NCBI GenBank assembly: GCA_017935145.1
Contig: JAGBIE010000015.1
Span: 1-64,000, forward strand
Direction: 5' to 3'
Length of the DNA stretch: 64,000 nucleotides
Source of the DNA: Oscillospiraceae bacterium
Lineage (GTDB): Bacteria; Bacillota; Clostridia; Oscillospirales; Oscillospiraceae
The position numbers were made by a program, and so were the translations under genes. A model generated the notes under the pieces. That model was not told the origin of the DNA and searched no databases. It saw only the letters and a program-made list of their open reading frames with translations. Below are positions 1-64,000 of this stretch, piece by piece (positions within the stretch are counted from its first letter, which is position 1; each line of letters begins with the position of its first letter).

Positions 1-646
1 CACCATAGCAGTTATCCACCATGCAGATGACATCGGGCTTTATGCTCTTGCAGAAAGCAATCAGCTCACCGATGGCTTTCACGGAGAAAGAGGGGCGGGT
101 ATCATAACCCTTGGAGCGCTGGATGGTAATGAGTTTGGTCTTTTCACTGATAGCCTTGCGGATATTTTCATAGTCAAAAGTGCCATCGGGAAGCAAATCC
201 ACTTGGCGATAGAGAACGCCATACTCCTTGAGGGAGCAAGGAGAGGGACGGATACCGATGACCTCTTCCAAGGTATCGTAGGGTTTGCCCACGGGGGAAA
301 GGAGTTCATCCCCAGGCAGAAGGTTGGCGGACAGCGCCACCGTCAGGGCATGAGTGCCACAGGTGATTTGGGGGCGCACCAAAGCTGCCTCCGTATGGAA
401 GCAGGAGGCGTAGACCTTTTCTAAGTTCTCACGACCCATATCGTCATAGCCGTAGCCTGTGGTAGCGGCAAAGCAGGTGGCATTGACGCGGTTATCCTGC
501 ATGGCTTTTATGACCTTTAACTGGTTATACTCCGCCACACGGTCAATTTCCGCAAATCGGTCGCGCAAGCCTTCCAGCACAGTTTCGCCATAGGCATAGA
601 CTTTTTGGGAGATACCGAGGTTTTCATACATGGTTTCTACGTTCAT
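1..646 (-). CDS. methionine gamma-lyase family protein (aluminium-resistance type), 3' end outside the window
   Basis: The first 215 residues of a PLP-dependent Cys/Met-metabolism-like enzyme are visible. The reading frame starts MNVETMYENLG and reaches the VDNCYG motif at the window edge, which is typical of the family often annotated as aluminium resistance protein or methionine gamma-lyase family protein. The PLP-binding lysine lies beyond the edge, so catalysis cannot be judged. The ATG at 646 is preceded by an AAGGTGG ribosome site. The family is thought to cleave C-S bonds of amino acids, but the substrate is not predictable from this fragment. The gene is divergent from the isomerase at 815. 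Confidence 0.8.
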   Translation of the reverse strand, partial: MNVETMYENLGISQKVYAYGETVLEGLRDRFAEIDRVAEYNQLKVIKAMQDNRVNATCFAATTGYGYDDMGRENLEKVYASCFHTEAALVRPQITCGTHALTVALSANLLPGDELLSPVGKPYDTLEEVIGIRPSPCSLKEYGVLYRQVDLLPDGTFDYENIRKAISEKTKLITIQRSKGYDTRPSFSVKAIGELIAFCKSIKPDVICMVDNCYG

Positions 647-814
647 TTTTTAACCACCTTGCAGAGGGGACACCCTCCCCTTTTGGAAAATTCATGTACA
701 TATTATAATATTTGGTGAAAAATTGCAAGAAATTACCGTAAACGGCTGTATTTTTTCTTTGGCTGTGCTATACTTTTTTCATAGAATTGTAACCAAAAAA
801 ATGTGGTGATAACA

Positions 815-1657
815 ATGTGGAAACAAAAATTAGGCGTATCTGTCAGTAAGCAGTTTTCCCTGCCCCCTGCGGAACTGATGACACTTCTGCGGGAAGTGGG
901 TTTTCATGCCATCTCTCCCCGTTGGTACGAGGGCTATCCCATGGAGGAAACGGCCATCGCCTGCCAAAAAGAGGGACTTGCGATCCAGTCTCTTCATGCA
1001 CCATTTCAAAAGGCCAATCTGTTGTGGAACGACAAGGAAGAAGATTCCGCAATCCCCCTCCATGACCTCATGGGCACGCTGGAGGATTGCCGCCGCTATG
1101 ATGTGCCTGTGATGGTCGCCCATGCGTGGATTACCTTTGACTACGACCAAGTTCCCAATGAGGCAGGATTCCGCAATTTTGACCGCGTGGTGGAACAGGC
1201 GGAAAAATGGGGCGTGAAACTGGCCTTGGAAAACACTGAAGGTCGAGAATTCTTAGACGCTCTCATGGAGCGCTATGAAAACACCGACACAGTGGGTTTC
1301 TGCTGGGATTCGGGACATGAAATTTGCTACAACCACAACGAGGACATGCTGGCCCTTTACGGCAAGAAACTCTACATGACCCACTTAAATGACAATGTGG
1401 GCATCCGCAGTTTGGAGGGCATCATCTCCCCCTATGACGATGCCCATCTGCTTCCCTACGATGGCATTGCCGATTGGGATGAAAAAATCGCCCGCTTGAA
1501 GCGCGCACCCCGTCAAGAGATTCTCAATTTGGAAATCAACAATTTCTCCCGCTCCGGTCGTCACGACAATGACCGCTACGGCAAAATGACCTTGGAGGAA
1601 TATTTTACCGAAGCGTATCTCCGTGCCTGCCGTATCGCCTTGCGCTACCATCAGTAA
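815..1657 (+). CDS. sugar phosphate isomerase/epimerase-like TIM-barrel protein
   Basis: A 280-residue protein of the xylose-isomerase-like TIM-barrel (AP endonuclease 2) superfamily. Visible landmarks are the barrel strand with LALENTEG near the middle, GFCWDSGHE, and MTHLNDN near the start of the last third. These supply the acidic and His metal ligands expected in the family. An in-frame GTG lies four codons upstream, but the ATG at 815 has the GTGGTGA ribosome site at good spacing and is preferred. The protein is soluble with no signal peptide. The substrate is unknown. It belongs to the same superfamily as the N-terminal half of the fusion protein at 2166-4675. Confidence 0.8.
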   Translation: MWKQKLGVSVSKQFSLPPAELMTLLREVGFHAISPRWYEGYPMEETAIACQKEGLAIQSLHAPFQKANLLWNDKEEDSAIPLHDLMGTLEDCRRYDVPVMVAHAWITFDYDQVPNEAGFRNFDRVVEQAEKWGVKLALENTEGREFLDALMERYENTDTVGFCWDSGHEICYNHNEDMLALYGKKLYMTHLNDNVGIRSLEGIISPYDDAHLLPYDGIADWDEKIARLKRAPRQEILNLEINNFSRSGRHDNDRYGKMTLEEYFTEAYLRACRIALRYHQ

Positions 1658-1681
1658 ACAAAGATTAAGAGAGATAGAGAT

Positions 1682-2122
1682 ATGAAACGATTATTTGCCG
1701 TTATCGCACTCATTTCCCTGCTTATTTTGGCAGGATGCGGAGCAGTAGCGGAGGATGTACCTCTCGTGCCCATGGACCCCGCTCCCGTAGCGGGAGATGA
1801 GGTATCCGGAGGAGAAGAGACCACTCCCTTGCCCGTGCATGTCCACGAATTTTCCGATGCAACCTGCGTAGTACCCAAGACCTGCAGTGTTTGCGGTAAA
1901 ACCGAAGGTGCGGTGGTGAGTCACAACTATCAAAATGGTACATGTAGTGTCTGCGGGGATGAACAGCAAGCGCCAGCGGTAGAGCATATGGTTTGGATTC
2001 CCAAAAGCGGGAATAAATATCACTCTTCCTCTTCGTGCAGTAACATGAAAAATCCCTCACAGGTTACGGAAGAAGATGCCATCGCGCGAAATTATACCCC
2101 TTGTAGTAAGTGTTATGGATAA
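1682..2122 (+). CDS. Cys-rich secreted lipoprotein
   Basis: A 146-residue protein with a lipoprotein signal peptide (lipobox LAGC, lipidated Cys near residue 19). After an acidic/proline linker it has two short zinc-ribbon-like modules with CSVCG motifs (residues about 58-100). The C-terminal segment has a Tyr-His-x-x-x-x-Cys stretch and ends with CSKCYG. Such Cys/His modules recur in Firmicutes surface proteins and may bind metal, but no enzymatic role is visible. It starts 24 bases after the isomerase gene, so the two are probably cotranscribed. A strong terminator follows at once. Confidence 0.75.
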   Translation: MKRLFAVIALISLLILAGCGAVAEDVPLVPMDPAPVAGDEVSGGEETTPLPVHVHEFSDATCVVPKTCSVCGKTEGAVVSHNYQNGTCSVCGDEQQAPAVEHMVWIPKSGNKYHSSSSCSNMKNPSQVTEEDAIARNYTPCSKCYG

Positions 2123-2125
2123 AAG

Positions 2126-2156
2126 AAAAAGCCTTCCCAAACGGGAAGGCTTTTTT
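2126..2156. terminator. bidirectional rho-independent terminator
   Basis: A perfect stem AAGCCTTCCC / GGGAAGGCTT with an AAAC loop, flanked by A-run and T-run. It sits between convergent genes and can serve both the lipoprotein gene (+) and the acyl-CoA synthetase fusion (-). Confidence 0.9.
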
Positions 2157-2165
2157 GCGTTTATT

Positions 2166-4675
2166 TTATTTGCCAGGGCCTGCGGTGTCTGCGCCATCGC
2201 CAGTGAGATTGTAGCGTTTTGCGGCATCTTCCCGCATCTTGTACTTGAGCACTTTGCCTGCGGCATTCATGGGGAAAGCGTCCACAAACTCAATATATTT
2301 GGGCACTTTATGCCGTGCCATGCTGGCGCGGATATACTCGTGGAGTTCTTCGGTGGTGATGGAGTCTTTTTCCTTCAAAATCACACTGGCAAAAATTTCT
2401 TCGCCGTATTTTTTATCGGGCACACCGATGACCTGCACATCCTTCACCGCGGGATGGGTGTAGATGAATTCCTCAATTTCCTTGGGGTAGATATTCTCAC
2501 CGCCACGGATAATCATATCTTTGAGACGGCCAGTGATACGATAGTTGCCGTTTTCATCCTTGCAGGCCAAGTCCCCAGAGTGAAGCCAGCCATCGGCATC
2601 GATGGTATCACGGGTGGCTTCGGGCATTTTGTAGTAACCCTTCATGGTGTTGTAGCCACGGGCGCAGAATTCGCCATTGACGCCAACGCCCACCTCTTCG
2701 CCCGTTTCGGGGTCGATGATTTTGCACTCCACATGGGGGAAATCGTAGCCCACAGTTTCTGTGCGAACTTCCAAGGAATCCGTCCAAGAGGACATAGTGT
2801 TACCAGGGCGCATTCCGTCTGTCCGTAGACAGAGACGATGCCGTACATGTTCATTTCGTCCTTTTGGGCGGCGCGCTTCATCAGTTCCGGAGGACAGCCT
2901 GCGCCTGCCATGATGCCCGTACGCATGTGGGAAAAGTCCGTCTTGCGATAGTCGGGGTGGTTGAACATGGCGATGAACATGGTGGGCACGCCATTGAAGC
3001 AGGTAATCTTCTCCTGATGGATGCAAGCAAGGGATGCCTTGGCGGAGAAATAAGGCATGGGACACATGGTAGCGCCATGGGTCATGGCCGATGTCATGGA
3101 AAGGGTCATGCCAAAGCAGTGGAACATGGGCACCTGAATCATCATGCGGTCCGCTGTGGAGAGACCCATGCGGTCGCCGATGCACTTGCCGTTATTGACC
3201 ACATTGTAGTGGGTTAACATAACACCCTTGGGGAAGCCCGTGGTGCCAGAGGTATACTGCATGTTGCACACATCATCAGGGCGGACACCCGCCGCCATAC
3301 GGTACACTTCCTCGATGGGGGTGAGATCCGCTCTAGCCATGGCTTCGTCAAAGGTCAGACAGCCGTTTTGGCGGTAATCCACCGTGATGACATTGCGCAG
3401 GAAGGGCAAACGCTTGCAGTGGAGAGGACTGCCTGCCTTGGTTTTTTCGATTTCGGGGCAGATTTCGTTGATGATGTTCTTATAGTTAGAGTCCAGCGCC
3501 GATTCAATCATCACAAGAGTGTGGGTATCGGACTGGCGCAGGAGGTACTCTGCCTCATGGATTTTATAGGCGGTATTGACCGTGACCAGCACAGCGCCAA
3601 TTTTGGTGGTTGCCCAGAAAGTGATGTACCACGCAGGCACATTGGTGGCCCAAATGGCCACTTTCATGCCAGGGCGCACACCCAAGGACACCAAAGCGCG
3701 GGCAAAATTGTCCACATCATCGCGGAACTGCTCGTAGGTACGGGTATAGTCCAGAGTGGTGTACTTAAAGGCGTACTGGTCGGGGAATTCCTCCACCATG
3801 CGGTCCAGCACCTGAGGAAAAGTCAGGTCAATGAGGTCGTTTTTCTTCCAGACATACTGACCCGTGCCGTCATGGTTGTAGTAGAGGGATTTTTTGCGAC
3901 TGCGGGTACTGCCGAAACGGCTCATATAGTTGACAAAATGAGGGAAAATGACCTCTTTATCCTGCAATTCTTCCATCCATTCGGGTTTCCATTCCAAGGA
4001 TACAAAGCCGTCATAGTTGATGGAGGACAGGGCGCGAATCATATCCGCCACGGGCATATTCCCCTCACCGATGAGGTTGTAGGTGTCCTTATCATCGGAG
4101 TCCCGCAGGTGGACATGCTTCACATAGGTACCCAAATTCTTGATGGTGGTATCGGCACTTTCGCCAAAATCCCGATAGGGGTGGTGCATATCCCACAGAG
4201 CGCCCAAATAGTCGCTGGCGAAACTTTCCAAAGCGGAGCGCAGGCGGGCGGTATTGGCATAGATGCCACTGGTCTTGATGAGAAGCGACACACCGATTTT
4301 CTCTGCCATGGGTTCTAACTTAGAAAGATTTTCCAAAACCTGAGGCTCGTTATCACTCAAAGCACAGGCGACCACATAGGGCACATGGGCACCGTGCGCC
4401 ACCTGCATGAGGGATTGGAGGGTTTCTACGCACACATCGTCTGCGGAGAGGTCGATGGAGGTATCAAAGCAAGGGATGGAGAGTTTGAGGTCGCGCAGTT
4501 GGCGGACTGTGGCCGCCACTTTATGTTTGTGGAACGGACCGCCTTTTTCCAACAGGGGGTCAAACTTGGGCAGATTGTACACTTCAACGCCCGCAAAACC
4601 CATTTCCCGTGCGGTGGAAATCATATCATCCCAAGTTAATTCGGGCCATCCACGGGTTGAAAAGGAGAGATTCAT
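2166..4675 (-). CDS. TIM-barrel/AMP-forming acyl-CoA synthetase fusion, interrupted by a one-base frameshift
   Basis: Residues 1 to about 255 are an isomerase/epimerase-like TIM barrel ([15 protein letters not shown] start, SLEWKPEW motif). From about 265 on there is a complete ANL-superfamily acyl-CoA synthetase with the P-loop [11 protein letters not shown] near 472-484, YGQTEC near 620, the hinge [16 protein letters not shown] and the catalytic lysine in [10 protein letters not shown]. Such enzymes activate a carboxylic acid to acyl-AMP and then acyl-CoA. The frame breaks at about 2804-2812 (GCGCCC on the coding strand): one base is missing between YGQTEC and NTMSSW, and everything after it is well conserved in the other frame. 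Corrected length is about 836 residues. The start overlaps the LeuA-like gene by ATGA, so both follow the T-box at 6111-6388. I infer a role in activating a leucine-related acid such as isovalerate. The fused barrel is unusual. Confidence 0.8.
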
Positions 4676-6084
4676 ACAGTTTCCTCCTCATAGACAATCT
4701 TGTTCAAGGCGCTAAGATAGGCATGAATGCTGGCGCCCACAATATCGGTAGAAATGCCTTTGCCAGAGTAGAGTTTACCGCCAGAACGGAGTTTTACCAC
4801 CGCCTGACCCATGGCCTCACGGCCCTCGGTAACGGCTTGAATCTGGAAATCGTCCAGTTCGTAGTGGCAACCTACAATGGATTCAATGGTCAAAAATGCG
4901 GCATCGATAGGACCATCACCAATACACACACCTTCCATGATGGCATCTGCTTTGCGCAGACGCAGGTGGGCGGTGGCGGAAATGGTGTTGCCAGCGCTAA
5001 TGACATAGGTATCCAGCGCGTAGGTGGAGGGCACTTGCATGGCGGCAGAGGCCACGATGGCATCCAGTTCCTTGGCACTGACTTTTTCTTTTTTGGCGGC
5101 GATGGTTTGGAAGGCCTCGTAAACCTTAGCCCCATCCTCTTCGGAGAGGTCGTAACCCATGCGTTCCACGGTTTTCATAACACCAGCAAGGTCATCGTGG
5201 GCAGTGAGGTAGATGGCGGAATCCTCTTCCTGCACGCCGTTATCGAAGGGAGATGTCTTGCTGCGACCTGTCTGGCACAGCCAAGTAATCTGATTCATGG
5301 TGCGGTTCAGTTGAGTCACACGCACAGAACAGGAAGCGCCAAAACTATCGCCACGGCTGTGGATGATGTGGGAGACATTGGCCAAAGAGGCGGTGTTGAG
5401 GGGATAGGCTGCGGTTTTGACCTCCCCTGCCCCCTGACAGACAGCAGCGATGACGCAAGCATCTGCCATGGAAAGTTCATTGGCGCAGGACACGCCCACG
5501 CAGACATCGCGGAGGGCGGGAACGGCTTCGTACAAACCCTTAACAAAGCCCGCAAACTCATCGGGCATCATGGTGCCAGCGGTATCGCAGACGGTGACGG
5601 TGGTTGCGCCTTTCTCCACAGCCACAGAGAGAATCTGCGCTAGGAAAACGGGGTCGCTGCGGGTAGCATCGTCCGCCACAAATTCTACATCTTTGCACAG
5701 GCTTTTGCAGGTGGCGATGGTGTCGCCAACAGCCGTGAGCATAGCATCGGGCTTTTTATGATAGAGGTATTCCATCTGCACGGAAGAAACAGGGGCGCAG
5801 ACCTGCAAACGGGGGTGCTTTGCAAACTGCATGGCGCTCCAAGTGTCTTCCACGCTGTCCTTGTCCAACTGCACAGGCACGGACAGAATGCTGTTCTGCA
5901 CAGCAAAGGCAATGGACTTAATCCGCAGGCTGTCAATCTTGCGATTGTGGATGCCCTCCAATTCAATGACAGAAACATCCAGCTTGTCCAAAAGTTTGGC
6001 CAGTTCAATCTTTTCTTTAAAAGATAGGGAAAGTTCCCGTGCGGCCTGCTTCATGGTTACATCACTAATTCGAATGTTCTTCAT
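4672..6084 (-). CDS. divergent LeuA-like protein (HMGL-like barrel plus LeuA regulatory domain)
   Basis: A 470-residue protein with 2-isopropylmalate/citramalate synthase layout: an HMGL-like TIM barrel (about 1-290) and a LeuA allosteric domain (about 335-465, with VCIGDGPIDAAF and DIVGASIHAYL). The signature catalytic sequences are changed. The usual LRDGEQ region reads MKQAAREL, and the metal-binding HxHND region reads SCANELSM, so the catalytic Arg, the Asp ligand and both His ligands are absent. A canonical metal-dependent Claisen condensation is therefore doubtful. It may be a pseudoenzyme, a leucine sensor or an enzyme of changed chemistry. AAGGAG lies upstream of the ATG. It is the first gene after a branched-chain-type T-box and overlaps the downstream ligase. 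Confidence 0.75.
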   Translation of the reverse strand: MKNIRISDVTMKQAARELSLSFKEKIELAKLLDKLDVSVIELEGIHNRKIDSLRIKSIAFAVQNSILSVPVQLDKDSVEDTWSAMQFAKHPRLQVCAPVSSVQMEYLYHKKPDAMLTAVGDTIATCKSLCKDVEFVADDATRSDPVFLAQILSVAVEKGATTVTVCDTAGTMMPDEFAGFVKGLYEAVPALRDVCVGVSCANELSMADACVIAAVCQGAGEVKTAAYPLNTASLANVSHIIHSRGDSFGASCSVRVTQLNRTMNQITWLCQTGRSKTSPFDNGVQEEDSAIYLTAHDDLAGVMKTVERMGYDLSEEDGAKVYEAFQTIAAKKEKVSAKELDAIVASAAMQVPSTYALDTYVISAGNTISATAHLRLRKADAIMEGVCIGDGPIDAAFLTIESIVGCHYELDDFQIQAVTEGREAMGQAVVKLRSGGKLYSGKGISTDIVGASIHAYLSALNKIVYEEETV

Positions 6085-6110
6085 TTTGTTCGCTCCTTGC
6101 AGTATAGAAT

Positions 6111-6388
6111 GAAAAAATCCCCGAGGTCTTATGACCTCAGGGACGAAAAAAACTTCGCGGTACCACCCTGATTACTCCTACAAAAGGAGTCCCTCACGGA
6201 CTTCTGACAAAGTCCCGCCCTGTAACGGAGGCCACCGTGTCTTATTACTGACCCAAAAGGTGTTCACAAGACCAACTCGAGAACCAGATCATCCTCTCCG
6301 TCTAACTCGGCTCGCACCAACCGCCGTCTCTCTGGATTAGAACTTGGAAAGGACAAGTTTTCTGTCATCGTCTTTCTAGATTAGTGTT
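6111..6388 (-). promoter_or_regulatory. T-box leader, probable Leu specifier (CTG)
   Basis: Reading the minus strand, Stem I carries the distal AGAGAG and GGTTGGTGCGAG loops, followed by the antiterminator box AGGGTGGTACCGCG (6156-6169) and a terminator hairpin CCCTGAGGTC/GACCTCGGGG with a T-run (6111-6144). The helix CCTTTCC/GGAGAGG closes the upper stem. A codon placed six bases before GAG, the spacing seen for ACC in the thrS leader here, is CTG (Leu) at 6285-6287. An ATC three bases earlier is an alternative. A possible promoter is TTGACA (6412-6417) with a weak -10. The leader governs the LeuA-like gene and the ligase fusion. Confidence 0.85.
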
Positions 6389-6508
6389 ATTGAAACACAA
6401 ACCGCCCTTTTTGTCAATGGAAAATTCAAAATTTGCTTTTGGTGATTTTGCACAAATGTGCGTGATATCCGTTCTGATTTTTTGGAATTATGCCACGGAG
6501 AAAAATAT

Positions 6509-6537
6509 TTGACTTTCTCGCTTTGGTGTGATAAAGT
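6509..6537 (+). promoter_or_regulatory. promoter of the Ile-type T-box unit
   Basis: TTGACT (6509-6514), a 17-base spacer and TAAAGT (6532-6537) stand just upstream of the T-box stem I. Confidence 0.6.
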
Positions 6538-6810
6538 AGAGACAATATTTCAAAAGGCGTTGACGAAGTCGGTCAGACAGATTTCCCTTGCAGAGAGTCG
6601 GTGGTTGGTGCAAACCGATAGTGAAATGTCTAAGACCTATCCCTTCCGAGCCGGAGTGCTGAACCATGTTTAGTAAGCCCTCCCGTTTGTCCGCGTTAAG
6701 GAATAGCGCTTATTGGAGCGTGAAGTGACGGCTTTGGCCGTAATTTGAGTGGTACCGCGGGTATTATCATACTCGTCTCAAGAGTTCTTGAGACGAGTAT
6801 TTTTTTATGT
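6538..6810 (+). promoter_or_regulatory. T-box leader, probable Ile specifier (ATC)
   Basis: It contains the AGAGAG and GGTTGGTGCAAACC distal elements (about 6592-6618), paired arms GGTC/GACC, AGAC/GTCT and ATTTC/GAAAT, the T-box TGAGTGGTACCGCGG (6746-6760) and a long terminator stem ATACTCGTCTCAAGA / TTGAGACGAGTAT with T-run (6769-6806). ATC at 6639-6641 lies exactly six bases before GAG, as in the thrS leader control, predicting tRNA-Ile. Uncharged tRNA would allow readthrough into the ligase gene at 6830. Confidence 0.88.
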
Positions 6811-6829
6811 TTAGAAAGGAATGATCGCC

Positions 6830-9106
6830 ATGACCAACCAAAACACATCCACCCAATTAATGGATATCGCCGCCCGAATTCGGGAAATGCGCGAGATTTT
6901 GGGTCACAGTGAACAGAAGATGGCAGAGATGACGGAAGTAACACTGGACACCTACCACCTGTATGAATCCGGCACGGTGGACCTGCCCTTTACCTTTATG
7001 CACAAGTGTGCCAAGGCCTTTGGTGTGGAAATTACCGTTCTGTTGGAAGGTCACAGCGCAAAACTGGACGGCTACACGGTCACCCGTAAGGGCAAGGGTC
7101 TCACCACTGCCAGTGAGGACGGCATCACCATTCAGGATATGGCTCCCATGTTCCGTCAGAAACTGGCCACCCCCTACTATGTTACTTATGAGTATTCCGA
7201 AGATTTGCAGGATGAGCCCATCCACACTGTAACCCACGATGGTCAGGAGTTTAACTTGGTCATCAAGGGCGCTATGCGCATTCGCGTGGGCGAGCACGAG
7301 GAAATCCTCCACGAGGGCGACTCCATCTTCTACAAATCCTCCACTCCCCACGGCATGATTGCCATCGAGGGTAAAGACTGCGTGTTCCTTTCCATGATTA
7401 TGGCCAGCGACAAGCGGGATACTGCTCTTTCTCTTTCCTCCCCTCGCAAGGTCAAGGAACTCACCGCGGAACAGCGTCTTTTGTGCAACGAATTTGTTTG
7501 GGGCACAGAAGACAGCGTTGGCGCTATGACAGGACTGAACTACGCCAACACCGACCGCTACAACTTTGCCTTTGACACAGTGGATGCCATTGCCCGCAAA
7601 GACCCCGAAAAACTGGCCATGATTCATGTGGCAAATGATATGACCGAGCGCCGTTTCACCTTTAAAGATATGAAGGACGCCTCTTCCCAGTGCGCCAACT
7701 ATTTTAAGAGTTTGGGCATTAAGCGGGGCGACCGGGTCATGTTGGTACTCAAACGCCACTACCAGTTCTGGTTTGCCATTCTGGGCCTGCATAAGCTGGG
7801 CGCCATCGCCATCCCGGCGACCAATCAGCTTATGGAGCATGACTTTACTTACCGCTTCCAAGCAGGCGGTGTCAGCGCGGTTCTGTGCACTGCCGATGGG
7901 GACACTGCCCATCAGGTGGATTTGGCAGAAGAGGTCTGCGGTCTGAATCTCACCAAGATTTTGGTGGGTGGCAAGAAAGACGGCTGGCACGATTTTAACG
8001 AAGAATACTCCCTCTTCAGTCGCCGTTATGTGCGCACGGAGGATGCTCCCTGTGGCGATGACCCCATGCTGATGCTCTTTACCTCCGGCACCACAGGCTA
8101 TCCCAAGATGGCCTTACATTCTTATAAGTATGCTTTGGGTCACTATGTCACCGCCCGTTACTGGCATCTGTGCGAGCAAGACGGACTGCACTTTACCATC
8201 TCTGAAACCGGTTGGGGTAAGGCACTGTGGGGCAAGCTTTACGGCCAGTGGCTGTGCGAAGGTGCTGTGTTTACCTATGACTTTGACCGCTTTGACGCAG
8301 AGAAGATTCTGCCCATGTTCGCAAAATATCACATTACCACCTTCTGCGCACCTCCTACCATGTATCGCATGCTCATTAAGCAGGATTTGAGCAAGTACGA
8401 CCTCAGTTCCATCCACCATGCCACCACTGCAGGTGAGGCGCTGAACCCTGAGGTGTTCTATCAGTTTGAAAAGGCCACGGGTCTGCGCATCCATGAGGGC
8501 TTCGGTCAGACGGAAATGACCCTTGGTATCGCCAACCTCTATGGCACGGAGATTAAGCCCGGTGCTATGGGCAAGCCCGTTCCCGGCTACGGCATTGACA
8601 TTGTGGATGCTGACGGCAATCCTGTGGAGGACGGCATCAACGGCGAAATCGTCATCCGCACAGAACCCAAACCCACCTGCGGTGTATATTTGGGCTACTA
8701 TCTCAATGAGGAAGCCACCCAGACCGCTTGGCACGATGGCATGTACCACACAGGCGATGTGGCATGGCGGGATGAGGACGGCTACTACTGGTATGTGGGT
8801 CGCGCGGACGATGTGATTAAATCCTCCGGCTACCGCATTGGGCCCTTTGAGATTGAATCCACCATCATGGAACTGCCCTATGTATTGGAATGCGGTGTTT
8901 CTGCCGCACCCGATGAAGTTCGCGGTCAGGTGGTCAAGGCATCTGTCGTGTTGGTGCCCGGTGTGGAGGGTACAGAAGAACTGAAAAAAGAAATTCAGAA
9001 CTATGTCAAGACCCACACCGCCCCCTATAAGTACCCCCGTATTGTGGTGTTCCGTGAGGAACTGCCCAAGACCATCAGTGGTAAAATCATGCGCAACATG
9101 CTTTGA
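6830..9106 (+). CDS. XRE HTH-cupin-acyl-CoA synthetase fusion, Ile T-box unit
   Basis: A 758-residue three-part protein. An XRE-type helix-turn-helix spans about 10-70, a cupin barrel about 120-190 (HDGQEFNLVIKG, HEGDSIFYKSSTPHG) and a full AMP-forming acyl-CoA synthetase about 245-758 (LFTSGTTGYPK near 418, GFGQTE, GRADDVIKSSGYR, terminal PKTISGKIMRN with the catalytic Lys). The ATG at 6830 is chosen because AGAAAGGA is nine bases upstream; the ATG at 6821 abuts it. Without the ligase, XRE-cupin proteins are usually ligand-sensing repressors, so this may be an enzyme that also regulates. Being under an Ile T-box it may activate 2-methylbutyrate, which is inference. It is a close paralogue of the next gene. 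Confidence 0.85.
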   Translation: MTNQNTSTQLMDIAARIREMREILGHSEQKMAEMTEVTLDTYHLYESGTVDLPFTFMHKCAKAFGVEITVLLEGHSAKLDGYTVTRKGKGLTTASEDGITIQDMAPMFRQKLATPYYVTYEYSEDLQDEPIHTVTHDGQEFNLVIKGAMRIRVGEHEEILHEGDSIFYKSSTPHGMIAIEGKDCVFLSMIMASDKRDTALSLSSPRKVKELTAEQRLLCNEFVWGTEDSVGAMTGLNYANTDRYNFAFDTVDAIARKDPEKLAMIHVANDMTERRFTFKDMKDASSQCANYFKSLGIKRGDRVMLVLKRHYQFWFAILGLHKLGAIAIPATNQLMEHDFTYRFQAGGVSAVLCTADGDTAHQVDLAEEVCGLNLTKILVGGKKDGWHDFNEEYSLFSRRYVRTEDAPCGDDPMLMLFTSGTTGYPKMALHSYKYALGHYVTARYWHLCEQDGLHFTISETGWGKALWGKLYGQWLCEGAVFTYDFDRFDAEKILPMFAKYHITTFCAPPTMYRMLIKQDLSKYDLSSIHHATTAGEALNPEVFYQFEKATGLRIHEGFGQTEMTLGIANLYGTEIKPGAMGKPVPGYGIDIVDADGNPVEDGINGEIVIRTEPKPTCGVYLGYYLNEEATQTAWHDGMYHTGDVAWRDEDGYYWYVGRADDVIKSSGYRIGPFEIESTIMELPYVLECGVSAAPDEVRGQVVKASVVLVPGVEGTEELKKEIQNYVKTHTAPYKYPRIVVFREELPKTISGKIMRNML

Positions 9107-9124
9107 TTTTTTATTTCCTGATTC

Positions 9125-9153
9125 TTGACAAAAAAACAGAATAGTGTTATGAT
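9125..9153 (+). promoter_or_regulatory. promoter of the Val-type T-box operon
   Basis: TTGACA (9125-9130), a 17-base spacer and TATGAT (9148-9153) start shortly after the previous gene and precede the third T-box. Confidence 0.7.
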
Positions 9154-9437
9154 TCCTTATCATAAAAAGCAATGATGGAGAGAAGCTTTTGTTTTTTAAG
9201 CCCACAGAGAAATGGCGGTAGGTGCAAGCCACGGCAGAGGGCAAGGGTTTGTCGCTCCGGAGTTTGGGGGAAGAAAGCGCTTTTCGCGCCGTAGAACCCT
9301 CCGCGCAAGCTGCGAAGTGCTTAGGATGCAGTAGCACCCGATGAGTGGTATCTGCTGTGAGGCAGGTGCAATTTGAGTGGTATCGCGGGCGTTTCATGCT
9401 CGTCTCAAGGAATCATCTTTGAGACGGGCATTTTGCT
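9154..9437 (+). promoter_or_regulatory. T-box leader, probable Val specifier (GTC)
   Basis: Distal elements AGAGAA and GGTAGGTGCAAGCC lie at about 9215-9230. The arm CTTTTGT/GCAAGGG and a lower stem GGAG/CTCC frame a loop TTTGTCG. GTC at 9251-9253 sits six bases before GAG, predicting tRNA-Val. The T-box is TGAGTGGTATCGCGG (9374-9388), with T where the usual GGTACCGCG has C. The terminator stem ATGCTCGTCTCAA / TTGAGACGGGCAT with T-rich tail lies at about 9396-9440. It controls the operon 9454-16073. Confidence 0.85.
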
Positions 9438-9453
9438 TTTTATGAGGTGCAAT

Positions 9454-11742
9454 ATGGAAAACACAATCACCGGAATGGATTATAAAATTCGAGAGGTTGC
9501 GGGTCGTATCCGTGAACTGCGTGAAATCAGCGGCATTTCCGTGGAAGAAATGGCTCAGCGCATCGGTATTACGGTGGAAGAATACACCGCCAGCGAAACC
9601 GGCAACCGCAATGTGAGCATTGCCTTTTTGTATCACTGTGCACTGATTTTTGGCGTGGATATGAGCGACCTGTTGGAAGGTCACAGCCCCAAACTCCGCT
9701 CCTACGCCCTGACTCGCAAAGGCGAAGGTCAGCGCATTGAAGAAGCGCACCACATGGTAGGCTACAACTTGGCCAGCGGTTTCCGTAACCGTATCGCACT
9801 GCCCTTGTACATGGAAATTAAATATCGCCCCGGCGCAGAATATGAAGATATTCAGCTGACCACCCACGAAGGTCAGGAGTGCGATATTGTCATCCGTGGA
9901 CATATGAAGATACAAATCGGTGAAAAGACCGAAGTGCTTCATGCCGGCGACTGCATTTATTACGATTCCAGCGCCCCCCATGGCATGATTGCCGTGCAAG
10001 GCGAGGATTGCGCTTTCTATGCCATTGTGCTGAGCAATTCTGCTGCCCGTGAAACGGAACAGGCGGCAGAAGTGGCAACCCCCGACCTCCACCCCCATGC
10101 TGCCGATGTGCAGAGTCGCATCTACCACAAGTTTATTACTCCCACGGTGGAGGATGGAAAACTCACGAAAATTCAGTTCCACAACGAAGAGAAGTTCAAC
10201 TTCGCCTTTGACATTGTGGATGCCTTGGGTAGACAGAAGCCCGACAAACTGGCCATGTTGCACATTTCTGAGGATGGCACAGAACGGCGCTTCACTTTCC
10301 AGGATATGAAGAAAGAATCCGCCCGCGCCGCCAACTATTTTAAGGCATTGGGCATTGGACGGGGCGACCGAGTCATGTTGGTGCTCAAGCGCCACTACCA
10401 GTTCTGGTTTGCCATGCTGGGTCTGCACAAGTTGGGCGCTGTGGCCATCCCCGCTACCAACCAACTTTTGGAAAAGGATTTGACTTACCGCTTTGCCGCA
10501 GGCAATGTAAAAGCCATTTTGTGCACTGCCGATGGGGATGTGGCGGACGCTGTGGATGCCGCCGCAGAAAAAAGTCCCACCCTCCAGTACAAAATCATGG
10601 TGAACGGACATCGGGACGGCTGGCATGACTTTAACGAAGAGTGCGTTATGTATTCTTCCCACTTTGCCCGCACTGAGGACTCCCCTTGTGGCAGCGATCC
10701 TCTGCTCATGTTCTTTACATCGGGCACATCTGGCTATCCCAAATTGGCTGCCCACAATCACAAGTACCCCTTGGGTCACTTTATCACCGCAAAATACTGG
10801 CATCGGGTCAATCCCGATGGTCTGCACTTGACCATTTCTGACACCGGCTGGGCAAAAGCCCTGTGGGGCAAACTCTACGGCCAGTGGCTGTGCGAGGCGG
10901 CAACCTTTGTCTATGACTTTGACCGCTTTGACGCGGAAAAGATTCTGCCCATGTTCGCAAAATATCACATTACCACCTTCTGCGCACCGCCCACCATGTA
11001 TCGCATGCTCATTAAGCAGGATATTTCCCGTTTTGACCTGAGCAGTATTGAACACGCATCCACCGCTGGTGAGGCACTGAACCCCGAAGTGTACCGTCAG
11101 TTCAAGAAACACACGGGTATTGCCATCAAGGAGGGCTTCGGTCAGTCCGAAAGCACCATGATTATCGGCAATCTCACTGGCGAAAGCCACAAGGTTGGCT
11201 CCATGGGCAAGCCCGTTCCCCTGTACGATGTGCATCTGTTGGATATTGACGGCAACGAAGTGGAACGAGGTACTACCGGTGAGGTGTGCATTAACATTTC
11301 GAAGGGTCTTCCCTGTGGTCTTAGTTATGGCTACGAAGGGAACGAAGAGGTCACCAAGGAAACTTGGAAGGACGGCTGGTATCACACCGGCGACCTTGCT
11401 TGGATGGACGAAGACGGCTTCTTCTGGTATGTGGGTCGCGCGGACGATGTGATTAAGTCCACCGGCTACCGCATTGGGCCTTTCGAAATCGAAAATGTCA
11501 TCATGGAACTGCCCTATGTATTGGAATGTGGCGTATCTGCCGCTCCCGATGAAATCCGTGGGCAGGTAGTGAAGGCATCCATTGTACTGGTCAAGGACTT
11601 TGTGGGTACGGAACAGCTGAAAAAAGACATTCAAAACTATGTCAAGTCCCGTACCGCGCCTTACAAATATCCCCGTATTGTGGAATTTAAGGAATCTCTT
11701 CCCAAGACCACCAGCGGTAAGATTATCCGCAAGAAGCTGTAA
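9454..11742 (+). CDS. XRE HTH-cupin-acyl-CoA synthetase fusion, Val T-box operon
   Basis: A 762-residue paralogue of the preceding ligase with the same order: XRE HTH (about 12-75), cupin (about 125-195, HEGQECDIVIRG and HAGDCIYYDSSAPHG) and AMP-forming acyl-CoA synthetase (FFTSGTSGYPK near 421, GFGQSE, GRADDVIKSTGYR, terminal TTSGKIIRKKL). Long blocks are almost identical between the two proteins, while the acyl-pocket half and the HTH differ more, as expected for duplicates with different ligands. The ATG at 9454 follows GAGGTG; the open frame upstream runs through the T-box and is not coding. It is the first gene of the 2-oxoacid oxidoreductase operon. Likely substrate is isobutyrate (inference from the Val leader). 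Confidence 0.86.
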   Translation: MENTITGMDYKIREVAGRIRELREISGISVEEMAQRIGITVEEYTASETGNRNVSIAFLYHCALIFGVDMSDLLEGHSPKLRSYALTRKGEGQRIEEAHHMVGYNLASGFRNRIALPLYMEIKYRPGAEYEDIQLTTHEGQECDIVIRGHMKIQIGEKTEVLHAGDCIYYDSSAPHGMIAVQGEDCAFYAIVLSNSAARETEQAAEVATPDLHPHAADVQSRIYHKFITPTVEDGKLTKIQFHNEEKFNFAFDIVDALGRQKPDKLAMLHISEDGTERRFTFQDMKKESARAANYFKALGIGRGDRVMLVLKRHYQFWFAMLGLHKLGAVAIPATNQLLEKDLTYRFAAGNVKAILCTADGDVADAVDAAAEKSPTLQYKIMVNGHRDGWHDFNEECVMYSSHFARTEDSPCGSDPLLMFFTSGTSGYPKLAAHNHKYPLGHFITAKYWHRVNPDGLHLTISDTGWAKALWGKLYGQWLCEAATFVYDFDRFDAEKILPMFAKYHITTFCAPPTMYRMLIKQDISRFDLSSIEHASTAGEALNPEVYRQFKKHTGIAIKEGFGQSESTMIIGNLTGESHKVGSMGKPVPLYDVHLLDIDGNEVERGTTGEVCINISKGLPCGLSYGYEGNEEVTKETWKDGWYHTGDLAWMDEDGFFWYVGRADDVIKSTGYRIGPFEIENVIMELPYVLECGVSAAPDEIRGQVVKASIVLVKDFVGTEQLKKDIQNYVKSRTAPYKYPRIVEFKESLPKTTSGKIIRKKL

Positions 11743-11753
11743 AAGGAATCACC

Positions 11754-12428
11754 ATGAATCACAAACGACTTACTCTGTTTGCTGGGCATTACGGCTCTGG
11801 CAAGACCAATATCGCTGTGAACTACGCCATCCATTTGGCCAAAGAGGGAAAAAAGGTCTGCATTGCGGACTTGGACATCGTCAATCCCTATTTTCGCACC
11901 AAGGATAGCGCCCAGCGCCTCCAATCTGCCGGAGTGACCCTCATCTCCCCTCAATTTGCCAACACCAATGTGGATTTGCCTGCCCTTCCCGCGGAAGCAT
12001 ACCGCTTGGTGCAGGACAAGAGCATTTACGGCATTATGGACATCGGCGGTGATGACCGAGGCGCTTACGCTTTGGGACGCTATGTGGATACCATCCGTGA
12101 AGAGGGCGACTACCGCATGGTCTTTGTGGCCAACTGCTACCGCCCGTTGACTCCCACGGCAGAAGATGCCTTGGAAGTCATGCACGAGATTGAAGAGGCC
12201 TGCAAATTACAGTTTACGGACATTGTGAATAACTCCAATTTGGGTCCTGAGACCACCGCACAGACGGTGCTGGACTCTTTGGACTTTATAGAAAAACTCA
12301 GTTCCCTCAGTGGACTGCCCGTCTTTGCCCACAGCGCCATGGAATCCGTGGCGGGGCAACTGACGGAACTTCCAAATGTATTTCCCCTGCGTTTGCAGGA
12401 AAAATATTTCGACCTGCCCACCATATAA
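11754..12428 (+). CDS. ParA/MinD-like P-loop ATPase
   Basis: A 224-residue soluble nucleotide-binding protein. Walker A is GHYGSGKTN (about 10-18) and a ParA-like second motif is DLDIVNPYF (about 43-51). A MDIGGDDRGA segment matches the switch region. It resembles CobQ/ParA-type ATPases annotated in Clostridia, but no Cys pair for Fe-S binding is seen at the C-terminus. It is 11 bases after the ligase and 12 before the ferredoxin gene, so it belongs to the operon. A role in maturing the Fe-S oxidoreductase or in regulation is possible but unproven. Confidence 0.7.
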   Translation: MNHKRLTLFAGHYGSGKTNIAVNYAIHLAKEGKKVCIADLDIVNPYFRTKDSAQRLQSAGVTLISPQFANTNVDLPALPAEAYRLVQDKSIYGIMDIGGDDRGAYALGRYVDTIREEGDYRMVFVANCYRPLTPTAEDALEVMHEIEEACKLQFTDIVNNSNLGPETTAQTVLDSLDFIEKLSSLSGLPVFAHSAMESVAGQLTELPNVFPLRLQEKYFDLPTI

Positions 12429-12440
12429 GGAGGAAACACC

Positions 12441-12647
12441 ATGGCAAAACTCACTTTTCAAACGGACCTGTGTAAAGGTTGCGGTCTGTGCGTAGACGCC
12501 TGCCCCAAGGGCTGTCTGGCCATCGCCACAGAAAAAATCAACAAAAAAGGCTACTCTCCGGCGGAGATGGTCTATGCGGACAAGTGCATCGGTTGCGCAT
12601 TCTGCGCCACCATGTGTCCGGATTGCATCATCACCGTAGAAAAGTAA
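12441..12647 (+). CDS. 2-oxoacid:ferredoxin oxidoreductase, 2[4Fe-4S] ferredoxin subunit
   Basis: A 68-residue ferredoxin with two CxxCxxCxxxCP clusters (CKGCGLCVDACP and CIGCAFCATMCP). As the delta subunit it passes electrons between the TPP centre and external ferredoxin. An AAGGAGG site precedes the ATG. It lies directly before the alpha subunit gene, the usual order for the VOR/KOR type. Confidence 0.92.
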   Translation: MAKLTFQTDLCKGCGLCVDACPKGCLAIATEKINKKGYSPAEMVYADKCIGCAFCATMCPDCIITVEK

Positions 12648-12660
12648 GGAGGTACACATT

Positions 12661-13722
12661 ATGGCACAAAGAGTACTTATGAAGGGCAACGAAGCCATTG
12701 CCGAAGCCGCCATCCGTGCCGGCTGCCGTCACTACTTCGGTTACCCCATCACCCCTCAAACGGAAATTGCCGCTTACATGGCCAAGAAAATGCCCAAAAT
12801 CGGTGGCGTGTTCCTGCAGGCCGAAAGCGAAATTGCTTCTATCAACATGGTCTATGGCGCTGCCGCTGCTGGCATGCGCGTTATGACCTCCTCTTCCAGC
12901 CCCGGCATCTCTTTGAAGTCTGAGGGCCTGAGTTACATCGCCGGTTCTGATGTGCCTGCGCTGGTGGTCAATGTCCAGCGTGGCGGTCCTGGTTTGGGTG
13001 GCATTCAGCCCTCCCAGTCCGACTATTTCCAGGCAACCAAGGGTGGCGGTCATGGCGACTATCGCATGATTGTCCTTGCTCCCGCTTCCGTGCAGGAGAT
13101 GGCCAGCCTCACCATCAAGGGTTTTGAACTGGCAGACAAATATCTTATGACCTCCATGATTCTGGCAGATGGCACCATCGGTCAGATGATGGAACCCATC
13201 ACCTTTGAGGATACCGAGGTCAAGACCTACGAAAAGCCTTGGGCGCTCACTGGTACCAATGGTCAGCGCAAGCACAATGTGGTCAACTCCCTCTACCTCA
13301 AACCCGATGAACTGGAACAGAAGAACATTGCCCGTTACGAGCGCTACAAAGTGGTAGAAGAGAACGAGGCCATGTGGGAAGAGTACATGATGGAAGATGC
13401 AGAGTACTGCGTGGTTGCCTTTGGCATCGCCTCCCGTGTGGCTAAGAATGCCGTGGTGGCCGCCCGTAAGGAAGGCATCAAGGTAGGCCTCATTCGTCCC
13501 ATCACTCTGTGGCCCTTCCCCAAAAAGGCTCTGGCCAAGGCCGCTGAGCAAGTGAAAGGCTTTGTGTGCGTGGAACTGAACATGGGTCAGATGATTGAAG
13601 ACGTGCGTCTTTACACCCAGTGCAAAAAGCCCGTTTCCCTTTGCAGTCGTTGCGGCGGCATGATTCCCAGTCCCGAAGAAGTGCTGGAAAGCATCCGCAA
13701 GGCACAGAAAGGAGAGTTCTAA
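12661..13722 (+). CDS. vorB: 2-oxoacid:ferredoxin oxidoreductase alpha subunit (VorB/KorA type)
   Basis: A 353-residue subunit with the pyrimidine-binding fold of TPP enzymes: GNEAIAEAAIRAGC at the start and the YFGYPITPQTEI signature near residue 26. It forms the active site with the beta subunit. The four-subunit set with a separate ferredoxin and gamma protein matches 2-ketoisovalerate or 2-oxoglutarate ferredoxin oxidoreductases. The neighbouring branched-chain dehydrogenase and BCAA T-boxes favour branched 2-oxoacids. The reaction is reversible: with reduced ferredoxin it can carboxylate acyl-CoA to 2-oxoacid. Confidence 0.88.
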   Translation: MAQRVLMKGNEAIAEAAIRAGCRHYFGYPITPQTEIAAYMAKKMPKIGGVFLQAESEIASINMVYGAAAAGMRVMTSSSSPGISLKSEGLSYIAGSDVPALVVNVQRGGPGLGGIQPSQSDYFQATKGGGHGDYRMIVLAPASVQEMASLTIKGFELADKYLMTSMILADGTIGQMMEPITFEDTEVKTYEKPWALTGTNGQRKHNVVNSLYLKPDELEQKNIARYERYKVVEENEAMWEEYMMEDAEYCVVAFGIASRVAKNAVVAARKEGIKVGLIRPITLWPFPKKALAKAAEQVKGFVCVELNMGQMIEDVRLYTQCKKPVSLCSRCGGMIPSPEEVLESIRKAQKGEF

Positions 13723-13724
13723 AA

Positions 13725-14483
13725 ATGGCAACTGTGTTCCAAAAACCCAAGAGTTTGTCCGATGCCCCTCTGCATTACTGCCCCGGCTGTCCCCACGGCA
13801 TCATCCACCGCTTGGTGGCAGAAGCCATTGACGAACTGGGCATTGAGGGCAAGACCATCGGCGTTGCCCCCGTTGGCTGCGCTGTGATGGCTTACGATTA
13901 TTTCACCGTGGATATGATTGAGGCGGCTCACGGTCGCGCTCCTGCCACGGCTACCGGCATTAAGCGTTGCCGTCCCGAAAACATTGTCTTTACCTATCAG
14001 GGCGATGGCGACTTGGCTTCCATCGGTATGGCAGAAACCGTCCACGCCGCTGCTAGAAACGAAAACATCACCGTCATCTTCGTCAACAATGCCATCTATG
14101 GCATGACCGGCGGTCAGATGGCTCCCACTTCCCTGCCCGGTCAGGTGACCCAGACCAGCCCCTACGGCCGCGATGTAAATCACTGCGGTTGGCCCATTAA
14201 GGTCTGTGAAATGCTCTCCACCCTGGAAGGTCCTGAGTATATCACCCGCGTGGCAGTGAACAATGTGAAAAATGTGCTGAATGCCAAAAAGGCCATTAAA
14301 AAAGCCTTCCAGAATCAGATGGAAGGCAAGGGTTTCAGTTTGGTGGAAGTGGTTTCCGCCTGCCCCACCAACTGGGGCATGACTCCTCAAAAGGCACTTC
14401 AGTGGGTGGAAAGCGATATGCTCCCCTACTACCCCATCGGTGTTTATAAAGACCGCAGCGCTGCAAAGGAGGAGGCAAAATGA
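13725..14483 (+). CDS. vorA: 2-oxoacid:ferredoxin oxidoreductase beta subunit (TPP-binding)
   Basis: A 252-residue TPP-binding subunit. YCPGCPHG near residue 18 and the TPP motif GDGDLASIG...NNAIYGMTGGQM (about 91-130) are clear. ATG at 13725, two bases after the alpha stop, with AAAGGAG in front; the longer open frame overlapping vorB is not used. Its stop overlaps the gamma start by ATGA, so translation is coupled. Confidence 0.9.
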   Translation: MATVFQKPKSLSDAPLHYCPGCPHGIIHRLVAEAIDELGIEGKTIGVAPVGCAVMAYDYFTVDMIEAAHGRAPATATGIKRCRPENIVFTYQGDGDLASIGMAETVHAAARNENITVIFVNNAIYGMTGGQMAPTSLPGQVTQTSPYGRDVNHCGWPIKVCEMLSTLEGPEYITRVAVNNVKNVLNAKKAIKKAFQNQMEGKGFSLVEVVSACPTNWGMTPQKALQWVESDMLPYYPIGVYKDRSAAKEEAK

Positions 14484-15019
14484 AAACAACGCAAATTCTC
14501 ATTGCCGGTTTCGGCGGACAAGGCATCCTCTTTGCAGGTAAGTTTTTGGCATACAAAGGTTTGCAGGAAGAATTGCAGGTTTCCTGGCTTCCCTCTTACG
14601 GCCCTGAAATGCGTGGCGGTACTGCCAACTGCAATGTGATTCTCTCCGACACCCCCGTGGGTAGCCCCATTGTCACCTCCCCCGATGTTCTTATCGCCAT
14701 GAACCTGCCCTCTTTGCAGAAGTACATCGACACAGTCGTGCCCGGCGGTCAGGTGTATGTGGACAGCGCCCTCATCGATGTGAAGGTGGAGCGCACGGAT
14801 GTGGAAGTTTTCTACATTCCTGCCACCCAAATGGCAAAGGACAATGATATTGCCACTTTGGCCAACATGATTATCGTGGGTCATCTGCTGCAAAATCATC
14901 CTGAACTGGACTTTGACGGCGCAGCAGAAACTGTGGAGCATTTGGTGCCACCCAAGAAAGCCGCCCTCATTGAACTGAACATGAAAGCACTCAATTTGGG
15001 TAAGGAATACAAAAACTAA
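14480..15019 (+). CDS. 2-oxoacid:ferredoxin oxidoreductase gamma subunit
   Basis: A 179-residue protein of the 2-oxoacid oxidoreductase gamma family, with GFGGQGILFAGK at the start and YGPEMRGGTANC near residue 50. It binds CoA-side elements of the complex in related enzymes. It overlaps vorA by four bases and ends 22 bases before the dehydrogenase. Confidence 0.9.
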   Translation: MKTTQILIAGFGGQGILFAGKFLAYKGLQEELQVSWLPSYGPEMRGGTANCNVILSDTPVGSPIVTSPDVLIAMNLPSLQKYIDTVVPGGQVYVDSALIDVKVERTDVEVFYIPATQMAKDNDIATLANMIIVGHLLQNHPELDFDGAAETVEHLVPPKKAALIELNMKALNLGKEYKN

Positions 15020-15041
15020 ATTCCGAAAGGAGATTATAATT

Positions 15042-16073
15042 ATGAATGCAATGACTGAAATGAGCAAATATCGCCATGAAAAAGTGCTGTTTGTCAACAA
15101 CGAGAAGGCTGGTCTCAAGGCCATCATCGCTGTGCACAACACCAACCTCGGCCCCGCCATCGGTGGCTGCCGTCTGTTCCCCTATGCATCCTACGATGAT
15201 GCTCTGTTCGATGTGCTCCGTCTTTCCCGTGGCATGTCCCACAAGAACGCCGTAGCCGGTCTGCCCCACGGCGGTGGCAAGGGCGTTATCATCGCTGACC
15301 CCTCCCAGAAGACCGAGGCTATGTTTGAGGCCTTTGCAGAAGCCGTCAACGGTTTGGGCGGCGACTACATCACCGCAGAAGATGTGAACACCACCTGCGA
15401 TGATGCCATGGTCATGCTCCGCAAGACCAAGCACATCTGCGGTCTGCCCATGAACAGCGGCGACCCCTCCCCCTTCACCGCCCGTGGCGTGTGGCAGGGC
15501 ATTAAGGCTACTGCTAAGGTTGCCTTGGGTCGTGACGATTTGGAAGGCGTTACCATTGCGGTGCAGGGCTTGGGCAAGGTCGGCTATGATCTGTGCCGTC
15601 TGCTGAACGAAAGCGGTGCAAAGCTGATTATTGCCAACCGTAGCAACAAGGCTATGGCTGACAAGGCTGTGGAAGAATTTGGCGCTGTGATCGTTCCCAC
15701 GGAAGAGATTTACGCACAGGAGTGCGACATCTTCTCCCCCAACGCCATGGGCGCTATCCTGAACCCCACCACCATCCCCATGCTCAAGTGCAAGGCCGTT
15801 GCTGGTGGCGCCAACAACCAGATTCTGGACGATGCTTCCGGTCTGGCGCTGAAGGCTCGTGGCATCTTCTACGCTCCTGACTTTGTCATCAACGGCGGCG
15901 GTGTAATCAACGCTGCCGCTGAAGTGGATGGTCCTTACAACAAGGATGCCGTTCTGGAAAAAGTGGACAATATCTACAACTCCATCGAACACATTCTCTC
16001 CGAATCCAAGACCACCGGCGAGCCCGAAGGCGTTATCGCCACCCGCTACGCCGAATCCCTCATCTATCGCTAA
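15042..16073 (+). CDS. leucine/valine dehydrogenase-like amino acid dehydrogenase
   Basis: A 343-residue member of the Glu/Leu/Phe/Val dehydrogenase family. The catalytic lysine lies in LPHGGGKGVI (about 75-84) and the Rossmann motif GLGKVG in the middle. Length fits leucine dehydrogenases rather than the 420-450 residue glutamate enzymes. It interconverts branched 2-oxoacids plus ammonia with leucine, isoleucine or valine using NAD(H). As last gene of a T-box operon induced by uncharged tRNA, it most likely works in the aminating direction. A GAAAGGAG site precedes ATG, and a terminator follows. Confidence 0.9.
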   Translation: MNAMTEMSKYRHEKVLFVNNEKAGLKAIIAVHNTNLGPAIGGCRLFPYASYDDALFDVLRLSRGMSHKNAVAGLPHGGGKGVIIADPSQKTEAMFEAFAEAVNGLGGDYITAEDVNTTCDDAMVMLRKTKHICGLPMNSGDPSPFTARGVWQGIKATAKVALGRDDLEGVTIAVQGLGKVGYDLCRLLNESGAKLIIANRSNKAMADKAVEEFGAVIVPTEEIYAQECDIFSPNAMGAILNPTTIPMLKCKAVAGGANNQILDDASGLALKARGIFYAPDFVINGGGVINAAAEVDGPYNKDAVLEKVDNIYNSIEHILSESKTTGEPEGVIATRYAESLIYR

Positions 16074-16081
16074 TAAGATGC

Positions 16082-16116
16082 AAAAGAGGCACACCTTACA
16101 TGGTGTGCCTCTTTTT
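16082..16116. terminator. bidirectional terminator
   Basis: Stem AAAAGAGGCACACC / GGTGTGCCTCTTTT with T-run between convergent genes, ending the Val T-box operon and possibly the amidohydrolase transcript. Confidence 0.9.
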
Positions 16117-16118
16117 GA

Positions 16119-16904
16119 TTACAGTTTTAAAACCCGCTCTGCGGTTTTGTGGGCAATTTGTTCAAACTGGTCAGCGGTCAGTTGGAGTTTTAAGAAGCGC
16201 TCCATCTCCTCCACAGGGTCCCACAGGGGATAATCTGTAGCGTAGGCGATGCGTTCCGCGCCATAGGAGTTAATATAGCGCTCCACTTCCCCACGCTCCA
16301 AAAACATGAGGGAACTTGAAAGATCCAACACACAACTGGTATCTTTCAGTTGGGTATGTGCTTCCTCATACATGGTGTATCCCCCCAAGTGGGCGGCGAT
16401 GACATCCAGTTTGGGAAAGAGCCCCATAAGCTTTCGCAGACGCACAGGATGGGAGTAGTCGCATTGGCGGTCTCCCATGTGCAAAAGTACGGGAATTCGC
16501 CCGCTGATGGCCTCATACACGGGATAAAGACGGGGGTCATCAATGGGAAAGCCTTGGGTGTCTGCGTGGAGTTTAATGCCACGAAGACCGTTATCCAGAA
16601 TGTACTGCACCTCGTCTAAAAGGTGTTCCATATCCGCATGCACTGTGCCGAAGCCGATGAATTCATCGTGCTGGGCGGTCTGGGACAAGATGAAATTGTT
16701 AATGCTACGGACACGGTCGGGGCGGATGGACACGGGCAGAACGGCAAATTTGGAAATGCCTGCTTCTTTGCCACGGCTGAGAAGCATTTCTGCTGTTCCG
16801 CTCATATCGGCACCATGGATGCCGTAGAAGTCCCGAATGCTATCGATAGCCTTTTGGGCGATGGCTTCGGGATAAACATGGTTGTGAATGTCGATAAAAT
16901 ACAT
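16119..16904 (-). CDS. amidohydrolase-family TIM-barrel hydrolase
   Basis: A 261-residue protein of the amidohydrolase 2 family. The metal motif IDIHNHVYP opens the chain, GIKLHAD lies in the middle, and DVIAAHLGG and YATDYPLW supply the later His and Asp ligands. Such proteins hydrolyse or decarboxylate cyclic or aromatic acids; the substrate is not predictable. It is cytoplasmic and alone in its transcription unit, convergent with the dehydrogenase operon. Confidence 0.82.
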   Translation of the reverse strand: MYFIDIHNHVYPEAIAQKAIDSIRDFYGIHGADMSGTAEMLLSRGKEAGISKFAVLPVSIRPDRVRSINNFILSQTAQHDEFIGFGTVHADMEHLLDEVQYILDNGLRGIKLHADTQGFPIDDPRLYPVYEAISGRIPVLLHMGDRQCDYSHPVRLRKLMGLFPKLDVIAAHLGGYTMYEEAHTQLKDTSCVLDLSSSLMFLERGEVERYINSYGAERIAYATDYPLWDPVEEMERFLKLQLTADQFEQIAHKTAERVLKL

Positions 16905-16975
16905 GGGATTTCCTCAGTTTCTTGGGATTTTGGGCACATGATACCACAATCTTTGCCAAAAATCAAGCGCAGGCG

Positions 16976-17812
16976 CTACATCTTCTCAAACCCCACCAGC
17001 AGACCGCCTTTTTCTGCATAATAACTACACAGACCCAAATTCATGCTGATTTTCACATTCGCTTGGGGGAATTCCGCTTCAATCATGGATTTTAGCGCAT
17101 TGGCCGCAGACTCATTGAGACAGTGGGATAACTGCACCTTTCCAGTTTTCAACCCGCTTTCTTTTAGATGCTTTACAATGGTCTTTAGAGATTTTCCTTC
17201 TCCACGGCACTTATCAGTGGGTTCCAATGTTCCTTGATTGCTGGCTTTTCCCACAATGCGGATGCCCAAAACACCAGCAAGTTTAGCAACGGTTGGAGAA
17301 ACTCTGCCGTTGGCGGCAAAGTTATTGAGAGATTCCAACATAAAAAAGAGCCCCGTCTTTTTTTGGTAAGATGGCATATAAGCACAGATTTCCTCAAAGG
17401 ATTTTCCTGCAGTAATCAGCTCCTCCAGTTTTTCCACAAGCAAAGTCTGTTCTGGTCCTGCAGAAAGAGAGTCTATGACAAAAACTCGTCTATTCGGATG
17501 CTCTGTTTGGTACAAATCCTTGGCAATACAGGCAGCATTGTAGCTGCCGGATAGTCCACTGGTAATCGTTACACAAAAAATATCCTCAGCATCGCCAAAG
17601 GCGGTTAGCCAATCTTCGGGGTTGGGGCAAGATGTTTGGGATTTGCCTTTGTAGGATTCGAAGAAATGTATCATTTCATTCAAATCCAACGCTTTGTTAT
17701 CCACAAACTCTCGTTCCGCGGTGATGATTTTCAGTGGTGCTACATCAAATGCAACCGCAGGGAGTTTCATTAAATTTGCGGAGGAATCCGCAACGATTTT
17801 TACACTTCGCAT
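16976..17812 (-). CDS. DegV family fatty-acid-binding protein
   Basis: A 278-residue DegV protein, starting MRSVKIVADSSANL as in the family, with TSGLSGSYNAA (about 83-93) and NGRVSP in the second half. DegV/FakB proteins bind a fatty acid and present it to a fatty acid kinase for phosphorylation. The open frame extends far upstream, but the N-terminus of the family fits the ATG at 17812. A second DegV paralogue is at 56443. The gene is divergent from the MFS transporter. Confidence 0.85.
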   Translation of the reverse strand: MRSVKIVADSSANLMKLPAVAFDVAPLKIITAEREFVDNKALDLNEMIHFFESYKGKSQTSCPNPEDWLTAFGDAEDIFCVTITSGLSGSYNAACIAKDLYQTEHPNRRVFVIDSLSAGPEQTLLVEKLEELITAGKSFEEICAYMPSYQKKTGLFFMLESLNNFAANGRVSPTVAKLAGVLGIRIVGKASNQGTLEPTDKCRGEGKSLKTIVKHLKESGLKTGKVQLSHCLNESAANALKSMIEAEFPQANVKISMNLGLCSYYAEKGGLLVGFEKM

Positions 17813-18065
17813 AGAGTAGTTTACCTGCCTTTCCTCCCAAAAAGTATCATGTAAGCAGGGCATTTTCCACCTACCATTTGAATACGGCACTCTCCTGCCA
17901 GTAGAATGCTTCTCTACTGTCCGTTTCTGCCATTCTACCAGTGGTAAAATCAACAAAAACTGTGGCATAAGCCGATACGCCACACTGACGGACACAGTAT
18001 TTTGCCAAAAAAGGTTGCATTTGAGGAGGGGGTGTGGTATAACGAGACGAAACGAGGTGACTGCC
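17813..18065. other. divergent intergenic region with inverted repeat and MFS promoter
   Basis: TTGCAT (18016-18021), 17 bases, TATAAC (18039-18044) is a plausible promoter for the transporter. An inverted repeat CAGTAGA-N7-TCTACTG lies at about 17900-17920, and a related ATTCTACCAG element follows at about 17932. These could be operator sites, but no regulator gene is adjacent. Confidence 0.4.
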
Positions 18066-19298
18066 ATGAATCCTAAAAGAGTGAAACTTGCATGTTATAT
18101 CACAAACATGTCCATGTCTGTGGTGTGTTGCTTATCCGCCCTACTTTTTACTACATTCCACAGACTCTACAATATCTCTTTTGCGTCATTGGGATTATTG
18201 GTGTTTGTCAATTACATAACGCAGTTGGCAGTGGATTTAATCTGCACATTTTGCTCCAAACACTTCAATATTGAAAAAACGGTAAAAACCATTCCGTTCA
18301 TTACCGTCATCGGGTTTCTGATATACGGATTGTCGCCATTTTTCTTGCCCCAAAACCCATATATTGGATTCATGATCGGTACGATTATTTTTTCCTCATC
18401 GGCCGGTTTGAACGAGGTGTTAGTGAGTCCTGTCATTGCCGCCTTGCCGTCTGATACCAAAGAAAAAGACATGAGCTTTCTTCATGCCACCTATGGTTTG
18501 GGTGTCATAGGTTTTGTGCTAATTGGAACGCTTTTCTTGTATGTGTTTAAGCAAGAGAATTGGATGTATTTACCGCTTATTTGCTCGGTAGTCCCCTTGG
18601 TAGCACTAATATTGTTTTCGGGCACTCACCTTCCCCCCATGAACAACACCGAAGAGGATACCAAAGAACATAAAAACGGATTTTCAAAGGGAATCCTTTT
18701 ATGTGCCTTAACGCTATTTTTCTGCGGTGCTGCGGAATGCACCATGACCCAATGGAGTTCCAGTTTTGTAGAAATCGGCCTGGGCGTATCCAAAATAACC
18801 GGTGACTTATTGGGAATGTTCCTGTTCGCGGTTATGCTCACCTTTGGGCGAATGTTATATTCTAAAATTGGCGGAAACATATTCAATGTGATGACCATAG
18901 GACTCATCGGAGCAGTTGCTTGCTATTTGATGGCCACGCTGACGAACAATAGTATCATCGCCGTGATTGCTTCCGTATTCACAGGACTAAGCGTATCTAT
19001 GTTATGGCCGGGAACATTAATCATCATTGGAGAAAATTACCCAAAAGCCACCGTTTCCGTATATGCCTTAATGGCCGTTGCGGGCGATATGGGCGGCGCA
19101 ATCATTCCATACGCTGTGGGAATATTGATTCATCAATTGCAAGTTACAAACAACAACTTGTTTTTTACCGGTTCCATCGAGCAAAATTCCATGCGTGGCG
19201 GATTGCTGTTTGCTACCATCTTCCCTTTATTAGGCTTAATCACCATACTGGTGTTAAGAAAACACCTAAAAATAGCCAATCATGAAAAGAATGCTTGA
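18066..19298 (+). CDS. MFS transporter
   Basis: A 410-residue polytopic membrane protein with about 11-12 hydrophobic segments, a central hydrophilic linker (about 195-215, rich in Asn, Glu and Lys) and the half-repeat organisation of the major facilitator superfamily. The substrate cannot be told. The ATG at 18066 follows GAGGTGA; the upstream open frame overlaps the promoter. It is more AT-rich than the surrounding operons. Its stop codon lies inside the following terminator stem. Confidence 0.8.
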   Translation: MNPKRVKLACYITNMSMSVVCCLSALLFTTFHRLYNISFASLGLLVFVNYITQLAVDLICTFCSKHFNIEKTVKTIPFITVIGFLIYGLSPFFLPQNPYIGFMIGTIIFSSSAGLNEVLVSPVIAALPSDTKEKDMSFLHATYGLGVIGFVLIGTLFLYVFKQENWMYLPLICSVVPLVALILFSGTHLPPMNNTEEDTKEHKNGFSKGILLCALTLFFCGAAECTMTQWSSSFVEIGLGVSKITGDLLGMFLFAVMLTFGRMLYSKIGGNIFNVMTIGLIGAVACYLMATLTNNSIIAVIASVFTGLSVSMLWPGTLIIIGENYPKATVSVYALMAVAGDMGGAIIPYAVGILIHQLQVTNNNLFFTGSIEQNSMRGGLLFATIFPLLGLITILVLRKHLKIANHEKNA

Positions 19299-19320
19299 CC
19301 AAACGGTCAAGCATTCTTTT
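19290..19320. terminator. terminator after the MFS gene
   Basis: Stem AATGCTTGACC / GGTCAAGCATT with AAAC loop and T-run. It closely resembles the terminator at 20815-20843; both stand beside a spoVAC 3' end. Confidence 0.85.
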
Positions 19321-19443
19321 TATAACATCTGCATCACCCAATAAATAAATCCATACACCACACTGGCGAGAACGCCGTAGACAATCACAGGACCTGCGAT
19401 GGTAAACATCTTGGCGGCCATGCCCATGACGAAGCCCTCGATT
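19320..19443 (-). pseudogene. spoVAC 3'-end remnant
   Basis: About 40 codons match the C-terminus of the intact SpoVAC at 20848, sharing the run KMFTIAGPVIVYGVLASVVY and then diverging slightly (GFIYWVMQML against GVVYWILTLF). The homology stops abruptly near 19443, with no start region. The copy and its adjacent terminator mirror the layout at 20815-20975 and bracket the AT-rich gene 19531-20808. Confidence 0.75.
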
Positions 19444-19478
19444 TGTGTCGGGTTAGAACTGCTTAGGTTGTAATAACA

Positions 19479-19507
19479 TTTACAGGAAGGTGGCAATGCT
19501 GTATAAT
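19479..19507 (+). promoter_or_regulatory. promoter of the AT-rich unknown gene
   Basis: TTTACA (19479-19484), a 17-base spacer and TATAAT (19502-19507) lie inside the unique segment, 24 bases before the start codon. Confidence 0.7.
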
Positions 19508-19530
19508 ACAAAATACGAGGATGTGATATT

Positions 19531-20808
19531 ATGAAACTTTTTGATCAAAATAATGTTTTAATTGAATTGTTAGACTTGTTTTTTGATGAAAATATTGAGG
19601 GCGCAGTAACTAAAATTAAAATTGTAAATGACAGTGAGTATTCTATTGATATTGATTTGTGCGATATTTGGGACGATAATCAGTGGCTTGATTTTTGGTT
19701 TATGGTGAAAGATATTCCTCCGCATTCATCTACGATTAAAACGCTATATCACCTTGCAAGCGATGATGAATCAAAGAGCATACTTAAATTCCTCAGGGGT
19801 GAAATCGAAACATTTTGTTGCCATATCGGCGTACGTAAATCTCAATGCTATAACTACTCCACATACGGAAAAGGAGGCAAAATTCAAGTTAGCGCTTTAT
19901 CCCTTTCCAATGTGAAAATCTTTCCAAAAGAAGAATTTGAAATTGAATGTGATGAAGAAACACTTTTCGCACCAACAGACCATTATATTCCTTTTGAAAT
20001 CTCAAAAACCGAAACAGAAAAAGCATATCAAATAAGAACATTCAAACAAGAACTTATTAAAAAGTTAGAACTTCTTCCTTCGCCACAATTTGGAAGAGTT
20101 CTAATGGCTCAATATGGTGAAATCGGAAAATCAAGATTTTTCGATATTGAAAATATGTGCATCTACAATCTTGGCATCTCTGTCTTTTCCAAATCTTGCC
20201 CCAGTGATATTGTTTTTTCCGAACTGACAAAGGAAGAAATTGCATCATTAAACGAAAGATTTGATATATCTTCCAACAGAAAATATTATTATTCATACTC
20301 TTGGATTTTGCCCGACCATCTTGACAACATCTGTCGTTCGAAGACATTAATTGCCAGATGGAATTCCATTGCGATAAAAACAGACCTCCCGAACACTCCT
20401 CACAGATATTGGTTGAGTATTCGTGAACAATATAAAGATGTTAATGTTTGTGGAGCATTAGCACAGCCCTCCACGGATAACTTTGGCATCAAAATCGTAC
20501 TACATCTTCCCAAAAAGGCTTTACCAGCCGGTATTATGAAAGCCGTACTCGACGGAGTTGTTTGCGCTTTTCACCACAGACAAGATGACAACAAATTTTT
20601 ACTGCAACTTACAAATGAAAAATTTGAAGATGTAATTCAAAATGCCGAAAAATTCATTTCTCTTTTTGGTGAACGAGATTACGTTAATACATATCGTGAA
20701 AATTCCATTAAATGGAATCCGGCAGATGAGCGTCTAAAATTTGCGTGGATATCTGTCATTGAAGAGAACTGCACTCCTTACTTCGATGGAGAAGTATATC
20801 AATGGTAA
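19531..20808 (+). CDS. unknown 425-residue protein, AT-rich, possibly acquired
   Basis: I do not recognise this protein. It is soluble and acidic, without signal peptide or membrane segments, rich in Asn, Ile, Lys, Phe and Tyr. The N-terminal 150 residues look beta-rich (KIKIVNDSEYSIDIDL), the rest mixed, with a Cys pair near residue 93 and an AFHHRQDD motif near 350. Base composition is clearly more AT-rich than the ribosomal and T-box operons. It has its own promoter, GAGG upstream of the ATG and a terminator, and is bracketed by two spoVAC 3' ends. Transfer is therefore likely. Confidence 0.75.
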   Translation: MKLFDQNNVLIELLDLFFDENIEGAVTKIKIVNDSEYSIDIDLCDIWDDNQWLDFWFMVKDIPPHSSTIKTLYHLASDDESKSILKFLRGEIETFCCHIGVRKSQCYNYSTYGKGGKIQVSALSLSNVKIFPKEEFEIECDEETLFAPTDHYIPFEISKTETEKAYQIRTFKQELIKKLELLPSPQFGRVLMAQYGEIGKSRFFDIENMCIYNLGISVFSKSCPSDIVFSELTKEEIASLNERFDISSNRKYYYSYSWILPDHLDNICRSKTLIARWNSIAIKTDLPNTPHRYWLSIREQYKDVNVCGALAQPSTDNFGIKIVLHLPKKALPAGIMKAVLDGVVCAFHHRQDDNKFLLQLTNEKFEDVIQNAEKFISLFGERDYVNTYRENSIKWNPADERLKFAWISVIEENCTPYFDGEVYQW

Positions 20809-20814
20809 ACATCC

Positions 20815-20843
20815 AAAGGCTTGACCAACAAGGTCAAGCCTTT
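20815..20843. terminator. bidirectional terminator
   Basis: Stem AAAGGCTTGACC / GGTCAAGCCTTT between the unknown gene (+) and spoVAC (-). Confidence 0.85.
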
Positions 20844-20847
20844 CGTG

Positions 20848-21297
20848 TTAGAACAGAGTTAAAATCCAATACACTACCCCATACACCACACTGGCGAGGA
20901 CGCCGTAGACAATTACAGGCCCTGCGATGGTGAACATCTTTGCCCCCACGCCTAAGACGAAGCCTTCGGTTTTAAATTCCATGGCGGGTGACACCACTGC
21001 ATTGGCAAAGCCTGTGATGGGCACCAAAGTCCCAGCCCCTGCGTGCTTGGCAATATCGTCATAGACGCTGAGTCCCGTGAGCAGCGCGCTGAGAAAGATA
21101 AGGCTCACACAGGTGGCTGTGCCTGCCATTTCCTTATCTAAGCCCACTGGGCCTTTGTAGAGTTCCAAAAAACCTTGTCCCAAGGTGCAGATGAATCCGC
21201 CCACCAAAAACGCCCACAGACAGTCCTTCCACACGGGAGATTTGGGCGCAAGGCGGGAAACATATTGCGAGTACTCTTTTTTGCTCATTTTTTCCAT
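20848..21297 (-). CDS. spoVAC: stage V sporulation protein AC
   Basis: A 149-residue membrane protein of the SpoVAC family: a charged N-terminus with KKEYSQYV, then about four hydrophobic segments, including VPITGFANAVVSPAMEFK and AKMFTIAGPVIVYGV. SpoVA proteins form the channel for dipicolinic acid uptake into the forespore and release at germination. The ATG at 21297 is six bases after AAGGGGTG. Usually spoVAD and spoVAE follow, but here neither is adjacent; a 3' remnant and an unrelated gene lie downstream instead. Confidence 0.9.
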   Translation of the reverse strand: MEKMSKKEYSQYVSRLAPKSPVWKDCLWAFLVGGFICTLGQGFLELYKGPVGLDKEMAGTATCVSLIFLSALLTGLSVYDDIAKHAGAGTLVPITGFANAVVSPAMEFKTEGFVLGVGAKMFTIAGPVIVYGVLASVVYGVVYWILTLF

Positions 21298-21347
21298 GAG
21301 AAACACCCCTTTTTTCTAGGGTGTGCTGATTGGATGGCAATATACGC

Positions 21348-21383
21348 AAAAAGACACGAACCCATGGGTTCGTGTCTTTTTTT
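21348..21383. terminator. terminator of the ribosomal protein cluster
   Basis: Stem AAAAGACACGAACCC / GGGTTCGTGTCTTTT with runs on both sides, directly after rplQ on the minus strand. Confidence 0.9.
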
Positions 21384-21390
21384 GTGTAAA

Positions 21391-21732
21391 TTACACCAGT
21401 TCGATGATAGCCATTTCGGCGGCATCACCGCGGCGGGCGCCAAGGCGAGTCACACGAGTATAGCCACCGTTACGGTCAGCATACTTGGGAGCGATCTCCT
21501 TGAACAGCTTGTTGGCCACGTCTTCCTTAGTGATGAAGCTGAGAGCCTTGCGGTAGGTAGCCAGAGTGTTCTTCTTACCCAGGGTAATCATCTTCTCCAC
21601 CACGGGCTGCACTTCTTTGGCTCTGTAGAACGTGGTTTCCAGTTTGCCGTTAGCCAGCAGATCAGTCACCTGCTGACGCAGCAGAGCTTTTCTCTGCGTG
21701 CTGGTTTTGCCCAGCTTGCGAGTACCAAACAT
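21391..21732 (-). CDS. rplQ: 50S ribosomal protein L17
   Basis: 113 residues starting [19 protein letters not shown], the L17 signature, and ending [12 protein letters not shown]. The start at 21732 has GAGGAGGG upstream; an upstream in-frame ATG at 21768 is ignored. Last gene of the alpha operon, following rpoA. Confidence 0.97.
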
Positions 21733-21791
21733 TGTAATTCCCTCCTCTTTTGAAAGGTGTGAGGCCACAGGGTCTATCCTGTGCCGAAAAA

Positions 21792-22751
21792 TTAGTTGTT
21801 AGCAGCGGAATCTTCGCTGGCAAGGGAAAGACCCATCATAGCCAGCTTGTTCTGGACTTCTTCCAGAGACTTTCTGCCCATGTTACGAACCTTCATCATA
21901 TCGTCTTCGGTCTTGGAAATCAGGTCTTCAACGGTGTTGATGTTAGCACGCTTGAGACAGTTGAAGCTACGGACGGAAAGGTCCAGTTCTTCCACAGTCA
22001 GTTCCATGATCTTGTTCTGCTGGGTGTTCACGGGATCCTTGACGGTGGTGAGATTCATCATCGTTTCGGACAGGTCAGTGAACAGGCTCAGGTGATCCAC
22101 CAGAATCTTTGCGCCCAAAGAAACAGCATCACGAGCGGAGATGGTGGAGTCAGTCCAGACTTCCAGCGTGAGCTTATCATAGTCCGTCATGTTGCCCACA
22201 CGAGTGTTCTCCACCGTGTAGTTCACCTTATAGACGGGGGTGTAGATGGAGTCGATGGGAATCACACCGATGGTGGTCTGAGCGGACTTGTTCCGTTCTG
22301 CGGGAACATAGCCACGACCGTGGGACAGGGTGATTTCCATATTGAAGGTAGCGTCAGCGCACAAGGTGCAGATGTGCAGGTCGGGATTGAGAATCTCGAC
22401 TTCGCCATCGGCCTTGATGTCGCCAGCGGTAACTTCGCATTCTCCGGTAGCGTCAATGTAGACCGTCTTGACGCCTTCGCAATGGAGGCGGGCGATGATC
22501 TTCTTAACGTTGAGGACAATCTCCGTCACGTCTTCCTTGACGCCGGGGATGGTGGAGAATTCGTGCTGCACGCCAGCAATCTTGATAGAAGTGGCGGCAG
22601 TGCCGGACAGAGAGGACAGAAGCACACGGCGCAGGGCGTTGCCCAGAGTGGTGCCGTACCCTCTTTCCAGAGGCTCGACTACATATTTGCCATAAGATTC
22701 ATTTTCGGGAGAATCTGTACATTCGATACGGGGCTTTTCAATTTCTACCAT
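21792..22751 (-). CDS. rpoA: RNA polymerase alpha subunit
   Basis: 319 residues. The N-terminal assembly domain holds [17 protein letters not shown], and the C-terminal helical domain (about 245-305) holds the alpha-CTD motif [10 protein letters not shown]-type sequence and [11 protein letters not shown], which contacts UP elements and activators. It lies between rpsD and rplQ as in other Firmicutes. Confidence 0.98.
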
Positions 22752-22828
22752 ACGTTAATACCCTCCTTATTTCTGCGGTGTAGCAGTTGATTGCTTGATT
22801 CAGCTTACCAATTGGCGAGGGAGGCAGA

Positions 22829-23425
22829 TTACTTGGAGTACAATTCGACGATGAGATTTTCGGAAATCTCGAAATCGATGTCCTCTTTTGCGGGGAGTGC
22901 AATCACCTTGCCCTGGAGGTTGTTCTTATCCCGATCCAGCCACTTGGGAGCAGCGACAAACTTGTCGTTTTCCTTGAGCATCTTGAAACGGGTGGTGGAA
23001 CAGCTCTTTTCGCTGACAGCAATTACATCACCAACACTCACCAGATAAGAGGGAATATTGACGCGCTTGCCGTTCACAGTGTAGTGGCCGTGGTTGACCA
23101 GCTGACGAGCTTCACGACGAGTGGCAGCAAAACCCAGACGATAGACAACGTTGTCCAGTCTGCGTTCGATGAGGCTCAGAAGAATCTCACCGGTGTTGCC
23201 GTTCATACGTTCGGCCTTTTCATAATACATTCTGAACTGCTTTTCCAGAATGCCGTAAACAAACTTAACCTTCTGCTTCTCAGTGAGCTGCAGGCCATAT
23301 TCGGACTTTTTGGTTCTTCTCTGGCCGCCGGGGTTCTTGTTGGAAGACTTGGCATAACCCATTGCGGCAGGAGAAACGCCCAGAGTTCTGCAGCGCTTGA
23401 GAATGGGCTGAGTATTTTTAGCCAT
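22829..23425 (-). CDS. rpsD: 30S ribosomal protein S4
   Basis: 198 residues with the S4 RNA-binding domain (RLDNVVYRLGFAATRREARQ, then VNHGHYTVNGKRVNIPSY). S4 starts 30S assembly and in other bacteria represses the alpha operon by binding its mRNA. It begins MAKNTQPILKRCRTLG, a form common in Clostridia. Confidence 0.97.
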   Translation of the reverse strand: MAKNTQPILKRCRTLGVSPAAMGYAKSSNKNPGGQRRTKKSEYGLQLTEKQKVKFVYGILEKQFRMYYEKAERMNGNTGEILLSLIERRLDNVVYRLGFAATRREARQLVNHGHYTVNGKRVNIPSYLVSVGDVIAVSEKSCSTTRFKMLKENDKFVAAPKWLDRDKNNLQGKVIALPAKEDIDFEISENLIVELYSK

Positions 23426-23449
23426 GGATATTTTTCCTCCTTCTCAAAA

Positions 23450-23848
23450 TTAGACGCGACGTCTCTTGGGAGGACGGCAACCATTGTGAGGAATGGGAGT
23501 GACGTCCTTAATCATGGTGACTTCCAGACCAGCAGACTGGAGTGCGCGGATAGCGGACTCACGGCCCTGGCCGGGACCCTTGACGTAAACTTCAACGGAC
23601 TTCAGGCCACAAGCTTCGATAGCAGCCTTGGCAGCGGTTTCAGCCGCAGTCTGGGCAGCGAAGGGAGTGGACTTTTTGGAGCCGCGGAAGCCGAGACCGC
23701 CGGAGGAAGCCCAGCTGATGGCGTTACCATTGGTATCGGTAACAGTAACCATGGTGTTGTTGAAAGAGGAGCGGATATGCACAGCACCCTTTTCAATGTT
23801 CTTGCGTTCGCGACGACGCTTAACGACTTTTTTGACATTCTTAGCCAT
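23450..23848 (-). CDS. rpsK: 30S ribosomal protein S11
   Basis: 132 residues with [20 protein letters not shown] and the terminal [11 protein letters not shown], both diagnostic of S11, which lines the platform of the 30S subunit. It follows rpsM. Confidence 0.98.
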
Positions 23849-23864
23849 GTTTCATATCCCTCCC

Positions 23865-24233
23865 TTACTTCTTCTTGTTGGCAATGGTCTTCTTGGGACC
23901 CTTGCGAGTGCGGGCGTTGGTCTTGGTTCTCTGACCGCGAACGGGCAGACCGCGACGATGACGGACACCGCGATAGCAGCCGATTTCGGTCAGCCGCTTG
24001 ATGTTCATAGCAACCTCATGGCGGAGGTCACCTTCAATGGTGTAGTTCTTGTCAATAACTTCACGCAGGATGGCTTCCTGTTCATCGGTCAGATCCTTCA
24101 CACGGATGTCGGGATCAATGTTGGCCTTTTTCAGAATGTCCTCTGCGCTCTTTCTGCCGATACCGTAGATATAAGTCAAACCGATTTCGATTCGCTTTTC
24201 ACGGGGCAGGTCAATACCAGCAATACGTGCCAT
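23865..24233 (-). CDS. rpsM: 30S ribosomal protein S13
   Basis: 122 residues starting [19 protein letters not shown] and ending with the basic tail [11 protein letters not shown]. The motif [16 protein letters not shown] is the S13 signature. It contacts the 50S subunit at the head bridge. Confidence 0.98.
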
Positions 24234-24253
24234 ATTTCTTGAAGCACCTCCTA

Positions 24254-24367
24254 TTAGCCTTGTCTCTGCTTATGCTTGGGGTTTTCGCAAATAACCATAA
24301 CACGGCCCTTGCGCTTAATGATCTTGCATTTTTCGCACATGGGCTTTACGGACGGTCTTACTTTCAT
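24254..24367 (-). CDS. rpmJ: 50S ribosomal protein L36
   Basis: A 37-residue protein, [17 protein letters not shown] at the start and [10 protein letters not shown] at the end. CxxC...CxxxxH gives a zinc ribbon, so this is the zinc-binding form. It lies between infA and rpsM. Confidence 0.96.
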
Positions 24368-24398
24368 AATGTTTAACCTCCATCTGAGAACAATGTCT

Positions 24399-24623
24399 CT
24401 ACTTACTTCTCCATGTGATTCTGCCACGGGTCAGGTCGTACGGAGACATCTGTACGGTGACCTTATCGCCGGGGAGAATCTTGATAAAGTTCATCCGGAG
24501 CTTGCCGGAAATGTGCGCCAGAATGATGTGCCCGTTGCCAATGTCAACGGAGAACATCGCATTGGGCAGTGCATCGGTAACGATGCCCTCAAGTTCAATT
24601 ACGTCGTCTTTTGCCAAGTTCAA
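24399..24623 (-). CDS. infA: translation initiation factor IF-1
   Basis: 74 residues of the OB-fold factor: [20 protein letters not shown], then [15 protein letters not shown] and the terminal [12 protein letters not shown]. The start is TTG at 24623, set by AAGGAGG upstream; it overlaps the end of map. IF-1 blocks the A site during initiation. Confidence 0.95.
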
Positions 24624-25402
24624 TTAACCTCCTTGGTTATGACAGTGGAATTGTTGTCTGTGACGGTGAGAATTTCCGGCTCGCCGTCGGTAATGAGGAA
24701 TGTATTCTCATAGTGGGCAGCCAAACTGCCATCGGCAGTGACTACGGTCCAGCGGTCTTTGAGAACATTCACAGCGTAATGTCCTGCGCAGACCATGGGT
24801 TCCACAGCCAATGTCATGCCTTTAAACAGTCTGGGGCCTCTGCCGGGTGCTCCAAAATTCGGAACCTCGGGCTCTTCGTGCAAGTTCGCGCCTACGCCGT
24901 GACCCACGAAGCTGCGAACAACGGAAAACCCATTGGATTCGACATACGCTTGAATCGCATGCCCAATGTCAGAGACGCGATTGCCCTGACGTGCGAATTG
25001 GATACCCTCATAGAAACTCTGACGAGTCACATCAATGAGTTTCTGAGCAAACGGAGAAATCTCTCCGCAGGCAAAGGTTTCTGCGCAATCCCCGTGGAAG
25101 CCCTCGTAATAAGCACCCACATCCACGCTGACGATGTCGCCTTCCTTCAGCACCCGATGGTCGGGAATGCCGTGGATGACCACTTCGTTCACGGAAATGC
25201 AACTGCTGGCGGGAAAACCTCCGTAGCCGAGAAAAGACGGCGTTGCACCCTGCGCCACGATATAATCGTGGACTGCCTTATCGATCTCCAATGTACTGAC
25301 GCCCGGCCTTACCATTTCACCTGCCAAAGCACGTGCTGCCGCGGTAATTCTACAGGCCTTGCGCATACAACGGAGTTCTTGCTCGTTTTTAATTGGAATC
25401 AT
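24620..25402 (-). CDS. map: methionine aminopeptidase type I
   Basis: 260 residues with the metal-ligand motifs [24 protein letters not shown] and [10 protein letters not shown], as expected for the enzyme that removes N-terminal Met. It overlaps adk by ATGA and infA at its end, so the three are translationally coupled. Confidence 0.96.
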
Positions 25403-26037
25403 GCTTCCACCCCAATGGCCGTGAGAATTTCCCGCGTGACATCATCGATGTCCTGATCGCCATCCACAAGTTTCAGGCGACCCAAGGATGCGTAGAAATC
25501 CTTCAAGGCTTCGGTTTCAGCATGGAATACCCGGAGTCTGTTTTTCACCGTTTCCGGTGTATCATCCTTGCGGATGATGAGTTCCTTGCCGCAGGTATCG
25601 CAGATACCTTCGACTTTGGAAGGATTGGCGGAGATGTGATAGCTTGCACCGCAACCGCTGCAAACACGGCGGCCAGTCATGCGGCTTTCAATCACAGCGT
25701 CCTCGATCTCGATGGACACCACAGCGTCCATGCAGATGCCCTTGGCTTCCAGCGCCTGTGCCTGGGGGATGGTTCTGGGCATACCGTCCAGAATGTATCC
25801 GCCAGCACAGTCGGGCTGGGCCACTCGTTCGGCGACGATGCCGATGATGACTTCATCGGGAACGAGGGCACCTTTGTCCATGAATGCTTTGGCTTTGAGA
25901 CCGATTTCCGTACCGTTTCGGATGGCTTCCCGCAGGATGTTGCCGGTGGAAATGGTGGGAACGTTCAGCACTTTGGCAATCCGTTCCGCCTGAGTTCCTT
26001 TACCAGCACCCGGGGCGCCCAACAGAATCAGTTTCAA
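25399..26037 (-). CDS. adk: adenylate kinase, zinc-lid type
   Basis: 212 residues. P-loop GAPGAGKGTQAE near the start, DGMPRTIPQA near 86-95, and a lid with CSGCGASYH and CDTCGKEL, the four-Cys zinc form usual in Gram-positives. It makes 2 ADP from AMP plus ATP. Confidence 0.97.
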   Translation of the reverse strand: MKLILLGAPGAGKGTQAERIAKVLNVPTISTGNILREAIRNGTEIGLKAKAFMDKGALVPDEVIIGIVAERVAQPDCAGGYILDGMPRTIPQAQALEAKGICMDAVVSIEIEDAVIESRMTGRRVCSGCGASYHISANPSKVEGICDTCGKELIIRKDDTPETVKNRLRVFHAETEALKDFYASLGRLKLVDGDQDIDDVTREILTAIGVEA

Positions 26038-26052
26038 AACGCTTCGCCTCCG

Positions 26053-27333
26053 TTAATCCAAGAAGCCCTTGTAGTGGCGCATAAGCACCTGAGCTTCCAG
26101 AGCATTGACGGTTTCCAGAGCCACACCGACAACGATGATGACAGAAGTACCGCCGATGGCCAGGGTGTTATCTTTAATGATAACGCCCAGCAGGACGGGA
26201 GCGATGGCCACCACTGCCAGGTACAGAGCACCGAACAGGGTGATTTTGGTGATCACCTTCTGAATAAAGTCGGAGGTGGGCTTGCCAGGACGGAAGCCGG
26301 GGATGAAACCGCCGTTCTTTTTCAGGTTGTTGGAGATCTCCACGGGGTTATACTGCACTGCGGAATAGAAGTAGCTAAACGCAATGATCAGCAAGAAATA
26401 GAAGACCATATAGATCACAGAGGTGGAATCGAACACATTTTCATACCACCAGCCACTGGTCTTGCCCAGGAATGCACACACGGTGGCGGGCAAAGAAGTG
26501 ATGGACTGGGCGAAGATGATAGGCAGAACGCCGGACATATTCACCTTGATGGGCAGATGAGTGTTCTGACCGCCGTACATCTTGCGGCCAACCACACGCT
26601 TGGCATACTGCACGGGAATGCGGCGCTCGGAATCGGTGATGAACACGATGAACACCACCAGAGCCAGAACGGCAACCACTAGAAGTGCAGCGAAATACCA
26701 TGCCAGAGTACCAGCAGCGATGCCAGTAATCATGCTACGAATCAGGTCGGGCAGACGGGAGATGATGCCGGCGAACAGGATCATGGAGATACCGTTGCCC
26801 ACGCCAAATTCCGTAATCTGCTCGCCCATCCACATGACCACAGATGCGCCTGCCACGAAGGTCACGACGATAACTGCGGCGGACCAGAAGCTGGTATCGG
26901 TCAGGATGCCAACCATCTGGCTCTTCATCATGATGTAGTAAGCAATACCCATGAGAAGAGCGATGCCCACAGTGGCGTAGCGGGTAATTTTGGTAATGGT
27001 CTTGCGGCCTTCTTCACCGCCCTCTTTCTGCAGACGTTCCAGAGCAGGAATGGCGATGCAGAGGAGTTCGATGATAATGGACGCGTTAATATAGGGCTGG
27101 ATGCCCAACGCGAAAACGGATGCCTGAGAAAGGGCAGAACCGCTCATAGCGTTGAACAGACCCAAAATGGTGTTGGACAGGTTGGCATTGAAGTATGCCG
27201 TCAAAGCTGCGGTGTCAATGAAAGGCACCATGACCTGGCTGCCCAAACGGAACAGTAGCAGCATGAAGAGAGTGAACAGAAGCTTCTTGCGAAGTTCAGG
27301 CACTTTCCACGCATTGCGAAGGGTTGTAATCAC
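26053..27333 (-). CDS. secY: protein translocase subunit SecY
   Basis: 426 residues with about ten membrane segments: LFTLFMLLLFRLGSQVMVPF, GIQPYINASIIIELL, GNGISMILFAGI, and RRIPVQYAKRVVGRKMYGG in the cytoplasmic loop that contacts ribosome and SecA. The start is GTG at 27333, overlapping the rplO stop. It forms the SecYEG channel. Confidence 0.97.
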   Translation of the reverse strand: MITTLRNAWKVPELRKKLLFTLFMLLLFRLGSQVMVPFIDTAALTAYFNANLSNTILGLFNAMSGSALSQASVFALGIQPYINASIIIELLCIAIPALERLQKEGGEEGRKTITKITRYATVGIALLMGIAYYIMMKSQMVGILTDTSFWSAAVIVVTFVAGASVVMWMGEQITEFGVGNGISMILFAGIISRLPDLIRSMITGIAAGTLAWYFAALLVVAVLALVVFIVFITDSERRIPVQYAKRVVGRKMYGGQNTHLPIKVNMSGVLPIIFAQSITSLPATVCAFLGKTSGWWYENVFDSTSVIYMVFYFLLIIAFSYFYSAVQYNPVEISNNLKKNGGFIPGFRPGKPTSDFIQKVITKITLFGALYLAVVAIAPVLLGVIIKDNTLAIGGTSVIIVVGVALETVNALEAQVLMRHYKGFLD

Positions 27334-27774
27334 TTACACCACCTCAGCCTTTCCACCTGCCTGCTCGATTTTTTCCTTAGCAGATGCGGAGAACGAGGCT
27401 GCTTTTACGGTGACTTTTTTGGTGACGTTGCCATTGCCCAGAACTTTCAGACCGTACTTGCAGTCGTTCAGGATACCCTTTTCGATGAGGGCAGCAGCGT
27501 CAACCACAGCACCGTCTTCGAACTTGTTCAAAATTGCCACGTTGATGGCGGTCAGGGGTTTTGCAAAAATGTTGTTGAAGCCACGCTTGGGGATACGGCG
27601 GGACAGAGGCATCTGACCACCTTCAAAGCCGATACGGACTTTGCCGCCAGAGCGAGCTTTCTGGCCCTTGTGACCACGACCGGCGGTCTTGCCATTGCCG
27701 GTGCCGGTGCCACGGCCCTTACGCTTGCCAACGTGGGTGGAGCCCACGACGGGAGCAAGTTCATTGAGATTCAT
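27334..27774 (-). CDS. rplO: 50S ribosomal protein L15
   Basis: 146 residues: [20 protein letters not shown] start, basic [20 protein letters not shown] (L15 signature) and a globular C-terminal half. Before secY, in the standard order. Confidence 0.97.
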
Positions 27775-27787
27775 TCTTGCTACCTCC

Positions 27788-27967
27788 TTATTCTTCAGTG
27801 ACCTTCACAAGATAGCCAATCTGGGCAATCTTGCCACGGGTCTGGATGTTATCGGGCTGAACAGTTTCCTGCCCAATTTTACGCAGGCCCAGAGAATGGG
27901 CGGTTGCGATGTGCTTTTCAAGACGGCCGTTCAGGCTCTTGACCAGCTTAATCTTAACATTAGCCAT
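27788..27967 (-). CDS. rpmD: 50S ribosomal protein L30
   Basis: A 59-residue gene between rpsE and rplO. It begins [19 protein letters not shown] and contains [20 protein letters not shown], then LVKVTEE at the end, the bacterial L30 pattern. AGGAGG is before the ATG. Confidence 0.95.
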
Positions 27968-27979
27968 GATGAGCCCTCC

Positions 27980-28495
27980 TTATTTACCGTTGATTTCTTC
28001 CACAGTCTTGCTGCGAATCTGAGCAACTTCCTCAGGGGTACGCAGGGACATGAGACCCTGCATGGTGGCCTTGACCACGTTCTGGGGGTTGTTGGAACGC
28101 AGAGACTTAGAACGAATGTTGGTAACACCAACTGCTTCCATGACAGCACGCACAGCGCCACCAGCGATAACGCCAGTACCTTCGGGGGCGGGCTTCATGA
28201 GAACTTCGCCGGCGCCAAACTTACCCACAACTTCGTGGGGGATGGTGTCGCCCAGCAAGCTGATCTTAACCATGTTCTTCTTTGCATCGGCAATGCCCTT
28301 GAGGATAGCTTCGGAAACTTCCGCAGCCTTGCCCAGGCCATAGCCAACGGTACCCTTGCCGTCACCCACGACAACCAGTGCGGAGAACTTCATCACACGG
28401 CCGCCCTTGACAGTCTTGGAAACACGGTTCAGGTAAACCACTTTTTCAATGAATTCGGGAGCAGTTTTTTCTGCTCTATCGCGATTGTAAGCCAT
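27980..28495 (-). CDS. rpsE: 30S ribosomal protein S5
   Basis: 171 residues with [19 protein letters not shown] and [14 protein letters not shown] (dsRNA-binding N-domain), then [19 protein letters not shown], the S5 signature that shapes translational fidelity. Confidence 0.98.
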
Positions 28496-28510
28496 GATTT
28501 ATCCTCCCTC

Positions 28511-28870
28511 TTAGAATTCCAGGCCGCCTTCGCGGGCGCCCTCAGCCAGCTCTGCCACGCGACCGTGGTACAGATAGCCGCTGCGGTCGAACACGACGGT
28601 ATCAATGCCTTTTGCCTTGGCACGTTCAGCCAGCACAACGCCAACCTTACGGGCGGCTTCCTTGTTGCTTGCAGTGCCTTCAAAATCCTTATCCAGGGTG
28701 GAAGCAGAGACCAGAGTGACGCCATTGACATCATCAATGATCTGTGCATAAATGTTCGCATTGCTGCGGAACACGCTCAGACGGGGACGTTCGGGCGTGC
28801 CGGAAATCTTGCCGCGAACTCTCACGTGGCGCTTTAAACGCTGTGCGTTCTTATCAAAACTCTTAACCAT
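28511..28870 (-). CDS. rplR: 50S ribosomal protein L18
   Basis: 119 residues, with [20 protein letters not shown] and the C-terminal [20 protein letters not shown], the 5S-rRNA-binding L18 pattern. Confidence 0.97.
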
Positions 28871-28887
28871 TGTGGCACACCTCCTAA

Positions 28888-29433
28888 TTACTTCTTACCG
28901 CCGGTCTTGCCTTCTTTGCGGCGAATGACCTCAGTAGTATACTTAATGCCCTTGCCCTTGTAAGGTTCAGGGGGTCTCTTACCTCTGACTTCAGCAGCAA
29001 ACTGACCGACTTTCTGCTTGTCGATACCGCTGACAACAATCTTGTTGGGGGCGGGTACTTCCACAGTAATGCCGTCAATTTCTTCCATGGTTACCAGGTG
29101 GGAGAAGCCGAGCTTCATGACCAGCTTGTTGCCTTCCTTGGAGGCGCTGTAGCCAACACCGTTGACTTCCAGTTCCTTGCTAAAGCCGGTGCTGACACCG
29201 ACAACCATGTTATTGAGCAGAGTGCGGCTCAGGCCGTGCAGGCTTCTGTTCATTTTTTCATCGTTGGGACGGGTAACCGTCGCAATAGCGCCATCCACAG
29301 TGATGGTCATGTTGGGGTGGAACGCTCTTGTCAGCGTACCCTTGGGGCCCTTCACAGTTACAACGTTGTCTTTTGCAACGGTAACTTCCACGCCTGCCGG
29401 TACGGTGATAGGCATTTTGCCAATTCTAGACAT
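28888..29433 (-). CDS. rplF: 50S ribosomal protein L6
   Basis: 181 residues beginning [17 protein letters not shown] and holding the C-terminal [14 protein letters not shown] signature. The ATG at 29433 has AGGAGG before it; an upstream in-frame ATG overlapping rpsH is not used. Confidence 0.97.
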
Positions 29434-29449
29434 AATGTTATCCTCCTTC

Positions 29450-29848
29450 TTACCAGACAAACGCCAGGACTTCGCCGCCGATGTGAGCTGCGCGAGCAGC
29501 CTTGTCGGTCATGACGCCCTTGGATGTGGAAATGATGGCAATACCCAGACCTTTGAGAACTCTGGGCAGGTCTTCAGCGCCGGCATAAACGCGCAGGCCG
29601 GGCTTGGAGACGCGGCGAAGACCGGAGATGACCTGGCCCTTACCAGCCAGATACTTCAGGGTGATACGGATGATGCCCTGAGTGCCGTCTTCAACAATCT
29701 GGAAGGCCTTGATGTAGCCTTCGTCCAGAAGAATCTGTGCGATAGCCTTCTTCAGGTTGGAAGCAGGGACATCGACAGTTTCGTGCTTTGCCGTGCTCGC
29801 GTTTCTGATACGCGTGAGCATATCGGCTACGGGATCGGTGATATGCAT
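29450..29848 (-). CDS. rpsH: 30S ribosomal protein S8
   Basis: 132 residues: [19 protein letters not shown] at the start and [20 protein letters not shown] near the end. In other bacteria S8 represses the spc operon. A long spacer (29849-30122) separates it from rpsN. Confidence 0.97.
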
Positions 29849-30122
29849 GTTTTAGTTCCTCCTGTTTTAGAGTTACCACTCATTTAAGTGGTTCCGGTGG
29901 CGAGGTATCACGGTTAATCGTCTACAGAGCAAAAGCCCTTAATTATCCGCGACCTTTCGCCATCCTGTTTACGCCGTCATAGGGCGGATTGCTCCGCCCT
30001 TTGACGAATCTACGATTGTAATGGGCGTTTTGCATCGCAGGGAATTTTTTGTCAGGCGAGGCAGGCCGGCGCAGGCAGTGCTTTTTGCACGGCAAGCCGG
30101 TCTAACGACGCATGGCGGAAAA
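29849..30122 (-). other. structured 274-base spacer inside the spc operon (rpsN-rpsH)
   Basis: Neighbouring genes in the cluster are mostly 10-25 bases apart, but this gap is 274 bases and has no credible gene. It holds a strong hairpin AGGGCGGA-TTGC-TCCGCCCT extended by CGTC/GACG (29975-30006), a short CCACTTAAATGAGTGG palindrome just before the rpsH ribosome site (about 29876-29891) and a GC-rich imperfect inverted repeat near 30060-30105. There is no T-run terminator. It may be an inserted small repeat element, an RNA processing site or a regulatory site. Confidence 0.55.
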
Positions 30123-30308
30123 TTACCAAGATGCCTTCTTCACGCCGGGGATCTGGCCCTTATAAGCCAGTTCGCGGAAGCAGATACGGCAGATGCCGTA
30201 GTCACGCAGGTAAGCGTGGGGGCGACCGCAGATGTTGCAGCGGTTGTAAGCACGAGTAGAGAACTTAGCTTCCTTCTGCTGCTTCAGAATCATTGCTTTT
30301 CTTGCCAT
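30123..30308 (-). CDS. rpsZ: 30S ribosomal protein S14, zinc type
   Basis: A 61-residue S14 with CNICG and CRICF, the zinc-binding short form of Gram-positives. It starts [16 protein letters not shown] at 30308; the open frame upstream overlaps rplE and is not used. Confidence 0.96.
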
Positions 30309-30324
30309 TTTTTCGTCCTCCCAA

Positions 30325-30867
30325 TCAGTTGTAGAAAGGAGCACCGACCTGGGTCAGCAGTTCCTTGGCTTCTTCATCGGTCTTTGCACTGGTGCAAATG
30401 CAGATGTCCATGCCACGGATCTTGTCGACCTTATCGTACTCGATTTCGGGGAAGATGAGCTGTTCCTTCAAACCGAAGGCATAGTTGCCACGGCCATCGA
30501 AGGAGTTGGGGTTAATGCCACGGAAGTCACGAACACGGGGCAGAGCCACGTTGAACAGACGGTCCAGGAATTCCCACATCTTGTCGCCGCGGAGGGTAAC
30601 CTTCACGCCGACAGTTTCACCTTCACGAACCTTGAAGTTAGCAACGCTCTTGCGAGCCTTGGTAGTGATGGGGTTCTGACCGGTGATGGTGGCGATATCC
30701 TTGCAGATCGCTTCGATTTCCTTAGCATTGTTCTTGCTTTCGCCGCAACCAACGTTGACGATGACTTTGTCCAGCTTGGGAATCTGCATGACGCTCTTGT
30801 AGCCGAACTTCTTCATCAGAGCGGGAGCGATCTCTTCAGTATACTTAACTTTCAGTCTAGCAGCCAT
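30325..30867 (-). CDS. rplE: 50S ribosomal protein L5
   Basis: 180 residues with [34 protein letters not shown] and [17 protein letters not shown], the 5S-rRNA-binding L5 pattern. Confidence 0.98.
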
Positions 30868-30885
30868 TTTAGTGATCCTCCCTCA

Positions 30886-31191
30886 TTAGTTTTCAGCGCC
30901 GCAATGCTTGCAGACGCGCACTTTGTTGCCGTCAACAAACTTGTAGGCGGGACGGGTGGCTTTGCCGCACTTGGGGCAAACGCGCATAACTTTGCAGGCG
31001 TACATGGGGATTTCACGGCGAACGATGCCGCTTTCTTCACCCTGCTTGCGGGCCTTGACATGGCAAGTTGCCACGTTGATGCCTTCCACAATCACTTTGC
31101 CTGCTGCGGGCATGGTTCTCTGAACTTTGCCCTGCTTGCCCTTATCCTTACCGGACAGGACAACCACAGTATCATTCTTTTTGATGTTCAT
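30886..31191 (-). CDS. rplX: 50S ribosomal protein L24
   Basis: 101 residues with a KOW domain (NDTVVVLSGKDKGKQGKV) and a Cys-rich tail (CPKCG, CKHCG) that may bind zinc. It starts assembly of the 50S subunit. Confidence 0.97.
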   Translation of the reverse strand: MNIKKNDTVVVLSGKDKGKQGKVQRTMPAAGKVIVEGINVATCHVKARKQGEESGIVRREIPMYACKVMRVCPKCGKATRPAYKFVDGNKVRVCKHCGAEN

Positions 31192-31205
31192 GGAACGTTA
31201 CCCCC

Positions 31206-31574
31206 TTAAATGGTTTCGGGTGCCAGGGAGCAAATCTTCATGAACTCTTTGTCACGAAGTTCGCGAGCCACCGGCCCAAAAATACGGGTGCCTTTGGGGC
31301 TGTTATCGTCCTTGATGAGAACAGCAGCGTTCTCGTCAAAACGGACATAGGTGCCATCTGCACGGCGCACACCCTTGGCGGAACGAACGATGACAGCCTT
31401 GACGACTTCACCCTTCTTCACAGTGCCGTTGGGAGCAGCCTTACGGACGGAGGCAACGATGACGTCACCGATGTTACCAAACTTGCGCTTGGAACCGCCC
31501 AGGATGCGGATGCATTTGATTTCTTTGGCGCCGGTATTGTCGGCAACCTTCAGATAGCTTTCTTCCTGAATCAT
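31206..31574 (-). CDS. rplN: 50S ribosomal protein L14
   Basis: 122 residues starting [19 protein letters not shown], then [11 protein letters not shown] and the end [10 protein letters not shown], all typical of L14. Confidence 0.98.
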
Positions 31575-31589
31575 GAATTGTCGACCTCC

Positions 31590-31853
31590 TTACTTCGCCT
31601 TTTCGATGATTTCGACCAGTCTCCATCTCTTGTCCTTGGACAGGGGACGGGTCTCCATTACCTTAACGGTATCGCCGATGCCACATTCGTTCATTTCGTC
31701 ATGGGCCTTCAGCTTATAAGTTCTCTTCATGATCTTCTTGTACAGACCATGCTGAACGCTGTCCTGAATCGCAACCACGATTGTCTTGTCCATCTTGTCG
31801 GAGACGACGGTGCCAACCCTGGTCTTGCGGAAAGCTCTAGTATTTTCACTCAT
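31590..31853 (-). CDS. rpsQ: 30S ribosomal protein S17
   Basis: 87 residues from [19 protein letters not shown] to IIEKAK, with [20 protein letters not shown], the OB-fold S17 signature. The ATG at 31853 has GAGG in front; the longer frame overlaps rpmC. Confidence 0.97.
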
Positions 31854-31866
31854 TTCGCTTACCTCC

Positions 31867-32070
31867 TTAGGCTTCGGGCCGAAGCTCCTTTTCACGTAAA
31901 ATAGTCTTGATGCGGGCAATCTCCTTCTTGACAACAGCAATCTGGGTGGGGTTGTCAAGCTGGTTGGTGGCGTGCTGCATTCTCAGGGTGAAGAGATCCT
32001 TCTTCAGGTCCAGCAGCTTGCCTTCCAGTTCAGCGGAAGTCATTTTGCGAATTTCATTTGCCTTCATCAT
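31867..32070 (-). CDS. rpmC: 50S ribosomal protein L29
   Basis: 67 residues, helical hairpin: [18 protein letters not shown] start and [15 protein letters not shown] end. It overlaps the rplP stop. Confidence 0.96.
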
Positions 32071-32504
32071 TATTCACCACCATTCACGGAGTCCAAGTCT
32101 TCCTTGGCCACAATCTTCGTCTTGATGGGCAGCTTATGCTGGGCCAGACGAAGGGCTTCATGGGCGACTTCGGGGCTGACGCCACCGATTTCGAACATAA
32201 CTTTCTGTGCTTTCACCACGGCTACCCAGTACTCGGGAGCGCCTTTACCGGAACCCATACGGGTACCCAGGGCTTTAGAAGTAACGGGCTTATCGGGGAA
32301 AATCTTAATCCAGACTTTACCGCCACGCTTGGTGTAACGGGTCATGGCAACACGGGCTGCCTCGATCTGGTTGCCGGTGATCCAGCCGGGTTCCATAGCC
32401 TGGATGCCGAATTCACCGTATACGACTTTGTTACCGCGGCTGGCAACGCCGGTCATACGACCACGATGCACTCTGCGGAACTTTACTCTTTTGGGCATCA
32501 ACAT
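32070..32504 (-). CDS. rplP: 50S ribosomal protein L16
   Basis: 144 residues starting [17 protein letters not shown], with the signature [17 protein letters not shown] and RMGSGKG. It organises the A-site side of the 50S subunit. The start overlaps the rpsC stop. Confidence 0.98.
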
Positions 32505-33277
32505 TAGCGGTTGCCTCCTTCCCGACGTTCGAACTTGCGTTCGCCGTTAAAAGGTTTGCCACCGTTGCGACGGTCACCGTTGGGACGGCGGTCGCCATTG
32601 CGACGTTCGCGCTTGGGGGCGGGTTCGGGCAGTTCGGTACGCAGAGTGGTATCCAGAATTTCGCCCTTGTAGATCCAGACTTTGCAGCCGATCTTACCGT
32701 AGGTGGTGTTTGCTTCTGCAAAACCATACTCGATGTCAGCACGCAGGGTCTGCAGAGGGATAGTACCCTCGTGATAGCTTTCGCTACGGGCGATTTCAGC
32801 ACCGCCCAGACGGCCGCCGCAGGAGCACTTGATGCCCTTAGCACCCAGACGGGTGGCAGACTGCATGGCCTTCTTCATGGCGCGACGGAAGGAAACGCGC
32901 TTTTCCAGCTGCTGAGCGATGTTCTCGGCAACCAGCTGAGCGTTCAGGTCGGGGCTGTGGACTTCCACGATGTTCAGGTCCACTTTCTGACCCAGTTTCT
33001 TTTCCAGATCGGCCTTGCGCTTTTCGATATCCTGGCCACCCTTACCGATGACAACACCGGGGCGGGAGCACCAGAGGTTGATTTTGATTTTGCCGTTGCT
33101 TCTTTCGATCTCGATCTTGGCAATACCGGCGGAGTAGAGTTCGGCCTTCAGAGCCTTGCGGATGTTGTAGTCTTCCACAACCAGAGCGCCGACCTTATCC
33201 TCACGGGCATACCAGCGAGAGTCCCAGTTCTTGATTACGCCAACGCGCAATCCATGGGGATTAACTTTCTGTCCCAT
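32504..33277 (-). CDS. rpsC: 30S ribosomal protein S3
   Basis: 257 residues. [20 protein letters not shown] start, KH domain with [16 protein letters not shown]3 C-terminal domain, then an Arg/Asn/Gly-rich low-complexity tail (about 220-257, [16 protein letters not shown]) longer than in many S3 proteins. Confidence 0.97.
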
Positions 33278-33289
33278 AGCTACCTCCTG

Positions 33290-33625
33290 TTAAGCCTTCT
33301 CGCTCACACCGATGGTGATGTGAGTGGTTCTCTTGAGAATGCGGTTGAATCTGCCCTGTGCTCTGGGCATGCCACGCTTCAGCGTGGGGCCGGGGTTAGC
33401 AACAGCGGTGGAAACATACAGCTTCTCAACATCCATGTGATGGTTGACCTCAGCGTTAGCGATAGCGCTCTTGAGGGTCTTCAGCATGGGCTCGGAAGCA
33501 GCCTTGGGGGTCTGCATAATATAAGCGATTGCGCTCTTGACGTCCTTGCCGCGGATCATATCGCACTGGATTTTCACCTTACGGGGAGACATACGCAAAT
33601 ACTTCAGATGTGCTAAAGCTTCCAT
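33290..33625 (-). CDS. rplV: 50S ribosomal protein L22
   Basis: 111 residues with LRMSPRKVKIQCDMIRGK and MPRAQGRFNRILKRTTHI, the exit-tunnel protein L22. Confidence 0.98.
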   Translation of the reverse strand: MEALAHLKYLRMSPRKVKIQCDMIRGKDVKSAIAYIMQTPKAASEPMLKTLKSAIANAEVNHHMDVEKLYVSTAVANPGPTLKRGMPRAQGRFNRILKRTTHITIGVSEKA

Positions 33626-33639
33626 AGTTCCGTTCCTCC

Positions 33640-33918
33640 TTATTTCGCGTTGGAGGTCTTGCTACCAGAGTGACCCTTGAAGGTTCTGGTAGGCACGAAC
33701 TCACCGAGTTTGTGACCAATCATATCCTCAGTGACGTAGACGGGCACATGTCTGCGGCCGTCATGCACTGCGATGGTATGACCGACAAAGGAGGGGAAGA
33801 TGGTAGAAGAACGAGACCAAGTCTTCAAAACTTTCTTTTCGCCGTTCTTGTTGAGTTCTTCCACTCTCTTGAACAGCTCAGGGGCCACAAAGGGGCCTTT
33901 CTTAATACTTCTGCTCAT
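33640..33918 (-). CDS. rpsS: 30S ribosomal protein S19
   Basis: 92 residues starting [17 protein letters not shown], with [18 protein letters not shown] and [12 protein letters not shown], the S19 pattern. Confidence 0.98.
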
Positions 33919-33930
33919 TTCATTTCCTCC

Positions 33931-34767
33931 TTACTTGCTGTTACGACGCTTGACGATGAACTTGTTGGTGCGGTTCTTCGCCTTGCGGGTCTTCAGGCCC
34001 AGAGCGGGCTTGCCCCAAGGAGTAACAGGACCGGGACGGCCAACGGGGCTCTTGCCTTCGCCACCGCCGTGGGGGTGGTCGCAGGGGTTCATGACGGAGC
34101 CGCGGACGGTGGGACGGATGCCCATGTGACGCTTGCGGCCAGCCTTACCCAGATGGACGTTTTCATGGTCGATGTTACCGACCTGGCCGATAACAGCGGT
34201 GCAATCCATACGGATGAAGCGAACTTCGCCGGAGGGCATACGGACCTGAGCCATTTCGCCTTCCTTAGCCATGAGCTGAGCGGAGGTGCCAGCGGCACGC
34301 ACCAACTGAGCGCCACGACCGGGGTTCAGTTCGATGTTGTGGATAACAGTACCCACGGGGATGTTAGCGATGGGCAGGCAGTTGCCGGGCTTAATATCCG
34401 CAGCGGCGGAAGCCACGATCACGTCGCCAGCCTTCAGACCAACGGGAGCCAGGATGTAGCGCAGTTCGCCATCTTCGTACTTGACGAGAGCGATGAAAGC
34501 GCTGCGGTTGGGGTCGTACTCCAGGCGCTGGACAGTAGCGGGCATTTCCAGCTTGTTGCGCTTGAAGTCGATGATGCGGTATTTCCGCTTGTTGCCGCCG
34601 CCACGATGGCGAACGGTGATTCTGCCGTAGCTGTTGCGGCCGGAGTTCTTCTTGAGGGGCTCCAGCAGGGCGCGTACGGGCTCAGCATGCTTATCCACAC
34701 CGTCGAAGGCAGAAACAGTCATGTTTCGTCTGGACGGGGTATAAGGCTTAAAACTTTTAATAGCCAT
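33931..34767 (-). CDS. rplB: 50S ribosomal protein L2
   Basis: 278 residues. [19 protein letters not shown] start, [16 protein letters not shown], and the peptidyl-transferase region [19 protein letters not shown]. One of the most conserved ribosomal proteins. Confidence 0.98.
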
Positions 34768-34794
34768 GTTGCATTACACTCCTTGTCAGATTGA

Positions 34795-35091
34795 TTAGAC
34801 CATGCCTTCGAAGAACTCGATGGTCTTGGAATCGGCGGTCAGCTTGACAACAGCTTTCTTCCAGTTGGCGCGACGGCCAGCGGGAGCAGCACCCTGTCTC
34901 TTAACCTTGCCTTCCATACGGATGGTGTTGACTTTTTCCACCTTTACGCCGAATGCTTCTTCAACAGCCTTGGCGATTTCCACCTTGTTGGCGTCGATAG
35001 CAACCTGGAACACGTACTTCTTGTCAGCAGTAGCTTCCATGGACTGTTCGGTGATGATGGGCTTCACAATGATATCGTAAGCGGTCTTCAT
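34795..35091 (-). CDS. rplW: 50S ribosomal protein L23
   Basis: 98 residues: YDIIVKPIITEQSMEA start, KYVFQVAIDANKVEIAKAVE, a flexible loop with KRQGAAPAGRRANWKKA. It docks trigger factor and SRP at the tunnel exit. The start overlaps the rplD stop by TAATG. Confidence 0.97.
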   Translation of the reverse strand: MKTAYDIIVKPIITEQSMEATADKKYVFQVAIDANKVEIAKAVEEAFGVKVEKVNTIRMEGKVKRQGAAPAGRRANWKKAVVKLTADSKTIEFFEGMV

Positions 35092-35714
35092 TATGCGAAC
35101 ACCTCCTCAATCTTGGCCAAAGCGGCCTGGTCAACAACAAATTTCTTTGCGTTGAGGATGTCGTACACATTGAGCAAGCTGGCGAAAGTAACCAGCACGC
35201 CGGGGATGTTGCGAGCGCTCTTAACCACGACCTGATCGTTCTCAGCGGTGACCACGAGAGCCTTGCCGGTAGCACCGACAGCGTTCAGGAAGGTCTTGAA
35301 GGTCTTGGTCTTGACTTCTTCCATCTTGATGGCGTCAATGACGATGATATCGCCATCGATAGCCTTGGAGGACAGAGCTGAATTCAGAGCCAGTCTCTTC
35401 ACCTTCTTATTGAGGGTGTAGCTGTAATCTCTGGGCTTGGGGGCAAACACGATGCCACCGTGAGTCCACTGGGGAGCGCGGGTAGAGCCCTGACGAGCAC
35501 GGCCAGTGCCCTTCTGGCGCCAGGGTTTGATGCCGCCGCCGGAAACTTCGGCGCGGGTCAGAGCAGACTGTGTGCCCTGACGGCAGTTGGCCAGGTGGTT
35601 CTTGACCACATCATGGACAACGGATTCGTTGGGTTCAATGCCGAAAACAGCCGCGGAAAGTTCGATCTAGCCAACTTGTTTGCCGGTCATATCGTAAACA
35701 TTAGTTTTAAGCAT
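35091..35714 (-). CDS. rplD: 50S ribosomal protein L4, with an in-frame amber codon at position 16
   Basis: The full frame runs 207 codons from ATG 35714 (MLKTNVYDMTGKQVG...) to the rplW overlap. Codon 16 (35667-35669) is TAG where L4 homologues usually have an acidic or polar residue in the G-x-IEL segment, followed directly by IELSAAVFGIEPNESVVHDV in the same frame. The rest is a full L4, with GTGRARQGSTRAPQWTHGG and KVKRLALNSALSSKA. TAG is used as a normal stop elsewhere in the window (56282-56284). A single GAG-to-TAG change or sequencing error explains it best. A downstream GTG restart at 35609 has no good ribosome site. Confidence 0.9.
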
Positions 35715-35733
35715 GATTTAAACTCTCCTTTCC

Positions 35734-36465
35734 TTAGCGGTTACGGGCGGAAGCCTTCTGGGGATTGGTACGAGCAGAAGCCTTCTGAGGATTGATGCTG
35801 GCGTTAGCAGCTGCGCCCTTCTCCTTGACGTTCTTAACGGTGTTCTTCAGGTACACCACAGAACCCTTGGCACCGGGGATAGCGCCGCGCACAACGATCA
35901 TGTTCAGTTCAGTGTCAACTTTGACGATTTCCAGATTCTGGATGGTAACCTGATCCAGACCCATCTGGCCAGCGCCGTTCTTGCCCTTGAAAATACGGGA
36001 AGGATCGGAGCAAGCGCTCATGGAGCCTGCATGACGATGGACAGGGCCGCCGCCGTGAGACATCTTCTGGATGTGAGTGCCATGACGTTTGACAGAACCC
36101 TGGAAGCCGTGACCCTTGGAAATACCAGTGACGTCAATCTTTTCGCCAGCAGCGAAAACATCAGCCTTCACTTCATCGCCAACGTTCATTTCGCTGGCCT
36201 TTTCCAAACGGAACTCTTTCAGGAACTTCTTGGGAGCAACGCCAGCCTTGTTCAGGTGGCCCAGCTCAGGCTTGGACAGCTTGGATTCCTTCACTTCGGC
36301 GTAGCCGAGCTGAATGGCATCGTAGCCGTCTTTTTCGGCGGTCTTCTTCTGAGTGACGACACAGGGACCCGCTTCAATAACGGTTACGGGGATGACCTTG
36401 CCGCTCTCATCGAAGATCTGGGTCATGCCCACTTTCTTGCCGATGATTGCTTTTTGCATCTGCAT
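35734..36465 (-). CDS. rplC: 50S ribosomal protein L3
   Basis: 243 residues, [18 protein letters not shown] start, [15 protein letters not shown] and [22 protein letters not shown]-terminal extension carries NPQKASAR twice in tandem (from a 27-base DNA repeat, about 35743-35796) before a final NR, beyond the usual L3 end. Confidence 0.97.
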
Positions 36466-36597
36466 TTTCTTTTTTCCTCCTAATTTAGGTTATTGGTTGA
36501 CAAACGTGGCCATTGGGGAGCCATTGGTTTATCAACATGACCCGTCCGTCCTCTTTATGACGAACCGTGGCGGGCAGCTATAATTAATAATGTATAA
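36466..36597 (-). other. rplC-rpsJ spacer
   Basis: A 132-base AT-rich gap between rpsJ and rplC, larger than is usual in the cluster. No gene is seen. It holds the rplC ribosome site (AGGAGG) and AT-rich stretches (TTATTAATTATAG on the minus strand) that could be a secondary promoter. Confidence 0.4.
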
Positions 36598-36909
36598 TTA
36601 CAGCTTTATCTCAATCTCAACACCAGCGGGAATGTCGAGGGTGCTGATGGCTTCCACGACCTTCTGGTTGGGGTTGAGGATATCGATCAATCTCTTGTGG
36701 GTTCTGCGTTCGAACTGTTCGCGGGAATCCTTGTACTTATGAACAGCACGCAGGATGGTGACCACCTCTTTTTTGGTGGGCAGGGGGATGGGGCCGGAAA
36801 CGGTAGCGCCGTTGCGCTTGGCAGCTTCCACAATCTTCTCAGCGCTGTTGTCGATGAGAGTGTGGTCGTATGCCTTCAAACGAATGCGAATCATTTCTTG
36901 CTTTGCCAT
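36598..36909 (-). CDS. rpsJ: 30S ribosomal protein S10
   Basis: 103 residues, [20 protein letters not shown] start and [20 protein letters not shown]10 signatures. First gene of the S10 cluster in this window; rpsL/rpsG/fusA/tuf are not upstream, proS is. Confidence 0.98.
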
Positions 36910-37197
36910 GGTGTGTTTCTTCCTTTCTTTTTGACGTACTCAGTCTACATGATGTTTGCCGCTGGGTACGGTCGGGAGTTCCAATCCGCTTTGCCGGGTG
37001 TATCACTCCATGCCATGAAAAATGACCGACAGAATTTGTCGGCCGATTCCTCACCATGGCGATATACGCACGGTTGGATCTCTCAGCCGCCCGATGACCG
37101 GACATACTCCGCAGAAGTTACCGTGAAAAACACGCAATCTCCTGCTTCATCGCATCTGCGCGCAGTTATATCCCAAACTCGCGCCCGAATATCATAC
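36910..37197 (-). promoter_or_regulatory. untranslated leader region of the S10 cluster
   Basis: About 290 bases without a gene between the proS terminator and rpsJ. It carries a hairpin GACCGACAGAATTTGTCGGCC (about 37024-37044) and other GC-rich self-complementary segments. The cluster promoter must lie here, but no convincing -35/-10 pair was fixed. A ribosomal-protein-binding leader is possible. Confidence 0.4.
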
Positions 37198-37232
37198 AAA
37201 AAAACCCCCTTGATGTCAAGAGGGTTTTTTGA
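37198..37232. terminator. terminator after proS
   Basis: Stem AAAACCCCCTTGA / TCAAGAGGGTTTT with runs of A and T; it separates proS from the ribosomal cluster. Confidence 0.9.
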
Positions 37233-37306
37233 TATTTTTCATAAATTTTTATATTATTTTTCGTCAAAACAGAGAATTTACACTTCCCTGCCCTTTTTGG
37301 GATCTA

Positions 37307-38749
37307 TTAGTAGGCCACGCCCCAGTAAATCATCTTTTTGGCGGGCTTACCGCAGATGGGACAGACATCGCCAAGATGCTCCTGCTCCAAGGGCATGCAA
37401 CGGGAGGACATGCCTGCCTCGTCCTTCATGCGCTTTTCGCACTCTACATCGCCACACCACATGGTTTTGATGAAACCGCCGTTTTCACTCTGCAGTTTCT
37501 TGGCTTCTTCCAAACTGTGGGCTTCGTAGGTGTGCTGGGTGAGGTTTTCCTTGGCCTTGTCGTACATGCCCTTTTGGATGAGAACCAGTTGTTCCTGAAC
37601 AGCGGTTTCCAAGTCATCCAAGGAAACGGCAATCTTTTCGCCATCATGACGGCGCACCAGCACGCACTGGTTATTTTCCAAATCGCGAGGACCGCATTCC
37701 ACACGCAGGGGCACGCCCTTCATTTCGTATTCGGCGCACTTCCAGCCCATGGAGTTGTCGCTATCGTCCAGTTTGACCCGCAGACCTGCCTTTACGAGGC
37801 GGTCTTTGAGGGCGTTTGCGCCTTCCAGCACGCCAGGCTTATGCTGGGCGATGGGCAGAACGATGACCTGAATGGGGGCAATCTTGGGAGGAAGCACCAA
37901 GCCGTTATTATCGCCGTGGGTCATAATCACAGCGCCAATCATGCGGGTGGTAGAGCCCCAAGAGGTCTGGTGGGGATACTGAATGGTATTATCGCGGCCT
38001 GTGAAGGTCACATCGTAAGCGCGGGAGAATTTATCGCCAAAGTAGTGGGAGGTGGCACCCTGCAGGGCCTTGCGGTCCTTCATCATGCACTCCACGGTGT
38101 AGGTGGCTTCTGCGCCGGCAAATTTTTCTTTATCCGTCTTGCGACCCTTGACCACGGGGATGGCCAAGACATTTTCATAGAAATCGGCATAGCAGTTGAG
38201 CTGCTGTTCGGTTTCTGCAATGGCTTCCTCAGCGGTTTCGTGGATGGTATGACCCTCCTGCCACCAGAATTCACGGCTACGGAGGAAGGGACGGGTGGTC
38301 TTTTCCCAGCGGATGACGGAGCACCACTGGTTATAGAGCATGGGCAGTTCCCGATAGGACTGGAGAATGTTGGACCAATGGTCGCAGAACATGGTCTCCG
38401 AAGTGGGACGGAAAGCAAGGCGCTCTTCCAGTTTTTCGCCACCGCCATGGGTCACCCAAGCGCACTCGGGGGCAAAGCCTTCCACCAATTCCCCTTCCCG
38501 CTTGAGCAGGCTTTCGGGAATCAGCACGGGCATAGCCACATTCACGTGGCCTGTTTTCTTAAACTCTGCATCCATAATGGACTGCATGTTCTCCCAAATG
38601 GCATAGCCATAGGGTCTTAAAATGGTAAAGCCCTTGACAGAGGCATACTCCACCAGTTCTGCCTTGCGACAGACATCGGTATACCATTGGGCAAAATCCA
38701 CCTCAATATCCGTAATGCTCTGGACCTTTTTATCGTTTGCCAAGTTCAT
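37307..38749 (-). CDS. proS: prolyl-tRNA synthetase (short ProS, zinc C-terminus)
   Basis: 480 residues of the class II, archaeal/eukaryote-like ProRS without the bacterial insertion editing domain. Visible are RPTSETMFCDHWSNI (motif 2 region), REFWWQEGHTIHET, the anticodon-binding domain with QVIVLPIAQHK, and a C-terminal zinc site (CGDVECEKRM, CPICGKPAKKMIYWGVAY). It charges tRNA-Pro. No T-box precedes it. Confidence 0.96.
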   Translation of the reverse strand: MNLANDKKVQSITDIEVDFAQWYTDVCRKAELVEYASVKGFTILRPYGYAIWENMQSIMDAEFKKTGHVNVAMPVLIPESLLKREGELVEGFAPECAWVTHGGGEKLEERLAFRPTSETMFCDHWSNILQSYRELPMLYNQWCSVIRWEKTTRPFLRSREFWWQEGHTIHETAEEAIAETEQQLNCYADFYENVLAIPVVKGRKTDKEKFAGAEATYTVECMMKDRKALQGATSHYFGDKFSRAYDVTFTGRDNTIQYPHQTSWGSTTRMIGAVIMTHGDNNGLVLPPKIAPIQVIVLPIAQHKPGVLEGANALKDRLVKAGLRVKLDDSDNSMGWKCAEYEMKGVPLRVECGPRDLENNQCVLVRRHDGEKIAVSLDDLETAVQEQLVLIQKGMYDKAKENLTQHTYEAHSLEEAKKLQSENGGFIKTMWCGDVECEKRMKDEAGMSSRCMPLEQEHLGDVCPICGKPAKKMIYWGVAY

Positions 38750-38837
38750 TCATCCTTTCGGGCATTCATTATATATATTCTATCACCTCTGTCAATCCCC
38801 CAGGCATAAGATGAATATCCCCACACAAGGAGGTGCT

Positions 38838-39017
38838 TTGACTTTGGATACTTATTCGATTGTCCTCGACCCACTCTGCGCAGAACTTTACCGCAAGGTG
38901 GCACAATGCGCCCAGCTTTCCACAGAGCAGGTGCTCTCCGATGCCCTCTGCCACATGGCAGGAATTTTAGCGGCAGAAGCTATTTTGCAAAAAGTCGCCT
39001 CTCCCCTGCCCCAGTGA
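38838..39017 (+). CDS. small hypothetical protein with TTG start
   Basis: A 59-residue open frame. AAGGAGGTG stands four bases before TTG 38838 (a second TTG is at 38844). The product is mostly helical, three or four Cys, DTYSIVLDPLCAELYRKVAQ then SDALCHMAGILAAEAILQK. No family is recognised. A terminator follows at once, which supports a real transcript. An ATG at 38811 in frame would add nine residues but lacks a ribosome site. Confidence 0.5.
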   Translation: MTLDTYSIVLDPLCAELYRKVAQCAQLSTEQVLSDALCHMAGILAAEAILQKVASPLPQ

Positions 39018-39048
39018 AAAAGCGTGGGCATCGCCCACGCTTTTGCGC
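39017..39048. terminator. bidirectional terminator
   Basis: Stem AAAAAGCGTGGGC / GCCCACGCTTTTG with ATC loop between the small ORF (+) and the AEC transporter (-). Confidence 0.85.
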
Positions 39049-39054
39049 TTTTCC

Positions 39055-40044
39055 TTAGAACGCGCCTGCTAATCGCAGGACAAATGTAAATAGGAACATG
39101 GTAAAGGCAGAGACCAAAGTGGACCACACCACCAGTTGTCCTGCCAAGACGGCATCGCCATCCATCTCCTGTGCCATGGGCACGGTGGTCATGGCAACGG
39201 GAGTGGCAAAGACAGACACAAAGCAGGCAAAGTGTGCCGCTTCAAACTGATTTCTCATAAAGAAGAATGCAATGCCGATGGCAATGAGGGGCACAATCAC
39301 CGTGCGCACCACAGTGCCGAAGAGAATTTCCCGTTTCAGTTCTGCTACGGCAGAGAGCTCAAACTGCGCGCCCAAAACCAAGAGCGCCATGGGGATGGCC
39401 AGTTCCGCCACATACTCTACCACTTCAAAGAGGGGTTTTATCTGTCCCAAACGGAAGGAGATGTCCACCTTATCCAAGAGGGGGCGCACCAGTACACACA
39501 CAAGACCTGCGGCAATGCCCAAAATCAGGGGATTTTTCAAAATGCCCAAAAGAATGCTCTTCACGCTGGGTTTTTCCCCACTGTCGCTGCCCAAAGCCGT
39601 CAAACTGATGACCGCCAAAATATTAAAAATGGGAATGACCGCCGCAGAGAGGATGGTAGCCGCTTCAGCGCCTGCTTGACCATAAAGAGATGCAGCCAAG
39701 GGGATGCCAATAAGGGAGTATCCAGAACGGAATGCCGCCTGCACCAACACGCCTCGCCCATTCTTCTTTTTCGCCACCATAATGGAAAAAGGAATGGCCA
39801 CAAGGAAAATCACAATGAGGGCAATAGAGACATAAAGCACAAAGCCGAAATCTACGTCGCCCAAAGAGCCCATATGATAAATGTTACGGAACAGCATGGT
39901 GGGCATAAACACCCGGAAGACCAGTTTGTTGGCATCCTTGGAAAATTTTCCGTCCATGAGTTTCATGCGCTTGAGGAAATAGCCCAGCGCCACCAAGAGC
40001 ACAATGGGCGCAACAGCACTCAGCGCAAAAATAAAGGAATCCAT
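39055..40044 (-). CDS. AEC family (auxin-efflux-carrier-like) permease
   Basis: A 329-residue membrane protein with about ten hydrophobic segments in two five-helix halves: PIVLLVALGYFLKRMKLM at the N-terminus, FRSGYSLIGIPLAASLYG in the middle and FATPVAMTTVPMAQ near the end. Bacterial members export or import malate, malonate and similar acids; the substrate here is unknown. The ATG at 40044 (MDSFIFALSAVAP) is the family start; the upstream frame is rejected. Confidence 0.85.
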   Translation of the reverse strand: MDSFIFALSAVAPIVLLVALGYFLKRMKLMDGKFSKDANKLVFRVFMPTMLFRNIYHMGSLGDVDFGFVLYVSIALIVIFLVAIPFSIMVAKKKNGRGVLVQAAFRSGYSLIGIPLAASLYGQAGAEAATILSAAVIPIFNILAVISLTALGSDSGEKPSVKSILLGILKNPLILGIAAGLVCVLVRPLLDKVDISFRLGQIKPLFEVVEYVAELAIPMALLVLGAQFELSAVAELKREILFGTVVRTVIVPLIAIGIAFFFMRNQFEAAHFACFVSVFATPVAMTTVPMAQEMDGDAVLAGQLVVWSTLVSAFTMFLFTFVLRLAGAF

Positions 40045-40160
40045 AAAAACATCTCTTTTCTCGCAATCCTGCGGCATTGTTGCAATGCGCAACGTTCCCA
40101 ATTATAGCACCATAGCAAAAAATCGCAATTCGCAAATGCACTAAAAATTTGCAAATTCCG

Positions 40161-40189
40161 TTGTTTTTATCGTTGGGATTTGCTATACT
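40161..40189 (+). promoter_or_regulatory. promoter of ychF
   Basis: TTGTTT (40161-40166), 17 bases, TATACT (40184-40189), 56 bases before the start codon. Confidence 0.65.
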
Positions 40190-40245
40190 GTATGGGATAT
40201 TACCCCCTGTGTTCTCTTAGAGAATGCGGAAAGGATGAAGAAGAT

Positions 40246-41340
40246 ATGAAATTAGGTATTGTGGGTCTGCCCAATGTGGGCAAAAGCACTCTCTTTAATG
40301 CCATCACCTCCGCTGGGGCAGAGGCCGCCAACTATCCCTTCTGCACCATCGACCCCAATGTGGGCATGGTCACCGTGCCCGACAAGCGCTTGGAGTGGCT
40401 GCGGGATGTGCATCAGCCCAAAAAGTTCACCCCCGCTGTCATCGAGTTTGTGGACATTGCGGGTCTGGTGAAGGGCGCTTCCAAGGGCGAAGGCTTGGGC
40501 AACAAGTTTCTCTCAAACATCCGCTCCACGGACGCCATTGTCCATGTGGTAAGATGCTTTGAAGATAGCAACATCACCCATGTGGAAGGCTCTACCGACC
40601 CCCTGCGGGATATTGAAATCATCAATTTGGAACTGGTCATGGCGGACATCGAAATGGTGGAGCGCCGTATTGACAAGGCGGAAAAGAGCGCCAAGGGCGA
40701 CAAGAAGTTCCTGAAAGAAGCCGAAGTGTTCAAGGGTCTTTTGGAACATCTCAACGAGGGTAAACTGGCTCGCACCTACGATTGCGCCCCCGATGAAGCA
40801 GAACTCATCGCCACATCCGACCTACTCACCCTCAAAAAGACCATCTACGCCGCCAATTTGGGCGAAGATGAGGTCTCCTCCCCCGAAAGTAGCCGTCATT
40901 TCATGGCGGTAAAAGAACTGGCCGACAAGGAAGGCAGTTTGGTGCTTCCCATCTGTGCCAAGTTGGAGGCAGACATTGCCGAGTTAGAGGACGAGGAAGA
41001 AAAGCAGATGTTCATGGAAGAACTGGGCATTGCCGAAAGCGGTCTGGACCGATTGATTCAGTGCTCCTATTCCCTTTTGGGTCTTATCTCCTTCCTGACG
41101 GCAGGTAGCGATGAATGCCGTGCGTGGACCATCAAAAAAGGCACCAAAGCGCCTCAAGCCGCAGGCAAAATCCACACGGACTTTGAGCGTGGCTTCATCC
41201 GTGCTGAGGTCATCTCCTTTGAGAACATGCAGGAGTGCCAGACCATGGCCAACGCCCGTGCCAAAGGCATGGTGCGCAGTGAAGGCAAGGAATACGTCAT
41301 GCAGGATGGCGACATTGTGAACTTCCTGTTCAACGTGTAA
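40246..41340 (+). CDS. ychF: redox-regulated ATPase YchF (Obg-like)
   Basis: 364 residues. G-domain: GLPNVGKSTLFNAIT (P-loop), DIAGLVKGASKGEGLGN (G3), then the helical insertion and a C-terminal TGS domain ending QDGDIVNFLFNV. YchF binds ATP in preference to GTP and associates with ribosomes. The ATG at 40246 follows GGAAAGGATG. Confidence 0.96.
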   Translation: MKLGIVGLPNVGKSTLFNAITSAGAEAANYPFCTIDPNVGMVTVPDKRLEWLRDVHQPKKFTPAVIEFVDIAGLVKGASKGEGLGNKFLSNIRSTDAIVHVVRCFEDSNITHVEGSTDPLRDIEIINLELVMADIEMVERRIDKAEKSAKGDKKFLKEAEVFKGLLEHLNEGKLARTYDCAPDEAELIATSDLLTLKKTIYAANLGEDEVSSPESSRHFMAVKELADKEGSLVLPICAKLEADIAELEDEEEKQMFMEELGIAESGLDRLIQCSYSLLGLISFLTAGSDECRAWTIKKGTKAPQAAGKIHTDFERGFIRAEVISFENMQECQTMANARAKGMVRSEGKEYVMQDGDIVNFLFNV

Positions 41341-41347
41341 TGTGAAA

Positions 41348-41382
41348 TAAAAAAGCACCGCTCGTGAGAGCGGTGCTTTTCT
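41348..41382. terminator. bidirectional terminator
   Basis: Stem AAAAGCACCGCTC / GAGCGGTGCTTTT with GTGA loop between ychF (+) and thrS (-). Confidence 0.9.
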
Positions 41383-41397
41383 TGTTTTGGAACGTTT

Positions 41398-43181
41398 TTA
41401 TTTCTTTTCCTTGTTGTCCACAACGGATTTGAGCAGGGCGTTGAAGTCCTCGAAGGTCATAGCGCCCAAGTCCTCGCCGGAGCGGTGACGGGGAGAAACA
41501 GTGCCGTTTTCCATATCGCGGTCGCCAACCACAATCATGTAGGGCACTTTTTCCAAAGTGGCTTCACGAATCTTCTTGCCAATCTTTTCGTTGCGATAGT
41601 CCACCTCAGCGCGGAAGCCCTGTGCACAGAGTTTGGTGCAGAGTTCACCGCAGTAATCGGCAGCGCGGTCGGTGACAGGCAGGAAACGAACCTGCTCGGG
41701 TGCCATCCAAGTGGGCAGAGCACCAGCATACTTTTCAATAAGATATGCCAAGGTGCGTTCGTAGCAACCCAAGGAGGTGCGGTGGATGATATAGGGCAGT
41801 GCCTTTTCACCATTTTCGTCAATGTAGTACATGCCGAATTTGGCGGCAAGAAGCATGTCAATCTGGATGGTGACGATGGTATCTTCCTTGCCAAAGACGT
41901 TCTTATACTGGATATCCAGTTTAGGTCCGTAGAAAGCGGCTTCGTCGATACCGATTTCGTACTTGACACCCAGTTTATCCAAAATTTCGCCCATAACCCG
42001 CTGTGCTTCGTTCCACTGCTCGGCAGTGCCTTCATACTTGGCGGTGTTGTTGGGATCCCACTGGGAGAAGCGGAAGGTGCAGTTTTCCAGCATACCAACG
42101 GTATCCAGACAGTATTTTGCCAGTTCCAGACAGCCATTGAATTCTTCTTCCAACTGGTCGGGACGGAGCACCAAGTGACCCTCAGAAATGGTGAACTGAC
42201 GCACACGGATGAGACCGTGCATTTCGCCACTGTCTTCATTGCGGAAGAGGGTGGAAGTTTCACCCAAACGCATGGGCAAATCGCGATAACTACGGGCGCG
42301 GTTGAGGAAGACCTGATACTGGAAGGGGCAGGTCATGGGACGCAGGGCAAAGCATTCTTTTTCTTCATCATTGGGGTCGCCCAAGATGAACATGCCGTCC
42401 TGATAATGATCCCAGTGGCCGGAGATTTTGTAAAGGTCGCTCTTTGCCATGAGGGGAGTCTTGGTGAGCAGATAGCCACGCTTCTGTTCTTCGTCCTCAA
42501 TCCAGCGTTGCAGAGTTTGCACCGTGCGAGCGCCCTTGGGGAGCAGAATGGGCAGACCCTGACCGATGACATCCACCGTGGTGAAATATTCCAGTTCACG
42601 ACCCAGTTTGTTGTGGTCGCGTTTCAGGGCTTCTTCCCGCTGAGCGATGTATTCATCCAGTTCTTCCTTTTAGGGAAGGCAACAGCATAGATACGCTGGA
42701 GCATCTTGCGATTAGAGTCGCCACGCCAGTAAGCGCCCGTGGCGGAGGTGAGCTTTACCGCGTTGCCCTTGATTCTGCCCGTGGAGTCCAAGTGAGGACC
42801 AGCACACAGGTCGGTGAATTCACCCTGCTTGTAGAAGGAAATGGTTGCATCCTCGGGCAGGTCGTTAATCAGTTCCACCTTGTAGGGCTCGTCTTTCATC
42901 AGTTCCAGAGCCTCTGCACGGGGCAGTTCAAAGCGCTCCAAGTGGAGTTTTTCTTTGCAGATTTTCCGCATTTCCGCCTCGATGGCTTCCAAATGCTCTT
43001 GGGTGAAATTGAAGGGTGCATCGAAATCGTAGTAGAAGCCGTTTTCGATGGCAGGACCGATGGCCAGTTTCACCTCGGGATACAGGCGCTTGACCGCCTG
43101 CGCCATCACATGGGAGCAGGTGTGCCAATAGGTTTTGCGGTATTCGGGGTTTTCAAAGGTATAGATGTTTTCTTCGGACAT
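41398..43181 (-). CDS. thrS: threonyl-tRNA synthetase, frameshifted in this sequence
   Basis: The gene begins [17 protein letters not shown] at 43181 without the usual N-terminal TGS domain, then the editing domain ([29 protein letters not shown]). The frame breaks at the T-run 42668-42671: coding strand CCTAAAAGG should be CCTAAAAAGG, after which [18 protein letters not shown] continues in the next frame into the class II catalytic core and anticodon domain to 41398. Restoring one A gives about 594 residues. A homopolymer deletion in an otherwise perfect essential gene suggests sequence error. A Thr T-box leader precedes it. Confidence 0.9.
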
Positions 43182-43206
43182 GATAAGTGCCTCCTTTTGG
43201 ATTTAG

Positions 43207-43452
43207 GGGCGAAAAAAATCACCCCTGAAAGTTTTCAGGGGTGAGATAAATCCCACGGTTCCACCCTGCTTACGGCTATGCCGTCGCTCGTGACCTCTGT
43301 AACGGGAGGGCCCGTCCGAACATACTTTCATTTCCGTTCGGCGGCTCAGAAGTGGTCTTGGGCAAAACCATCGGCAGAAGCACTTCCAGCAACTGTGCTC
43401 CCTCTCTGGGCGTAGGATTTTGCTTACTTTCTTCGTCAAAGCCTTTTGCTGT
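43207..43452 (-). promoter_or_regulatory. T-box leader of thrS, Thr specifier (ACC)
   Basis: Minus strand: Stem I with AGAGAG, ACC at 43354-43356 followed by six bases and GAGCC, the T-box AGGGTGGAACCGTGGG (43252-43267) and the terminator ATCACCCCTGAAA / TTTCAGGGGTGAT with T-run (43212-43244). ACC is a threonine codon and the gene is thrS, so this fixes the specifier position used to read the other three leaders. Confidence 0.95.
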
Positions 43453-43456
43453 GGAT

Positions 43457-43486
43457 AATATAGCACCAAAAAACCCAATTTGTCAA
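43457..43486 (-). promoter_or_regulatory. promoter of the thrS leader
   Basis: Minus strand TTGACA (43481-43486), 18 bases, TATATT (43457-43462). Confidence 0.7.
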
Positions 43487-43498
43487 CTGTAAGTCCCA

Positions 43499-43527
43499 TT
43501 GAAAATCATGAAAAATGGTGCTATATT
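43499..43527 (+). promoter_or_regulatory. promoter of rsmA
   Basis: TTGAAA (43499-43504), 17 bases, TATATT (43522-43527). Confidence 0.65.
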
Positions 43528-43560
43528 AGGGTAAAACCGCCACAGAAAGGAGAAATTACC

Positions 43561-44418
43561 TTGAATCTGTGCAACATTGAGGAAATCAAATCTTTGCTGA
43601 GCCGACACGGCTTTCATTTTTCCAAGGCCAAGGGGCAGAATTTCCTCACCCAAAATTGGGTGGTGCGGGAAATTGCCGAGGGCGCAGGCATTGACGAAAC
43701 CTGCGGTGTGCTGGAAGTTGGCCCTGGTATTGGTCCTCTAACCAAGGAACTTTGCCTCAGCGCCAAAAAGGTGGTTGCGGTGGAGGTGGACACCTCTCTC
43801 AAGCCTATTTTGGCGGAAACCATGGCGGAGTTTGATAATTTGGAAATTCTCTTTGCCGATGTGATGAAGCAGGACATCGCTGCTTTGGTGCAGGAAAAAT
43901 TTAAAGGGCTTCGTCCCATGGCTTGCGCCAATCTGCCCTACTATATTACAAGCCCCATTTTATCCTTGCTACTGGAAAGCCGTCAGTTTGAAAGCGTGAC
44001 GGTGATGATTCAAAAAGAGGTGGCCCAGCGTATCTGCGCCAAGGCAGGCACGGCGGACTACAGCGCCTTTACGGTGTTCTGCAACTACTACGCAGAGCCC
44101 GAAATTCTCTTTGATGTGCCCCCCTCCTGCTTTATCCCCCAGCCTAAAGTAACCTCTGCAGTGATTACCATGAACACAAGAAAAGAGCCCCCCTGCCCCA
44201 TCACGGACGAGAAGCTCTTTTTTAAAGTGGTCAAAGCCAGTTTTGCCATGCGGAGAAAGACCTTGGTCAACGGTCTTGCCGCCGCATTCGGGCAGTTCAG
44301 TAAAGCGGAACTCACAGAGGTACTCGCCCACTGCGGATTTTCCGAAAATATTCGTGGCGAAACCTTGGATATTGCAAGATTTGCCAAGATTGCAAATCGT
44401 CTTGCAGAAATGATGTAA
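43561..44418 (+). CDS. rsmA: 16S rRNA dimethyladenosine transferase
   Basis: 285 residues. AdoMet motif VLEVGPGIGPLTKEL (about 50-64), the target-base motif NLPYYITSPI and a C-terminal helical domain with KASFAMRRKTLVN. It dimethylates two adenosines near the 3' end of 16S rRNA. The TTG at 43561 is nine bases after AAAGGAG; no in-frame ATG fits. Confidence 0.95.
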   Translation: MNLCNIEEIKSLLSRHGFHFSKAKGQNFLTQNWVVREIAEGAGIDETCGVLEVGPGIGPLTKELCLSAKKVVAVEVDTSLKPILAETMAEFDNLEILFADVMKQDIAALVQEKFKGLRPMACANLPYYITSPILSLLLESRQFESVTVMIQKEVAQRICAKAGTADYSAFTVFCNYYAEPEILFDVPPSCFIPQPKVTSAVITMNTRKEPPCPITDEKLFFKVVKASFAMRRKTLVNGLAAAFGQFSKAELTEVLAHCGFSENIRGETLDIARFAKIANRLAEMM

Positions 44419-44421
44419 ACC

Positions 44422-45108
44422 TCACAGCCGTACCTGCAAAGGTGCGGCTGCTTTGATTGTATCGGGCGTGACAGCGCAGGTGACGGCGTGGATTTCCACG
44501 CCCTTTTCATGGGCATTGCGCAAGGCTTGGGCGAAGGCGGGGTCGGTTTTCTCGTTGGGGCTGACAAAAAGGACATCCTCCATCTGCACCACAAAGAGCA
44601 CAAAAGCGCGGTAGCCCTCCAAGGTAGCACGGGTCAGTTCCTGCAAGTGTCGTGCGCCCCGCTGGGTGGGTGCATCGGGGAAATAGCAAGCGTTCGCTTC
44701 TTCCAAGGTGACACCTTTGACCTCCAAATAGCCCTTTTGACCCTTTTGGTCCTCCAAGTAGAAGTCAAAGCGGGATTGTCCAAAAAACTGCTCCCGTTTG
44801 AGGGTTTTGGGGATAAAACCAAGACCACCCTGCAAAATCCACTCCTCCGCCACATCATTGGGAATTTGAGAGTCCATATTGATGCAACGCTTTCCCTTTT
44901 GCACCGCAATGAGGGAGTAGGGGGTTTTTCGGGCGGGATTTTGGCTTTTTTCGCACCAAACGGTGGCGTTGGGGGTGAGAAGTTCTTTGCATCTGCCTGT
45001 GTTTTTCACATGACAGATGACCTCTTGCCCATCTATCTCCACATGGGCAATAAAGCGGTTGGGACGGCGAAGAAAGCGCCCCTGCACCATATTTTCGTAT
45101 TGGGGCAT
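44422..45108 (-). CDS. sfsA: sugar fermentation stimulation protein SfsA
   Basis: 228 residues, with FIAHVEIDGQEVICHVKNTG, GRCKELLTPNATVW, SRFDFYLED and YLEVKGVTLEE, the SfsA pattern with nuclease-like fold. Function is unsettled; DNA binding was reported in E. coli. The ATG at 45108 follows GGAGGCGATTAAG; the open frame running upstream over the tRNA is rejected. Confidence 0.93.
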   Translation of the reverse strand: MPQYENMVQGRFLRRPNRFIAHVEIDGQEVICHVKNTGRCKELLTPNATVWCEKSQNPARKTPYSLIAVQKGKRCINMDSQIPNDVAEEWILQGGLGFIPKTLKREQFFGQSRFDFYLEDQKGQKGYLEVKGVTLEEANACYFPDAPTQRGARHLQELTRATLEGYRAFVLFVVQMEDVLFVSPNEKTDPAFAQALRNAHEKGVEIHAVTCAVTPDTIKAAAPLQVRL

Positions 45109-45194
45109 CTTAATCGCCTCCTTTATGGGGACATTGTAGCAAGAAATCCCCTTGGCGTAAAGAATAATTCTTGCGCCTTTTGGCAAAATAAGTC

Positions 45195-45222
45195 TTGACA
45201 AATTTTCGCCACTGGATATAAT
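45195..45222 (+). promoter_or_regulatory. tRNA-Gln promoter
   Basis: TTGACA (45195-45200), 16 bases, TATAAT (45217-45222), 12 bases before the tRNA. Confidence 0.8.
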
Positions 45223-45234
45223 AATAAGGCGCAT

Positions 45235-45308
45235 AGGGGATTTGTGTAACGGTAGCACACCGGACTCTGACTCCGTTTGCGGGGGTTCGAATCCCTCATC
45301 CCCTGCCA
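45235..45308 (+). tRNA. tRNA-Gln (anticodon CUG)
   Basis: Acceptor AGGGGAT / ATCCCCT (45235-45241 and 45298-45304), discriminator G, encoded CCA (45306-45308). D-loop with GGTA, anticodon stem CGGA/TCCG around the loop CTCTGAC giving CUG, and T-arm GGGGGTTCGAATCCC. It reads CAG codons. Confidence 0.95.
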
Positions 45309-45348
45309 AAAACACTACTCACACTTTCGTGTGGGTAGTGTTTTTTTG
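45309..45348 (+). terminator. terminator after tRNA-Gln
   Basis: Stem AACACTACTCACAC / GTGTGGGTAGTGTT with TTTC loop and T-run. Confidence 0.9.
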
Positions 45349-45427
45349 TTTTATAGGGAGGGATTCGAACATCTAAATGCAACTGTCCAGTGGACAGTTG
45401 GCGACCTGCCAAAAGATGCGCAGGCTC

Positions 45428-45458
45428 TTGACATCTGTGTAAAATCGTGTGATATACT
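45428..45458 (+). promoter_or_regulatory. candidate promoter of the acyltransferase-like gene
   Basis: TTGACA (45428-45433), a 19-base spacer and TATACT (45453-45458). The spacer is long. Confidence 0.5.
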
Positions 45459-45495
45459 ACATGGTAGAAACCTGTGCCCTAGGAGAGATGCGCGC

Positions 45496-46371
45496 ATGCG
45501 AGAGTATTTGGTGGAATTTTTCAAAGATTTTGCATATGAAGAGGCGGATGCCAGGCATCTCCTCAAAGCCTATGACCACATCGAAGAAAGCCAAGAAGCC
45601 AAGGCACTTCTTGCAGAAATTCTTTTGGCATACAGCGCTAACATTTCGCTGGATTACAAAGAAGAGGTGCAAGGAAAGGCACGGAAGATTGCCGAGATAA
45701 CTGCACTGCACCCCTTTACTGTGGATCTTGTGGTATTTCTCTGCATGACAAAGCACCTGCGCAAAGTGTATGAAGAAAACGGCATCAGTCTGCAAATTTA
45801 CAGGGACAGCGTTCTTGACCTCAAGTGGAAACTGGAAGAATGCAAAATCGTCAAGGGAATTTGCGGGTCTTTCGTTGCCCATTGGTTTGCGGGCTTTTTT
45901 AATCTAACGCGGTTCTGCCTTGGCAGATTGCAATTTGAACTGCGCCCCATCCCCTTTGACTATGAGAAAAATGGCAGAAAATTCATAAAGGATGAATCTC
46001 TGGTCATCAAGGTGCATATCCCCCGCACGGGCGCGCCCATGGACAAGGAAAGTTGCGACAAAGCCTATGCCCAAGCGCGGGAGTTTTTCAGGGACAAAGT
46101 GGGAGAAAATCCCGCATTTCTCTGCGATTCTTGGCTTCTGTACCCCGAAAACAAGAAGATTTTATCCCCCCAATCCAACACCTACCGATTTTTATTGGAA
46201 TATGATGTTGTCTCATGGCGCACCAACACAGGCGAGGACCTTTGGCGTCTTTTTGACACCGATGAGAAGAATCCCGCTCGACTTCCTACGGACACCTCTT
46301 TCCGCGCACGCTATGTGGAACATCTGAAAAAAGGTGGCAGAGTGGGGTTGGGTATTGGCATCAAACTCTAA
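45496..46371 (+). CDS. acyltransferase-domain protein (DUF5596/GNAT-like C-terminus)
   Basis: 291 residues. A helical N-terminal half (REYLVEFFKDFAYEEADARH) leads to a C-terminal domain with RLQFELRPI, VHIPRTGAPMDKESCD and FLCDSWLLYP, a pattern seen in Clostridia proteins annotated as acyltransferase domain-containing. Some are predicted N-acyltransferases, and the substrate is unknown. ATG 45496 follows AGGAGAGATG. It stands alone between terminators. Confidence 0.65.
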   Translation: MREYLVEFFKDFAYEEADARHLLKAYDHIEESQEAKALLAEILLAYSANISLDYKEEVQGKARKIAEITALHPFTVDLVVFLCMTKHLRKVYEENGISLQIYRDSVLDLKWKLEECKIVKGICGSFVAHWFAGFFNLTRFCLGRLQFELRPIPFDYEKNGRKFIKDESLVIKVHIPRTGAPMDKESCDKAYAQAREFFRDKVGENPAFLCDSWLLYPENKKILSPQSNTYRFLLEYDVVSWRTNTGEDLWRLFDTDEKNPARLPTDTSFRARYVEHLKKGGRVGLGIGIKL

Positions 46372-46376
46372 AAAAT

Positions 46377-46408
46377 ACTGCTCATGCTTTTGCATGGGCA
46401 GTTTTTTT
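46377..46408 (+). terminator. terminator
   Basis: Stem ACTGCTCATGC / GCATGGGCAGT with TTTT loop and T-run. Confidence 0.88.
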
Positions 46409-46410
46409 CA

Positions 46411-46439
46411 TTGAAAACCCGTAGGGTTTATACTATAAT
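46411..46439 (+). promoter_or_regulatory. promoter of the 1050-residue protein gene
   Basis: TTGAAA (46411-46416), 17 bases, TATAAT (46434-46439). Confidence 0.75.
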
Positions 46440-46472
46440 AATTCCATAAATCCCTAAAAAGGCGGTGGCCGT

Positions 46473-49400
46473 ATGAGTTTTGAAAACTATGTACAAATCA
46501 TGGAAAATGCCAACACCTGCATTCGTCCGCAAAAGAGTGTGACTTTCACCTTTGACGGCACGGAATGTCAAGGTGCCACTCGGCTGTTTTTAACAGGCGA
46601 GACCAATATCTCCCCTTACTGGAAAAGTGAACCAGATTACGAAGTGTTATACCGCCGAATTGACGACTCTTTGCGGAGCGATGTAGCAAATCGTGACCGC
46701 TTCTGTCTGGATTATTCGGGTGCGCGCTGTGAATATCCCAAAATCGCGTTCAAGAAGATGGTTGTGCCCTTTAGAACTCACAGCGCAAATGTAAAAAATC
46801 CCACAGATGAGTGGACTTTTGGTATCTCTGCCAAGGCAAAAGACCTAAGTGTTTACGGCTATTTGCGCCTTTGCGTGGAAGTGCGCCTGAAAAAAGAGGG
46901 CGTGGACAAGCATTCCACGGTGGAAGTGCCCGATGAGGTGTTCCTTTTGGACATCCCTGCAGGCACTTATGATTGGCAGGATTTGAGCGAAAACATCACC
47001 ATCGACACCAAAAATGTGGCAAATATTTGCTACATGGTGGAAGGTGAAGATTACGCAGGTGAAATTTACTTAGAAGCGCCCCACATGACCGCAAGCGGTG
47101 GGCAAAACATTGTGGATCCGTTCTGCCCCCATACAGAGGACAGAGAAGCCGTCAACTGGATGGGGCAAAACCTCTCCCACATTGAGTGGATTGGTCTGCG
47201 TGTTGCCATCAACGGCAAAACAGTCTTTGATGGGGAGATTTTTGAGCGCTGTCACCGTTTCTCAGAGGCGGAACTCCCTCTGCCCAAGGATGCCATCTGC
47301 CTAGGAGAAAATACCATTACCATCACCTGCACCTCCAACTATCGGGATGCCGCAGGCTATATGCTGGGGGAATGGGGCTTTATTACAGAACAAGCGAGTG
47401 CTGTGATTTCCTGTCCCCAGTGCGTTACCTTAGGGAAGCCTTTCCATGTTTGCGTGGAGGGTAAAAAGGGCGAAAAAATTGCATTTTCTTCGGAATCCGT
47501 GGAGGCTGTGGGCGATTTGGTCTTACAGCAGGATGGTCTCAATGCCCTAACCTTTGTGTGCAACACCCCTGCCAACGGCGTGACCATGACCCTCAACGGA
47601 GAAAGCGTGACCATTGACCGCTGTGTAGAGCGGGAGGAAGATGGGGTCATCACCGGTACAGGTGACATGGTGTATATCTCCATTGACGAAGAGAGTGTGA
47701 AAAACCATGTGAAGTGGTTCCTCTCTCAGCACATTGGCAATCTCTTCACCGTCCGTCCCACTTATCGCTGGAACGGCACGCGAGTCTTCCGCCCCGATGT
47801 ATATCGCAAACTGGCGGATTTCTTAGATTCCATGGGCATTTCCTATTCCCACATGTTAGACGGGCGGGAACTGCCTGGCTGTAACTGCAATCCCTTGGTG
47901 GAAGATTTGGATAGCCCCCATTTCCTCGGTCGGCAACGGCATGAATATGACGGGCAGTACCTCTATTGGGGCATTGAGGATTTGACGGGTCGGGATTCCG
48001 CACAGATGTACTTTGACATGGTGTTGCGGATGAATCGGCAATATCCCAAGAGAATGAGTGGGGAAATTGTGCCCGAAAATGTCCACTACACCCCCAAAAA
48101 GCAGTGGCTGTATCGTTCTCCCGACCTGCCCACAGATATGAAGAGCGCCGCAGAACAGGTGGTGCAATCCTTAGCCAACACCCGCAAGGGCGTTTTGCGT
48201 CACACAGGTCCGTCCTCCATGTTTAAGTATTTCTATCAGGCGGGCTATGAGTGGTTGGGTGCGGAACTCATGTATGTTCCCACGGAACTGACCTCCTCCG
48301 CCCTTCGTGGTGCGCGGGAAGTCTATGGCGGAAAAATCGGCTCTCATTTGGCGGTGCAGTGGTCTACCACACCCCACGATACCCTCTCCCGCTATCGCAG
48401 ATATCGCTTGGCGCTGTATATCTGCTACATGCAGGGCATTGATGAGATTAACACCGAAGAGGGCTTCTGGCACATGGAATCGGGGTATTATTACCACAAC
48501 CGCTTCTCCTCTGGGTGTCTCAATCACACACGTGAGCAGCAGGATTTCTATCGCTATCTCTCCACCCACACCCGCAGAGGTACATTCTACACCCCCATTG
48601 CGTTCCTCAGTGGTCGCTATGACGGATGGAAATGCTTCACCCGTGGCGATGCGTGGGGCGTCAGCGGATTTGGATTCACCGATGCGGAAAAGGCGTGGGA
48701 TTTGCTCACTTGCTTCTATCCCAAGAGCGTGGTCAGCAGTATCTATGTGCATCCCTGCCCCGATAAAGAGGTGGGCTATTACAGTGGCACGCCCATGGGC
48801 AATGTGGACATCCTGCCCATGGAAGCGGAGGACTATTCCAAATATCGTCTGCTTCTTGCCGTGGGTTACAACATGGCCATGGAAGAAGATATGGAAAAAC
48901 TTCTGCAGTTTGCCAAACAGGGTGGCACGGTGATGCTGGGTTGGCCTCAACTTTCCATCACTACCGACCGCAAAGATGTGGTTGCCTGCAAGCATGAATA
49001 CTTGGTGGGCGGTGCGCCTCAATTTGTGGAGGACACATATCTTTCCCATCCTGTGCATGTGTGCGAGGATGTGGAGTATGATTCCGTTTTGGTCTACACC
49101 GATTCCCACAAGCCCTTGGTTGTCCTCAAAAAAGTGGGCGATGGCACAATTTGCTTTGTCAATGCCAAGGAGTATGCAGGCGCAAAAGCGGTGGATTTGG
49201 CCTGCCGTGAAGCCATCGAAAAACTGACAGAAGATTGCCTGAAAGCAGAAAAAATCTATGCCCGCGGCGACAGAAATGTGCAGTTTACCGTGTTCCAGAT
49301 GGAAAATGGAGGCAGAGAACTCTACTTTATCGCCACCGATTGGCACAAGGAATGCCCCGATGGCGAGGGCACACTGATTCTGGGCGACAAGGAATACACC

Positions 49401-49625
49401 ATCTCCGTACCTTGGGGACAAATGGTCAAGGTGGTTGCCTATGGAGAAAGCGCCTTGTATCCTCTCAGCGATGAAAGCGAGGTTGTTTTCTTCGATGGCA
49501 AAACCGCCCGCGTGCAGGGCGAAGGGCTTCAAGAATTTGTGCTGTGCAAAGATGGGAAAAAGACCACAATTTCGGTGGATTTCTCCAAGCAATCTGTGCA
49601 GGAACTGAAGGTAGAAGCGTTATAA
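46473..49625 (+). CDS. large glycoside-hydrolase-like protein, intracellular
   Basis: 1050 residues with no signal peptide. The first 400 look like stacked beta domains (FDGTECQGATRLFLTG, YLRLCVEVRLKK). A central part from about 410 looks like a TIM barrel with WNGTRVFRPDVYRKLADFLD, GAELMYVPTE and INTEEGFWHMESG, whose glutamates are candidate catalytic acids. About 780-870 resembles the glutamine-amidotransferase-like domain found in GH42-type beta-galactosidases (YSKYRLLLAVGYNM, KQGGTVMLGWPQ). A beta tail ends the chain. The family is not certain. It has its own promoter and terminator, with no sugar transporter beside it. Confidence 0.5.
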   Translation: MSFENYVQIMENANTCIRPQKSVTFTFDGTECQGATRLFLTGETNISPYWKSEPDYEVLYRRIDDSLRSDVANRDRFCLDYSGARCEYPKIAFKKMVVPFRTHSANVKNPTDEWTFGISAKAKDLSVYGYLRLCVEVRLKKEGVDKHSTVEVPDEVFLLDIPAGTYDWQDLSENITIDTKNVANICYMVEGEDYAGEIYLEAPHMTASGGQNIVDPFCPHTEDREAVNWMGQNLSHIEWIGLRVAINGKTVFDGEIFERCHRFSEAELPLPKDAICLGENTITITCTSNYRDAAGYMLGEWGFITEQASAVISCPQCVTLGKPFHVCVEGKKGEKIAFSSESVEAVGDLVLQQDGLNALTFVCNTPANGVTMTLNGESVTIDRCVEREEDGVITGTGDMVYISIDEESVKNHVKWFLSQHIGNLFTVRPTYRWNGTRVFRPDVYRKLADFLDSMGISYSHMLDGRELPGCNCNPLVEDLDSPHFLGRQRHEYDGQYLYWGIEDLTGRDSAQMYFDMVLRMNRQYPKRMSGEIVPENVHYTPKKQWLYRSPDLPTDMKSAAEQVVQSLANTRKGVLRHTGPSSMFKYFYQAGYEWLGAELMYVPTELTSSALRGAREVYGGKIGSHLAVQWSTTPHDTLSRYRRYRLALYICYMQGIDEINTEEGFWHMESGYYYHNRFSSGCLNHTREQQDFYRYLSTHTRRGTFYTPIAFLSGRYDGWKCFTRGDAWGVSGFGFTDAEKAWDLLTCFYPKSVVSSIYVHPCPDKEVGYYSGTPMGNVDILPMEAEDYSKYRLLLAVGYNMAMEEDMEKLLQFAKQGGTVMLGWPQLSITTDRKDVVACKHEYLVGGAPQFVEDTYLSHPVHVCEDVEYDSVLVYTDSHKPLVVLKKVGDGTICFVNAKEYAGAKAVDLACREAIEKLTEDCLKAEKIYARGDRNVQFTVFQMENGGRELYFIATDWHKECPDGEGTLILGDKEYTISVPWGQMVKVVAYGESALYPLSDESEVVFFDGKTARVQGEGLQEFVLCKDGKKTTISVDFSKQSVQELKVEAL

Positions 49626-49645
49626 GTAAAATCATCTCACATCTC

Positions 49646-49678
49646 AAAGCCGTCTGTCTTTGGCAGACGGCTTTTTTG
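49646..49678 (+). terminator. terminator
   Basis: Stem AAAGCCGTCTG / CAGACGGCTTT with T-run after the 1050-residue gene. Confidence 0.9.
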
Positions 49679-49682
49679 TTCT

Positions 49683-49710
49683 TGTCTTTATATCATTTTT
49701 CCTGTATAAT
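49683..49710 (+). promoter_or_regulatory. promoter of sstT
   Basis: TTGTCT (49683-49688), 16 bases, TATAAT (49705-49710), 37 bases before the start codon. Confidence 0.7.
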
Positions 49711-49747
49711 GGATTTATTCCAAAATTCCCCATAAAAGGAGAAACAT

Positions 49748-50971
49748 ATGAAAAAAGTATTCGGTTTTTACACCAAAATCCCCCTGATTCTGCGCATTGC
49801 CGTTGGCCTTGTCATTGGCATCGTGTTGGGTCTGTTTGCACCCAAAGCCACCTTTGTTGCCACACTGGGTAGCATCTTCGTGGGCGCGCTGAAAGCCGTT
49901 GCCCCCGTGCTGGTCTTTGTGCTGGTCATTGCCTCTTTGGCAAAGGCGGGTCAAGGCATTGGCAGCCGCTTCCGCACCATCATCATTCTTTACCTGTGCA
50001 CCACCTTCTTTGCCGCCGTGTTGTCGGTTGTGGGCAGCTACATCTTCCCCGTAACCATCCCCTTGGCGGAGGCTGTGGACAAGACCGCACCCGCAGGTTT
50101 GGGCGAAGTGTTCAGCGGTCTTCTCGGCAAAATGGTGATGAACCCCGTCAAAGCCATTATGGACGGCGAGTATGTGGGCATCCTCACTTGGGCCGTGGTT
50201 TTGGGTCTTGCCCTGCGTGTGGGCGCCAGCGAAAAAACCAAGGAGGTCCTGACGGACATCTCCGATGCCGTTTCTAAGGCTGTGGCTTGGGTCATTCAGC
50301 TTGCTCCCTTTGGCATTATGGGTCTGGTGTTCTCCTCCGTCAGTGAATACGGCTTGGAAATTTTCACCGACTACGGCAAGCTCCTTGCACTGTTGGTTGG
50401 CTGTATGTTGGTTACTTCTTTGGTCATTAACCCCATCCTTGTGGGCATTTTGCTGAGACGTAACCCCTATCCTCTGGTGTTCCGTTGCCTCAAAGAAAGC
50501 GGCATTACCGCATTCTTCACCCGCTCCTCCGCTGCCAACATTCCCGTGAATATGGCTCTGTGCGAAAGATTGGGTTTGGATAAGGAATATTACAGTGTGG
50601 CCATCCCCTTGGGTGCTACCATCAATATGGACGGCGCTGCCATCACCATTACCGTTATGTCCTTGGCAGCCGCCTTCTCTCAGGGCATTGAGGTCAACAT
50701 CATTGTGGCTATCTTCCTCAGTTTCATTGCCACCTTGGGTGCTTGCGGTGCATCCGGCGTGGCCGGCGGCAGTCTGCTCCTGATTCCTATGGCTTGCGCC
50801 CTTTTGGGTGTTGGACAGGATATTGCCATGCAGGTGGTTGGCGTTGGCTTTATCATCGGTGTGGTGCAGGACTCCTTGGAAACCGCCCTCAACTCCTCCG
50901 GCGACGTGCTTTTCTGCGCCACCGCAGAACTGCTCGAATGGAAAAAGCAAGGCAAGAAACTCCCCTTCTGA
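49748..50971 (+). CDS. sstT: Na+/serine-threonine symporter SstT
   Basis: 407 residues of the dicarboxylate/amino acid:cation symporter family. The hairpin motif AFFTRSSAANIPVNMALC, ATINMDGAAITITVMSLAAAF and GACGASGVAGGSLLLIPMAC match SstT. It imports serine and threonine with sodium. Its N-terminus is KKVFGFYTKIPLILRIAVG. Single-gene unit. Confidence 0.93.
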   Translation: MKKVFGFYTKIPLILRIAVGLVIGIVLGLFAPKATFVATLGSIFVGALKAVAPVLVFVLVIASLAKAGQGIGSRFRTIIILYLCTTFFAAVLSVVGSYIFPVTIPLAEAVDKTAPAGLGEVFSGLLGKMVMNPVKAIMDGEYVGILTWAVVLGLALRVGASEKTKEVLTDISDAVSKAVAWVIQLAPFGIMGLVFSSVSEYGLEIFTDYGKLLALLVGCMLVTSLVINPILVGILLRRNPYPLVFRCLKESGITAFFTRSSAANIPVNMALCERLGLDKEYYSVAIPLGATINMDGAAITITVMSLAAAFSQGIEVNIIVAIFLSFIATLGACGASGVAGGSLLLIPMACALLGVGQDIAMQVVGVGFIIGVVQDSLETALNSSGDVLFCATAELLEWKKQGKKLPF

Positions 50972-50980
50972 TACCAATAA

Positions 50981-51014
50981 CAAAACCTCGGGTCAAAAGA
51001 CCCGAGGTTTTTCT
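50981..51014. terminator. bidirectional terminator
   Basis: Stem AAAACCTCGGGTC / GACCCGAGGTTTT with AAAA loop between sstT and the acetyltransferase gene. Confidence 0.9.
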
Positions 51015-51679
51015 TATTTCTTTTCTGCAATTTGTTCCATGGATTTCACAATGGAGTGTTCTTGTATGACCCCACGCACAGCAGTCAGAGGATACACAGA
51101 AGTGTGCTTTCCCACCACAGTACCGGGATTCAGCACCGCGCCACAGCCAATATCCGCATGGTCACCCAAGATAGCGCCCACTTTCCGTCTGCCTGTGGGA
51201 TAGTCCTCTATGCCGTGGATGATGACCTCTTTGCCATCGGCTTTCAGGTTAGAGCAGACCGCACCCGCTCCCATGTGGGAGAAATTTCCCAAAACAGAGT
51301 CACCCACATAGTTATAGTGCGGTACTTGCACTTTATGGAGAAGCACGGCATTTTTCAGTTCACTGGCGTTGCCGATGACGCACCCCTCGCCTGTGATGAC
51401 ATTACCGCGCACATAGGCATTGGGGCGGATTTCCGTACCTGCGCCAAAGATGGCAGGGGGCAAAATAGTAGCGCTTTCATGGATGGTGACCCCCTCCCCT
51501 ACCAAAATGCCATCCCGCAGAAGGGTGAATCCCGCAGGAGGATTTTCTAGGAGGGATTCCATATAAGTCCCAATCTCCCCCAAGACCTGCCACGGATATT
51601 CCTTTTCCGCAAAGAGGGGCTCCAAAAAGGTGGGTACACTCTCAAAGAGTTCTTTGGTTTTCACTTTATCAGGGCGCAC
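51014..51679 (-). CDS. left-handed beta-helix acyltransferase, GlmU C-terminal-like
   Basis: 221 residues. After a short N-terminal segment the chain is hexapeptide repeats (GVTIHESATILPPAIFGAGT, RPNAYVRGNVITGEGCVIG), with HYNYVGDSVLGNFSHMGAGA, the GlmU acetyltransferase pattern. No nucleotidyltransferase domain is present. The GTG at 51679, eight bases after GGAGG, is preferred to earlier codons and overlaps the GlmM stop by 11 bases. Coupling to the GlmM-like gene suggests acetylation of glucosamine-1-phosphate or a related sugar phosphate. Confidence 0.75.
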   Translation of the reverse strand: MRPDKVKTKELFESVPTFLEPLFAEKEYPWQVLGEIGTYMESLLENPPAGFTLLRDGILVGEGVTIHESATILPPAIFGAGTEIRPNAYVRGNVITGEGCVIGNASELKNAVLLHKVQVPHYNYVGDSVLGNFSHMGAGAVCSNLKADGKEVIIHGIEDYPTGRRKVGAILGDHADIGCGAVLNPGTVVGKHTSVYPLTAVRGVIQEHSIVKSMEQIAEKK

Positions 51680-53282
51680 AGTGACCACCCTCCACAATGG
51701 CTTTTTCTACCATACGGATGTACTGATGGCACTTATCTTCCGTTTCGCTTTCCAGCATAATGCGAATGACGGGTTCTGTGCCACTGGCACGGAGGAGGAC
51801 TCTGCCCTTCTTATTCAGGAGGGCTTCCACCTGTCCTACGGCTTCCTGCACTTTGCCATCAGCAAGGACAGCATCTTGATTGCGCACGCGAATGCTTTTG
51901 AGCACCTGCGGATAGATGGTGACGGGCTGAGACAGTTTGGCAAGGGAGGATTTGCTACGGCAGACCTCTTCCGTCATCATAATGGCGGTAAGAATGCCAT
52001 CGCCCGTGGTGGCGTATTTGCGCATGATAATATGTCCCGATTGCTCGCCACCCAAGGAATAGTCATTCTCCTGCATGCATTCGTAGACGAAGCGGTCACC
52101 CACATCTGTCTGACGGCAGGAGATTCCCTCGGCTTTGAGACTCTCCAAAAGACCCGAGTTGGACATGATGGTAGCCACCACCGTGTCTCCTGTGAGCATG
52201 CCACAATCCTTGAGGCGCTTACCCAAAATGTAGAGCATATGGTCGCCATCCACCACATTGCCGTTTTCATCCACGGCGATACAGCGGTCGGCGTCCCCAT
52301 CGAAGGCAAAGCCCAAATCCAAGTGGCGCTCCCGCACCAAACGGCAGAGTTTTGCAATATGGGTACTGCCACATTCGCTGTTGACATTGAGGCCATCAGG
52401 CTCTGCACCGATGACCTCCACCTGCGCGCCCAAGGCACTGAACACTGCCTTGGCAATCATCCAAGATGCGCCGTTGGCGCTATCCAAACCGATGCGCAGA
52501 TTCTTATAAGAATGGGATGCCAAGGAGATGAGATATGCCACATAGCGATTACGACCAGAAGCATAGTCCACGATACAACCAATTTTCTCCCGTTGCGCCA
52601 AGGGCAAATCCTGCCCCGTGATGCCAAGGACACGCAAATCGTGGTCAAGATAGGCTTCAATGAGGGAAATGGTCTCAAAATCCAGTTTCTCGCCATAGCG
52701 GTTGACGATTTTAATGCCGTTATCGTAGTAAGGGTTGTGGGATGCGGTAATCATGATACCGCAGTCAAATTCATCCTGCCGTGTCACATAGGACACGCTG
52801 GGGGTGGTAGTCACATGGAGCATATAGGCATCCGCGCCCGATGCGGTGAGACCTGCCACAATGGAATATTCCAGCATGTAACTGCTACGGCGGGTATCTT
52901 TACCGATGACCACCTTGGGGCGGTGGTTGGGTCTGGCGCAACCCGAAAGGGGCGAAGAATAGTACCAGCCCAAGAAGCGACCAATGCGATACGCCTGTTC
53001 TGAGGTGAGGTTCACATTGGCCTCCCCACGGAAGCCGTCTGTGCCAAAGTAGCGGTTGCGTCCCCGTTCTTGGGAGGGGAGATTCTTTTTCTCCATGAGC
53101 AGTTCATCGGCAGTGATGCCGAAAATCTCGCACAGAAGAATGATTTTATCCACCTGAGGCATGGCCTGCCCCATCTCCCAACGGGACACGGCTTGGCGGG
53201 ATACCGCTACCGCGTCTGCCAATTGTTCCTGAGAAAGCCCCATCATGGAGCGAAGTACTGCAATTTTTTCACCAATGGTCAC
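51669..53282 (-). CDS. XRE HTH-phosphoglucosamine mutase (GlmM-like) fusion
   Basis: 537 residues. An XRE helix-turn-helix occupies about 1-65 (LRSMMGLSQEQLADAVAVSR, QAVSRWEMGQAMP), followed directly by a full phosphohexomutase: YFGTDGFRGEANV, the phosphoserine loop MITASHNPYYDNGIK, the metal site FAFDGDADRCIAVD and the phosphate-binding end LLRASGTEPVIRI. The mutase interconverts glucosamine-6- and -1-phosphate or a similar pair. The start is GTG 53282 after GGGGGA. An internal ATG at codon 63 lacks a ribosome site, so the fusion seems real. A DNA-binding mutase could link sugar-nucleotide supply to transcription, which is inference. Confidence 0.85.
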   Translation of the reverse strand: MTIGEKIAVLRSMMGLSQEQLADAVAVSRQAVSRWEMGQAMPQVDKIILLCEIFGITADELLMEKKNLPSQERGRNRYFGTDGFRGEANVNLTSEQAYRIGRFLGWYYSSPLSGCARPNHRPKVVIGKDTRRSSYMLEYSIVAGLTASGADAYMLHVTTTPSVSYVTRQDEFDCGIMITASHNPYYDNGIKIVNRYGEKLDFETISLIEAYLDHDLRVLGITGQDLPLAQREKIGCIVDYASGRNRYVAYLISLASHSYKNLRIGLDSANGASWMIAKAVFSALGAQVEVIGAEPDGLNVNSECGSTHIAKLCRLVRERHLDLGFAFDGDADRCIAVDENGNVVDGDHMLYILGKRLKDCGMLTGDTVVATIMSNSGLLESLKAEGISCRQTDVGDRFVYECMQENDYSLGGEQSGHIIMRKYATTGDGILTAIMMTEEVCRSKSSLAKLSQPVTIYPQVLKSIRVRNQDAVLADGKVQEAVGQVEALLNKKGRVLLRASGTEPVIRIMLESETEDKCHQYIRMVEKAIVEGGHCAP

Positions 53283-53559
53283 ACAAAGTCCCCCTATTTT
53301 GAATCATTCCAAGATATTATACTGAGCCAAATCGGTAAAATCCACCAAGTGCGCTACTATTTTTCGCAATTTTCAGTTGCGGAATCGCCGTTTTATACCA
53401 GTATAATACAATATCTCCCCCTTGTCCATCTTTTTCTTGTAAACTTTCCGTTGCATTAGGCAGATTTTTGGGCACTTACAAAAAATCGTTTCTTTTTTCG
53501 GCAGACTGCGGTATAATAAAAGAAAAAACCACCCGTTTTTATCCAAAGGAGGAAGGCAA
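53283..53559. other. divergent intergenic region, GlmM fusion and branching enzyme
   Basis: No gene. On the plus strand a TATAAT (53512-53517) with weak -35 lies 42 bases before the branching enzyme, whose ribosome site is AAAGGAGGAAGG. On the minus strand a TATAAT-like box lies near 53315. AT-rich stretches fill the middle. Confidence 0.45.
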
Positions 53560-55539
53560 ATGTCCTGCAAAATTCTGCAATATGACTCTTGGCTCACTCC
53601 CTATGCCCCTGCCTTGGAGGCACGCATAGAGCGCTACAAAGAGGTACGGGAACAACTTGTGGGAGATTCTTCCCTCTCAGATTTTGCCAACGGGCATCAC
53701 TATTTCGGCATCCATCCTACCAAAGATGGCTGGGTGTATCGGGAATGGGCGCCTGAGGCGGAAGCTTTGTTCTTCACAGGGGATTTTAACGGCTGGAATC
53801 TCTATGAATATCCCATGACCCGCCTGAATGATGGTGTGTGGGAACTGTCTCTTCCCAAAGATGCCCTCTCGGTGGGGCAAAAGGTGCAGACCATCGTCTG
53901 CCGTAGCGGTGAAACCCTTAGACGGATTCCCGCCTATGCCACACGGGTGATTCAGCAAGAGGATCACTCTTGGTGCTGTGTGGTGGATACCGCTTTGACG
54001 GAAGAATATCCGTGGACGGATGGGAATTTTAAGCCCCGCAAGACCCCTTACATCTACGAGTGCCATATCGGCATGGCGCAGGAAGAGTACAAGGTGGGCT
54101 CTTACCGCGAGTTTACGGAAAAAATCCTGCCCCGTGTGAAAAAGATGGGCTACAACACCTTGCAGATTATGGCCATTATGGAGCATCCTTACTACGGCTC
54201 TTTTGGCTATCAGGTGTCCAACTTCTTCGCCCCCTCTTCCCGTTTTGGCACAGCATGGGAACTGAAAGAACTCATTAACACCGCCCACAGCATGGGAATT
54301 GCGGTGCTTTTGGATGTGGTCCACTCCCACGCGGTGAAAAACACCGAAGAGGGTCTCAGCCGTTTTGACGGCACAGAGTACCAGTATTTCCATGAAGGCG
54401 AACGAGGCAACCATCCCGCTTGGGATACACGGCTTTTTCATTACGGCAAACCGCAGGTACTGCATTTCCTCCTGTCCAACCTAAAGTATTGGATGGAAGT
54501 ATTCCATTTTGACGGCTTCCGCTTCGATGGTGTCACCTCCATGCTGTATCACGACCACGCATTGGGTACGGCATTTACGGACTACTCTATGTATTTTACC
54601 GCCAACACCGACCAAGAAGCGCTGTGCTATCTGCAACTGGCAAATGAACTAATACATAGCCTAAATCCCCACGCCATCACTGTGGCGGAGGATATGTCCG
54701 GCATGCCGGGCATGGCGCTGAAGATTGAAGATGGTGGCATCGGTTTTGATTACCGATTGAGCATGGGTGTGCCGGATTTGTGGATTAAACTCCTCAAGGA
54801 AGTGCCCGATGAGCATTGGAGCATGGGACATTTGTGGTATGAACTCACCACCCGCCGTCCTAAGGAAAAGAGCATTGGTTACTGCGAAAGCCATGACCAA
54901 GCCCTTGTGGGGGACAAGACCATCATGTTCCGCCTGTGCGATGCGGAAATGTATCGCGCCATGAGTAAGTTCATTCCCAGCATGGTCATTGACCGAGGCA
55001 TGGCTCTGCACAAGATGATTCGGCTCATCACCGCATCCTTTGCAGGCGAGGGCTACTTAAACTTTATGGGCAACGAGTTTGGACATCCCGAATGGATTGA
55101 TTTCCCGCGGGAGGGCAACGGATGGAGTTACCACTACTGTCGCCGTCAGTGGTCTTTGGCAGAACGGGATGATTTGCGCTATGGCGACCTGCTCGCCTTT
55201 GACAGCGCGATGCTCCAAACCCTGAAAAGTGGGCGCATCCCTGGAAAGAGCGCCACTTTGCGCCTAATCCACGAGGATGACAAGATTCTTGTGGCAGAAA
55301 AAGGCGACATGCTCTTTATTTTTAATTTCCATCCCAGTACCTCTTATGAGGGTTATTTCATCCCCACAGGAGGGGCGGGAACTTATAAAGTTACCCTCTC
55401 CACCGATGATGGAACTTTTGGCGGATTTGACCGCGTGAGTCATGACTGCTACATAGCAGAATCCCTTCCCGATGGTCGGGTGGGTTTCCGCATTTATCTG
55501 CCCAGTCGCACCGCTGTGGTACTTCGCAAAGAAAAATGA
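53560..55539 (+). CDS. glgB: 1,4-alpha-glucan branching enzyme, GH13
   Basis: 659 residues. A CBM48-like N-terminus (YREWAPEAEALFFTGDFNGW) leads to the GH13 catalytic barrel: LLDVVHSHAVKN, HFDGFRFDGVTSML (nucleophile Asp), VAEDMSGMPG (acid Glu) and GYCESHDQALVGD (third carboxylate), then a C-terminal beta domain. The pattern and length match the eukaryote-like branching enzymes also found in Bacteroidetes and Clostridia. It makes alpha-1,6 branches in glycogen. No other glycogen gene is next to it. Confidence 0.93.
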   Translation: MSCKILQYDSWLTPYAPALEARIERYKEVREQLVGDSSLSDFANGHHYFGIHPTKDGWVYREWAPEAEALFFTGDFNGWNLYEYPMTRLNDGVWELSLPKDALSVGQKVQTIVCRSGETLRRIPAYATRVIQQEDHSWCCVVDTALTEEYPWTDGNFKPRKTPYIYECHIGMAQEEYKVGSYREFTEKILPRVKKMGYNTLQIMAIMEHPYYGSFGYQVSNFFAPSSRFGTAWELKELINTAHSMGIAVLLDVVHSHAVKNTEEGLSRFDGTEYQYFHEGERGNHPAWDTRLFHYGKPQVLHFLLSNLKYWMEVFHFDGFRFDGVTSMLYHDHALGTAFTDYSMYFTANTDQEALCYLQLANELIHSLNPHAITVAEDMSGMPGMALKIEDGGIGFDYRLSMGVPDLWIKLLKEVPDEHWSMGHLWYELTTRRPKEKSIGYCESHDQALVGDKTIMFRLCDAEMYRAMSKFIPSMVIDRGMALHKMIRLITASFAGEGYLNFMGNEFGHPEWIDFPREGNGWSYHYCRRQWSLAERDDLRYGDLLAFDSAMLQTLKSGRIPGKSATLRLIHEDDKILVAEKGDMLFIFNFHPSTSYEGYFIPTGGAGTYKVTLSTDDGTFGGFDRVSHDCYIAESLPDGRVGFRIYLPSRTAVVLRKEK

Positions 55540-55541
55540 TA

Positions 55542-55578
55542 AAAACAGGTCTGTGATGGGCATCACAGACCTGTTTTT
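55542..55578 (+). terminator. terminator after glgB
   Basis: Stem AAACAGGTCTGTGATG / CATCACAGACCTGTTT with T-run. Confidence 0.92.
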
Positions 55579-55612
55579 TCTATCCAAAAGGCAGGATTTT
55601 ACAGAAAATCCA

Positions 55613-55641
55613 TTGAATTTTTTGAGAAAATCCTCTATAAT
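55613..55641 (+). promoter_or_regulatory. promoter of the XRE membrane protein
   Basis: TTGAAT (55613-55618), 17 bases, TATAAT (55636-55641). Confidence 0.65.
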
Positions 55642-55684
55642 ATTGCCGTAAGAAATGAAACAACTTTGTTTGTGGGAATAGATT

Positions 55685-56284
55685 ATGGATGTATTAAAAA
55701 ACAACTTTGCCAAGAAATTGGCAACCCTTCGTCAGAATGCGGGCATGACCCAGTTTGAACTGGGAGAAAAACTCAGTTATTCTGACAAGACCGTTTCCAA
55801 ATGGGAGCGTGGAGAAGCCATTCCCGATGCGGTGGTACTGAAGAAAATCAGTCAGATTTTCTCCGTGAGTGTGGACTCCCTTTTGGATGACAGCACGGAG
55901 GAATCCTTGGAGCAAATCCCCGCACAGGAGGAAAAATCCTCCCGCTTTTCCATCTACCCCTCCATCACTCGCGTGATTCTTGTGGGCATTTGGACCGTGG
56001 CGGTACTGCTGTTTGTGATTTTGTGGCTCAGTTTGGACAAGGTCTATTGGATGGTCTTTGTTTACACTGTGCCTGTGACCCTCATCGCCCTTTTGGTGTT
56101 CAACTCCATCTGGAACAGGGGGAAAGGGAACTTTGTCATTGTGGCGTTTTTGGTTCTCTCCTTGGTAGCAGTGGTATATTTGGGTGTACTACCCCTAAAA
56201 AACGCTTGGCAACTTTTTTTGGTGCTAATTCCTGCAGAATTGCTGGTTTATCTGAGTTTTCGCATTAAAACACGCCATAAATAG
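55685..56284 (+). CDS. XRE regulator with C-terminal membrane domain
   Basis: 199 residues: a DNA-binding XRE HTH (about 8-63, LRQNAGMTQFELGEKLSYSD, KWERGEAIPD), a polar linker, and four hydrophobic segments (about 100-190). Such membrane-tethered regulators are common in Clostridia; the ligand is unknown. The stop is TAG. Confidence 0.85.
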   Translation: MDVLKNNFAKKLATLRQNAGMTQFELGEKLSYSDKTVSKWERGEAIPDAVVLKKISQIFSVSVDSLLDDSTEESLEQIPAQEEKSSRFSIYPSITRVILVGIWTVAVLLFVILWLSLDKVYWMVFVYTVPVTLIALLVFNSIWNRGKGNFVIVAFLVLSLVAVVYLGVLPLKNAWQLFLVLIPAELLVYLSFRIKTRHK

Positions 56285-56317
56285 TTCTCTCCTCACAGTA
56301 GAATTCCAATTCTTACG

Positions 56318-56354
56318 GGAGTAGAGTTCCAATTTTGGAACTCTACTCCTTTTC
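56318..56354. terminator. terminator
   Basis: Stem GGAGTAGAGTTCCAA / TTGGAACTCTACTCC with T-rich tail. Confidence 0.85.
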
Positions 56355-56387
56355 TATTCCCCGTAGACGCATTCCCCATTTTGTGGT

Positions 56388-56416
56388 TTGCAAATCTTTG
56401 GAAAGATGGATACAAT
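56388..56416 (+). promoter_or_regulatory. candidate promoter of the second degV gene
   Basis: TTTGCA (56388-56393), 17 bases, TACAAT (56411-56416). Confidence 0.55.
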
Positions 56417-56442
56417 AGTGCCATCACAAGGAGGGGATTCCC

Positions 56443-57324
56443 ATGAACAATTACATTCTCAGTTGTTGCTCCACGGCAGATTTGAGTCGCGAGCATTTTG
56501 AAAAGCGGAATATCGCTTGGCTTTGCTTCCATTTCTTCTTGGATGGCAAGGAATATATTGATGATTTGGGTGAAAGCCTAAGCTTTGACGAATTTTATAA
56601 AGCCATTGCCGAGGGCGCGGATACCCGCACCTCTCAGATTAACAGCGAGGAGTACTATGCTCATTTCCGCAAATTCTTGGAAGATGGCAAGGATGTTTTG
56701 CACCTGTGCCTTTCCTCTGGTCTCAGCGGTACTGTGAACTCCGCACGAATTGCAGCCGACCAGTTGGCGGAAGAGTTCCCCAACAACAAAGTAGTTGTGG
56801 AGGACTCTTTGGCAGCCTCTTCTGGCTTTGGTCTTTTAATGGAGACCCTTGCCGATATGCGTGACGAGGGCAAAACTTTAGATGAACTGGTCGCCTTCTT
56901 GCAGGATAACATTCTGCGTATGCGCCACTGGTTCTTTACTACCGACCTTTCCACCTTTATCCGTGGTGGTCGTGTCAGCAAGACCAGCGGTTTTGTGGGT
57001 ACGCTTTTGGGCATCTGTCCCCTGCTGGATGTGGACGCAGGTGGTCATCTGACCCCCCGCGAGAAAGTCCGTTCCAAGAAGAAAGTCATCGCCCGCATTG
57101 TGGAAAAGATGGCAGAAGAGGCTGGCACGGATTACAGTGGCAAGTGCTTTATTAGTAACTCTGCCTGCATGGAGGATGCCGAGGCTGTGGCATCTCTCGT
57201 GAAAGAAACTTTCCCCCATCTCAATGGCGATGTGGTCATTAACTCCATTGGTACCACCATTGGTTCCCACACGGGTCCTGGCACTGTGGCGCTGTTCTAT
57301 TGGAGCAAAGAAAACAGAGTGTAA
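56443..57324 (+). CDS. DegV family fatty-acid-binding protein
   Basis: 293 residues. YILSCCSTADLSREHFEKRN start, the SSGLSGTVNSARIA motif (about 87-100), DLSTFIRGGRVSKTSGFVG and GSHTGPGTVALFYWSKE, typical of DegV/FakB. It presents a bound fatty acid to the fatty acid kinase. A ribosome site AGGAGG precedes it. A different DegV is at 16976. Confidence 0.92.
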   Translation: MNNYILSCCSTADLSREHFEKRNIAWLCFHFFLDGKEYIDDLGESLSFDEFYKAIAEGADTRTSQINSEEYYAHFRKFLEDGKDVLHLCLSSGLSGTVNSARIAADQLAEEFPNNKVVVEDSLAASSGFGLLMETLADMRDEGKTLDELVAFLQDNILRMRHWFFTTDLSTFIRGGRVSKTSGFVGTLLGICPLLDVDAGGHLTPREKVRSKKKVIARIVEKMAEEAGTDYSGKCFISNSACMEDAEAVASLVKETFPHLNGDVVINSIGTTIGSHTGPGTVALFYWSKENRV

Positions 57325-57330
57325 ATGCTA

Positions 57331-57364
57331 CGAACTCCGCATCCAAGGGTGCGGAGTTCTTGTG
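57331..57364 (+). terminator. terminator after degV
   Basis: Stem GAACTCCGCA / TGCGGAGTTC with short T-rich tail. Confidence 0.75.
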
Positions 57365-57388
57365 TTTAGGGGCTAACCATGCTATAGT
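57360..57388 (+). promoter_or_regulatory. promoter of the MBL-fold gene
   Basis: TTGTGT (57360-57365), 17 bases, TATAGT (57383-57388). Confidence 0.55.
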
Positions 57389-57408
57389 AAAGAAAAGGCG
57401 GTGATAGG

Positions 57409-58284
57409 ATGAAGCGCAAGCAAAAAAAGCGAATCCCTCTGTGGTTGGGGATACTGATTTTGGTGGTTGTCATTGGCAACCTGTTTTTCAGTAAGAGTCC
57501 ATCCCCTGTCACACCTGCATCCACAGGGGAACTGCAGGTGCATTTTATTGATGTAGGGCAGGCGGATTGCATTCTGCTCATGAACGAAAATGAGAGCATG
57601 CTCATTGACGCAGGCAACAACAACGATGGTGATTTGGTCTGCACCTACCTGCAGAGTATGGGCATTACGAAACTGGATTATCTCATTGGCACGCATCCCC
57701 ACGAGGATCACATTGGTGGGTTGGATGTGGTGATTCAGAATTTTGACATTCAAAACTTCATGATGCCCAAATTCCAAGCCAACACCGCCACTTTTGAAGA
57801 GGTGCTGGACGCGGCGCTGGATAAAAATCTCAAAATCACCGCACCCAAGCAGGGAGATACCTTCACCCTTGGCACTGCTCTTGTGACAGCGGTACAGTGT
57901 TATGAAACCACCAAAGAAACCAACAACGCATCCATCATTCTGCGGGTGGATTTTGGTGAGACTTCCTTCCTCTTTACTGGCGATGCAGAAATGGAAGCGG
58001 AAAATGCCGTACTGCTCAGCGGAGTGAACATCGACTGCGATGTGCTCAAGGCGGGGCATCACGGCTCTCACACCTCTTCTTCCCGCGCCTTTTTGGATGC
58101 GGTGAGTCCCGAATATGCGGTGATTTCCTGCGGAACGGGCAACTCCTACGGGCATCCTCACAAGGAGACCTTGCAAGCCTACGAAAACCGCAACATTACT
58201 GTCTATCGCACGGATTTACAGGGCACTGTGCGGGCATTTACCGATGGAAAGAACCTCCGTTGGGAAACGGCAAAAGGAGGCTAA
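57409..58284 (+). CDS. ComEC/Rec2-like MBL-fold hydrolase, membrane-anchored
   Basis: 291 residues: basic start, one N-terminal membrane segment (LWLGILILVVVIGNLFF), then a metallo-beta-lactamase fold. The motif THPHEDHIGG (about 94-103) is the HxHxDH metal site; FTGDAEMEAE and KAGHHGSHTSSS supply more ligands. It resembles the stand-alone MBL domain of ComEC, which acts outside the membrane, perhaps as nuclease. Followed by a DUF3006 gene three bases on, a frequent pair. Confidence 0.88.
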   Translation: MKRKQKKRIPLWLGILILVVVIGNLFFSKSPSPVTPASTGELQVHFIDVGQADCILLMNENESMLIDAGNNNDGDLVCTYLQSMGITKLDYLIGTHPHEDHIGGLDVVIQNFDIQNFMMPKFQANTATFEEVLDAALDKNLKITAPKQGDTFTLGTALVTAVQCYETTKETNNASIILRVDFGETSFLFTGDAEMEAENAVLLSGVNIDCDVLKAGHHGSHTSSSRAFLDAVSPEYAVISCGTGNSYGHPHKETLQAYENRNITVYRTDLQGTVRAFTDGKNLRWETAKGG

Positions 58285-58287
58285 TGT

Positions 58288-58497
58288 ATGTACACCATTG
58301 ACCGATTTGAGGGCGAAATTGCCCTTTTGGAGCAAGAAGATCGCAAGATGATAGAAGTCCCACGCCATCTTCTTCCCCATGGGGCAAAAGAGGGCGATTG
58401 CCTGCAGTTTGACGGTAAAACATATGTCTTGGATGAAGAAGGAACGCAGAAACAAAAAGAGCGCATCAAACGAAAGATGGATGCCCTTTGGAACTAA
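58288..58497 (+). CDS. DUF3006 family protein
   Basis: 69 residues, MYTIDRFEGEIALLEQED start and GDCLQFDGKTYVLDEEGT, the small beta domain DUF3006. It overlaps no gene and is three bases after the MBL-fold gene, so cotranslated. It may bind that protein's product or partner; the function is unknown. Confidence 0.85.
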   Translation: MYTIDRFEGEIALLEQEDRKMIEVPRHLLPHGAKEGDCLQFDGKTYVLDEEGTQKQKERIKRKMDALWN

Positions 58498-58498
58498 A

Positions 58499-58534
58499 GA
58501 AAAGACCGTGAACGAATCGTTCACGGTCTTTTTT
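58499..58534. terminator. bidirectional terminator
   Basis: Stem AAAGACCGTGAACGA / TCGTTCACGGTCTTT with T-run between convergent genes. Confidence 0.9.
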
Positions 58535-58540
58535 GTTGCT

Positions 58541-60337
58541 TTATTCCACGGTAAAGTCAAAGTCACGGACTACATAGACCTGACTGCGGACATTGCCCGC
58601 GGTATCAAAGGAACTGCCACCATTATAGGCTGTGACAGCACAGTGATAGTCCCCTTTCTGCAAGCCAAGATCTACTGCGGTAATGGTGTTCTCCTTGGCA
58701 TACAACTGATATTGGGGCATAGTGTTGCTGGATGCAAAGTCCCAACCAGTGAGCAAACGAGTGGTTCTAAAATCGGACATTTGGAAGGTTTTTCCACTCC
58801 AATAGCGAATGTATTCTTTGACCAAATTACCTTTCCCATCAGTAATGGTGATAACCACATGAGAGATGGGTTGGTTGGCGGTGAGAGTGCCAGAGGCCAA
58901 ATTCTGCAAAGAGGGCTCTTCTGCAGAATCTGCAACTTGGAAGGTTTCCAAAGTTTCGCTTTCCTCCCGCAAGGCAGCGCAGGTTACAGGCAGATAGCCT
59001 TGCTTTCTCAGCCAAGTGTAATCTACGGTTTTATCGAACTCGCCAAAGCGGTAGAGCTCCATATCGTTTACAACTTCGTCAGCACTGCGGGCACTGCCGT
59101 TGGTATCGCAGTAAGTAACCTTTTGATTGGCGTGATCCACGGCAGTGATGAGAATAGCGTGTCCTACGCTTTTACCGCCCTGAATGCGGGTGCAAGCATC
59201 GCCAGGTTGGAGTTGGGCGTACGCCGCGTCCATAACTGCACTGCCGTTATTTTCAATATCAGCAAAAGTATCCACCAGTGTTCCATTTTTGATAGTCCAC
59301 TGATATTCGCCCACTTGGATGCAACCGTGCGCAGGAGTCATTTGCTGCGCGGCAGCAAAGGTAACATCACCAGATACTGCGCGCCATGACCACAGGGGGA
59401 TATCGGCGCAACTCAGGCCAAACAGCCAGTACCATCTTTGAACAAACAGGGTAGGTGTGATGTGGTACACACCATCAACAAATTCGCTGGGCAGGGTGCG
59501 ATAAGCGGCAAGACTGGTAAGCCCTTCGTTATAGGGAACACCACGATAGATAAAGTCTTCGCTCAATGCCTTGTGATTGTGGGTGCTGTTATTGATATCC
59601 GCCTCAGCAACGGGGACGCCACCTTCGTAGTGGTAATAGTCCCCCGTCAGGTGTTTGGCATAGGCCACCACCTTGTTTCGGCGGGCTTCCAAGGTGTCCT
59701 CTTCGTAGGTTACGGCGAGGGAGATGTCCCGAGGACTAGCGTCTGTCACCAAATAGGAATATGGGAGGGTCAGTTCCTCGCCATTGACGCTAACGCTGTA
59801 CACCGCCCAACCAGCATTGGGGCTTACGGTGAATGTCACGCGGTCACCCACCGCATACTCGTTTTTGAGTCCTAACACAGTGCCTTTGGCGCTATCGTTG
59901 GTCACATTCACAGTGGTGGGTTTTAATTGGTAGGTGATGGAGATGGTGACATCACTGCCAATGGCAAAGGAATAAGTGCCATCCTGCTCAGTGATGGGCG
60001 CACCATTGCAGGTGATGGTATCCACCATGTAATTGGAGGATTCCACTGTGAAAGTGACGGTCTCCCCTGCTTCATAGCGCTCCTTGAGCCCGTTCACAGT
60101 GCCAATGGCAGAGTCATGTTCCAAGGTTACCCCATAAAAAACGGGGTCTGCAGGAGTATCATTGGGCAAAGACGGGGGATTTTCTCCCTCATTGGGGGAT
60201 GGGTTGGGGTCTGTGGGGATATCGGGGTCTACAGCTTGGTTGGGAGCGTCTGGGGTGGTGGGCTTCGCGCCACAACCTACCAGGATGCCAAGCACCAAAA
60301 CGGATGCCACCAGCACAAAAATGAACCGAGATTTCAA
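58541..60337 (-). CDS. lipoprotein of a tandem family with candidate Cys-His-Asp triad, member 1
   Basis: 598 residues. Lipobox LVGC (Cys near 22), an acidic Pro/Asn linker, two beta repeats (about 65-130 and 130-200, GTVNGLKERYEAGETVTFTV and GTVLGLKNEYAVGDRVTFTV), then a catalytic-looking domain. C310 in LSCADIPLWSW, H393 in VGHAILITAV and D411 in YCDTNG line up with the two downstream paralogues in the order Cys-His-Asp, as in NlpC/P60, CHAP or papain folds. A C-terminal beta domain ends VVRDFDFTVE. No family name is certain. Own promoter and terminator; repeat number exceeds that of the other members. Confidence 0.8.
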   Translation of the reverse strand: MKSRFIFVLVASVLVLGILVGCGAKPTTPDAPNQAVDPDIPTDPNPSPNEGENPPSLPNDTPADPVFYGVTLEHDSAIGTVNGLKERYEAGETVTFTVESSNYMVDTITCNGAPITEQDGTYSFAIGSDVTISITYQLKPTTVNVTNDSAKGTVLGLKNEYAVGDRVTFTVSPNAGWAVYSVSVNGEELTLPYSYLVTDASPRDISLAVTYEEDTLEARRNKVVAYAKHLTGDYYHYEGGVPVAEADINNSTHNHKALSEDFIYRGVPYNEGLTSLAAYRTLPSEFVDGVYHITPTLFVQRWYWLFGLSCADIPLWSWRAVSGDVTFAAAQQMTPAHGCIQVGEYQWTIKNGTLVDTFADIENNGSAVMDAAYAQLQPGDACTRIQGGKSVGHAILITAVDHANQKVTYCDTNGSARSADEVVNDMELYRFGEFDKTVDYTWLRKQGYLPVTCAALREESETLETFQVADSAEEPSLQNLASGTLTANQPISHVVITITDGKGNLVKEYIRYWSGKTFQMSDFRTTRLLTGWDFASSNTMPQYQLYAKENTITAVDLGLQKGDYHCAVTAYNGGSSFDTAGNVRSQVYVVRDFDFTVE

Positions 60338-60378
60338 AACACCAAATCCTTTCGAATATGCGTATCATCTTCCCTCTC

Positions 60379-60407
60379 AGTATACCATCTTCATGTCTAA
60401 CTTTCAA
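60379..60407 (-). promoter_or_regulatory. promoter of lipoprotein member 1
   Basis: Minus strand TTGAAA (60402-60407), 17 bases, TATACT (60379-60384). Confidence 0.75.
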
Positions 60408-60444
60408 CAAAAAAGCAGACCGCCGAAGCGGTCTGCTCTTTTTT
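60408..60444. terminator. terminator after lipoprotein member 2
   Basis: Stem AAAAGCAGACCGC / GCGGTCTGCTCTTTT with CGAA loop. Confidence 0.88.
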
Positions 60445-60447
60445 TAG

Positions 60448-61914
60448 TTAGATGGTGAAATCAAAGTCGCGAACGACAATTTCATCGCCAGTGGAGATGT
60501 GGGAGGTCAACTTGCAGTGGTACTGACCGGGTTCCAAATTACGGATGTTGATGCATTCCTCGTCAGGATAGTGTTCCACATAGCTTTCCTGATCATCGTG
60601 AACGGACTTTTTGAAGGCCCAGATATCAAAGTCCTTGTGGTTGAACTCGTAGGAATGGCGGACAGCCTGCTGTACTACATTGCCATCTTTATCCGTGATG
60701 GTCATGGTGTGATAGTCCATGTAGTAGTTGCACTCAATGATGCCGTCAAACAGGGTATCCACGCTGAGGTTGCCAGCCTGGGAGTCGGTGACAACGACTT
60801 CGCCAATTTCATTTTCGGGATAAATCAGTTCGGGGCAAGTGACAGGCAGATAGCCGTTGGAGAGAAGCTGGCTGTAGGTCATTTTGCCATCCACGGTGGT
60901 GGCGGTGCGAACAAGAATCACATCGCCCGTGGCGGTGGTGGCTTCCACATCGTGATACCAGCCGTTGGTATCGTGATAAATCACATAGCTATTGCCAGGG
61001 TCGATGGTGCCATCGGGTCTGCGGGCCACATGGTTTTCTGCCACCATGGCCAAGTGAGCACCAGCGTTTTTCACCTGGAATGCAAGACCATCACCCTTGA
61101 GGGTCAGGGCATAGGATTCCAGCATGATTTCATCGCCATTTTCTTTGATGATGGCGTGGGTGTCCATGTATTCATTTTTGTTGTGGTATGTCCAAGGGCC
61201 AACCTTCACAAGACCGCGGGCCGTAGTGGCTTCCGATGCCCAACGCACGGTGATGGAGTCGGAAATTTCAGACCAAGACCAGTACACAGCGTCAGCGCAA
61301 CTGCCACCGAGCATCATGCCCCAGCCAGGCTGTGCAAAACGGGAGGTGTCAATGTAGTGGACACCGTCTTCGTCCACATCCGTCACATACATCATGTAAC
61401 CTTCAAAGGAGGTGTTGCCGTTGGTATAGGGCACGCCACGGTAAATCATATCGCCCTTGATGCTATAAGCCGTGTTGCCGTCCGTATGGGTATGGGGCAG
61501 GTCAATATCGTAGTAGAACAAGGTGGCGGTGTATGCGCGCATGCTCTCTTCCACGATGTCACGGCGGGTAGCCATTTCGGGATTTTCAGCACGGACAGCA
61601 TAGGGGTCAAAATACTTGGTTTCGATTTTGAAGCCACTGTCCACAGAGAGGGTAATCTGATCGGATTCAGGCAGGGCAACGGTTTCACCATCTACCAAAA
61701 TCTCACTGCAAGCGTTACTGCCTTTGACTTTGATGGTAACCACCACATCCATGGGAGCAGTGACTTCCGTAACAGGCTCGCCCTTTTTGGTAGCCAAGGT
61801 GACAGTACCCTTGGATTCGTCATTTTTCACCACGATGGCGTTCTTGTTGCCACCGCAGGCGGTGAGCAGGCACAGGCTGAGGCACAGCGCCAGCAATAAT
61901 GCAAGTTTCTTCAT
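60448..61914 (-). CDS. lipoprotein of the tandem family, member 2
   Basis: 488 residues. Lipobox LTAC, one N-terminal beta repeat (KNDESKGTVTLATKKGE), then RRDIVEESMR and YRGVPYTNGNTSFEGYM shared with its neighbours. Candidate triad C206 (GSCADAVYWSW), H287 (AHLAMVAENH) and D315 (YHDTNG). The C-terminal domain YYMDYHTMTITDKDGNVVQQ to VVRDFDFTI recurs in all members. Likely cell-surface hydrolase or amidase; substrate unknown. Confidence 0.8.
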   Translation of the reverse strand: MKKLALLLALCLSLCLLTACGGNKNAIVVKNDESKGTVTLATKKGEPVTEVTAPMDVVVTIKVKGSNACSEILVDGETVALPESDQITLSVDSGFKIETKYFDPYAVRAENPEMATRRDIVEESMRAYTATLFYYDIDLPHTHTDGNTAYSIKGDMIYRGVPYTNGNTSFEGYMMYVTDVDEDGVHYIDTSRFAQPGWGMMLGGSCADAVYWSWSEISDSITVRWASEATTARGLVKVGPWTYHNKNEYMDTHAIIKENGDEIMLESYALTLKGDGLAFQVKNAGAHLAMVAENHVARRPDGTIDPGNSYVIYHDTNGWYHDVEATTATGDVILVRTATTVDGKMTYSQLLSNGYLPVTCPELIYPENEIGEVVVTDSQAGNLSVDTLFDGIIECNYYMDYHTMTITDKDGNVVQQAVRHSYEFNHKDFDIWAFKKSVHDDQESYVEHYPDEECINIRNLEPGQYHCKLTSHISTGDEIVVRDFDFTI

Positions 61915-61962
61915 GGGAGATTTCCTCGCTTTCGGGCAGAATACTCTGCAAAATGTAGAGTA

Positions 61963-61991
61963 ATTATATCACATCTGCCACAGTTTGGCAA
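61963..61991 (-). promoter_or_regulatory. promoter of lipoprotein member 2
   Basis: Minus strand TTGCCA (61986-61991), 17 bases, TATAAT (61963-61968). Confidence 0.75.
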
Positions 61992-62005
61992 CCACGCAAA
62001 GGCAA

Positions 62006-62040
62006 AAAAGACCCCAAGCCACAGTGGCTTGGGGTCTTAA
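62006..62040. terminator. terminator after lipoprotein member 3
   Basis: Stem AAGACCCCAAGCCAC / GTGGCTTGGGGTCTT. Confidence 0.88.
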
Positions 62041-62046
62041 AATTAC

Positions 62047-63495
62047 TTAGACAGTGAAGTCGAAGTCACGGACAACGATTTCGTCACCAGTGGAGATGTG
62101 GGAGGTCAGCTTGCAGTGATATTCACCAGCAGGCAGATCGTTCACCTTGATGACATCGGTGGGCAGGTACAGCTTGTAGCCCGTGCCGGTATCGTCATGC
62201 TCCAGGCTCTTGAACATGGACAGGTCGTAGTCCTTGTGGTTCTGTTCGTTGGACTGACGGACAGCCTTCTGCACCACGTTGCCAGCCTTATCGGTGATGA
62301 CCATGGTGTGGTAGTCCATGTAGTAGTTGCATTCGATAACGCCCTTGAGGACAGTGGACTTGTTCAGGTTGCCAGCTTCGGAGTCGGTCACTTCCACTTC
62401 TTCCACGCCCTCGGACTCATACATGAGTTCGGGAATGGTCACAGGCAGGTAGCCCATGCTGAACAGAGCGCCGTAGGTCAGCTTGCCGTCCACCACGCAG
62501 GCGGACTTGGCAGTGGCGGTTTCGCCATTGGCCAGAGTGACTTCTACATCGTAGTAAGAGCCGTTGGTATCGTGATAGATGACGTAGCTCTTGCCTTCGT
62601 CGATGGTGCCGTCATCCTTGCGGACAACATGGTTTTCAACAACGAGAGCCAAGTGGCCACCGCCGTTCTTCTGGAAGACAATACCGTCACCCTTGAGAAG
62701 CAGGGCGTAGCATTCATTCATCTTGTCAACGCCGTTGTCAACGAGGATGGCGGGGGTTTCTACATAGACATCGCGGTCATAGGTCCAACCACCAACATAG
62801 ATGATGCCCTTACGAGCGGTGGTTTCAGCAGCGTAACGCAGGGAGATGGTGTCAGAAACTTCGGCCCATGCCCAATACACAGCGTCAGCGCAGTTGTTGC
62901 CCAGCATACAGCCGTACTGATGGATGAAGTAAGAGGTATCCATATGGACAATGCCAGTGGTTTCATCAATTTCCTTCACATAGTTCATGTAGCCATCGAA
63001 GGAGATGTTGCCGTTGTTGTAGGGCACGCCACGGTACAGAGTATTGGCGAAGAGGGAGTGGTCGCGACCAGCGCGCTGGTGGGGCAGATCCTTGTCATAC
63101 ATGAACAGAGTGGAGCAGTTGCGTCTCATGTTGGCTTCCACGATGTCACGACGGGCAGCCAGAACGGTGCTGTTAGCGCGTTCTTCGTAGGGGTTAAAGA
63201 AGTCAACGTTCACTTTCAGGTTGCCTTCTACCTTGACAGCGACCATGCCGTCTTTATCCAGTTCTACTTCCTGACCATTGACAGTCACGCTCTTGACAGC
63301 GTTCACGCCAGTGGGCTCAACATAGACATACAGTTCAGTGCCTTTTTCGCACTCAGTCACCAGGTTGCCGTTATAATCGGCCACCATGACGCTACCCATA
63401 GTATCGTCAGCGGTGATAGTCACCTTGCACTTACCGCAGCCAGCCAGCAGGCAGACGCACAGAAGCACGGTGAGCAAAACAAGAAACTTTTTCAT
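62047..63495 (-). CDS. lipoprotein of the tandem family, member 3
   Basis: 482 residues from ATG 63495 (MKKFLVLLTVLLCVCLLAGC, lipobox LAGC), with TAGGAGG in front; the open frame upstream runs over the promoter. It is closest to member 2: RRDIVEANMR, YRGVPYNNGNISFDGYM, candidate triad C202 (NNCADAVYWAW), H281 (GGHLALVVENH), D309 (YHDTNG), and the shared C-terminal domain ending VVRDFDFTV. Confidence 0.8.
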   Translation of the reverse strand: MKKFLVLLTVLLCVCLLAGCGKCKVTITADDTMGSVMVADYNGNLVTECEKGTELYVYVEPTGVNAVKSVTVNGQEVELDKDGMVAVKVEGNLKVNVDFFNPYEERANSTVLAARRDIVEANMRRNCSTLFMYDKDLPHQRAGRDHSLFANTLYRGVPYNNGNISFDGYMNYVKEIDETTGIVHMDTSYFIHQYGCMLGNNCADAVYWAWAEVSDTISLRYAAETTARKGIIYVGGWTYDRDVYVETPAILVDNGVDKMNECYALLLKGDGIVFQKNGGGHLALVVENHVVRKDDGTIDEGKSYVIYHDTNGSYYDVEVTLANGETATAKSACVVDGKLTYGALFSMGYLPVTIPELMYESEGVEEVEVTDSEAGNLNKSTVLKGVIECNYYMDYHTMVITDKAGNVVQKAVRQSNEQNHKDYDLSMFKSLEHDDTGTGYKLYLPTDVIKVNDLPAGEYHCKLTSHISTGDEIVVRDFDFTV

Positions 63496-63547
63496 GTGTG
63501 TGTTCCTCCTAATTTTCATGGGCCTTATGCCCCATATTACGCAACTA

Positions 63548-63576
63548 ATTATAACATAAAGAGTCCTCGCCCGCAA
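63548..63576 (-). promoter_or_regulatory. promoter of lipoprotein member 3
   Basis: Minus strand TTGCGG (63571-63576), 17 bases, TATAAT (63548-63553). Confidence 0.75.
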
Positions 63577-63634
63577 CCATTTTCCCTTTGGCAAAATGTC
63601 TAAAACAAGAAAAAAAAACTGGTGATTTTGACGA

Positions 63635-63672
63635 AAGAAAAGCACCACCCATCATCATTGACGGGTGGTGCT
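63635..63672. terminator. terminator after lipoprotein member 4
   Basis: Stem AGCACCACCC / GGGTGGTGCT, followed on the minus strand by a TTTTC tail. Confidence 0.8.
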
Positions 63673-63678
63673 GTATGT

Positions 63679-64000
63679 TTAGACGGTGAAATCAAAATCG
63701 CGAACCACTTGCTCTCCGCCCTTGATGGTATAGACGATGAGGGTACAGTGGTATTTGCCTGCAGACAGGGCATCTACATCAATGCAGTCGTTTGCAGGGT
63801 AGAGTTTGAGATGGGTGTTGGCTTCCTTCACTTGGGGAACACCGAAATCTGCCACATCGTAGCTCTTGTGGTCCCTCTCGTGGGAGATGCGGGCCACCTG
63901 CTGTACCACGTTGCCTTTTTCATCGGTGATGGTCATTTCCAAGTCGGACATGTAGTAGTTGCAGGTGATGGTGCCATCCAGAACGGCATCGGCATTGAGG
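63679..64000 (-). CDS. lipoprotein of the tandem family, member 4 (C-terminal part only)
   Basis: About 106 C-terminal residues up to the window edge: CNYYMSDLEMTITDEKGNVV, the HERDHKSYDVADF block and the end VVRDFDFTV match the C-terminal domain of members 2 and 3. The catalytic part lies outside the window. Confidence 0.75.
   Translation of the reverse strand, partial: LNADAVLDGTITCNYYMSDLEMTITDEKGNVVQQVARISHERDHKSYDVADFGVPQVKEANTHLKLYPANDCIDVDALSAGKYHCTLIVYTIKGGEQVVRDFDFTV

Follow-up and report, generated by a model that had tools for sequence, protein, structure and literature searches.

Among papain-like enzymes, the NlpC/P60 family (PF00877, MEROPS C40) includes Acd24020 of Clostridioides difficile (7cfl), mycobacterial RipA and RipB, SagA and YkfC. 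In the classical DCS motif, the Asp before and the Ser after the Cys recognise gamma-D-Glu together with an upstream Tyr, and the Asp, which reads gamma-D-Glu, ranks among the three best-conserved substrate residues (PMC2954226). A GD motif is the mark of the wider NlpC/P60-CHAP cluster (PMC10318531). The third residue of the active site is usually His in NlpC/P60, while CHAP domains (PF05257; LysK, Ly7917) use a Cys-His-Glu-Asn relay. Tae1/Tse1, a type VI secretion amidase of related fold, is a small effector that is injected and has an immunity partner. The nearest crystallised analogue of the proteins described here is the NlpC/P60_2 module of Ruminococcus flavefaciens RflaF_05439 (4EYZ), for which its authors detected no protease activity (PMC3573020), a point against a hydrolase role.

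Here, we describe an array of lipoprotein genes that resembles each of these systems in part. The window, a stretch of 64,000 nucleotides from an Oscillospiraceae genome, ends in four minus-strand genes, the last of them truncated by its edge: paralogue A (58541..60337, 598 aa), paralogue B (60448..61914, 488 aa), paralogue C (62047..63495, 482 aa) and the 3' end of paralogue D (63679..64000), which in full encodes 501 aa at contig C25:63679-65185. The start codon of A is TTG, preceded by AAAGGA, and the length of C is counted from an ATG preceded by a ribosome-binding site; an in-frame GTG farther upstream would give 533 aa. An earlier sequence-only reading saw four neighbouring paralogues and proposed looking outside the window for more. 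The real number is nine, since a fifth gene, paralogue E, follows D at C25:65377-66835, wholly beyond the window, and four more lie on a second contig. All nine carry, by motif, a signal peptide with a lipobox Cys (LVGC, LTAC, LAGC and LAGC in the window genes), and lipoboxes are nearly universal among family members. The computed identities between paralogues are mostly 30-58%, so that synonymous sites would be saturated.

Paralogue A is built of a Pro-rich linker, two B-repeat-like beta domains, a hydrolase domain (58934..59692, minus strand) and a C-terminal Ig-like domain. The corresponding hydrolase domains of B and C lie at 60790..61575 and 62389..63162 on the same strand. The likeness of the N-terminal regions to InlB-type B-repeats is below threshold only (PF18998, E 0.009). 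The shared C-terminal beta domain that had been read from the sequence is real, and in the predicted structure of B (60448..60804, minus strand; core-model residues 258-375) it is an Ig/FnIII-like sandwich. Compared with the classical NlpC/P60 domain of about 125 residues, the hydrolase domain is twice as long (about 256 residues) and has large insertions. The proteins also differ from NlpC/P60 enzymes in being lipoproteins with an Ig-like C-terminus, and LysM, SH3b or other wall-binding domains were not found in the members scanned, with the exception of SLH in a few. Some relatives carry SLH or dockerin domains; the dockerins, in the distant relatives L136 and L138, recall RflaF_05439, which is likewise from a surface-attached system of gut Clostridia, resembles NlpC/P60 by structure only, and has duplicated modules and a long insertion, between Tyr71 and Cys109. 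No tandem gene array has been described for RflaF_05439.

The residues to which catalysis had been ascribed, C310/H393/D411 in A, C206/H287/D315 in B and C202/H281/D309 in C, are exactly as claimed and fall in the same alignment columns, as do C220/H301/D329 of D; these columns are unchanged in all nine paralogues of the genome. We extended the comparison to 67 homologous domains from 14 genomes, with about 22-55% identity to paralogue B and excluding the degenerate domains of the relative L039. Only C93, D162 and H174 (core numbering) are invariant in this set, corresponding to C206, D275 and H287 of B. With the Cys-His dyad present in 67/67, conservation of these two residues is far beyond chance. 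D162 belongs to a GD motif on strand 1, with G or A before it. The third residue is polar in every domain (Asp in 31, Glu in 31, His in 4 and Gln in 1, or 62 Asp/Glu to 5 His/Gln), which sets the family apart from the usual His of NlpC/P60 and the Gln230 of RflaF_05439. The acidic residue is a likeness to CHAP, although here Gln follows the Asp or Glu directly (56/67) in place of the Asn-containing CHAP relay. The PF00877 signature for gamma-D-Glu recognition, DCS plus Tyr, is incomplete: the upstream Tyr, in a 'PY' or GxPY motif, is kept in 65 of 66, the Asp before the Cys in only 12 of 67 and the Ser after it in 38 of 67. In A, B and C, the residue before the Cys is S or N. A role for the Cys as a disulfide partner, one of the objections foreseen to a catalytic reading, was rejected, as none of the 67 domains' other Cys columns is constant (the next best are 37/67 and 34/67).

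In an initial fold search with a two-domain model, Ig-like matches of the C-terminal domain predominated, and the catalytic domain was therefore modelled alone, with paralogue B as the reference for both models. The AlphaFold2 model of this domain, built on the 67 sequences, reached a pLDDT of 95.3 and a pTM of 0.92. In it, helix 93-101 starts at the Cys, the His lies on strand 172-182 and the Asp on strand 197-213, the arrangement of the papain-like core of the NlpC/P60-CHAP superfamily; the three residues occupy its canonical elements in the prediction, so that the other objection foreseen, a fold holding them far apart, finds no support there. NlpC/P60 domains account for every one of the 20 best structural matches, with 115-128 residues aligned at 2.5-3.0 A and Z scores of 9.4-10.9; CHAP (Z 8-9) and Tae1 (Z about 8) come next, so that structure prediction and structural alignment bear out the NlpC/P60-like reading. 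In Foldseek, the best match of the catalytic domain alone had an E value of 0.06. A profile-profile comparison with 53 NlpC/P60 domains of relatives gave a weak probability of 6% at default settings and 87% with loosened gap costs; in it, the Cys aligned with that in DCSG, D162 with the GD motif and the His with that in GHVG. The likeness to NlpC/P60 therefore comprises the core fold, the Cys at the helix start, the GD motif, the His on the next strand, a polar third residue and the GxPY motif with its Tyr. These models support assigning the family to a highly diverged, unmodelled branch of the NlpC/P60-CHAP superfamily.

Current annotation misses this family. Scans of Pfam, NCBIfam and PHROGs with the window proteins and the 67 domains gave no match above cut-off, and PF00877 matched none of the 67 members at E 0.1 and none of the window proteins at E 1. 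Two of the 67 matched CHAP (PF05257) below cut-off, in register over GD, GH and Glu (at best 21.1 bits against a cut-off of 26, E 4.4e-4). Sequence-only tests for NlpC/P60 did not reach significance, and weak matches to LTD, 7tm_2 and SerK_C were put down to chance. Sequence profile searches of PDB chains returned nothing credible; 4EYZ was not recovered in them, nor was it among the structural matches listed. The suggestion of a possible new domain is therefore apt for the sequence family, which no library recognises, but not for the fold and superfamily, which are already known.

Beyond the source genome, the family was found in 13 of 394 sampled genomes, scattered through a single order of gut Clostridia in which most members are without it. 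Genomes with the family have between 1 and 31 copies. The maximum is reached in a 1.5-Mb goat-caecum genome, where 31 domains stand in head-to-tail rows and the family takes up about 44 kb, almost 3% of the sequence. A profile search of genome_contigs found nothing with the first alignment and nine loci with a closer one. Relatives were not found in viral_contigs or phage records, and the plasmid matches of an SLH-bearing relative were restricted to its SLH part. Literature searches on the expansion or on these assemblies returned nothing usable.

We consider it likely that these proteins are lipid-anchored surface thiol hydrolases with a diverged NlpC/P60-CHAP domain and a specificity diversified for varied peptide bonds. 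The signal peptide and lipobox would anchor the protein at the outside of the membrane, where a B-repeat-like stalk would bear the enzyme domain and the Ig-like domain would end the chain. In catalysis, the His on the following sheet strand would activate the Cys that opens the core helix and would itself be held by the Asp or Glu one strand further on; the Tyr conserved in 'PY' sits in the place of the oxyanion Tyr, whose role it may share. The reaction would most plausibly be hydrolysis of an amide or isopeptide bond. Since the gamma-D-Glu-reading Asp is mostly lost, the substrate is probably other than the classical stem peptide, judging from the sequences; this loss, coupled with tandem duplication into many divergent copies, leads us to infer diversified specificity. 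Candidate targets, as opposed to one housekeeping cut, are non-classical wall peptides of the cell itself or its neighbours, or gut glycopeptides and proteins. The sequence-only reading had put forward surface or cell-wall substrates, toxins or host glycopeptides as possible targets.

The same fold could instead belong to classical peptidoglycan endopeptidases or autolysins that cut stem peptides of the cell's own wall in growth and division, with redundant or condition-specific copies. The closest structures are those of wall hydrolases, and the source genome and several expanded genomes have no match to canonical NlpC/P60, for which the new family might stand in, whereas congeners do match; however, these gaps may stem from incomplete assemblies (63-97%). 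We regard this explanation as unlikely, given that the Asp that reads gamma-D-Glu is rare, that wall-binding domains other than SLH are absent from the scanned members, and that variable copy number and absence from most of the order do not suit a housekeeping role. Transglutaminases also have papain-like folds with Cys-His-Asp/Glu triads (PMC10318531), and surface anchoring is compatible with cross-linking of surface proteins or glycans by acyl- or amino-transferases that pass a thioester to an amine or lipid. This is improbable, as the structure search led to hydrolases (NlpC/P60, CHAP, Tae1) and not to transglutaminases, and the GD motif belongs to the NlpC/P60-CHAP cluster.

Finally, the proteins could be non-catalytic surface adhesins or binders in which the retained fold serves to bind a ligand, as in the inactive NlpC/P60 protein RipD, which is among the structural matches. 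Ig-like and B-repeat-like modules are present, expansion with divergence is common in adhesins, and two of the three domains of L039 (domains 2 and 3) lack both Cys and His, although the joint loss of the two residues also speaks for the hydrolase reading. Yet a fold used for binding would not keep just the catalytic residues, which are invariant across the 67 domains despite their divergence, and we consider this reading very improbable.

If the proteins are indeed active surface hydrolases, naming and modelling the family would allow dozens of proteins per genome, now "hypothetical lipoproteins", to be annotated as predicted surface hydrolases, and one could then ask why such genes have multiplied in hindgut bacteria of goat and rabbit. 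The use of the NlpC/P60 fold would also be widened, since most of the domains lack the residue that reads the classical substrate. We speculate, tentatively, that the rows form a lineage-specific arsenal with which small-genome gut Clostridia target diverse peptide bonds, in attack or for harvest, whether these belong to neighbours, the diet or the host; such a role would lie beyond the wall maintenance known for NlpC/P60. The rows would keep diverging surface thiol hydrolases next to multi-domain paralogues without a signal peptide; several relatives lack such a peptide, a poor fit to a purely extracellular role. The small injected architecture of Tae1/Tse1, with its immunity partner, is absent from the locus studied here.

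The sequence-only reading gave each gene its own promoter and terminator. Promoter-like sites with good matches precede A (60379..60407, minus strand; TTGAAA-17-TATACT, 10/12) and B (61963..61991, minus strand; TTGCCA-17-TATAAT, 11/12, with an extended -10), but matches before C and D are weak or absent, and the overall counts of the scan are not above those of shuffles. The terminators hold for all four genes, as minus-strand stem-loops after A (58500..58533, bidirectional), B (60414..60437, listed on the plus strand, with a T-run on both sides), C (62008..62038) and D (63641..63672).

The hydrolase domain of the lipoproteins at the end of the window forms a new and so far unmodelled branch within a known superfamily; catalysis, on whatever substrate, is putative. 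No model in Pfam, NCBIfam or PHROGs matched the domain above cut-off. Two members from a related genome (G526) match CHAP below cut-off (E 0.0051 and 4.4e-4), in register at the GD, GH and Glu positions, and a GD motif marks the NlpC/P60-CHAP cluster (PMC10318531). When the family profile was aligned to a profile of 53 NlpC/P60 domains of relatives, the Cys, GD and His positions of one fell on those of the other; because the probability of this alignment is 6% at default and 87% only with loosened gap costs, it supports the putative register with NlpC/P60, not homology by itself.

For the hydrolase domain of paralogue B modelled alone with 67 homologous domains (pLDDT 95.3, pTM 0.92), the best Foldseek match was a P60 domain, a weak one (E 0.06). 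When the Foldseek candidates were realigned with VIA-align, places 1-20 all went to NlpC/P60 domains (Z 9.4-10.9, 115-128 residues, 2.5-3.0 A), followed by CHAP domains (Z 8.4-8.8) and then Tae1 (Z about 8). The top rows exceed the Z of 7-8 typical of this program for unmatched models, and all represent one superfamily, supporting the NlpC/P60-like fold suggested by the sequence-only reading. The shared C-terminal beta domain that it described was confirmed: in a core model of B built with nine paralogues (pLDDT 86.6, pTM 0.87), residues 258-375 match Ig/FnIII-like sandwiches.

Three complete paralogues, A (58541-60337), B (60448-61914) and C (62047-63495), lie in the last 5.5 kb of the window, which also takes in the 3' part of D (from 63679); all four are on the minus strand. 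The tandem row of four proposed initially has grown to nine copies: beyond the window, the same contig continues with the rest of D, which ends at C25:65185, and with a fifth gene, E (C25:65377-66835), while a second contig carries a further row of four (C14:26266-33777). By motif, each of the nine starts with a signal peptide and lipobox, and most are preceded by good ribosome-binding sites. Each gene had been credited with a promoter and a terminator. A stem-loop terminator of 10-17 pairs does follow each of A, B, C and D; good promoter matches were found ahead of A and B only. Since total motif counts are not above those of shuffles, support for these elements comes from position, not number. 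The neighbours at 53560-58496 appear ordinary by eye (a glycogen-branching-type enzyme, an XRE-type regulator, a DegV-like protein and a metallo-beta-lactamase-fold ComEC-like protein), and ABC transporters lie beyond the rows, for branched-chain amino acids on C25 and sugars on C14.

The residue numbers first assigned to Cys, His and Asp proved exact, and these columns are invariant in the nine paralogues. Among the 67 domains (14 genomes, ~22-55% identity to B), only C93, D162 and H174 in core numbering are invariant (in B, C206, D275 and H287). The third position, D202 (in B, D315), holds D in 31 domains, E in 31, H in 4 and Q in 1, and Gln directly follows it in 56/67. The next most Cys-rich columns reach only 37/67 and 34/67, which rules out a conserved disulfide to C93. 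This set leaves out three truncated domains and domains 2 and 3 of a three-domain protein (L039:3-3209, genome G148), which have lost both the Cys and His kept in domain 1. The active centre therein decays as a unit, perhaps marking the transition of an enzyme into a binding domain. In another relative (L134:913-3297), ~250 extra residues split the Cys half from the GD-His half.

In classical NlpC/P60 enzymes, gamma-D-Glu is contacted by an Asp and a Ser flanking the Cys and by an upstream Tyr; apart from the dyad, no residues are better conserved (PMC2954226). In contrast, the present family keeps the Tyr, in a PY motif (65/66 domains), partly the Ser (38/67) and mostly lacks the Asp (12/67). 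Judged from the sequence, putative catalysis looks retained and classical specificity mostly lost.

The family is sporadic in its distribution. It was absent from four congeners and matched 3/300 genomes of the same bacterial family, in searches that used one protein or the first profiles; in the order, 14/394 sampled genomes matched. Both counts include the source genome and one match to the C-terminal part only. The class gave only weak partial matches, two in dockerin-bearing proteins, and a phylum sample gave none at E 1e-8 besides the source genome. Named assemblies with relatives are RGIG1942 (goat caecum), RGIG7255 (water-buffalo caecum), RGIG5579 (sheep colon), Lapin-001 (read as rabbit) and the Oscillospiraceae MAGs SIG619 and SIG621. 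The source genome (79% complete) and several expanded genomes gave no NlpC/P60 match, nor did the source genome match CHAP; the four congeners have one or two NlpC/P60 proteins each.

Expansion of the family is striking. Hydrolase domains number 31 in genome G506, 24 in G558, 19 each in G472 and G552, 12 in G405, 9 in the source genome, 7 in G481, 5 in G526, 4 in G148 and 1-3 in the others. The 1.5-Mb goat-caecum genome G506 devotes ~44 kb to two head-to-tail rows (loci L145/L065/L146/L147) on its own contig C25, at 14535-42220 (+) and 60227-76137 (-), with about 20 and 8 family genes, nearly all with lipoboxes. In a maximum-likelihood tree of the 67 domains, whose deep branches are weak, the nine source copies lie on one side of a branch (SH-aLRT 99) and genome labels are clustered far beyond shuffles (19 changes vs 47); expansion is therefore largely lineage-specific.

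Besides lipoboxes, relatives from G148 and G399 carry SLH domains. Distant relatives carry dockerins; two from other families of the class (L136:604-3297 and L138:1-2817) have a C-terminal dockerin with Big_3, raising the possibility that the wider family includes cellulosome-type components. A minority of members, met repeatedly, has no signal peptide at all (G506:C25:34700-42220 and 60227-61534; L067:8399-10717; L077:1527-5237; L084:492-3209; L066:4775-5941). These members look cytosolic, and one possibility, by analogy with DPP VI, a cytoplasmic NlpC/P60 enzyme (PMC2954226), is that they act on imported peptides. They often have two or three hydrolase domains, with Cys and His intact, and share their rows with the lipoproteins.
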